36,922 bases of DNA from assembly GCF_900128515.1 (NCBI RefSeq), contig NZ_FQTP01000008.1, positions 1 to 36,922 on the forward strand, written 5' to 3'. Shown one piece after another: positions 1-36,922 of this stretch (its first letter is position 1; every line of letters begins with the position of its first letter). A model generated the notes under the pieces. That model ran no database searches and had not been told where the DNA came from. It saw nothing but the letters and a program-made list of their open reading frames with translations. The translations under genes and the position numbers were made by a program. The stretch comes from Bathymodiolus heckerae thiotrophic gill symbiont. Lineage in GTDB: Bacteria; Pseudomonadota; Gammaproteobacteria; PS1; Pseudothioglobaceae.

Positions 1-203
1 CTAGTGGGGCAGATTGAAGTATGGATAGTTCTACAATTCTAAGCCTAATAGCGGTTAAATATTTGTTGATTGTTTGTCTGCTCAATCCTGTTAATTCCTT
101 GATTTGAACTGCGTTCAAATCAAGAGAGAAATACTTAATTATTTCTCTAAATCTCTTCTCTGAAATACGGGAACGATTTACATACTTGTTTTTTTACTTT
201 CAT
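1..203 (-). pseudogene. IS1595-family transposase, 5' part, frameshifted and cut by window edge
   Basis: Reading the minus strand from the ATG at 203, the first codons give MKVK and then run into a stop after 18 residues. One frame over, the sequence is open to the window edge and reads SRISEKRFREIIKYFSLDLN followed by an HTH-like segment KELTGLSRQTINKYL. This matches what I know of the N-terminus of IS1595-type DDE transposases. The frame change falls at a run of seven A residues (T in the plus strand, 189-195); six would join the ATG directly to the transposase frame (MKVKNKYVNRSRIS). The catalytic region lies outside the window. Family assignment is from memory of the N-terminal motif and is fairly firm; whether the gene is dead or rescued by slippage is unknown. 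Confidence 0.7.
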
Positions 204-366
204 AACGGTACTTTAACATGGTTTTAAATATGCTTGGGTTGTCATGACCCAATAAATTATAGGTATTGAATGTAATTCTAGTGTGTCTAGAAGAGGGTTT
301 TTTGTAACAAAGTGTAAGCGGATGTTGTGCGAATGCACATAATAATGGCTTGCTTGTAACGTCTAG
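204..366. other. AT-rich gap with possible IS1595 outer end
   Basis: There is no gene here. The segment 236-250, GGGTTGTCATGACCC, is a near-palindrome about 33 bases upstream of the transposase ATG. It could be the outer end of the insertion sequence, with 251-258 as the 8-base target duplication usual for IS1595. The other IS end is outside the window, so this cannot be tested here. Two short hairpins are also visible, TTCTAG/CTAGAA at 276-292 and TGTGC/GCACA at 326-339. Neither looks like a proper terminator for the sensor kinase gene that ends at 367. Confidence 0.3.
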
Positions 367-1761
367 TTACTTTGGTAAGATAAGGTATGCAGAAACTCCA
401 CCTTTGCTGGCGTTTTCTATTCTAAGACTTCCACCATGCTCAATAGCAATATTTCTGGCGATACTAAGCCCCAACCCAGTGCCACCAGTTTTGTTATTTC
501 TGGATTCTTCCAATCGATAAAATGGCTCAAAAATTTTATCTAAATCTTTATCTGGTATCGAATCACCATTGCTGTATATAACAATTTCAACAGTTTCTTT
601 ATGATCTTGAATTTCAACTGAAACTTCCCCATTTCCATACCGATATGCATTTTCCAATAGATTGGTTAAACAGCGCCTAATAGAAACCAATTGAATATAC
701 AGGGGTTTTTCTACCTTTCCATGAATTTCAAATGGCATGCCCAAAACTCTAAAGTCTTCTTGCAGGCTTTCTAATAAAGCTTCTAAATTGACCTTTTTCC
801 TCAACTCATTTTTTTCTGTTCCACGCATAAAGGAAAGAGTGGTATTTACCATTTTTTCCATATGATCTAAGTCGCCTTTTATTTCATTACTGAGTTTTTT
901 GTCATCCAATAATTCAAGACGAAGTCGAAGGCGTGTTATTGGTGTTTTTAGATCGTGTGACACTGCAGATAGAATACGTACCCGATCACTTACAAATTTT
1001 ACAAGTCTTTCTTGCATAGTATTAAAGGCCATGGTAGCCAATTTAACTTCTGTAGGTCCTTTTACATCTAATGGTGGGCTCTTAATATTTTTTCCCAATG
1101 CTTCGGCAGCTTGAGATAGTGTAGATAATGGCCTTGTAACCCAACGTACTGCAATCCATGTTAAGAATAAAACAGCAACCATCAATACTAATAATGCCAC
1201 TACTAAACGAACAGGCCACTCAAAAATTTTCTTAGGTAAGAAGTAATGAAAATCTGCCCAAACCCCATCTTTAAGTTTAATTTGAACATGGAACGACTGA
1301 ATCAATAAAATAGACTGAGAGTCGTTATTTATTAATTGTGTCTCGATATTTGGACGGCCATGTCTAATAATATCTAAAGAATGCCTAGATTCAACAATTT
1401 CAACATGAGCCTCATATCCTAAAGGCAGTCCTTGTTGTAAATATTCCTTAAACAAGTGAACCAATCCCTCATTATTTTCAGATGTCGAATGATTGGAATG
1501 ATTCTTAAAATTACCCAAGGAAACTTCAAGAGGGTAGCCATTAATTGCATCAATAACTGCCGGCCTAGATTGAATATCAATAGAATCTAGTAGTGTAACG
1601 ATCGAACTTATTTTATCCGCACTATCTGCGCCAATTGTTTGATGTAAGACAGAATCCCTATCATAAAGATGAACAAGACCACTCAAAAGCTGTGGCACCA
1701 TAAGTCCAACTAGAAGAATTGTCAATAAACGCCCATAAAGCGATTGAGGTATTATTTTCAT
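367..1761 (-). CDS. EnvZ-type sensor histidine kinase
   Basis: This is an inner-membrane histidine kinase of 464 residues that should phosphorylate the response regulator encoded just upstream. TM1 is at about residues 10-30, a periplasmic sensor loop of about 150 residues follows, TM2 is at about 184-206, and a HAMP segment runs from about 207-258. The H-box SAVSHDLKTPITRLRLRLEL carries the phospho-accepting His269. The N-box is LLENAYRYG (Asn371), the F-box FEPFYRLEES, and the G2 box TGGTGLGLSIA. The G1 box reads YSNGDSIP, with Ser where Asp or Asn is usual. It is 7 bp downstream of the regulator gene and surely co-transcribed. The architecture is that of the EnvZ/OmpR group, but the signal is not evident and the loop matches no sensor domain I recognise, so I give no gene name. 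Confidence 0.9.
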   Translation of the reverse strand: MKIIPQSLYGRLLTILLVGLMVPQLLSGLVHLYDRDSVLHQTIGADSADKISSIVTLLDSIDIQSRPAVIDAINGYPLEVSLGNFKNHSNHSTSENNEGLVHLFKEYLQQGLPLGYEAHVEIVESRHSLDIIRHGRPNIETQLINNDSQSILLIQSFHVQIKLKDGVWADFHYFLPKKIFEWPVRLVVALLVLMVAVLFLTWIAVRWVTRPLSTLSQAAEALGKNIKSPPLDVKGPTEVKLATMAFNTMQERLVKFVSDRVRILSAVSHDLKTPITRLRLRLELLDDKKLSNEIKGDLDHMEKMVNTTLSFMRGTEKNELRKKVNLEALLESLQEDFRVLGMPFEIHGKVEKPLYIQLVSIRRCLTNLLENAYRYGNGEVSVEIQDHKETVEIVIYSNGDSIPDKDLDKIFEPFYRLEESRNNKTGGTGLGLSIARNIAIEHGGSLRIENASKGGVSAYLILPK

Positions 1762-1768
1762 ACCATTA

Positions 1769-2491
1769 TTAATAAAATTTTACCAAAGGAGAGAATAAAT
1801 AGCCTTCACTACGCACGGCATGCAATATCTTTAGGTTTTTAGGGGTTTCATCAAGTCTTTTTCTAATGCAGCCTACTAGTACATCAATACTACGATCAAA
1901 CGAATCACTCTCTCTACCCTGGGTAAGGTTTAATAACTGTTCTCGACTTAGCGTCCTACCACTATTGTCAATAAAAACTTTCAATAATTGAAATTCGCCA
2001 TCACTCAATGGAATCACAACCCCCTCTGGAGAAGTTAAATGACGCTGCTGAAAATTTAATACCCAATTAGAAAACTCCGCTCTAATAGTTTTTGCATTAC
2101 TAGATGTATCATCAGACATTGAAGCTCTACGTAAAACACTCTTAATGCGGGCTAACAACTCTCTAGGATTAAACGGCTTAGAAATGTAATCATCGGCACC
2201 CATTTCCAAACCTAGAATTCGATCTGTTTCTTCACCCATTGCAGTTAGCATAATAACAGGGGTGTTCGAATCAGCGCGCAATCTCCTAAGCAAAGATAAC
2301 CCATCTTCGCCCGGCAACATTAGATCCAATATAATTAAATCAAATGACTCTTCTCTCAATATTGAAAACATCTCCTGACCATCAGCAACAACACTTACTT
2401 GAAACTCTGTCTTCTGTAAATACTGTTTTAACAAATGACGAATTTCTGAATCATCATCAACAACCAATAGTTTTAATTTATTATTTTTCAT
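1769..2491 (-). CDS. OmpR-family response regulator
   Basis: This is a 240-residue DNA-binding response regulator. The receiver domain spans residues 6-120, with the acidic pair Asp12/Asp13, the phospho-acceptor Asp56 in DLIILDLMLPGEDG, Thr83 and Lys105 (SKPF). A winged-helix trans_reg_C domain follows at about 135-235; the segment SREQLLNLTQGRESDSFDRS and the run CIRKRLDETPKN are typical of the OmpR subfamily recognition helix region. It precedes the histidine kinase gene by 7 bp, so the two form a conventional pair. The promoter must lie in the 60 bp between this start and the end of hemW; I see no strong consensus there. No target operator can be named from this window. Confidence 0.92.
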   Translation of the reverse strand: MKNNKLKLLVVDDDSEIRHLLKQYLQKTEFQVSVVADGQEMFSILREESFDLIILDLMLPGEDGLSLLRRLRADSNTPVIMLTAMGEETDRILGLEMGADDYISKPFNPRELLARIKSVLRRASMSDDTSSNAKTIRAEFSNWVLNFQQRHLTSPEGVVIPLSDGEFQLLKVFIDNSGRTLSREQLLNLTQGRESDSFDRSIDVLVGCIRKRLDETPKNLKILHAVRSEGYLFSPLVKFY

Positions 2492-2551
2492 GTATTTTTA
2501 AATTTTACGCTTGTTTTTTTTACAAGAAATAAATTAAAATATTGGTGAATT

Positions 2552-3658
2552 TCATAAAAAAACCCCCTGCAAATCATTTAAAAAATCATAGCCTTTAGTG
2601 GTTGGTATGATTCGATTTTTATCAATATCGAGCAATCCATCTAATGCCACCTTATCAAGATTGTTCTTAATACTATCAATAGAGAGACCCGTCCTTCTAT
2701 CAAACAAATCCATATCAAATCCATCTTTTAAACGCAGTGCATTGAGCATAAACTCAAAGCCGGGATTGCTAATAATTTCAGTCGTTTTTTGTCGTTGATT
2801 AATATAATCTTTGGGGGATTTTGACTTTAGTGTGCGAATAATTTTTTGTTCATTTTTCAGGGTAATTTTCCCGTGCGCACCTGCACCAATGCCAATATAA
2901 TCACCAAACTCCCAATAATTAATATTGTGTTTTGAGGGTGTTTTTCCAAAAGCAGAAACCTCGTAACGATTAAAACCTTTATCTTCCAACAGTTTAACAC
3001 CCGCTTCGCCCATTTTCCAAATATCATCCTCTTTTGGCAAGGTGGGCGGAAATTTTGCAAACAAGGTATTTGGCTCAATGGTGAGTTGATAAAAAGAAAT
3101 ATGGGTTGGTCCAAGCTCAATCGCTTGTCTTAGATCTAACAAGCAACCTTCTAATGTTTGACCTTTCAGCCCATACATTAAATCAATATTAAAATTATCA
3201 AACAACTTTGCAGCTTCGGTGCAGGCCTTGCCTGCCTCATCTGCATCATGAATACGACCTAAAGACTTTAAATTCTGGTCATTAAAGGATTGCACACCAA
3301 TAGATAAACGATTAATACCAATACCCTTGAAAGCCTTAAATTTTTCGATTTCAAAAGTACCTGGATTGGCCTCTAAGGTAATTTCAATATCATTTTCAAA
3401 TGTTAATCTAGATCTAAGCCCCTCAAATAACTTGGATAAATCTAACTCACTCATTAGGCTTGGTGTTCCGCCACCAATAAATATCGAGCCAATTGATCGA
3501 CCTTGTGCGTAACTTAGATCTTCATCAAGATCTTCAAGTAATAATTCGATATAACCTTCTCTATTATCGCCTTCATGAGAATTAAAGTCACAATAAGGGC
3601 ATTTTTTTACACACCATGGATAATGAATATAGAGTGCTAATGGTGGCAATTCCAACAT
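2552..3658 (-). CDS. hemW: HemW-type radical SAM heme chaperone
   Basis: This 368-residue protein belongs to the HemN/HemW radical SAM group. The 4Fe-4S motif is Cys16-x3-Cys20-x2-Cys23 followed by Asp-Phe (CVKKCPYCDF). The CxxxCxxCxF form is the HemW signature; true oxygen-independent coproporphyrinogen oxidase HemN has a fourth Cys there. GGGTPS follows at about residues 62-67. HemW binds heme and passes it to target proteins; it is often wrongly labelled as a coproporphyrinogen oxidase. It lies 16 bp downstream of rdgB in the same direction, an arrangement (rdgB-hemW) common in gammaproteobacteria. The ATG start gives the normal N-terminus just before the Fe-S motif. Confidence 0.93.
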   Translation of the reverse strand: MLELPPLALYIHYPWCVKKCPYCDFNSHEGDNREGYIELLLEDLDEDLSYAQGRSIGSIFIGGGTPSLMSELDLSKLFEGLRSRLTFENDIEITLEANPGTFEIEKFKAFKGIGINRLSIGVQSFNDQNLKSLGRIHDADEAGKACTEAAKLFDNFNIDLMYGLKGQTLEGCLLDLRQAIELGPTHISFYQLTIEPNTLFAKFPPTLPKEDDIWKMGEAGVKLLEDKGFNRYEVSAFGKTPSKHNINYWEFGDYIGIGAGAHGKITLKNEQKIIRTLKSKSPKDYINQRQKTTEIISNPGFEFMLNALRLKDGFDMDLFDRRTGLSIDSIKNNLDKVALDGLLDIDKNRIIPTTKGYDFLNDLQGVFL

Positions 3659-3674
3659 GCTTTCTAGGTAAGAA

Positions 3675-4262
3675 TTAAGCTTGTAACTCGATCAACAATG
3701 CTTGCAATGCTTTGCCACGATGAGAGATGTTATTCTTTTGCTCTGGAGTCAACTCTGCTGAGGCTTTTTGATGTATAGAAACATAGAAAATTGGATCATA
3801 GCCAAAACCATTTTCACCTACTTTTTCACGTAGAATTTCACCTTCCCAGCCACGCTGAATAATAATTGGCGTCGGATCATTTGCATGTTCAACAAAAACA
3901 ATCGCACACCAAAATCGTGCTGTGCGCTTACCGTCAGGCACATCTTGCATATCCTCTAAAACCTTAATTGTATTAGCCTCGTCATCACCATGATTACCCG
4001 CATACCGAGCAGAATAAATACCTGGCGCACCATTTAAAGCATCTATAACAATACCAGAATCATCAGCTAGTGCAGGTAAGCCAGATTGCTCACTAGCATT
4101 ACGCGCTTTAATCAGTGCATTTTCAACAAAGGTTAGGCCGATTTCTGGCACCTCTTCTACACTCATATCACTCATCGAAACAACATCATAAAGCCCCTCT
4201 AACATGGTGTTAAATTCTCTAATTTTTCCCTTGTTGTTACTAGCAAGAATGATTTTTTTCAT
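3675..4262 (-). CDS. rdgB: RdgB/HAM1 non-canonical purine NTP pyrophosphatase
   Basis: This house-cleaning enzyme hydrolyses dITP, ITP and XTP to monophosphates, keeping deaminated purines out of DNA and RNA. The 195-residue product starts MKKIILASNNKGKIREF, with the family's N-terminal substrate-binding T/SxNxxK pattern (ASNNKGK). It also has LADDSGIVIDAL and PGIYSARYAG, the central active-site blocks, and SHRGKAL near the end. I chose the ATG at 4262: the reading frame is open upstream, but the extra 33 residues show no family similarity and would run into the rpiA start. It is divergent from rpiA, with 63 bp between the two start codons, and probably heads an operon with hemW. Confidence 0.95.
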   Translation of the reverse strand: MKKIILASNNKGKIREFNTMLEGLYDVVSMSDMSVEEVPEIGLTFVENALIKARNASEQSGLPALADDSGIVIDALNGAPGIYSARYAGNHGDDEANTIKVLEDMQDVPDGKRTARFWCAIVFVEHANDPTPIIIQRGWEGEILREKVGENGFGYDPIFYVSIHQKASAELTPEQKNNISHRGKALQALLIELQA

Positions 4263-4287
4263 AATAGATAAGCGTAAAGTCTCAGTG

Positions 4288-4293
4288 TATAAT
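4288..4293 (+). promoter_or_regulatory. Candidate -10 box for rpiA
   Basis: A perfect TATAAT lies 32 bases before the rpiA ATG, in the 63-bp gap between rdgB and rpiA. No good -35 element sits at the usual distance (4265-4270 reads TAGATA), so this is a consensus -10 match only. In an AT-rich sequence such matches also arise by chance. Confidence 0.35.
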
Positions 4294-4325
4294 CGACTGA
4301 ATATAAAAAAAATTTGGAGCACATT

Positions 4326-4988
4326 ATGACTCAAGACGAAATGAAATTTGCAGTTGCGCAAGAGGCACTTAAGTACGTTGTTAAGGATACTATTATAGGC
4401 GTAGGCACAGGATCTACTGCTAATTTTTTCATTGATGCATTGGCAACTATGAAAGGCGATATTAAAGGCTGTGTTGCAAGTTCAGTTGCAACAGCTGAGC
4501 GCTTAGAAGGCCATGGCATTAAAGTATTTGACTTGAACGAAGTTGAAGCTATTTCTGTTTATATTGATGGTGCTGATGAGTCTGACGATGGATTAAACCT
4601 TATTAAAGGCGGTGGTGGTGCGCTTACGCGTGAAAAGATTGTTGCTGCTGTTGCTGACAAATTTGTTTGTATTGCTGATGAATCTAAATTGGTTAAAGTA
4701 ATGGGCAACTTCCCATTGCCAGTAGAAGTTATTCCTATGGCTGCAAACTACGTCATGCATCAAATTACACGTAGAATTGGTGGCACACCTTTTATCAGAG
4801 AAAATTTTACGACTGATAATGGCAACTTAATTTTAGACGTAGAAGGGCTAAAAATTACAGATGCAAAAACCATGGAAACAGAAATAGATAGTATTATTGG
4901 TGTTGTTACCAATGGTTTATTTGCCAATCGTGGTGCAAATGTATTATTACTCGGCACACCAAATGGTGTGAAAGTAGTCGGCACTTAA
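4326..4988 (+). CDS. rpiA: Ribose-5-phosphate isomerase A
   Basis: RpiA interconverts ribose 5-phosphate and ribulose 5-phosphate in the pentose phosphate pathway and, in autotrophs, in the Calvin cycle. The 220-residue protein carries the phosphate-binding loop [11 protein letters not shown], the active-site block IDGADESDD and [14 protein letters not shown] with the catalytic Glu, and the C-terminal [12 protein letters not shown]. Length is close to the E. coli enzyme (219). I start at the ATG at 4326, which has GGAG six bases upstream. A TTG four codons earlier is in frame but sits on that ribosome-binding site. The gene converges on the BepA-like gene with only 6 bp between stop codons and no terminator visible in the gap. 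Confidence 0.96.
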
Positions 4989-4994
4989 ACTAAT

Positions 4995-6323
4995 TTAGGG
5001 CAATTCTTTGTAAAGATCGATGCGCTTTTCCAAGCGTTCAATTTCTACATCAATAACATCAAATAAATCTTGCGAGTTAGTGATTGCTTTGGCACGCTCA
5101 TAACGAGTAATTGCTAAGTTTAATTTACCCTGTTGGATTAACGCTTTGGCATTATGAATATGAACCCTATCCAGGTACCCAAGATCTACATATAAAGAAG
5201 ATAGCAACTTGTGCGATAGATAAGTACCCTGATTTTTCTTTAAATAACGCTTTAATAGGCTAATACCTTTTTGCGTTTGTTGATTATCAAGATAGGCTTG
5301 AGCCGCAAAATAAATAGCCGCTTCATCATCAATTGCCTGTGCAAAATACTGTTGTGATTTTTCAATTTGATTAAGCTTAGCGTAAATTCTTCCAGCTAGT
5401 AAATTGCTAGATACACTGTCATTTGAAACCAACAATTGATCAACAAATCTTTTGGCAACTGAATAATTTTGACTCTCTAAGGCATCATAAGCTTGCATAT
5501 ACACGGTTAAATTTTTATCTTTTTCAAGCTTAATACGCTTATGCTGATGATAATACAAGCGCGCCTTAACTGTTTTATAAGTGAACGAATCTTCTCGATG
5601 ATCACCTTCTATTCGGCTTGATCGTTGCATAGAATCAGAAATACGGTTAATGCTCAATGGATGAGAGCGCAGAAACTCTTGAGCATCGGCACTGTCTTTT
5701 AATTTTTCAAAAAAGTGCGCCATGCCTTTTGGATCAAATCCTGATTTAATCAGCATATTGGTGCCAATACGGTCTGCCTCCCATTCATGCTCGCGGGTAA
5801 AGTTAATGTTTTGCTGAGCAGTTGCGGCTATGGTAGAAGTGGCAATAGCCTGTGAAACCTCTGAACTTTCCACTAAAGCAGCAGCCAACATACCTGCCAT
5901 CATAATATAAGTTTGCTTGTTGGTTTTGTCACTAAAACGCGCCAGATGATTTTGAGTGACATGGGAAATTTCATGTGACAGCACACCCGCCAATTCAGCT
6001 TCAGAATCAGAACGCAACAACATGCCCGTGTGCACGCCAATATAACCATAAGAGCCCGCAAAGGCATTAATACTGTCATCATTTAATAGAAAAAATCCAA
6101 AATGTTTTTCAGGATTTTCACTGTATCGAGCCAACTCATGCCCCAATGTCTTTAAATAAACTTGCGCTTCAATATCGGCAACAACGGAATTGGTATCCCA
6201 AATAATTTGTAAAAATTCATTACCATGCTTTTGCTCTTGTAGCGATTCACCTAAAGCCAACTCAGGAACCTTAAGTGCATTGAGATTAAAACTCAGTAAT
6301 AGTAATAGTAAAAACTTAATCAT
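4995..6323 (-). CDS. BepA-like periplasmic M48 metalloprotease with TPR tail
   Basis: This 442-residue secreted protein has an N-terminal signal peptide (about residues 1-16, very Leu-rich, ending LNA). An M48 zinc protease domain follows: HEISH at 117-121 gives the two His ligands and catalytic Glu, and Glu182 in EHEWEADRIG is the likely third ligand. From about residue 260 on it has helical TPR-like repeats (NSQDLF, LNQIEKSQQYFAQAI and so on). This is the layout of BepA (YfgC), which supports or degrades LptD and other outer-membrane proteins during beta-barrel assembly. Length is near BepA's (487 in E. coli), slightly shorter. Orthology is likely but the paralogues LoiP/YcaL share the protease domain; the TPR tail favours BepA. 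Confidence 0.88.
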   Translation of the reverse strand: MIKFLLLLLLSFNLNALKVPELALGESLQEQKHGNEFLQIIWDTNSVVADIEAQVYLKTLGHELARYSENPEKHFGFFLLNDDSINAFAGSYGYIGVHTGMLLRSDSEAELAGVLSHEISHVTQNHLARFSDKTNKQTYIMMAGMLAAALVESSEVSQAIATSTIAATAQQNINFTREHEWEADRIGTNMLIKSGFDPKGMAHFFEKLKDSADAQEFLRSHPLSINRISDSMQRSSRIEGDHREDSFTYKTVKARLYYHQHKRIKLEKDKNLTVYMQAYDALESQNYSVAKRFVDQLLVSNDSVSSNLLAGRIYAKLNQIEKSQQYFAQAIDDEAAIYFAAQAYLDNQQTQKGISLLKRYLKKNQGTYLSHKLLSSLYVDLGYLDRVHIHNAKALIQQGKLNLAITRYERAKAITNSQDLFDVIDVEIERLEKRIDLYKELP

Positions 6324-6336
6324 GAGTTTATTATAT

Positions 6337-6365
6337 TTGACTCTTACCCTTCGTGCGACTAAAAT
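6337..6365 (+). promoter_or_regulatory. Sigma70-type promoter for tusA-dsrE2
   Basis: TTGACT at 6337-6342 and TAAAAT at 6360-6365 are separated by exactly 17 bases. Each box differs from consensus at one position, and the spacing is ideal. The start of transcription would be about 6372, giving a leader of about 59 bases before the tusA ATG at 6431. This is the best-looking promoter in the window and suggests the sulfur-carrier pair is strongly expressed. Confidence 0.6.
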
Positions 6366-6430
6366 GATTAGACTTGTCTTATTAAAAGATAGGATTAATT
6401 AATTAATTTCAATATACAAAGGAGTCCACA

Positions 6431-6655
6431 ATGGCTGACGAAACTTTAGATGCATCAGGCTTAAACTGCCCATTACCAATTTTAAAAACTAAGAAAGCAC
6501 TATCAAAAATGGATGCAGGCAAAATCTTAGACGTAATTTCTACAGATGCTGGCTCAGTAAAAGATATTGAGGCTTTTTGTAACCAAACTGGCAACAAGCT
6601 TATTTCTACAACTGAAGATGGTGGTAAGTACATCTTCACAATTGAAAAAGTTTAA
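6431..6655 (+). CDS. tusA: TusA-family sulfur carrier protein
   Basis: This is a 74-residue cytoplasmic sulfur carrier of the TusA/SirA/YedF fold. The signature is Cys13 in SGLNCPLPILKTKKAL, the conserved CPxP site that carries persulfide sulfur; a second Cys50 sits at the position often seen as FC in TusA proteins. In sulfur oxidisers TusA shuttles sulfur between rhodanese, DsrE-type proteins and reverse Dsr or sHdr enzymes. Here it is followed 28 bp later by a DsrE2-like gene, which supports an oxidative sulfur-transfer role over, or as well as, tRNA thiolation. The start has a strong Shine-Dalgarno (AAGGAG) about seven bases upstream. Confidence 0.9.
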   Translation: MADETLDASGLNCPLPILKTKKALSKMDAGKILDVISTDAGSVKDIEAFCNQTGNKLISTTEDGGKYIFTIEKV

Positions 6656-6683
6656 TTCATAATCGCTTCAAAGGGGAATAACT

Positions 6684-7205
6684 ATGGCAGCTAAAGAAAA
6701 CAATAAAATGACTATCATCGCTACTAAAGGTACTTTTGATTGGGCATTCCCGCCTTTCATTATTGCTTCTACTGGTGTTGCAATGGATAAAGAAGTAACC
6801 ATCTTCTTTACTTTTTACGGTTTAAATCTTTTATTAAAAGACACTTCAAAGCTTAGAGTTTCTCCAATTGGGAACCCTTCTATGCCGATGAAAATGCCTT
6901 TTGGCCCTAAGTGGTTACAAAAAATTGATTTTGGCCCTAAACTGCCTAATCTTTTTTGGCAAATTCCTGGTACTGAGTGGTTAGCAACTTATCTAATGAA
7001 AAAAACTATGGCTAAGCATGGCGTTGCTAAGATGGAAGAATTACGTGAAATGTGTCAAGAATTTGATGTTAAATTTATTGCTTGTGAAATGACAGTTGAG
7101 TTATTTGGCTTTGATAAAGCAGACTTTATTGATGGCGTTGAATTCGCTGGCGCTGCAATGTACTTTGATGAAGCGGCTTCGGGCGATCACCACTTATATA
7201 TGTAA
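6684..7205 (+). CDS. DsrE2-like sulfur-transfer protein
   Basis: This 173-residue protein belongs to the DsrE/DsrF/DrsH-like fold, closest by pattern to the DsrE2 (DsrE3A) branch. It has an N-terminal strand-loop TIIATKGTFDWAFPPF, a central hydrophobic stretch FFTFYGLNLLL, and the conserved Cys134 in FIACEMTVELFGF, the expected persulfide site; Cys124 is ten residues earlier. It ends DGVEFAGAAMYFDEA, also typical. DsrE2 proteins exchange persulfide with TusA and are common in sulfur oxidisers, where tusA and dsrE2 lie next to each other, often with a rhodanese. No rhodanese, sHdr or dsr gene is in this window, so the pair stands alone here. A GGGG-type ribosome-binding site precedes the ATG. 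Confidence 0.82.
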   Translation: MAAKENNKMTIIATKGTFDWAFPPFIIASTGVAMDKEVTIFFTFYGLNLLLKDTSKLRVSPIGNPSMPMKMPFGPKWLQKIDFGPKLPNLFWQIPGTEWLATYLMKKTMAKHGVAKMEELREMCQEFDVKFIACEMTVELFGFDKADFIDGVEFAGAAMYFDEAASGDHHLYM

Positions 7206-7225
7206 TTTTTACTTTGTCTTTTTAT

Positions 7226-7314
7226 CTTTATACTGCGTTAGACTCTTCAAAATTCTCAATCACATAGTTTCATCTATGCTCAATCGAGATTTTGTAAAAT
7301 CCGCCTTGTAAAAG
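7226..7314. repeat. Imperfect inverted repeat downstream of dsrE2
   Basis: Between the DsrE2-like gene and the terminator there is a roughly 90-base segment with imperfect dyad symmetry. The centre is CATAG, six bases, CTATG (7263-7278). Moving outward, CAAAATTCTC on the left partly pairs with GAGATTTTG on the right, and the outermost CTTTATACTGCG partly matches the reverse complement of CGCCTTGTAAAAG. The arms need bulges to pair. It looks like a small mobile-repeat remnant or a folded 3' UTR; no protein is encoded. Confidence 0.45.
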
Positions 7315-7342
7315 AAAAAAATACTAGCAAAAAAAGTGATAA

Positions 7343-7368
7343 AAAAAACCTCCGAAAGGAGGTTTTTT
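7343..7368. terminator. Bidirectional Rho-independent terminator
   Basis: AAAAAACCTCC and GGAGGTTTTTT form a perfect stem around a GAAA tetraloop. The A-tract on one side and T-tract on the other make it work in both directions. It can end the tusA-dsrE2 transcript from the left and the long minus-strand pabC-mltG to HAD operon from the right. Confidence 0.92.
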
Positions 7369-7389
7369 ATTATCTAAATATTGATCGAT

Positions 7390-8043
7390 TTAAGTCCAAT
7401 CTAAACTAAGCCAGTTTCGTTCTTTAGCGATTTGAAGAAGTTTGTCATCGCCATGCACAACTATCGGATTATCAACTAGCTCAAGCATTGGCAAATCATT
7501 ATGTGAATCGGAATAAAAATAAGCACCAGACATACTCTCGCCTGTTTGCTCTAGCCAACGATTCAAATGCACAATTTTTCCTGCTTGAAAACAAGGCTCG
7601 CCTTCAACTTTTCCAGTGAAACCACCATTCACCATTTCAGGATTAGTAGCCAAAAGATTATCGATACCATAACGCTTTACAATCGGCGCTGTTACAAAGC
7701 TATTAGTTGCTGTAATAACCAAAATTGTGTCGCCTTTAGCCTTGTGCTCATCAATTACAGCTTGAGCCTTGGGTAATAATATTTTCTCAATTTTGTCATG
7801 CATAAATTGTTGATGCCAAGTATTAAGTGTTGACAAGGTATTTTTTGATAAAGGCTCTAAACAAAATTCTAAATATTCATTAATATCAAGCTTTCCGAGT
7901 GCATATTGATCAAAGAAATATTGATTTTTAGCCTGATAGCTTTTAGGGTCTACTGCACCAATTTCACTCATAAACTCACCCCAGAGAAAATCACTATCTC
8001 CACCAATGAGTGTTTTATCTAAATCAAAAATTGCCAATGCCAT
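7390..8043 (-). CDS. HAD superfamily subfamily IB phosphatase
   Basis: This 217-residue protein is a SerB-like HAD hydrolase. Motif I is FDLDKTL with the nucleophile Asp7 and the acid/base Asp9. Motif II is VITAT, and motif IV is YSDSHNDLPML, which binds Mg. The helical cap lies between about residues 17 and 95. Proteins of this subfamily (HAD-SF-IB, TIGR01490-like) include phosphoserine phosphatase relatives and histidinol-phosphate phosphatases; the substrate cannot be chosen from sequence. It is the last gene of the minus-strand operon, 8 bp after the LOG-family gene and just before a terminator. Confidence 0.85.
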   Translation of the reverse strand: MALAIFDLDKTLIGGDSDFLWGEFMSEIGAVDPKSYQAKNQYFFDQYALGKLDINEYLEFCLEPLSKNTLSTLNTWHQQFMHDKIEKILLPKAQAVIDEHKAKGDTILVITATNSFVTAPIVKRYGIDNLLATNPEMVNGGFTGKVEGEPCFQAGKIVHLNRWLEQTGESMSGAYFYSDSHNDLPMLELVDNPIVVHGDDKLLQIAKERNWLSLDWT

Positions 8044-8051
8044 ATTCTTAC

Positions 8052-8642
8052 CTACCTTTTAATATCGTTAATTATTTGACTAAAATCATCTACTAAATGA
8101 AGTAACTCTAAATCAGTTTTATCAATATAGCCCAACTGAGCAAGCGACTCGAACCAGCTAATAATAGGCGACCAAAAATCAGTGCCAAATAAAAACAGTT
8201 TAATAGGTTTGTTTTTTCTAGTTTGAATCAATGTCAACACTTCCAATAATTCATCCGCAGTGCCAAACCCTCCTGGAAAAAATACACAGGCGTCAGCCTG
8301 CTTTATTAGAGCCACCTTCCGAGTAAAAAAATGCTCAAACAAAATACATTCATCTAGATAGGGATTGGGTGCTTGTTCTTTTGGTAGCTTAATATTCAAA
8401 CCAATACTTTTTGATTTTCTTTCAAAGGCGCCCTGGTTAGCTGCCTGCATAATGCCTGGCCCTGCGCCTGTCAACACATTAAACCCAAGATCTGACAACA
8501 GCCTTCCCAATTGAAAAGCTTGCTGAGCCAAAGGGTCTGATTGGGAAATTCTGGCAGATCCAAAGATACTAACACTTGGACCCAAGCCATCAAGCTGACT
8601 AATCGCCCTATCTAGTTCAGATTTAATAACTTCAGTATTCAT
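8052..8642 (-). CDS. LOG-family (TIGR00730) Rossmann-fold protein
   Basis: This 196-residue protein has the lysine-decarboxylase-like fold of the LOG family. The key motif PGGFGTADE is at residues 123-131, with Arg108-Lys109 upstream and the nucleotide-binding GSAR and GAGPGIMQAAN blocks. LOG proteins are nucleotide 5'-monophosphate phosphoribohydrolases: they split AMP-type nucleotides to free base and ribose 5-phosphate, and in some hosts activate cytokinins. In bacteria of this kind a role in nucleotide turnover is more likely than hormone synthesis. It sits between hemL (9 bp) and the HAD gene (8 bp) in one operon. The old label 'lysine decarboxylase' would be wrong. Confidence 0.88.
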   Translation of the reverse strand: MNTEVIKSELDRAISQLDGLGPSVSIFGSARISQSDPLAQQAFQLGRLLSDLGFNVLTGAGPGIMQAANQGAFERKSKSIGLNIKLPKEQAPNPYLDECILFEHFFTRKVALIKQADACVFFPGGFGTADELLEVLTLIQTRKNKPIKLFLFGTDFWSPIISWFESLAQLGYIDKTDLELLHLVDDFSQIINDIKR

Positions 8643-8651
8643 TAAATAACT

Positions 8652-9935
8652 TTACAGTTTGGTAAACACTCGTCCTGCTGCATCAATCGTTGCCTGAATG
8701 TCTTCGTCAGAATGTGCACTTGAAACAAAACCAGCTTCATAGGCAGAAGGTGCCATATAAATACCTTCTTCCAACATTAAGTGATAAAACTTTTTAAATC
8801 GATCAACGTCACATTGAGAGGTTTCATGAAAATTTGTTACCGCTGTAGAATCGGTAAAGAAAAGACCAAACATGCCGCCCACAACATTCGCCGTCATACC
8901 AATATTGTTTTCTTTTGCTTTGGCCAGGACTCCGTCAATCAAAGTTTTTACCTTTGCGCCTAATGTTTTGTAGAAGCCCTTATCTGCAGACAATGCTTCA
9001 AGCATCGCCAAACCTGCCGACATAGACATAGGGTTGCCTGACAATGTGCCCGCCTGATATACAGGACCTAATGGCGCAATTGATGACATAATCTCACGCT
9101 TGCCGCCAAAAGCGCCCACTGGCAAACCACCACCAATAATCTTGCCCAGTGTCGTTAAATCAGGCTTAACGCCATAAACCTCTTGAGCGCCACCAAGTGC
9201 TACGCGGAATCCCGTCATTACTTCATCAAAAATTAAAATCACCCCGTGTTCGTCACAAACTTCGCGCAAGCCTTGTAAAAATCCATCAATGGGTGGAATG
9301 CAATTCATGTTGCCAGCTACTGGCTCAACAATAATACAAGCCACTTCATCGCCAACTTCGCTTAAAGTTTGACGAACCTGAGCGATATTGTTGTATTCTA
9401 GGGTTAGTGTATGCTTGGCAAAATCAGCTGGCACGCCTGGCGAGGTTGGTACGCCAAGTGTCAATGCACCCGATCCTGCTTTAACCAATAAAGAATCAGA
9501 GTGGCCATGGTAACAACCCTCAAATTTAATGATTTTATCTCTGCCAGTGTGTCCACGAGCAAGGCGAATCGCACTCATAGTTGCCTCTGTACCGGAGCTA
9601 ACCATACGCACCATTTCAATAGATGGTACCAATTCACACACTTTTTCAGCCAGTGTGGTCTCGATTTGCGTTGGCGCACCAAATCCCAATCCATTTTCTA
9701 AAGTAGCTTTAACGGCATTGACCACATCTTGATTAGCATGGCCAAGAATCATAGGACCCCATGAAGCAACATAATCAATATATTTTTTATCATCTACATC
9801 AAATAAATAGGCGCCTTTGCCTTTGGTAAAAAAGATCGGATTTCCACCAACACCATTAAAGGCACGAACGGGCGAGTTAACCCCACCTGGAATAACTTTT
9901 TTTGCTTGTTCGAATAAAATATCTGATTGACTCAT
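8652..9935 (-). CDS. hemL: Glutamate-1-semialdehyde 2,1-aminomutase
   Basis: HemL is the PLP enzyme that turns glutamate-1-semialdehyde into 5-aminolevulinate in the C5 heme pathway. The 427-residue protein has [12 protein letters not shown] near the start, [15 protein letters not shown] for phosphate binding, FDEVMTGFR, and the PLP lysine Lys265 in [14 protein letters not shown]. Its length equals that of typical HemL (426-430). I start at the ATG at 9935, which has AGGAG six bases upstream; the open frame continues 21 codons further but that part overlaps the end of holB and has no family match. The gene follows holB by 8 bp. Confidence 0.96.
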
Positions 9936-9943
9936 GCTTGCTC

Positions 9944-10957
9944 CTAATAATTTGCGCTGATTTGTGGATACTCTTTTAAATGGGTAATATGTGACCACAC
10001 GATCAAGATATTATCCAATAATAATTTGAGGTTGACACTGGTTTTTGACAGTCTAATGGCTCGCTGAACATCGTCCAATAATTGAAATAAAAAATCTGAT
10101 CTCACATTGCCAATCACTTGATTGAGCTCTACTAGACCACCTTCTTCTTTTGTTGTCTTCAGTCTAATAGCCTCAATAATTAGATTCTGTAAACAAGCTA
10201 ATACCTCCAACTCGTTACCTTCAAATTCACTGATTTGATTGATCATCAATGGATGTGTAGCAATACTAAGTAGTTGGTTTTGATATGCCTGATAAGCAAT
10301 AAAACCGCCATCAGATAATTCACTCAATACTTTAAAAGGCACGCCATGTGTATTTTCAAGTAATTGAGCTACATCAAAATCAGCATTTTGAGTCTCACTT
10401 AACTGACTTGTTAGCCATTGCTGTGTCTGTTCGCTATAACTAGGTGCAATGTGAATATTCTGACAACGAGATACAATAGTTGTTGGCAAGTTTTGAACAT
10501 TATGCGCTAGAATGATAATCAGTGTATTTTCTCTTGGCTCTTCCAATGTTTTTAGCAAACTATTGGCAGCGTTAATATTCATCTGATCGCCATAAAAAAT
10601 AACGCCAATTTGTAAGTCATCGGCGGTTTTATTTAAAGCCTCGCAAAATGCACGAATTTGATCGATGCGGATATCTTTAGAACGATTCTTAGTTTTTTCA
10701 TTAATTTCACCTGCACGACAATAAATCATATTGGTGTAATTAGAGCGCCTAATCAATACTGGATGATCAAGCTCTTCAAGGATATTATCTCGTCGAATGA
10801 TTGAATCATCCTTAAGCAATATACCAACCAACTGCTGCATTAACTCAAACTTTCCAATTTTCTCAACACCGGTAATTAACAATGCATGTGGCAGATGATT
10901 TAAATCAACCATCTTTTGTAACTTTGAGAGTGCTTGATCGTGCCAGGGAAGATTCAT
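9944..10957 (-). CDS. holB: DNA polymerase III subunit delta'
   Basis: This 337-residue protein is the stator subunit of the clamp loader. The N-terminal AAA+ domain has a degenerate Walker A ([12 protein letters not shown]), as expected since delta' does not hydrolyse ATP. The block [10 protein letters not shown] is at 132-141, and the sensor-1 SRC motif, which acts as the arginine finger onto the neighbouring subunit, is at 163-165. The four-cysteine zinc module found in E. coli delta' is absent. The gene overlaps tmk by 4 bp, the tmk-holB order being conserved in gammaproteobacteria. Confidence 0.9.
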
Positions 10958-11571
10958 AAGCTTGCTAAAATTTGCTCAATTTGAGCACTGGTATGCTCTT
11001 TTGTCCTGGAGGAGTCAATCAGCTTAATGCGCTCTGGGTATTTTTCCGATCTAGCAATGTAAGCCTGTCGTACACGCTCAAAAAAATCCATCGCCTCAAG
11101 TTCGATCCGATCTTTTTTACCCCTTGATTCTACGCGTGACATGCCTTGCTCTACAGGGATGTCTAGTAACAATGTCATATCAGGTGTAAAGTCTTGCAAT
11201 ACCCACTGTTCTAATTGCTCAATACGCTCAGCATCAAGCCCACGACCACCGCCTTGATAAGCATAAGAAGCATCGGTAAAACGATCACTCAACACCCAAT
11301 CACCACGCTCAAGTGCAGGGATAATTTTTTCATGAATGTGTTCATTTCTAGCAGCAAACATTAGTAATAATTCACTATCACTATGCATAGATTTAGTTTT
11401 GGTACTGAGCAATAACTCACGAATTTTCTCGCCTAAATCTGTCCCACCAGGCTCTCGAGTTAAAATAACGTTAATACCTTTAGCTTGTAAATAATCACAA
11501 ATAAAGCTTATTTGTGTACTTTTTCCCGCCCCTTCAACGCCATCAATAGTGATAAATTTTCCTTTTTTCAT
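10954..11571 (-). CDS. tmk: Thymidylate kinase
   Basis: Tmk phosphorylates dTMP to dTDP for DNA synthesis. The 205-residue protein has the P-loop DGVEGAGKST at 10-19, the REPGGT base/sugar-binding loop, the DRFTDASYAYQGGGRG block, and an Arg-rich lid around SRVESRGKKDRIE. The lid carries the catalytic basic residues, as in E. coli-type enzymes. The stop overlaps the holB start by 4 bp (ATGA arrangement), and the start is only 5 bp after the pabC-mltG gene. That implies tight translational coupling along the operon. Confidence 0.96.
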   Translation of the reverse strand: MKKGKFITIDGVEGAGKSTQISFICDYLQAKGINVILTREPGGTDLGEKIRELLLSTKTKSMHSDSELLLMFAARNEHIHEKIIPALERGDWVLSDRFTDASYAYQGGGRGLDAERIEQLEQWVLQDFTPDMTLLLDIPVEQGMSRVESRGKKDRIELEAMDFFERVRQAYIARSEKYPERIKLIDSSRTKEHTSAQIEQILASL

Positions 11572-11576
11572 GGGTT

Positions 11577-13367
11577 TTATTTTAGATGCTTCTTGATGTT
11601 GGTTAAATGTTGTTTGTAAGTTTTTGCAAATGCGTGAGACCCATCTTTCTTAGCTACAAAAAATAGATATTCTGTTTTTAAAGGATGCATAGCAGCGGTT
11701 AAAGAATCTTGCCCTACTGATCCAATAGGTCCGGGCGGCAAACCCTTGTTTCGATAAGTGTTATAAGGGCTTTTAACCCAAAGATCTTTCTTACTCAGCT
11801 TGCCTGTATAAGCATCACCTAGAGCGTACACTACCGTTGGATCGGTTTGCAAGCGCATATTTTTTTTCAGTCGATTAATAAACACACCAGAGATCTTAGA
11901 TTTTTCAGCACTATTTGCCGTTTCTCGCTCAATCAAGGAGGCCAAAATCAGCGCCTGATTAGCGCTAGATAATGGATGATTTTTAACTCTACCTTTCCAA
12001 GCACTATCAAGTTTTTCTTGCAGAATAACATGCGCCCTATCCAGAACACTAACAACACTATCGCCATAATTAATTTGATAAGTATCTGGCCAAAAACTAG
12101 CCTCATAAGGCACTTCAGCGATTGAATTCTCCAATGTTTTGTCAAGCGAATATTTATTTGTCAAGGCCTTATTATTGCTAAGCAGTTGATAATATTCACG
12201 CACCGTCCTACCTTCGATTAAACTAATATTTCGAGTCGCCACATTAGCTGTTGAAAAATCTTTAAGCAACTGCCAGACACCCATTCCAGGGCTTACATCA
12301 TAATAGCCTGATTTTAATTGTGCATCTGCACCTGATAATTTTGCCGACCAAAGTACAAATAAACTCGAATTAACCAAGCCGTAACGCTTAAGATCATTTG
12401 CAGTTGAATAAATCGTTGCACCTTTAGGTAGTTCATAAATAGTGGCTTTAACGGTATTAATATTATTCGCCCAAAATGACCAAGCCAGTATTAAACCAAG
12501 TGCTAATAACAGCCCAAACTTTACAAAGCCTTTTTTAAGTCTTAAAGGTATTGAATTTTTTCGTTTAGAAAGGTATTTATCAAAATTATTTGAGAGCTTT
12601 TCAGTCAAACTATATTGGCTAAAATTTTGCTCATTAACCTGATGAACTGGCTTAATGCCGATTACACTATTGGTGATAAAAATTTCATCACAGCTGAGTA
12701 ATTCTTCCATACTCAAACTGCACACTTCTACTGAGATATTTAATTTTTTGGCCAAACCGATCACAGCCTGCCGTCTTGTACCTTCAATGCCACACACGTC
12801 TAAACTTGGCGTTAAAAGTACGCCATTTTTAAACGCAAATACGTTACCTTGACTAACTGAAATAACTTGACCTTGTGGATCAAGCATCAGGCATTCTTGT
12901 GTGTTTAGATTAGTACGCGCCAATATTTGCTCTAATCGATTGCAATGCTTTATTTCAGCCAGTAATTGATTCGTTGCATAACCACTAGCGCACAAACCTA
13001 AGGAATAGTTGCTCGCCAAATCTGGCATTTCAGAAACAATCACAATACGCGTTGGCTTAATATTTCTATCAAAGCCGTAGCCGCGGCTAGTCTCTCCACG
13101 AGAAAGAATAATCTTCACCACGGCATGATTTAATTTAGACAATGAAACTGCTTTAGCGATATCTTTTAACCACACCGATTGTTTAATTGGATTGATGTGC
13201 AGTCGTTGCGAACCTTTGTCCAATCGCGCAAAATGCTGCTGCGCTAAAATCAACTTGCCATCCTTTACCATGCAAGTTTCAAACAAACCGTCACCAAACT
13301 GAACTAAGCGATTAAACACGCTTAGTTTGCTTTGTTTTTTTCCATTAATTAAAATAACTGACTTCAT
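11577..13367 (-). CDS. PabC-MltG fusion: aminodeoxychorismate lyase plus endolytic transglycosylase
   Basis: One 596-residue frame holds two proteins that are separate neighbours in E. coli. Residues 1-262 look like a fold-type IV PLP enzyme of the PabC kind: QFGDGLFETC, RGYGFD, the PLP lysine Lys140 in IKHCNRLEQILAR, GNVFAF and a C-terminal block GIEGTRRQAV. PabC makes 4-aminobenzoate for folate. Residues 283-300 are a membrane helix. Residues 308-596 are MltG (YceG), which cuts nascent glycan strands: ASLIERETA holds the catalytic Glu region at 480-482, then SGVFINRLKKNMRLQTDPTV and YNTYRNKGLPPGPI. With PabC before the helix it stays in the cytoplasm while MltG faces the periplasm. The frame is continuous, with no stop or internal start signal that stands out. 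MltG is often mislabelled as aminodeoxychorismate lyase; here the true lyase part is really present. Confidence 0.88.
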   Translation of the reverse strand: MKSVILINGKKQSKLSVFNRLVQFGDGLFETCMVKDGKLILAQQHFARLDKGSQRLHINPIKQSVWLKDIAKAVSLSKLNHAVVKIILSRGETSRGYGFDRNIKPTRIVIVSEMPDLASNYSLGLCASGYATNQLLAEIKHCNRLEQILARTNLNTQECLMLDPQGQVISVSQGNVFAFKNGVLLTPSLDVCGIEGTRRQAVIGLAKKLNISVEVCSLSMEELLSCDEIFITNSVIGIKPVHQVNEQNFSQYSLTEKLSNNFDKYLSKRKNSIPLRLKKGFVKFGLLLALGLILAWSFWANNINTVKATIYELPKGATIYSTANDLKRYGLVNSSLFVLWSAKLSGADAQLKSGYYDVSPGMGVWQLLKDFSTANVATRNISLIEGRTVREYYQLLSNNKALTNKYSLDKTLENSIAEVPYEASFWPDTYQINYGDSVVSVLDRAHVILQEKLDSAWKGRVKNHPLSSANQALILASLIERETANSAEKSKISGVFINRLKKNMRLQTDPTVVYALGDAYTGKLSKKDLWVKSPYNTYRNKGLPPGPIGSVGQDSLTAAMHPLKTEYLFFVAKKDGSHAFAKTYKQHLTNIKKHLK

Positions 13368-13556
13368 GAGTAAGTATTATAATTCAGTGAATCTTTAAAG
13401 TAACACTGATAAATAAATCACCTTACCAATTTAAACAATATCACTTTTAATAGACTAAGTGTTGTTTAGGTAGATATTCCCACCCTTATGGTTAATTATG
13501 GTGCTAAAATCTTGAATTCGTAACAATTTATTAAATTTTAAAAAAGGGAGAGAAAA

Positions 13557-14177
13557 ATGGGTGGAGTTATTAATTTAGTCAAATGGGTGTTAATGATTAT
13601 TGGTGCAATCGCTGTTTATTACGGCGTATCACTGCAAGTTAAATACAATGGTGTAACTGGAAAGGTAATTAGTGAAATAATTTCTCCAACATTACACCCA
13701 GATTCAATGGCAAAAGTTTATATGCCAATGACAAATAAATTATTAGATACGGGTGACATCACCATGGCCTCTATTGTTCGTGTTAAAGTTGCCGACGATG
13801 TTTCAAATGAAGATGTTGAAGAAGCAATGGAAAGTATTGCAACTGCTGAAGGTATTCGTTCTGTAGGCATGTTGCCATTATCAGAAATGGTTGAACTACA
13901 AACTGGCGAAAAACAAAGATTCCTTAAAATATATCAGTACTGCTCTCCACGTACTGCAATGACAATGGTTGATCATTCAGATGCATTTTCTGCATACTTA
14001 CCTTGTCGCTTGGCTCTAATCGAAGACAAAGAAGGTCAAAGATGGTTGTACACACTTGACATGAATGCAATGATTTATGGTGGCGCACCTCTTCCAGACT
14101 TCTTATTAGAGAAAGCGCTAGAAGTTAAGCGTGTTATCACAGCGATTCAAATGGGTGGCGCAGAAGGCGACTTCTAA
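13557..14177 (+). CDS. Membrane-anchored DUF302 protein
   Basis: This 206-residue protein has one N-terminal membrane helix (about residues 6-24) and a soluble region that matches the DUF302 pattern. The family features visible are a helix with small residues (DVSNEDVEEAMESIA), Cys129 in YQYCSPRTA and Cys150 in AYLPCRLALIED, near the family's usual LPCR block. DUF302 proteins are widespread in sulfur oxidisers and other bacteria but have no settled function. The two cysteines suggest a redox or metal-linked role, which is only a guess. A good GGGAGAG ribosome-binding site precedes the ATG and a strong terminator follows, so it is a single-gene unit. Confidence 0.75.
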   Translation: MGGVINLVKWVLMIIGAIAVYYGVSLQVKYNGVTGKVISEIISPTLHPDSMAKVYMPMTNKLLDTGDITMASIVRVKVADDVSNEDVEEAMESIATAEGIRSVGMLPLSEMVELQTGEKQRFLKIYQYCSPRTAMTMVDHSDAFSAYLPCRLALIEDKEGQRWLYTLDMNAMIYGGAPLPDFLLEKALEVKRVITAIQMGGAEGDF

Positions 14178-14196
14178 ACCAGCAACTGAATCAGTT

Positions 14197-14226
14197 AAAA
14201 ACCGCCCATTTGGGCGGTTTTTTTTT
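14197..14226 (+). terminator. Rho-independent terminator after DUF302 gene
   Basis: CCGCCCA (14202-14208) pairs with TGGGCGG (14211-14217) across a two-base loop. The stem is preceded by an A-run and followed by an uninterrupted T-tract to 14226. It lies 20 bp after the DUF302 stop. Confidence 0.93.
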
Positions 14227-14262
14227 GCTCTAAAATAACCAAATCAATCTAAATAATAATAC

Positions 14263-14685
14263 ATGAAGCCCATTTACCACAACCTAGAATTCGGCATTAC
14301 TTGCATTGACACGCAGCATATGCGACAAGATTTTGTCGCTGCTTACTTAATAGAGAATAATAACCGAGCTGCTTTTATTGACACTGGTTGTTATTTATCT
14401 GTACCCACCCTGCTAGCAACTTTAGAGGCTAAAAATATTAGCCGAGAATCGGTTGATTATATTATTCTCACCCATATTCATTTGGATCATGCGGGTGGTC
14501 ATCAAACCGATGAAAATCGCCATAAAGCTATTAAAGAATCGTTACTTAACTATCTGCTTGATATATCCACAAAACACGGCGTAATGCTTAATAAAGCGCA
14601 GCAAACAGAGTTATTTAAGGGTGATTTGGAAATCTGCGCACAAGGCTTAGGCATTTGGCTAGATAAAGAGGCTAGCTACCAGTAA
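14263..14685 (+). pseudogene. MBL-fold hydrolase with internal in-frame deletion
   Basis: This 140-residue frame begins like a metallo-beta-lactamase-fold hydrolase: FIDTGC, then the zinc motif LTHIHLDHAGG at about residues 69-79. Then, with no frame change, it jumps to a C-terminal-looking tail with helices (HKAIKESLLNYLLD) and AQGLGIWLDKE. MBL enzymes need about 200-300 residues, with later His and Asp ligands (the GH and GD blocks) that are absent here. The likely explanation is an in-frame deletion of the middle of the gene, leaving a non-catalytic remnant. There is no clear ribosome-binding site. It converges on the ppnP pseudogene with a 10-bp overlap. It could still make a small stable protein, but not a working MBL hydrolase as known. 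Confidence 0.7.
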
Positions 14686-14986
14686 GAACAGCAGTAATCT
14701 GTTACCTTTTTAACCTTTAATTTAAAGCTAGAATCTTTCGCTACTTCAAATGAACTACCCTTGGCAAAAGTTTGCCATTCACTTTCGCCAGGTAAAAGCA
14801 CATCCATCTCACCCGCTTGAATCTCCATTAGCTCATTATCATCAGTACCAAACTCATAATCACCCGGCATCATAATACCTAGTGTTTTTTCGAGCCATCT
14901 GCAAACTGAACAACGCGGCTAGTCACCTTGCCATCACAATAAATATTCGCTTCTTTTATAACCGTTACATTTTCAAAACTTGACAT
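14676..14986 (-). pseudogene. ppnP: Pyrimidine/purine nucleoside phosphorylase, frameshifted
   Basis: PpnP (YaiE, DUF1255) is a small cupin that phosphorolyses nucleosides. From the ATG at 14986 the frame reads [16 protein letters not shown] to DGSKKH and stops. The rest, [14 protein letters not shown] through [20 protein letters not shown] to the final SYW, is in the next frame. The break is at a run of six A in the coding strand (14885-14890); seven would restore [13 protein letters not shown] and a 103-residue protein, close to the 94 of E. coli. The start has AAGGA upstream and lies 7 bp after pepA. The change may be a real mutation, a sequencing slip, or a site corrected by polymerase slippage. 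Confidence 0.8.
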
Positions 14987-14993
14987 AGATTCC

Positions 14994-16340
<1,347 letters not shown>

Positions 16341-16369
16341 TTTATCATCTACTTATATTAATCAATCCT

Positions 16370-17089
16370 ATGTTTAAAAAAATACTGCTGACCTCACTAC
16401 TAATTTCTACAACGATTATGGCGGACAAAAATGACATTGTCAAAAGCCTTAGTCCGATTTTTCAAGGTATTAGCATTGAAGATATTAGCAAAACCGATTT
16501 TAAAGGTGTATATGAGGTTATCAATAAAAACCCAATTGAGGCATTTTATGTTTCAGAAAACGGTCGTTATTTAATTCAGGGTGATGTTATTGATTTATTA
16601 AGTCGTAGCAGAATGCGCGGTAGCGATAAAGTATCGGCGTTTAAAAAATCACTTCTAGCTGGTATTAAAGAAAAAGATAAAATCATCTTCAAGGCTGACA
16701 ACGAAAAACACGTTGTGCATGTTTTTACCGATGTAGATTGTCCATTTTGCAGGAAATTACACTTCGAAATGGACAACATGAATGCACTCGGAATTACAGT
16801 TAAATACCTAGCTGCACCACTAGCAAGTTTGCACCCAGCCGCTCAAGGAAAAATGGAAAAAATATGGTGTGCTGAAGACAGAGTGCAAGCCATGAATGAC
16901 TACAAAAAAACCAAAAAACTACCTAATGTTACTGCTTGTGACAACCCAGTTGCCGAACAATTGGCTATTTCTGAGCAGCTTGGTGTCAATGGCACACCTG
17001 CCATTTTCTTAGAAAATGGCAGGCATATTCCTGGATACATGCCTGCTAAAAAACTACTAGCAGAAATACAATCAACACTTGGAAAATAA
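16370..17089 (+). CDS. dsbC: Thiol:disulfide interchange protein DsbC
   Basis: This is a periplasmic disulfide isomerase of 239 residues. A signal peptide occupies about residues 1-18 (MFKKILLTSLLISTTIMA). An N-terminal dimerisation domain runs to about residue 80 (GRYLIQGDVIDL is typical), and the thioredoxin-fold domain carries the active site Cys124-Pro-Phe-Cys127. Cys167 and Cys190 match the structural disulfide of DsbC, and GTPAIF gives the cis-proline loop. It corrects wrongly paired disulfides and is kept reduced by DsbD, which is not in the window. The last 11 bases overlap the rsmB start. Confidence 0.94.
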   Translation: MFKKILLTSLLISTTIMADKNDIVKSLSPIFQGISIEDISKTDFKGVYEVINKNPIEAFYVSENGRYLIQGDVIDLLSRSRMRGSDKVSAFKKSLLAGIKEKDKIIFKADNEKHVVHVFTDVDCPFCRKLHFEMDNMNALGITVKYLAAPLASLHPAAQGKMEKIWCAEDRVQAMNDYKKTKKLPNVTACDNPVAEQLAISEQLGVNGTPAIFLENGRHIPGYMPAKKLLAEIQSTLGK

Positions 17090-18338
17090 TCCACGCATTA
17101 TTGCACTTGATGCAATTTGTTCGGTTGTTCTTGATAAAAAATCACTTTCCAACTTTGTCTATCCTCAGCAGGATAACGCCTTAGTCAAATCCTTAGTATT
17201 TGGCACTATTCGTTTTTATCATCAGCTCAATGATATTGTTAGCAAACTGCTTGATCATTCCTTAAAAAAGCAGGATTTGGACATTCATTGTCTGATGTTG
17301 TTAGGTGCTTATCAAATTTTATACTCCAATGTTGCTACCCACGCTAGTGTATTTGAAACCGTCAATGTGACAGTTGATATTGATAAAAGCTGGGCAAAAG
17401 GCTTGGTGAATGCCATCCTCAGACAAATTGATCGCAACAAAGAAAAGCTATTAGCACAAACGCATTATTCACATCCAACCTGGATGGTCAAAAAAATCAA
17501 GCAAAACTACCCGAATGATTTTGAGCAAATCCTTGAGCAAAATAATATTCAAGCACCGATGACTATTCGCGTACATCCAAAAACTTCTACGGCTGATTAT
17601 CAACAACAATTAAGTGATCTAGATATTACCAGTCAAACACTCGAAGTTGCGCCTCAGGCTTTGGTTTTAGACAAACCGATGAGTGTGTACGCTTTGCCTG
17701 ATTTTGAAACAGGATCTTGTTATGTGCAAGACGGATCGCCACAATTATTCGCACCTCTGCTAGATCCAAAAGAAGGTGATCTTGTCCTTGATGCTTGCTC
17801 TGCGCCCGGTGGTAAAACTACGCATTTATCTGAACTTGCGCCCAAGGCAAAGATTATTGCGCTGGATAGTGACAAGGATAGGCTCGAGCGTGTTGCACAA
17901 AACGCCCAACGATTCAATATTAACAATATAGAAATTATCCGTGGCGATGCTCAAGAACAAGACTGGTGGGATAAAAAACACTTTGACAAAATCTTACTCG
18001 ATGCGCCGTGTTCAGCTACCGGCGTTATCCGTCGCCATCCAGATATTAAGCTTTTACGAAAGCCTAAAGACATTACCGCCTTGGTTGAACTGCAATCTAA
18101 AATTTTGGACAATTTGTGGCAAATGCTAAAACCTGGCGGCACGCTACTTTATGCCACTTGCTCAATTTTAAAAGCTGAAAATGAATTTCAAATCGCTGAC
18201 TTTCTTTACAGTCATGACGATGCTAGGGAAATTAAAATTGACTTAGACTGGGGTGTAAAAACAGTTATTGGCAAGCAACAACTTCCAAGCCCTAATTTTG
18301 ATGGTTTTTATTACGCAAAATTAAGCAAAATTTCTTAA
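17079..18338 (+). CDS. rsmB: 16S rRNA m5C967 methyltransferase
   Basis: RsmB (Sun/Fmu) methylates C967 of 16S rRNA. The 419-residue protein has an N-terminal NusB-like RNA-binding domain (about 1-130, with FGTIRFY and LLGAYQIL) and a Rossmann methyltransferase domain. The SAM motif is DACSAPGGKTTHLSE at 238-252. The two catalytic cysteines are Cys311 in DAPCSATG and Cys361 in ATCSI. The start is a TTG at 17079 inside the dsbC end; no ATG lies between it and the conserved N-terminus, so this start is probable but unproven. It ends 15 bp before the converging Kef gene. Confidence 0.94.
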   Translation: MENNPRIIALDAICSVVLDKKSLSNFVYPQQDNALVKSLVFGTIRFYHQLNDIVSKLLDHSLKKQDLDIHCLMLLGAYQILYSNVATHASVFETVNVTVDIDKSWAKGLVNAILRQIDRNKEKLLAQTHYSHPTWMVKKIKQNYPNDFEQILEQNNIQAPMTIRVHPKTSTADYQQQLSDLDITSQTLEVAPQALVLDKPMSVYALPDFETGSCYVQDGSPQLFAPLLDPKEGDLVLDACSAPGGKTTHLSELAPKAKIIALDSDKDRLERVAQNAQRFNINNIEIIRGDAQEQDWWDKKHFDKILLDAPCSATGVIRRHPDIKLLRKPKDITALVELQSKILDNLWQMLKPGGTLLYATCSILKAENEFQIADFLYSHDDAREIKIDLDWGVKTVIGKQQLPSPNFDGFYYAKLSKIS

Positions 18339-18353
18339 CGCATAACAAGCCGA

Positions 18354-20339
18354 TTAACCAGTAATCAAATACTTTTCAGCGTGCTCAATATCCTCAACTA
18401 AACCACTCAATACGATGTGATCATTGTCACGGATTCGCGTCTCTTCAGAAGGGTTTTCACCTCTAACATGCCCACGTTTAATTGCCTCAACTTTGACGTT
18501 GTAACTTTTTAATTTCAGGTCTTTTAGGCGACGACCAATAGCATACATCGAACCCTCAACCAATACACTATGAATAATACCTTTCATCACTTGATGCTGC
18601 TCCATCGGATTATCATCCTCACCAGGATAAAAATTTTCAAGAATTTTATATCGATCTTGACGAATTTGACGCGTCTGCCTTAATACTTTACTGGCTGGCT
18701 GACCAATCATTAGCATCAAATGCGAAGCCAACATAATGCTAGATTCAAAAGTATCAGGAATTACCTCTGTCGCTCCTGCTTCAAATAACTCATTGAGATG
18801 TGAATCATCCAATGTGCGCACTAAAATAGGTAACTTTTTATTGAGTTGCCTAGTCGTTTTAATTATTTTTAATGTAGCATGAAAATCACTAAAGGTAATA
18901 ATCATTACCTTTGCTTTATTAATTTCTGCCGCCATTAAAATACTCTGCTTAGCTGCATCACCATAGTAAACTGCCTCACCCGCATCTTGAGCCTCATGTA
19001 CACGCTTAATATCCATATCCAGTACAACAAACGCATGATTTGCCTTGTGCAAAAATCGCTCAACTGTTTGACCAACACGACCAAATCCACACAAAATAAC
19101 ATGGCCACTTAGGTATTTACTTTCCTCAATAATGGTATTTTCTATTTCTTGATGATTATTAGAATAAGAATCTTTATGCATAAATTTTGCAATTTTGCCA
19201 TTAAATTTAATCATAAATGGCGCTAGAGACATACTCAACACTGCAGCAGTTAATAAAATATTGCCCGTTTCATTTGGCAGTAAATCAAATGCGAAGGCTA
19301 AGCTTAATAACACCAAGCCAAACTCTCCCACTTGTGACAAAGACAAGGCGATACGTAAAGATATACCACCCTCTTTACCAAACAATCGAGCAGTTACATA
19401 AAGAATGCCTCCTTTGATCAAGATAATCGCCAGAGTAATCAATATAATAACCAAAAAATGTTGGGCTAAGATTTCAAGAGAAATAGACATGCCGATGGTG
19501 ACAAAAAACAGCCCTAATAAAATATCCTGAAAAGGCCTAATATCTGCCTCAATCTGATGTCGATATTCGGTTTCACTAAGCATTGTGCCCGCCAAAAAAG
19601 CACCCAATGTCATTGACAATCCCATTTCTTCAGTAAAGGCTGCTGCACTTAATGCAACGGTTAAAACCGTTAACGTAAAAAGCTCTTGAGACTTAGCACT
19701 AGCCACCTCATGAAATAGTGGCTTAAGTAAATATTTGCCAATCATATGAATCAAAACAACTACAAACATACCTTTTAAAAAGGCTATGCCTAACACCCAA
19801 GATATACTATCACCACCATCACCATTCATTGCCAAAGCAGGAATAAGAATCAATAATGGAATAACCATGATATCTTGAAAAATAAGAATGCCTAGCGCAG
19901 AACGACCATGTCGAGATTTAATTTCAGATTGTTCGGTTAATTGTTTGATCACAATAGCGGTTGAAGAAAGTGCAAAAGCACTTGCAATAACAATACTAGT
20001 GTTTGTATCCAAACCTGCCAAATAAGTAATCAAATAAATCACAATCGCAGTTACAAAAACCTGGACAGCACCCATACCAAATACTTGTTTTTGCATGGCG
20101 ATCATTTGCCCAATAGAGAACTCCAAGCCAATTGCAAATAATAAAAATACAATGCCGAACTCAGCTAAAGCCTCAATATTTTCCGCTTTCTCAATAAATC
20201 CAAATCCATTTGGGCCAACAATAACACCAACAATAATGTATCCCAAAATAGGTGGGAAATGCAAACGACGCGATATAGAAACCGTTATCACAGCAATGGC
20301 AAGTAACAAAACAATTTGTATTAATAAGTGCTCGTTCAT
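18354..20339 (-). CDS. Kef-type CPA2 cation:proton antiporter with RCK domains
   Basis: This 661-residue inner-membrane protein has about 12 membrane helices in the first 385 residues, with the CPA2 features GYIIVGVIVGPNGFG, EFGIVFLLFAIGLEFS, FALSSTAIV and FQDIMVIPLL. A TrkA_N (RCK) nucleotide-binding domain follows with GHVILCGFGRVGQTVERFL (GxGxxG), then a TrkA_C domain at the end (VEAIKRGH, DNDHIVLSG). It most resembles KefB/KefC/YbaL K+/H+ antiporters, but there is no KefF/KefG ancillary gene beside it, so the ion and gating ligand are not settled. It converges on rsmB. Confidence 0.88.
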   Translation of the reverse strand: MNEHLLIQIVLLLAIAVITVSISRRLHFPPILGYIIVGVIVGPNGFGFIEKAENIEALAEFGIVFLLFAIGLEFSIGQMIAMQKQVFGMGAVQVFVTAIVIYLITYLAGLDTNTSIVIASAFALSSTAIVIKQLTEQSEIKSRHGRSALGILIFQDIMVIPLLILIPALAMNGDGGDSISWVLGIAFLKGMFVVVLIHMIGKYLLKPLFHEVASAKSQELFTLTVLTVALSAAAFTEEMGLSMTLGAFLAGTMLSETEYRHQIEADIRPFQDILLGLFFVTIGMSISLEILAQHFLVIILITLAIILIKGGILYVTARLFGKEGGISLRIALSLSQVGEFGLVLLSLAFAFDLLPNETGNILLTAAVLSMSLAPFMIKFNGKIAKFMHKDSYSNNHQEIENTIIEESKYLSGHVILCGFGRVGQTVERFLHKANHAFVVLDMDIKRVHEAQDAGEAVYYGDAAKQSILMAAEINKAKVMIITFSDFHATLKIIKTTRQLNKKLPILVRTLDDSHLNELFEAGATEVIPDTFESSIMLASHLMLMIGQPASKVLRQTRQIRQDRYKILENFYPGEDDNPMEQHQVMKGIIHSVLVEGSMYAIGRRLKDLKLKSYNVKVEAIKRGHVRGENPSEETRIRDNDHIVLSGLVEDIEHAEKYLITG

Positions 20340-20403
20340 AATTAAATAAAAAATACTAATTCTATTATTTTAAACCAATTCGAGGCGCTTTCTTAAATTA
20401 CTA

Positions 20404-20468
20404 GCATGATGATATCAAAGGAAATTAAAATTGACCTGGATTGGGGTATTAAAACAGATGTAAGATAA
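20404..20468 (+). pseudogene. Orphan fragment similar to the 3' end of rsmB
   Basis: On the plus strand this reads KEIKIDLDWGIKT and then ends at TAA. The rsmB protein in this window has REIKIDLDWGVKT at residues 383-395. The DNA also aligns, with GAAATTAAAATTGAC shared exactly, and the differences after it include silent changes (TTA to CTG for Leu, GAC to GAT for Asp). Upstream, CATGA and GAT also line up, with one extra base. So it is a short diverged copy of an rsmB C-terminal region, not a recent duplicate. The rest of that gene is absent. Confidence 0.7.
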
Positions 20469-20471
20469 TAC

Positions 20472-20491
20472 TGCCTTTAATCGTAAAGGCA
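20472..20491 (+). terminator. Hairpin, possible weak terminator
   Basis: TGCCTTTA and TAAAGGCA form a perfect eight-base stem around an ATCG loop, followed by TTTTAATCC. The T-tract is short, so termination would be weak. It lies just after the rsmB-like scrap, where a terminator of that lost gene would be expected, and just before a small broken gene. Confidence 0.45.
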
Positions 20492-20512
20492 TTTTAATCC
20501 TCGGGGGGGAAT

Positions 20513-20703
20513 ATGAAAAAAATACTATTAGCTATCATTGCTTTTACAACATTACCTTTAGCGCTTGTCAAAACACCATGAATGGCATTAAGAAAAAGAA
20601 AGGTCACTTTCCAAAGCTAACAGATGGTGTAACTATTACTCCTTCTGGTGTGGCTCGCATTGGCGAATTGCAACAACAAGGCTATTCTTATATTAGACCT
20701 TAG
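20513..20703 (+). pseudogene. Broken small secreted or lipoprotein gene
   Basis: The ATG at 20513 follows a very G-rich ribosome-binding site and encodes a convincing signal peptide (MKKILLAIIAFTTLPLALV), but the frame stops at 20579-20581. The frame that continues reads CQNTMNGIKKKKGHFPKLTD and runs on to GELQQQGYSYIRP and the TAG at 20701. One missing base near 20565 would join signal peptide and tail, placing Cys just after the hydrophobic stretch like a lipobox. An ATG at 20578 could also start a 41-residue peptide without a signal. I do not recognise the family; the CQNTMNG part faintly recalls entericidin-type lipoproteins, which is only a guess. Confidence 0.5.
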
Positions 20704-20711
20704 TTAAAAAA

Positions 20712-20754
20712 AATTCAATAAAAAAGGCGCTTAAAGCGCCTTTTTTATTGAATT
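20712..20754. terminator. Long perfect bidirectional terminator before lon
   Basis: The arms, each 21 bases from AATTC to GCGCTT and its exact complement, leave one base in the middle, so the practical loop is CTTAAAG. The GGCGC core is flanked by A6 and T6, so it works on both strands. It ends the small broken gene on one side and lon on the other. The right edge overlaps the lon stop codon. Confidence 0.92.
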
Positions 20755-23089
20755 ATTTCTCTAAAGCAATATCCAGCACTTCATCAATCCACTTAACCTT
20801 GATAACATTAAGCTTGCCTTTAATTTTTTCAGGCACTTCAGAAAGCTCACGCTCGTTATCATCAGGGATGATCACGGTTTTAATGCCGCCACGCAATGCC
20901 GCTAGCATTTTTTCTTTGAGTCCACCAATTGGGGTGATCTCGCCTCTTAAGGTAATCTCACCTGTCATCGCCACATCCGCCTTAACTTTGCGACCCGTTA
21001 ATACAGACACCAATGCTGTACACATTGCCGCACCCGCACTTGGGCCATCTTTAGGGGTTGAGCCATCAGGTACGTGAATGTGAATATCAAGTTTTTCTTG
21101 GAAGTCATTAGCAATGCCTAATTCTTTAGCACGCGTACGCACCACACTCATCGCTGCTTGAATAGACTCTTTCATCACATCGCCTAATTGTCCAGTATAG
21201 TTAAGCTTGCCTTTGCCCTTATAAGCAGTAGCCTCAATGGTAAGTAAATCACCACCCACTGACGTCCAAGCAAGACCTGTTACTTCACCAATTTGATTAT
21301 TTTCTTCAGCTAAACCAAAGCGATGTTTTTTGACACCTAGATATTTCTCTAAATTTTTATCACTAATCGTTGCCTTGGTTTTGCGCTTTTTAATCACCAC
21401 TTCTTTAACCACTTTTCGGCAAATAGTGCTAATGGTTCTACTTAAACCACGCACACCCGCTTCACGAGTGTAGTAACGAATAATATCTAAAATTGCTGAA
21501 TCTTTAAAGCTAATTTCACCAGCCTTAACACCATTATTTTCCATCGCTTGCTTGATTAGATGACGTTTGGCAATTTCAAGTTTTTCATCTTCGGTGTACC
21601 CGGATAACTCGATAATTTCCATACGGTCTAACAGTGGCTGAGGCAAATCCAACGAATTGGCTGTGGCTACAAACATCACCTGAGAAAGGTCATAATCTAC
21701 TTCTAAATAATGATCATTAAAAGTGTGGTTTTGCTCAGGATCTAGCACTTCAAGCATTGCCGAAGAAGGGTCACCTCGATAATCACTGGCCATTTTTTCA
21801 ATTTCATCAAGCAAAAATAACGGATTTTTTACCTTTACTTTTTGCATTTTTTGCACGATTGAACCTGGCATAGCACCAATGTAGGTACGTCGATGACCAC
21901 GAATCTCCGCCTCATCACGAACACCGCCTAAAGCCATGCGCACGTATTTACGATTAACTGCTTTAGCGATAGACTCACCCAATGAGGTTTTACCCACACC
22001 TGGAGGGCCAACCAAACATAAAATATTGGCTTTATTATGTGAAACACGTGTTTGTACAGCTAAATGTTCCAAGATTCGCTCTTTTACTTTGTTTAAACCG
22101 TAATGATCATCATCAAGAATTTTTTGTGCTTTTTTAAGATTCTTGTTGATGATGGTTTTTTTCTTCCACGGAACTTCGCATAAATTCTCAATATAGGTGC
22201 GAATGATAGAGGCATCAGAAGAATTTGATGACATACGTGATAATTTCTTTAGCTCACTCTGGGCTTTTTCCTTAACCACTTTAGGCATTTTTGCCTTATT
22301 AATACTAAGCTGTAATTCTTCAATTTCATTTTCATCTTCTGCTTGACCCAACTCTTTCTGGATTGATTTCATCTGCTCATTCAGATAATAATCACGTTGA
22401 TTAGATTCCATTTGCTTACGTACACGAGATTGAATCTTGTGCTCAGTATCAAGTACTTCAATTTCACTTTGAATCACAGTTAAGATTTTATTTAATCTAT
22501 CTTGGGCTTTATCACCACCTAATAAAGCTTGCTTTTCTGATACTTTAAGGGATAAATTGGCAATAATAACATCACTAAAACGCTCAACATCAGTTACATC
22601 TTTAAGCATTTTTAAAACTTCTTCTGGAATTTTTTTGTTAAGCTTAATGTATTTTTCAAAACTTTCTAACGCCAGTCTCATCATCGCTTCAACTTCAGTG
22701 TCATTTTCAATTGACAAAGATAATTCACTTAATTGCACTTCACTGTATTCTTCAAGATCAATAATCGCCTCAACTTTAGCACGCTTAACACCCTCTACTA
22801 AAACCTTAATAGTGCCATCTGGCAATTTTAACATTTGCAAAATAGTTGCTAATGTACCAACTTCATGTAGATCATCGTATTGAGGGTTTTCAATTTTATC
22901 GTCTTTTTGAGTTACCAGAAAGATGTATTTATTAGTGCCCATTGCCTGGGTGATAGCGTTGATTGAGGTATCTCTGCCAACGAATAATGGCATAACCGTA
23001 TGTGGAAACACCACCACATCTCTAAGCGGTAGTAACGGAACATTCTCAAGATTTAAATCGATTTTTTCTATTTCGGGCTTTGTTCCCAT
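20753..23089 (-). CDS. lon: ATP-dependent protease Lon
   Basis: This is a 778-residue LonA. The N-terminal substrate-binding domain starts with PLLPLRDVVVFPHTVMPLFV and is followed by a coiled-coil (about 190-300). An AAA+ domain has Walker A GPPGVGKTS and Walker B PLFLLDEIEK. The C-terminal peptidase domain has the Ser684/Lys727 dyad in PKDGPSAGAAM and GGLKEK. Lon removes damaged and regulatory proteins in the cytosol. Length is close to E. coli Lon (784). Its start lies 22 bp inside the end of hflX, so translation is coupled, and it is the last gene of the tig-clpP-clpX-hflX-lon cluster. Confidence 0.97.
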   Translation of the reverse strand: MGTKPEIEKIDLNLENVPLLPLRDVVVFPHTVMPLFVGRDTSINAITQAMGTNKYIFLVTQKDDKIENPQYDDLHEVGTLATILQMLKLPDGTIKVLVEGVKRAKVEAIIDLEEYSEVQLSELSLSIENDTEVEAMMRLALESFEKYIKLNKKIPEEVLKMLKDVTDVERFSDVIIANLSLKVSEKQALLGGDKAQDRLNKILTVIQSEIEVLDTEHKIQSRVRKQMESNQRDYYLNEQMKSIQKELGQAEDENEIEELQLSINKAKMPKVVKEKAQSELKKLSRMSSNSSDASIIRTYIENLCEVPWKKKTIINKNLKKAQKILDDDHYGLNKVKERILEHLAVQTRVSHNKANILCLVGPPGVGKTSLGESIAKAVNRKYVRMALGGVRDEAEIRGHRRTYIGAMPGSIVQKMQKVKVKNPLFLLDEIEKMASDYRGDPSSAMLEVLDPEQNHTFNDHYLEVDYDLSQVMFVATANSLDLPQPLLDRMEIIELSGYTEDEKLEIAKRHLIKQAMENNGVKAGEISFKDSAILDIIRYYTREAGVRGLSRTISTICRKVVKEVVIKKRKTKATISDKNLEKYLGVKKHRFGLAEENNQIGEVTGLAWTSVGGDLLTIEATAYKGKGKLNYTGQLGDVMKESIQAAMSVVRTRAKELGIANDFQEKLDIHIHVPDGSTPKDGPSAGAAMCTALVSVLTGRKVKADVAMTGEITLRGEITPIGGLKEKMLAALRGGIKTVIIPDDNERELSEVPEKIKGKLNVIKVKWIDEVLDIALEK

Positions 23090-24378
23090 AACAACTTAAC
23101 ACCTTTCTTGTTTAATAATTTAGATAGATAGTGATGAGTAACGTTAATTTCAAGTATCCAGCGACCGAAATCATCCACCTTTTCGTTGTGGATATAGCCA
23201 ATATTATGAATTTCACTTCGAATATAAGCACTCATCACGTCCAGCTCTATCTTTGCATGCGTCATCATACCACTCAGCTGCTCTGCAAGCGCTAGATATA
23301 ATAAATCAATACCCTCACCAGTTTTGCTAGAAATCCAAACTCGATACACTCTGCCAGATTCATCTCGATCTAAACGAGGCTCAACGTTTTCTATGCAATC
23401 AATCTTATTCATCACTAAGATTGTTGGTATTTTGCTAGCACCAATTTCATTAATAATTTTTTCAACCTGACCAATTTTTTCAATATTGTACTCATCAGCC
23501 GCATCGACAATATGCAGTAGCACATTAGAGCGCTTAGTTTCCTCTAGCGTGGACTTAAAAGCGTCAACCAAATCATGAGGTAAGTCTTGAATAAAACCCA
23601 CTGTATCGGCAATAACAGCCTCGCCTGAAGCTGGCAATATAACGCGTCTAATGGTTGAATCTAGGGTTGCAAAAAGTTGGTCGTTAGCAAATACTTGAGC
23701 ATTGGTCAGGGTGTTGAATAAAGTTGATTTTCCAGCGTTAGTATAGCCTGCCAGTGCAATCATTGGTAATTCGTTTTTAGTGCGAGATTTACGTCCTAAA
23801 TCACTCTGCTTGTGCACTTTATCTAAGCGCTTAGTGATATTTTTAATGCGTACTGCAATCAAGCGTTTATCGGTTTCTAGCTGAGTCTCGCCTGGACCAC
23901 GCATACCGATACCACCTTTTTGACGCTCAAGGTGTGTCCAACCACGCACTAAACGCGTTGATAGGTGGCGCAGTTGTGCCAACTCAACTTGTAATTTTCC
24001 TTCAAAAGAATTTGCCCTTAAAGCAAAAATATCCAAAATAAGACCGGTACGATCCATCACCTGACACTCTAATGTTTTTTCTAGGTTGCGCTCTTGAGAA
24101 GGAGAAAGTTCTGGCGAGAATATAACTAAATCAAGTTCAAGCTCTTTGACCATTTGTGCAATTTCATCAACTTTACCAGTACCAATATAATATTGTGCCT
24201 TGGCTGAATTTCGATTAACTTGAATAGAATTAATGATATCCAAGCCTGATGACTCGGCTAGCTCTTTAAATTCGGACTTTGCATTATGAATATTACGCGT
24301 TGAAGGTAGCTCAACATAAACCAACAAGGTTCGTTCACCTTGTCCTACAGCATCTTTTTGACGATCAAATAATTCCAA
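23068..24378 (-). CDS. hflX: Ribosome-associated GTPase HflX
   Basis: HflX is a GTPase that splits stalled or heat-damaged ribosomes. The 436-residue protein has the HflX N-terminal domain (residues 1-200), with the glycine-rich loop GGIGMRGPGETQLE at 155-168. The G domain has the P-loop GYTNAGKST at 211-219, DTVGF at 258-262 and NKID for guanine recognition. A C-terminal domain follows to the end. The usual partner is hfq (hfq-hflX-hflKC); here it instead sits between clpX (11 bp) and lon (22-bp overlap), so it would be co-expressed with proteases. Confidence 0.95.
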   Translation of the reverse strand: MELFDRQKDAVGQGERTLLVYVELPSTRNIHNAKSEFKELAESSGLDIINSIQVNRNSAKAQYYIGTGKVDEIAQMVKELELDLVIFSPELSPSQERNLEKTLECQVMDRTGLILDIFALRANSFEGKLQVELAQLRHLSTRLVRGWTHLERQKGGIGMRGPGETQLETDKRLIAVRIKNITKRLDKVHKQSDLGRKSRTKNELPMIALAGYTNAGKSTLFNTLTNAQVFANDQLFATLDSTIRRVILPASGEAVIADTVGFIQDLPHDLVDAFKSTLEETKRSNVLLHIVDAADEYNIEKIGQVEKIINEIGASKIPTILVMNKIDCIENVEPRLDRDESGRVYRVWISSKTGEGIDLLYLALAEQLSGMMTHAKIELDVMSAYIRSEIHNIGYIHNEKVDDFGRWILEINVTHHYLSKLLNKKGVKLLWEQSPK

Positions 24379-24389
24379 TTAAATAAAAC

Positions 24390-25667
24390 CTAACCAGCCT
24401 TTTTGGCAGGTTTATCTGATTTTGATTTTTTCTCAGACTTATAAACAATCAGTGGATCTTTGCTTTTTGCAACCACATCTTTATCAATAACTACTTCAGA
24501 AACTTCTTTCAATGAAGGTAACTCAAACATAGTATCAAGCAATAAATCTTCTAGGATTGATCTTAAACCTCTAGCGCCAGTTTTACGGGTAATGGCTAAT
24601 TTAGCAATCGCAACCAAGGCTGGCTTTTTAAAGATTAGCTTAACACCTTCCAATTTGAAAATTTCTTGGAATTGCTTAACAACAGAATTTTTTGGCTTGA
24701 TTAAGATTTGTATTAAAGCATCTTCATCTAATTCGCCCAATGCTGTTTGCACAGGTAGACGGCCCACTAATTCTGGAATCAACCCAAATTTAATTAAATC
24801 TTCCGGCTGAAGAAGCTCAAATAAATCAGTCAAACTTTTCTTTTTGTTATTATCCTTAACCGTAGCAGAAAAACCAATGCCTGTTGTTTTTTCAACACGA
24901 CGGCCAATAATAGCATCTAGACCATCAAATGAACCACCACAAATAAATAGTATTTTTGAAGTGTCGACGTCAATGGTTTCTTGATTTGGATGCTTACGCC
25001 CACCTTGTGGTGGAACGCTTGCAACTGTACCCTCGATAAGTTTAAGCATGGCTTGTTGTACACCTTCACCCGACACGTCACGGGTAATTGAAGGCGAATC
25101 AGAGCGACGTGAAATTTTATCAATTTCATCAATAAAAATAATACCACGCTCTGCACGAGCAGGATCAAAATTACATTTTGACAATAAACTCTTAATAACG
25201 TTTTCAACATCATCGCCCACATATCCCGCTTCTGTAAGCGTGGTAGCATCAGCAACTGTAAATGGTACATCAAGAATTCTAGCCAAAGTTTGGGCCAATA
25301 ACGTTTTACCCGAGCCAGTTGGGCCAATCATCAGAATGTTGGACTTATCTAACTCAACATCATTTGAAATATAATCACTCTTCAAACGTTTGTAATGATT
25401 GTAAACCGCTACTGATAAAACTTTTTTAGAATGATCTTGACCAATCACGTATTCATTTAAAAAATCACGCAATTGCATTGGTGTGTAATCCCAATCTTGA
25501 TATTCTTGCGTAATCTCAGTCACTGATTGTTCTTCGATTAGGTCATGACAAGACTCAATACATTCGTTACAAATGTAGACACCAGGACCTGCAATCAGAC
25601 GTTCAACTTCTGGTTTTAATTTGCCACAAAATGAACAAGAAAGTTCTTTTTTATCATCCTCTGCCAT
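24390..25667 (-). CDS. clpX: ATP-dependent Clp protease ATP-binding subunit ClpX
   Basis: ClpX unfolds substrates and feeds them to ClpP. The 425-residue protein has an N-terminal zinc domain with Cys11, Cys14, Cys33 and Cys36 (CSFC and CNEC). Walker A GPTGSGKT is at 115-122, Walker B is [10 protein letters not shown], and the pore/arginine-finger regions follow. The IGF loop (TTGIGFSA), which docks onto ClpP, is intact. Start is 2 bp after the clpP stop. Length equals the E. coli protein (424) within one residue. Confidence 0.97.
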
Positions 25668-25669
25668 GA

Positions 25670-26266
25670 TTAACGCTTATTTAGTACTTTATCAATTAAC
25701 CCGTAATCTGCCGAATCTGCTGCTGACATAAAGTTATCTCTGTCTGTATCTTTTTCAATTGCTTTAAGGCTCTTGCCTGTGTGTAATTTCAAGATTTCGT
25801 TAAGCTTTTGTCTGACTGTTAAGATCTCTTTTGCATGAATATCAATGTCACTGGCTTGACCAGAAAAACCACCTAAAGGCTGATGAATCATCATTCTTGC
25901 ATGTGGTAAAGCGAAGCGCTTATTTTTAGCGCCGGCTGTTAACAACAGAGCGCCCATTGACGCTGCTTGACCAATACATAGAGTTGAAACATCTGGCTTA
26001 ATAAACTGCATGGTGTCGTAAATTGCCAAGCCAGCGGTTACTGAACCACCTGGAGAATTAATATATAAATGAATATCCTTTTCTGGATTTTCAGATTCTA
26101 AAAATAACATCTGGGCCACAACCACATTAGCCATGTAATCTTCAACTGGACCCACTAAAAAGATAATTCGCTCTTTTAAAAGTCGCGAATAAATATCATA
26201 AGCACGCTCACCACGGGCAGATTGCTCTACCACCATTGGGATTTGATTCAGATTGTTAATATCCAT
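25670..26266 (-). CDS. clpP: ATP-dependent Clp protease proteolytic subunit ClpP
   Basis: This 198-residue serine protease subunit forms the double-heptamer barrel. The catalytic triad is Ser103 ([11 protein letters not shown]), His128 ([12 protein letters not shown]) and Asp177 (EKDTDRDNF), with the oxyanion GGS at 73-75. The N-terminal propeptide is shorter than in E. coli (207 residues total). It is 3 bp after tig and 2 bp before clpX, so all three are almost certainly one transcript. Confidence 0.97.
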
Positions 26267-26269
26267 ATA

Positions 26270-27565
26270 TTAAGCTTTCTCAGTAATTTCAGTAAATTTT
26301 TTCTTAACTTTTTTAATTTTAGCCTTGTCTAAGATTAAGTCTTGAACCATCTTTTCAACAATCATCAACTCAACACTTGATTTTCTTGTTAAGTCTTCAT
26401 TGTAATAATCAACCATTTGCTGTGCATTTTCACCATAAGATTCTGACATTTCCTTGATTCGTGCATCGATTTGCTCCATGTTGACGGTCATTTTATTGTC
26501 ACTTGATACTTGGTTAATCATCAAACCTAGCTTAACACGACGCTCCGCTTCTTCATTAAAAATTGAAGCTGGCATATCAGCTGGTGCTGTTTGGCCTTGC
26601 TGTTGCATGCGCTCTTGCATTTCTTCTAACAAGTTTCGCGCTTCTGCATCAATACTACCTTGTGGTACATCGAATTTATTTGCTTCAGCTAAGACATTAA
26701 ATAATGCATCTTTGTTTAACTGTTCAATACGGCCATCAATTTCAGTGCGCATTTGCTCTTTCATACTTACTAACAATGCGTCCATATTGTCTTCACCAAA
26801 TTTCTTCGCAAATGCCGCGTCAAGCTTAGGCTCTTTTGGGGAGCTTACCGCTTTAATGGTAATGTTGAATTTAACTGGCTTACCTGCTAAATGTGTTGCA
26901 TGGTAATCATCAGGGAAACTGACGTCAAGCTCAACCTCTTTACCAGTGGCAACATCGGTAAGGGCTTCTTCAAAGCCAGGAATCATGGTACCTTTGCCTA
27001 AAACTAATTTAAAGTCTTTAGCTTCGCCACCTTCAAATGTCTCGCCCTCGATTGTGCCTACGAAATCAACTGATACTTGGTCACCTTCTTTTGATTTACG
27101 CTTAACTTCTTTAAATTCAATTAATTGCTCTTGCAGGCCGCTTAACGTTCTGTCTTCATCAGCCTTGGTAATATCAACTTCAATTTGATCAACCGTTAAT
27201 TTAGAGAAATCAGCTAATTTAAGCTCTGGAAATACTTCAAATTCAACCGTGTATGAGAAGTTAGTCTTACCTTCTGAATCAACTTTAGCTAACGATGGAC
27301 GCGCTGCTGGCGTTACTTTTGCTTCTGTCAATGCGTCGACTAATGTCTCGTTAACAATCTCGTTAACTGCGTCTGACTTGGCATTATCACCAAAACGCTT
27401 TTTAACCATCGCGATTGGAACCTTACCCTTCCTAAAACCATCAATACTCACTTGAGATGCCATTGTCTTTAGCACTTTATTAACTTTCTCATTGTAAAGG
27501 TCAATTGATACGTCTACTGTTAATGATCTCTTTAGACCTTCTAATGTTTCTAGTGAAGTTTTCAT
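26270..27565 (-). CDS. tig: Trigger factor
   Basis: Trigger factor binds the ribosome exit tunnel and folds nascent chains. The 431-residue protein has the ribosome-binding domain at 1-115, with the signature GFRKGKVP at about 43-50. An FKBP-type prolyl isomerase domain follows at about 155-245 (VSVDFVGTIEGETFEGG, GFEEAL, DVSFPDDYHA), then a helical C-terminal domain. The length matches E. coli (432). It is the first gene of the clp-lon operon; the promoter should lie in the roughly 35 bp upstream or beyond, before the c4 terminator, but I see no strong consensus. Confidence 0.97.
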   Translation of the reverse strand: MKTSLETLEGLKRSLTVDVSIDLYNEKVNKVLKTMASQVSIDGFRKGKVPIAMVKKRFGDNAKSDAVNEIVNETLVDALTEAKVTPAARPSLAKVDSEGKTNFSYTVEFEVFPELKLADFSKLTVDQIEVDITKADEDRTLSGLQEQLIEFKEVKRKSKEGDQVSVDFVGTIEGETFEGGEAKDFKLVLGKGTMIPGFEEALTDVATGKEVELDVSFPDDYHATHLAGKPVKFNITIKAVSSPKEPKLDAAFAKKFGEDNMDALLVSMKEQMRTEIDGRIEQLNKDALFNVLAEANKFDVPQGSIDAEARNLLEEMQERMQQQGQTAPADMPASIFNEEAERRVKLGLMINQVSSDNKMTVNMEQIDARIKEMSESYGENAQQMVDYYNEDLTRKSSVELMIVEKMVQDLILDKAKIKKVKKKFTEITEKA

Positions 27566-27623
27566 GTATTAAATCCGTCTCGTTAGCTTATAAAAACAGA
27601 CAATTATACCTAAATTGTAGACA

Positions 27624-27655
27624 ATAAAAAAGGCAGTAAATACTGCCTTTTTTAT
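27624..27655. terminator. Bidirectional terminator after cytochrome c4
   Basis: ATAAAAAAGGCAGTA and TACTGCCTTTTTTAT form a perfect 15-base stem around two bases. It sits between the cytochrome c4 stop and the tig start, both on the minus strand, so it ends the cytochrome transcript and separates it from the protease operon. Confidence 0.9.
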
Positions 27656-27672
27656 GGGTTTAGCTAATTGGC

Positions 27673-28314
27673 TTAATGAAGCCCTGCAATGTACTGAGCC
27701 AATGCATCAATTTCTGTATTAGTTAAACTCTTAGTAAAGGCAATCATCATCTTGCGATTATCATTTGTTCTAGAAGTCGTTGTTGACTCTATTTGTAGGT
27801 TAATAGATACTTGGCGGAAATCCTTTAACTGTTTAGAAGTATAAGTTGCATGCTGAGATGCTAACGCTGGAAAACCTGCAGAAGGAATGCCTGCACCCTT
27901 AGCACCATGACAAGCCATACAAGCTGTAATACCTCTAGTTCTATCGCCACCACGGTATAGTCTTTCACCTAAAGCGATATTGGCAGTTTTGCTAGCAACA
28001 CCCTGTGTCATTGCTTGCTTAGAAAAATGAGCTGATAAATTAGACATATCATCTACTGATAAACCAGCAACAATACCCGCCATCAAACCATCTTTACGAG
28101 CGCCAGATTTAAAATCTTTAAGTTGCTTGAAAAGGTAGCTTTCACCTTGACCAGATAATTTTGGAAAAGTTGGTACCATTGAATTACCATTAACACCATG
28201 ACATGCTGTGCAAGTCGCAGATAGCGCCTTGCCTTTAGCTGCATCACCTGCTGCAATAGTATTTGTTGAAACAAGGGCTAATGTCGCAGTAAATATCAGT
28301 GCTAACTTATTCAT
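27673..28314 (-). CDS. Diheme cytochrome c4
   Basis: This is a periplasmic electron carrier of 213 residues. A signal peptide covers about residues 1-22 (ending TIAAG). Two class I cytochrome domains each carry a heme motif: CTACH at 35-39 and CMACH at 132-136. Met78 and a Met in NRKMMIAF are the likely axial ligands. Cytochrome c4 normally feeds cbb3 or similar oxidases. It lies about 90 bp downstream of the monoheme cytochrome c gene, with a terminator between them, so it may be transcribed separately. No Shine-Dalgarno is clear before the ATG. Confidence 0.92.
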   Translation of the reverse strand: MNKLALIFTATLALVSTNTIAAGDAAKGKALSATCTACHGVNGNSMVPTFPKLSGQGESYLFKQLKDFKSGARKDGLMAGIVAGLSVDDMSNLSAHFSKQAMTQGVASKTANIALGERLYRGGDRTRGITACMACHGAKGAGIPSAGFPALASQHATYTSKQLKDFRQVSINLQIESTTTSRTNDNRKMMIAFTKSLTNTEIDALAQYIAGLH

Positions 28315-28333
28315 AATATGTGTTTTTACAAAA

Positions 28334-28368
28334 AATAAGCCGATATTATACGTTAATATCGGCTTATT
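28334..28368 (-). terminator. Terminator after monoheme cytochrome c
   Basis: AATAAGCCGATATTA and TAATATCGGCTTATT form a 15-base stem with a TACGT loop. Read on the minus strand it is followed by T-rich sequence, so it ends the monoheme cytochrome transcript. A second small hairpin, GCGTCA/TGACGC around AAAA, lies at 28382-28397 between this one and the stop codon. Confidence 0.82.
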
Positions 28369-28404
28369 GAAATTACGAAATGCGTCAAAAATGACGCGAG
28401 TAAT

Positions 28405-28695
28405 TTATTGACCAGCTAAGTAATCTGCAATTGCTTGCTCTTGACCGGCTACTAATGGTGCCATTGCACTCATTGTAGGGTCTTTACGTACACCAGATTG
28501 AAAGTCTTTAAGTGCTTTCACAACATCAAGATCTGGACGCGCTGATTTTGCTAACGACGGGTAAGTTGGAATAGCTGATTTACCACCAGCACCATGACAA
28601 CCTGAACAGCCTAAAGCGTCAAATGGGTTTGCTTGAACTGTAAATGAACCCATTGCTAATGCAGCTGATGCCGCAACTAATAAAACCTTCTTCAT
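28405..28695 (-). CDS. Monoheme class I cytochrome c
   Basis: This 96-residue secreted cytochrome has a signal peptide of about 22 residues (ending VQA) and a single heme site CSGCH at 30-34. Met75 or Met78 in RKDPTMSAMAP is the likely axial ligand. The mature part is only about 74 residues and its KDFQSGVRKDPTMSA region is close to KDFKSGARKDGLMAG in the adjacent cytochrome c4. That suggests a single-domain relative of a c4 half. The start has GGAGAG upstream. Confidence 0.9.
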   Translation of the reverse strand: MKKVLLVAASAALAMGSFTVQANPFDALGCSGCHGAGGKSAIPTYPSLAKSARPDLDVVKALKDFQSGVRKDPTMSAMAPLVAGQEQAIADYLAGQ

Positions 28696-28777
28696 TACTC
28701 TCTCCTTATTTGGTAATAATATAAAATGGTAAATAGTTCAAATACCACTAATTCCTGATTATACATACTTTTTATTA

Positions 28778-29392
28778 ATGCGCAAACACTACCACCAAGC
28801 CAAATTCCTACTATCTTGCCCTTCAATTAAAGGTGCTCCAGCTGATGAGGGCTATGAAGTTATTTTTGCCGGAAGATCCAATGCCGGTAAATCAAGCTCA
28901 ATTAACACACTAACTATGCAAAATAAATTAGCTAAAGTGTCTCGAACACCTGGTCGAACTCAACACTTGGTATTTTTTGAATTAGACAAAGACAGACGCC
29001 TGGTTGACTTGCCTGGCTACGGTTATGCTAGAGTGCCAGATCATGTTAAAAAACAATGGCATAAGGACATGGCTGAATACTTTGAAAAACGTGATTGCCT
29101 GCGTGGTGCAGTACTAGTTATGGATATTCGCCACCCTTTAAAGCCATTTGATAAAATGATGCTTGAATGGTGCATCAGTATTAATTTACCGACTCAAATC
29201 ATTTTGACCAAATCGGACAAACTCAAAAAAGGTGCTGCTGCCAATACCTATCAGCAAATTAAAAAAGAAATTAAAAACCATCCTTATGTTGATGTTCAAC
29301 TATTTTCTAGTCTTAAAAAAATAGGCTTAGAAGAACTTTGGACGCGTCTTGATACTTTTTTTGGCTATATTGAACAAAAAGGCCACCCTTAA
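28778..29392 (+). CDS. engB: Ribosome biogenesis GTPase EngB (YsxC/YihA)
   Basis: This is an essential GTPase for 50S subunit assembly, 204 residues. The P-loop is [12 protein letters not shown] from residue 32, switch I has RTPGRTQ, G3 is [10 protein letters not shown], and G4 is LTKSDKL, all typical of the YsxC family. The neighbours are cytochrome c genes on the opposite strand, an arrangement also seen in other gammaproteobacteria. Its stop TAA is followed directly by the ATG of the next gene. Confidence 0.95.
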
Positions 29393-31861
29393 ATGCATTT
29401 AACCGCTGATCTTGCCCATATTGATGCAGCAGACATTATTGTTGTTGCTAATAATCGTCAAGTTTTAGCCTTTAAAAAAACCTATTCTCAGCAACATCCA
29501 AACATCCAACTACCAAATATTTTTTCATGGCAGCAATATCTTAAACACTATTGGCAATCACAACAATTTCAGAACGATAAGCGTCTGATTGATACTATAG
29601 AGCAGCGCTATTTATTAGAGTCTTCACTTGAATATTTTGATCAAGTTACACATGTTCAACTAATCAATGAAGTGGTTAAAAATTATGATTATTGTACCAA
29701 TCATTTAATTGAATTATCTTCACTGTCCAATTCCAAAATCCAAATTTGTGAAGTTTTTGCTCAATGGATTGACCATTATCAACAAACCAAACAACACTTA
29801 AACTTAGTTGATACAAATGACTTAGGTGCATTAATCCTTAACCACCCAAATCAGCTGCAACAACCTCATGTGTATGGTTTTAAAACCCTGACTCCATTAC
29901 AACAAAAAATTTTCAATACTTTAGACTACCAAACTATCAACTCTGAATATAGCAATGCTGGTGAGCAGCGTTGTTTTGAAAACATTGTTGATGAGATTAG
30001 CTCTGCAGCTATTTGGGCCAAGCAACAAAGCCAAGAGCACCCACAGCATTCAATTGTTATTGTTTGTCCGCAATTAAGTGAACTCCAGCATCAATTGATT
30101 TCTATTTTTGATCAAACTTTTAATGATCAATTAGTTGAAACAGGGGGGAAATCTTACAACATCTCTTTGGGATTGGCACTATCTCAATACAATCTTGTTC
30201 AAGATTGTATTGGTTTACTAGAGCTGTCTGATCAACTTAAGTCAAATAAGATTAACACAACCTTATTTACTCAAGTAGTGCGTAGTGTTTATATCAAGGG
30301 CCATCAACAAGAGCAAAGTGCTCGCCATTTACTTGCTAATCAAGCCAGAGCTTTAGCACTTGAATATTTTCAATTAGATAAACTAGGTCTTGAACACTGC
30401 CCAATATTACTTGCGATTATTGATCAAATTAAAGTCATTTCATCAAACATTCAATCTTTAGGTGATCACTTAGTTAGCTTTAACAATACATTGAGTATTT
30501 GGGGTTTTGCGACTGATCGAGCGTTAAGCAGTAGTGAATATCAATTATTTAAAAAATATCTAAGCAGCACACTAAAACTAAACCAACTTTCGCTACATCA
30601 TGCTAAGTGCAGTTCAAGCACCGCCCGCCACAAATTGACAGAAATTACTAATCAAGTTGTTTTTCAAGCGCAAGCAAGCAAAACCAATGTCCAAATTATC
30701 GGCTCACTTGAAGCTGAAGGCTTACGTTTTGATCAGGCTTGGGTGATGGGTATGACGCATGATTTCTTACCCGCAAAATTAAACATGCCGCGTTTTATTA
30801 GTAGTGACATCGCTATTCAACATCATATTCCTTATAGTAGCTACGGGCTGGTTCAGTCCGATGCGAAAAATACACTAAACAACCTAAGCTCTTTGGCTGG
30901 TAGCGTTATTTTTTCCTATGCAAAATCGCATTTTGAATCTGAACAATTACCCTCATCTTTGCTTGATTTTCCAGAGAAATCCATCAATCAAGTGGGCATG
31001 CAAACCACGCCGATTGCCACTGAATTTATTGATGATGAGGTCACTATTGAGTTTAAGGCGGCCGAGGTTAAATCTGGCGTTAGCTTGCTAAAAGACCAAA
31101 TGGCTTGCGCTTTTAAAGGCTTTGTACATCGACTCAATATCGAGCACTATGATGAACCACATATTGGTTTAAGCAGGCGCGAACAAGGCAATATAATTCA
31201 TACCGCTTTGCAATATATCTATGAAGAAGTTGATTCGAAATCAAGCTTAGTAGCACTTGATCAAACAGAACTTGCAAGCTTAATCAGTCGAAAGATTTTC
31301 ACTGCACTCAAGCGTCATGAAGATTCTGGTTTTAAAAATATTGAAAAAACTCGATTAGAAAGCCTACTACTCAAATTTATTCAAACTGACAAACTCAGGG
31401 AGGATTTTCGCGTACTTGAAACTGAGCGAAGTATACAAGTTGATATTGCTGGATTGAGCTTTAACACTCGGCTTGATCGTCTTGATCAAATGGATAATGG
31501 CGATCAAATTATTTTTGATTATAAAACTGGCAATACTTCAATTGCAAAATGGTGTGGACAAGCAATTACCGAGCCTCAACTACCCATCTACAGCATTACC
31601 AATAACACCCAAGGTGCTGCATTTATTGAGCTTAATTCTAGCTCGATTAACTTCAAGGGGCTGTCGAAAGATCCAGATTCATTACCCAAACAATCTTCTT
31701 ATAAGGGTAAATGTCAACAGTGGGATGAGCAATTGGCCACCTGGAAAACAAAGCTAGATCAAGCCAGTGAAGATTTTCAATCAGGTCAAGCACAGGTTTT
31801 GCCAAATAAAACTGCTTGCGATTATTGTGAATTTGACTTATTGTGCCGTGTTCAACGATAA
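29393..31861 (+). CDS. AddB-like PD-(D/E)XK nuclease with Fe-S cluster motif
   Basis: This 822-residue protein looks like the proteobacterial 'probable DNA repair protein' family (TIGR03623-like), related to AddB/RexB. The N-terminus has no Walker A. The C-terminal RecB-type nuclease shows His in NIIHTALQ, Asp695 (RLDRLD) and Asp709-Tyr-Lys711 in IIFDYKTG. Cys572, Cys809, Cys812 and Cys818 fit the 4Fe-4S staple of AddB: the terminal C-x2-C-x5-C spacing is the same. It starts at the base after the engB stop and has no AddA partner next to it. Role in recombination or repair is inferred. Its last 24 bases overlap the end of cca on the other strand. Confidence 0.82.
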
Positions 31862-32932
31862 TTCGATAATTGATTTTTTCTCATTAACAATTGCTTCAGC
31901 AATATTGGTTTTATCTAACGAGGCAACATCAATAGCGCCTAATAAATTTTTAAGTTTATTAATACCAGTAACATCTACCGATAATAATTGATAGACTTTG
32001 AGTAAATCTTCAAATCGATCCTTGCGTCTAAGTGCATCAGTCTTGGCAAAAAATTCATAGATTGAATCTGCTGTTTGGCCGTTAAATGATTTAACAAATC
32101 CATAAAACTGCGCACTCAGCTTTACTAACTGCTCATATTGTTTCGGACATTTTAGTCGCTGACACAGTTGGTCAATATCATCTACTTGTTCATTAATCAG
32201 CCAAATACAAAATTTAAGGTGTGCTTGATGGGTATTCAAATCATCTAAAAACTCAAACTTATTGCTATGACTTTGATGACTCTGTGTTGATAGAGGCGCG
32301 AATACACGGTCATAAGCATTACAAGCCGATAACACTTTAAAAAATGCTGACGGCGTTGCGTAACTTAATGATTTTTCTAATTCTTTAAAAACACGCTCAG
32401 GGGTTAGTGCATCCACCTCACCTGATAACACCATATCTTTCATCAATTTGTGTGTTGTATGAGCCACTTTAAAACCAAATGATTTGAAGCGTGCAGCAAA
32501 TCTCGCTACGCGCAATACACGCACAGGATCTTCACTAAAGGCGCTCGATACATGTTTTAACAAACCTTTATTTAAATCTTCTTGACCATTAAACGGATCA
32601 AACAATTCATCATTGTTGCGGATATCTTGAGCAATGGCATTGATAGTTAAATCACGTCGTGATAAATCTTGCTCAAGCGTTACTTCACTCGAAGTATCAA
32701 ACTCAAAGCCCTTATAGCCTTTGCCAACTTTTCTCTCAAGCCTTGCCAGTGCGTATTCTTCTTGTGTACCGGGATGCAAGAAAACTGGAAATTCCTTACC
32801 TACCTGGCGATAGCCTAAATCCAGCATTTCATCAGACGACGAACCGACTACCACCCAGTCTTTTTCGGTATTGTCATTGGCAATGTCTAATAAACGGTCA
32901 CGAACTGCGCCGCCGACTAAATAAACTTTCAT
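31838..32932 (-). CDS. cca: CCA tRNA nucleotidyltransferase, HD-less form
   Basis: This adds or repairs the 3' CCA of tRNAs. The 364-residue protein starts [15 protein letters not shown], with the nucleotidyltransferase GGAVRD and the EKDWVVVG block that carries catalytic carboxylates. The [10 protein letters not shown] and [12 protein letters not shown] blocks follow, giving a class II CCA enzyme. I chose the ATG at 32932 since homologues begin MKVYLVGG; the frame runs 13 codons further up. E. coli CCA is 412 residues and has an HD phosphohydrolase domain; here the HD region between the FFKVL and QLCQRL blocks is shortened and no HD pair is visible. Confidence 0.92.
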
Positions 32933-32961
32933 ACTTGTAGGAAGAATTTTCTTAATTCTCA

Positions 32962-32967
32962 TATAAT
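32962..32967 (+). promoter_or_regulatory. Candidate -10 box for msrB-mpl-ubiX
   Basis: A perfect TATAAT lies six bases before the msrB ATG at 32974, in a 41-bp gap between msrB and cca. If real, transcription would begin at or next to the ATG. There is no Shine-Dalgarno before that ATG and no good -35, so it is a weak call. The gap is AT-rich and the reverse strand also has a TATTAT here for cca. Confidence 0.35.
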
Positions 32968-32973
32968 ACACGA

Positions 32974-33342
32974 ATGGATTTATCTAAATTAACACCAGAA
33001 CAGTTTAAAATTACGCAGCAATGTGGCACCGAAGCGCCATTTACTGGTAAGTATGTTGATCATCATGAAAATGGAGACTACATTTGTGTTTGTTGCAATC
33101 AAATACTATTCGCCTCGAATACAAAATTTGACTCTGGCACCGGATGGCCTAGTTTTTATGACATCGCCCAATCTGATAGCGTTAACCTAATCACTGATAA
33201 TACCCACGGCATGACACGTACTGAAGTTAAATGCAACAATTGTGATGCACATCTTGGTCATGTATTTACTGATGGTCCGGCGCCTACTGGTCAGCGATAC
33301 TGTATTAATTCGGCCTCGTTAGGTTTTAACCCAAACTCATAA
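32974..33342 (+). CDS. msrB: Peptide methionine-R-sulfoxide reductase
   Basis: MsrB reduces the R form of methionine sulfoxide in proteins. The 122-residue protein has the structural zinc site Cys38/Cys41 (CVCC) and Cys87/Cys90 (CNNC), the SGTGWPSF block, and the catalytic Cys110 in [13 protein letters not shown]. The N-terminal half has the usual [20 protein letters not shown]. It is cytosolic, with no signal peptide. The stop TAA shares its last base with the mpl ATG, so the two are coupled. Confidence 0.96.
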
Positions 33343-34658
33343 TGCACATTCATATCCTCGGGATTGCTGGCACCTTTATGGGCTCACTCGCATTGATCGC
33401 CAAACAACTTGGCCATATAGTTACTGGCCAAGATCAAGGTGTATATCCACCAATGAGTACCCAACTTGATCAGCAAAATATTAACTACACTCACGGCTAT
33501 GATTCGTCTGACATGCCAAAAGCTGATGTTTTTATTATTGGCAATGCCTTATCTCGTGGCAATAAGTGTGTTGAAGAAATTCTAACCAAACAATACACCT
33601 ACACTTCTGGTGCGCAATGGCTAAGTGAAAATGTACTGTGTAATAAATGGGTGTTAGCTGTTTCAGGTACTCACGGAAAAACCACGACAGCAAGCATGCT
33701 TGCGCATATTTTAGAAGTTTCTGGCTACAATCCGAGCTTTCTTATTGGTGGTGTAGTTGAAGATTTTGGCGTTTCATCCCGACTGACTGATTCAAACTTC
33801 TTTGTGATTGAAGCCGATGAATACGACACCGCTTTTTTTGATAAACGCTCAAAATTTGTACATTACCATCCAAAAACTTTGGTAATCAATAACCTCGAAT
33901 TTGACCATGCTGATATTTTTGATAGTCTTAAAGATATTCAAAAACAATTTCACCATCTGCTGCGCACCGTGCCGAGTGATGGGCTCATTCTTTACCCTCA
34001 AAACACAACTAATGTTGATGAAGTGTTAGCCATGGGCACTTATTCAATGATACGGGCCTTGCCCGTATCATCTTTACATACGACTAATATAGGTAGTCAA
34101 TTTAATGTTGAGAATGTCACAGTCAATTGGCATTTGCTTGGTGAACACAATATGCAAAATGGCTTGGGTGCTATTTATGCAGCACACCATGTTGGCGTAC
34201 CTATTGCACTTGCTTGTGAAGCGCTTAATACTTTCAAAGGTATCAAACGCCGCCTAGAGGTTAAATATCAAACAGACAATATTACTCTATATGACGATTT
34301 TGCTCATCATCCAACCGCTATTAAAACCACCCTTCAAGGCTTACGCGCAAAAGTGGGTAATGAGCCTATAATTGCTATTTTAGAGCTTAGATCCAATACT
34401 ATGAAATCTGGCGTTCACCAGCAAACCTTGGTTGATGCATTGGGTGAAGCAGATCAGTTGTTAATCCTAAAGCCTGAAAACCAAGACTGGGATATCGGCA
34501 CTTTATTTGATGACAACACCTTGTTTACTAGTGTTGATGAAATTGTTAGTCAATTAGTCAAAATTAAAACAGGCCATTTTGTGGTGATGTCAAATGGCGG
34601 TTTTAATGATATATTCAATAAATTAATTAATCAATTAAACTCTGGAGATTCCAAGTGA
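33342..34658 (+). CDS. mpl: UDP-MurNAc:tripeptide ligase Mpl
   Basis: Mpl recycles peptidoglycan by joining the released tripeptide L-Ala-gamma-D-Glu-mDAP to UDP-MurNAc. The 438-residue Mur ligase has an N-terminal Rossmann domain (HILGIAGTFMGSLALIA), the ATP loop GTHGKTTTASML at 109-120, EADEYDTAFFDKRSKF, the NNLEFDHADIF block, and a C-terminal domain with DDFAHHPTA and ELRSNTMKSG. Length is close to E. coli Mpl (457). A perfect palindrome lies inside the gene at 34047-34071. It overlaps ubiX by 4 bp (GTGA). Confidence 0.95.
   Translation: MHIHILGIAGTFMGSLALIAKQLGHIVTGQDQGVYPPMSTQLDQQNINYTHGYDSSDMPKADVFIIGNALSRGNKCVEEILTKQYTYTSGAQWLSENVLCNKWVLAVSGTHGKTTTASMLAHILEVSGYNPSFLIGGVVEDFGVSSRLTDSNFFVIEADEYDTAFFDKRSKFVHYHPKTLVINNLEFDHADIFDSLKDIQKQFHHLLRTVPSDGLILYPQNTTNVDEVLAMGTYSMIRALPVSSLHTTNIGSQFNVENVTVNWHLLGEHNMQNGLGAIYAAHHVGVPIALACEALNTFKGIKRRLEVKYQTDNITLYDDFAHHPTAIKTTLQGLRAKVGNEPIIAILELRSNTMKSGVHQQTLVDALGEADQLLILKPENQDWDIGTLFDDNTLFTSVDEIVSQLVKIKTGHFVVMSNGGFNDIFNKLINQLNSGDSK
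34047..34071 (+). repeat. Perfect palindrome inside mpl
   Basis: ATGATACGGGC, three bases, GCCCGTATCAT: an 11-base stem with a CTT loop, wholly inside the mpl frame (residues 236-243, MIRALPVS). It lies in the linker between conserved Mur blocks, where sequence is variable. There is no T-tract after it, so it is not a standard terminator. Confidence 0.8.
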
Positions 34659-35254
34659 AACCAATTGCAATTGCCCTAACAGGCGCCTCGGGCATGCCTT
34701 ATGCACTTAGCCTACTTAAAGAACTGATTAAAACTCAAGAGCTTATTTATGTAATAATTTCAACTGCGGCCAATACCGTTATTGCTATGGAAACAGATCT
34801 TAATTTGGGTAGTGATACAGTTGCGGTTGAGGCAAATTTGTCAAAATATTTAGACGCTAAAGATGGACAAATTAAGGTTTTTTCAAAAAACCAATGGACT
34901 GCACCAGTCGCCTCAGGTTCTAATCCACCACGTGCGATGGTAGTATGCCCCTGCACCATGAGTACACTTTCTGCTATTGCTAATGGCCATGGAGACAATC
35001 TTATGCATCGCGCTGCTGATGTGGTGATTAAAGAACAAAAGAAGCTCATTCTAGTGCCAAGAGAAACGCCCTATTCAGCCATTCATTTAGAAAATATGCT
35101 AAAACTTTCACGCCTCGGTGTAGTAATCATGGATGCCAATCCGGCGTTTTATCAAAATCCAAAAAGTATGCAAGATTTGGTTGATTTTGTCGTGGCTAGA
35201 ATTCTAGATCATTTAGAAGTTAAGCATAACTTATTACCACCTTGGCAAGGTTAA
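34655..35254 (+). CDS. ubiX: Flavin prenyltransferase UbiX
   Basis: UbiX makes the prenylated FMN used by UbiD in ubiquinone synthesis. The 199-residue protein has the N-terminal flavin-binding IAIALTGASGMPYAL, the block ASGSNPPRAMVVCPCTMSTL and the C-terminal VPRETPYSAIHLENML, all diagnostic. The start is GTG at 34655, overlapping the mpl stop by four bases. It converges on the TauE/SafE gene, with the two ends sharing four bases. No ubiD is in the window. Confidence 0.95.
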   Translation: MKPIAIALTGASGMPYALSLLKELIKTQELIYVIISTAANTVIAMETDLNLGSDTVAVEANLSKYLDAKDGQIKVFSKNQWTAPVASGSNPPRAMVVCPCTMSTLSAIANGHGDNLMHRAADVVIKEQKKLILVPRETPYSAIHLENMLKLSRLGVVIMDANPAFYQNPKSMQDLVDFVVARILDHLEVKHNLLPPWQG

Positions 35255-36033
35255 AAACTTAAAACATTTATGCCTAATAGTGCTAGAAATATCGCAAAGA
35301 ATTTTTTCAGTTTTTTGCCGTCAACACTGTGCGTAACCTTGGCGCCAAGAGGTGCAAATAGCACGCTCGTCGCTACAATACTAATCAGTGCTTGAGTATG
35401 AATAAATCCTAATCCTTCGGCAATATTTTCAACATTCCAACCAGCAACTATAAAACCCAACGCACCAGCAACAGCAATTGGCATACCAACAGCAGCTGAA
35501 GTGGCAATAGCATTTTTAATATCCACCTTGTTATAGGTTAAAAATGGCGTGGTCATGGTGCCACCACCAATACCAACAACGGCCGAAACCAAGCCAATAA
35601 TATAGCCTGTTACTCGCCACACCCGTTTTTTCAAGCTATCGACATAGGCAGAACTGCTAAATCCAAAATACATAATAACTGCAACAGTAAGCTCAAAAAA
35701 TGCAAAGAATAGACGCATGAAATCAAAGCTCATCAACTTAGTCAGTAGCGCTCCACTAAATGCACCAAGCAGAATTGTAGGCATGAGTTTTCTAAAATTG
35801 TGCCAATGGATTGCACCATGCTGATGATGTGTCCAAACGCTAGAAATTGAGGTAAACACAATAGCCGCCAAAGCTGTACCTACCGCTGTATGCATAAGAA
35901 TAGCTTGATCGACACTGCCAGTAAGTAAATACAACAACACCGGCACCATAATAAGCCCACCACCAACGCCCAAAAGTCCAGCTATAAAACCAGAAAAAAC
36001 ACCAAGCAATAAGAAAGGTACTACTTCAACCAA
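35251..36033 (-). CDS. TauE/SafE-family anion exporter
   Basis: This 260-residue membrane protein has about eight hydrophobic segments in two homologous halves, each opening with a glycine-rich turn: FIAGLLGVGGGLIMVP in the first and VSAVVGIGGGTMTTPF in the second. This is the TauE/SafE (DUF81) family, proposed to export sulfite, sulfoacetate and other organosulfur anions. In a sulfur oxidiser, export of sulfite or another sulfur anion would fit, but the substrate is unknown. The start is TTG at 36033, 13 bases inside the upstream hydrolase gene, so the two are coupled. Confidence 0.88.
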   Translation of the reverse strand: MVEVVPFLLLGVFSGFIAGLLGVGGGLIMVPVLLYLLTGSVDQAILMHTAVGTALAAIVFTSISSVWTHHQHGAIHWHNFRKLMPTILLGAFSGALLTKLMSFDFMRLFFAFFELTVAVIMYFGFSSSAYVDSLKKRVWRVTGYIIGLVSAVVGIGGGTMTTPFLTYNKVDIKNAIATSAAVGMPIAVAGALGFIVAGWNVENIAEGLGFIHTQALISIVATSVLFAPLGAKVTHSVDGKKLKKFFAIFLALLGINVLSF

Positions 36034-36743
36034 TCACTAACCTCATCAATTAATAACTGATTTCTTTCATTAAAAAAATGATCCGCATCAACTCTTTTCT
36101 GTGTGTACTCTTTGTTGTTTGTATTAGCCCTATCAGCCGCACTACGCATAACCGATTGAATATCTTTATCACCATATAAATCTAAAATAGGTAGCTTGAT
36201 ATTCTTCAAATATCTAACTGTCATATCAGACATGCCAATACCGACAAAGCGTTTAACTGTGCCTAGATTACTGGTCAAAAAATGCGTAGACATCACGCCA
36301 CCAAAACTATGCGCAATTAATACATCTGTCTCTAAACTCTCAGATTTTAAATAGTTTAGCGCCGATTGAATGCGAGCATCAGCTTTATCCAATAATGACA
36401 TATAAGCATGTGAATCTGCCTCATTTTCTAATACTGGCATTTGCAATGATAAGGTATTAAACCCTTGCTCAGTAAGCGCTACACGAAGAACCTGAATAAC
36501 CTGCGGCCAATCAGGATGAACACCTTTCCCATGGACAATAATAGCGGCTTTATTACTGTCCGTCTCACTTGGTGTATAGATTGACATAAACTCATGATCA
36601 TTAGCCATTAGCCAAACCACATCACCATCCATAATCCCATCTTCAACTTGTTCAGCCCAACGTGCCTCTTTGGCAAAATCTGGTAAAGTTTGTGCAAAAG
36701 CAACATTGCTTAGTAATAATAACGAAATTAGTATTTTTCTCAT
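36021..36743 (-). CDS. Secreted alpha/beta hydrolase, DUF3530-like
   Basis: This 240-residue protein has a signal peptide (about 1-17, ending VAFA) and an alpha/beta-hydrolase fold. The oxyanion region is IIVHGKGVHPDWPQVIQVLR, the nucleophile is Ser146 in IAHSFGG, the acid is Asp192 or Asp194 in YGDKD, and the His is His222 in ADHFF. The HPDWPQVI segment with SLQMPVL recalls DUF3530, a family of unknown role in marine and other gammaproteobacteria. Substrate cannot be stated. The pairing with the TauE/SafE gene is probably a transcription unit. Confidence 0.8.
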   Translation of the reverse strand: MRKILISLLLLSNVAFAQTLPDFAKEARWAEQVEDGIMDGDVVWLMANDHEFMSIYTPSETDSNKAAIIVHGKGVHPDWPQVIQVLRVALTEQGFNTLSLQMPVLENEADSHAYMSLLDKADARIQSALNYLKSESLETDVLIAHSFGGVMSTHFLTSNLGTVKRFVGIGMSDMTVRYLKNIKLPILDLYGDKDIQSVMRSAADRANTNNKEYTQKRVDADHFFNERNQLLIDEVSDWLK

Positions 36744-36922
36744 ATTTTCCCCTTAATAATAAGATTTATTATAAATCAAAATTTCGAAAATAATAAAAAT
36801 ATGTATTTTTATCAAAAAAAATACCGAAGAAAGCCTGATATTTAAGCAACATTGAGAAGAATGCAGATTGGATAGAAATGAAGATTAACAGCAATCTAAA
36901 TATCAGACAAACGCATTATATC
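36744..36922. other. AT-rich region without gene at window end
   Basis: No gene is visible. Near the start is an AT-only palindrome, ATAAAAATA/TATTTTTAT at 36793-36812. Further on, CTGATATTTA (36835-36844) and TAAATATCAG (36897-36906) are exact inverted repeats about 52 bases apart, enclosing a second pair AGATTG/CAATCT. This may be a leader or a small RNA structure of a gene beyond the window, but nothing proves that. Confidence 0.4.

Follow-up and report, generated by a model that had tools for sequence, protein, structure and literature searches.

The window analysed here, a stretch of 36,922 nucleotides from the Bathymodiolus heckerae thiotrophic gill symbiont, carries on its minus strand a gene (11577..13367) that encodes PabC, a linker, a membrane helix and MltG in one open frame of 596 codons plus stop, starting with ATG. 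A sequence-only reading of this DNA had proposed that pabC and mltG form a single frame at this place and was correct in its coordinates, though it named no strand; open reading frame, Pfam and NCBIfam domains and homologues all agree. The PabC part (residues 1-260, 12588..13367, minus strand) matches the Pfam family Aminotran_4 over residues 27-244 (E 2.5e-45, 155.5 bits against a cut-off of 28.5) and lies above the cut-off of the NCBIfam model pabC_Proteo, TIGR03461 (235.6 bits against 176.85). It is followed by a basic linker (residues 261-280, 12528..12587, minus strand), delimited by the alignment of 36 fused proteins, its charges and dN/dS over its 20 codons, and by a transmembrane helix (residues 281-300, or about 279-300; 12468..12527, minus strand). 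The remainder is the MltG (YceG) part, predicted to be periplasmic (residues 301-596, 11580..12467, minus strand), which matches YceG, PF02618, over residues 312-593 (E 3.8e-79, 266.5 bits against 32.4) and exceeds the cut-off of the NCBIfam MltG model TIGR00247 (262.3 bits against 103.4). A second PabC equivalog model, NF004761, and the E. coli-type MltG model NF007619 score below their own NCBIfam cut-offs (234.5 against 260 and 209.6 against 532), and the stricter NCBIfam models PRK06092 and PRK10270 are likewise both matched under theirs. In comparisons with the PDB, the PabC part (query residues 1-262) aligns over residues 5-258 with E. coli 1et0 (E 6.3e-38), and the MltG half (the last 297 residues) aligns over half-residues 51-297 with E. 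coli 2r1f (E 5.6e-54). The fused gene is the sole MltG match in the window's genome, where the other matches to the PabC half are class IV aminotransferase-like frames of 26% and 24% identity. The PabC half is predicted to be an aminodeoxychorismate lyase, which would work as a homodimer and yield p-aminobenzoate and pyruvate, and the MltG half an endolytic glycan-cleaving enzyme.

Both catalytic signatures pointed out in the sequence-only reading are found in this one protein. The PLP lysine K140 (codon 12948-12950, minus strand; in IKHCNRLEQ) aligns with K140 of E. coli PabC (1et0, 1i2k), a member of the same fold family whose PLP lysine is likewise numbered 140, and the catalytic glutamate E480 (codon 11928-11930, minus strand) is the first Glu of SLIERETA, a motif aligned in 2r1f. 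Each residue is invariant across the 36 fused proteins aligned, a set that includes the window's protein and one protein (G014) truncated at residue 533. The single membrane helix that had been suggested is recovered both by hydropathy, which places the top hydrophobic 19-mer of the window protein at residues 280-298, and by AlphaFold2, which places a helix at 279-300. Lysines and arginines outnumber aspartates and glutamates by 7 to 1 in the 20 residues N-terminal to 280-298 and by 2 to 1 in the 20 residues C-terminal to it. In the other 35 fused proteins the best hydrophobic stretch lies at the matching place, and in 34 of them lysines and arginines are more numerous before the helix than after it, with a tie in G058. 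With the positive side of the helix predicted to be cytoplasmic, this charge bias argues for the orientation first proposed, in which PabC would lie in the cytoplasm and MltG in the periplasm. The AlphaFold2 model, built with 35 sequences, is of moderate quality (mean pLDDT 77.2, pTM 0.47), and pLDDT falls below 50 at residues 131-145, around K140, and at residues 530-549. All of the top 50 Foldseek matches listed are fold-type IV aminotransferase relatives covering the PabC half, including the aminodeoxychorismate lyases of E. coli and P. aeruginosa (target TM 0.83-0.84 for 1i2k and 1et0). An MltG match is absent among these 50, and the assignment of the MltG half therefore rests on sequence. 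Residues 10-96 of the MltG half align weakly with Lmo1499 (4iiw; 18.2 bits, i-Evalue 0.011) and may at most hint at a membrane-proximal LysM-like domain.

Several genes follow the fused gene on the same strand. Thymidylate kinase, tmk (10954..11571, minus strand; open reading frame, Pfam and NCBIfam), begins 5 nt downstream, an arrangement with tmk downstream on the same strand that is found at 72 of 79 family loci. It is followed by holB, encoding DNA polymerase III delta prime (9944..10957, minus strand), which scores above the Pfam cut-off for DNA_pol3_delta2 and below the NCBIfam models' own cut-offs; hemL lies on the same strand downstream of both. When read from its listed GTG, the hemL frame (8652-10957, minus strand) overlaps holB by 55 nt, and its true start is probably the ATG of MSQSDILF. 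A perfect TATAAT is located at 13376-13381 (minus strand), 8 nt before the pabC-mltG ATG. Since a Shine-Dalgarno sequence is not evident at this ATG, the arrangement fits a leaderless transcript or one with a very short leader. Elsewhere in the window, a 140-aa frame (14263-14685, plus strand) matches only positions 3-61 of a 196-position metallo-beta-lactamase model and appears to be a hydrolase that was cut short or lost an internal part. As to the folate pathway, folP is found above its cut-off in the window's genome. The two pabB family scores (298.7 and 284.4) both lie below the cut-off of 328.4, so that the enzyme upstream of PabC is not firmly identified; PabB/TrpE-like matches are located at G000:C28:15317-16225 and G000:C1:48045-48878.

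The fused architecture is common to much of the family, a recurrence far beyond chance, and this answers the question of its presence in relatives that the sequence-only reading had raised. Among the 83 genomes of 11 genera that made up both the family and the order sample, 35 encode the full-length fusion without a stop, five of them in single-contig assemblies (G001, G055, G063, G064, G068). The junction is crossed in one frame in three more genomes, G014, where the frame is open to residue 533, G077, where it is broken inside MltG, and G082, where the contig ends inside MltG. The genera differ in how far the fusion has been kept. Genus g5 (29 genomes) comprises three fused genomes (G026, G040, G042), 23 with separate genes and three with neither gene at the locus. 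At the split g5 loci the MltG frame overlaps the PabC end in another frame (20 of 20 examined out of the 23), and in the four junctions that were read (G017, G018, G022, G041) the MltG ATG lies inside the last PabC codons. Genus g9 (12 genomes) contains six fused genomes. In G066 and G071 of this genus the genes are separate, meeting at TAATG and ATGA without a linker, G070 likewise has separate genes, on two contigs, with a PabC stop and an ATG of MltG's own, and G067 and G072 retain PabC with a mere remnant of MltG; G062, whose locus lies at contig ends, was left out of the fused/split assignment, as G009 and G074 were left out of the state assignment. In genus g6 (12 genomes), which we take to be clam symbionts, the fusion is intact in G055. 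MltG carries three stops in G050 and a deletion in G052, and the frame is shifted after the helix in G051; in G047 and G053 the frame shifts within the linker, and each half keeps an intact frame. The other six genomes of this genus (G045, G046, G048, G049, G054, G056) have kept PabC, together with fragments of MltG or no trace of it (tblastn).

Outside the family, adjacent but separate pabC and mltG genes are common. Among the matches listed, only two genomes of the class sample (369 genomes), G000 and G068, both family members, and only G000 in the phylum sample (397 genomes) have the full-length frame without a stop. At least 21 rows of the class sample and at least 19 of the phylum sample show PabC and MltG matched in a single frame that is interrupted by one or more stops. 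The two samples overlap, and since the matches listed are the best ones (at most about 150, with up to three candidates scored per genome), a fusion of highly diverged sequence may have escaped. Inspection of the DNA at 20 non-family loci, three of them without PabC, revealed no fusion. Eight of these had been candidates on account of a long MltG frame (G298, G355, G712, G672, G663, G783, G630, G408) and were rejected: in five, PabC either stops short of MltG or is read in a different frame, and three have no PabC in the stretch examined and YceG as the only Pfam domain. The 12 further outgroup loci all have separate genes. The long frames of G126, G270, G104, G340, G261 and G324 were left out of the DNA inspection. 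At L171, L172 and L173 (G672, G663, G783), 280-430 open residues without a Pfam domain precede YceG and are possibly open by chance.

The whole of these observations is very probably best explained by one bifunctional single-pass membrane protein that was fused once in an ancestor and undone in several lineages. Most likely, a single fusion occurred in the ancestor of the family (Thioglobaceae by member names), where pabC and mltG, side by side or overlapping in a tmk-holB operon, would have been joined when the stop between them was lost or when a small shift occurred at the junction. The gene would later have been split again in most of g5 and part of g9, and by the frameshift in two g6 genomes. 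In an rpoB tree of 60 family members and seven outgroups, the deepest family branch is the fused G082 (support 98/94), followed by g5 and then by the rest. Five state changes are counted on this tree, and four suffice if the split g9 rows form one clade; holding six g9 rows together, G062 among them, is not rejected (p-AU 0.463), and the g9 splits could be one event. One clade of all lineages minus the split g5 rows is rejected (p-AU 0.006), which does not agree with a single fusion that was never undone. It was also considered whether the three fused g5 genomes received the gene by horizontal transfer. They group with split g5 in both the PabC tree (support 91) and the MltG tree (98), and transfer from other genera is therefore not indicated.

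A history with two or three independent fusions, in the g5 trio, in G082 and in the rest, is unlikely but deserves to be weighed. Fusion appears to be easy, given the many non-family genomes of the class and phylum samples in which adjacent pabC and mltG share a frame and are parted by one to three stops. The g5 trio junction also looks like the overlapping one seen in split g5, differing from it slightly in length, and the linkers of G082 and of the trio are not clearly like the others. However, the fused state is found on the deepest branch, linker lengths align with few gaps, and a R/K-K-N...L-K-P-K-K pattern recurs in g1, g9 and g10. By parsimony alone on the rpoB tree, one fusion followed by fission in g5 needs just one step fewer than three fusions. 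The shortest history by this count is a fusion in the ancestor that was later undone in places, and a single origin is the more likely reading.

Purifying selection on both halves is shown by substitution rates: in eight close fused pairs dN/dS is 0.04-0.14 for PabC and 0.06-0.11 for MltG, although several dS values exceed 1 and are saturated. In the same pairs dN/dS is 0-0.33 for the linker of 20 codons and 0.08-0.28, with one value undefined, for the helix. Past the linker frameshift, MltG of G047 and G053 shows a dN of 0.016 and a dS of 0.116. Among the six genomes whose MltG has decayed, PabC pairs covering four (all but G048 and G056) give values of 0.22-0.29, so that PabC is still constrained there. 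A membrane tail kept by PabC after MltG decay was considered as proof that the tether matters and was rejected on reading the junctions, because G046 and G049 have shifts within the helix, G045 has a stop there and G048 carries a deletion; only G054 and G056 have a whole-looking tail.

For the single bifunctional protein, the following mode of working is proposed. The PabC half would convert aminodeoxychorismate to p-aminobenzoate for folate in the cytoplasm, the basic linker and one helix would span the inner membrane, and the MltG half would cut nascent glycan strands in the periplasm. The halves probably work independently, and the fusion would entail their synthesis in a 1:1 ratio and the placement of PabC at the membrane, which may matter. 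The protein would accumulate as a single undivided chain. That one gene yields two products, with internal initiation or proteolysis in the linker freeing PabC and MltG so that the fusion exists at the DNA level only, is improbable. The linker is the least conserved part of the protein, and since lineages that have two separate genes thrive, cleavage would be tolerated. Yet the window gene has no in-frame ATG, GTG or TTG at residues 255-330, the nearest start-type codon being a TTG at residue 254 without an evident Shine-Dalgarno sequence; an internal start other than this TTG would therefore give an MltG devoid of its helix, and internal initiation yielding membrane-anchored MltG is unlikely. 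Nor is any start-type codon conserved at the junction across the 36 sequences, in which the highest ATG share of any column at residues 250-345 is 4 of 36, and linker dN/dS is below 0.2 in seven of the eight pairs, albeit over 20 codons only.

More doubtful still is the idea that PabC serves as a built-in cytoplasmic control module whose dimerisation or substrate state sets the activity or placement of MltG; if true, it would couple folate supply to glycan-strand length. A regulatory role is thinkable because, according to the available text of PMC12369325, the cytoplasmic segment of E. faecalis MltG is extended and phosphorylated, and this phosphorylation modulates MltG. Since separate genes have re-emerged repeatedly and PabC has persisted where MltG decayed, the tether seems not to be needed, and we would argue from these gene histories that it is dispensable. 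An assembly or sequencing artefact that erased a stop or frameshift from the junction, where the sequence-only reading had advised looking for one, is rejected: the window's assembly does consist of 258 contigs, but the open junction is shared by 37 independent genomes of the family, among them five single-contig assemblies, with low dN/dS.

Among characterized systems, PabC of E. coli occurs free and soluble, while in the fused protein it continues through a linker and a membrane helix into MltG. The MltG of E. coli has a short tail ahead of its helix, whereas the cytoplasmic side of the fused protein would be a whole PabC enzyme; the catalytic glutamate motif is shared with E. coli MltG/YceG (2r1f). 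The catalytic residue of the E. coli enzyme is given as E218 in the accessible part of PMC8135044. A cytoplasmic N-terminal addition before the helix is a likeness to MltG of E. faecalis and S. pneumoniae, for which an extended cytoplasmic segment is described in the portions available of PMC12369325 and PMC8135044. In contrast to the folded enzyme family at this position in the fused protein, the E. faecalis segment is predicted to be disordered and is phosphorylated by IreK (PMC12369325, available text). In P. aeruginosa the same neighbours, PA2964-PA2963, are adjacent but separate pabC and mltG genes rather than one open frame as in the window, and a possible connection between folate and peptidoglycan is drawn from gene order alone in the accessible part of PMC11898565. 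PDB 2r1f, the structure of E. coli MltG, was deposited as 'Predicted aminodeoxychorismate lyase', which is the function of its gene neighbour; this mislabelling of MltG with PabC's name is a warning to annotators.

No account of a PabC-MltG fusion was found in the literature searched, with domain-architecture databases outside its scope. The pabC-mltG gene order is known, and their fusion is a case of operon-neighbour fusion, itself a known kind of event. Being under purifying selection across the family, the fusion constitutes stronger evidence than gene order for at least joint expression of the two enzymes. The re-split lineages provide a natural comparison in which the same two enzymes are tethered or free in close relatives, so that the effect of the tether is directly testable in this family.
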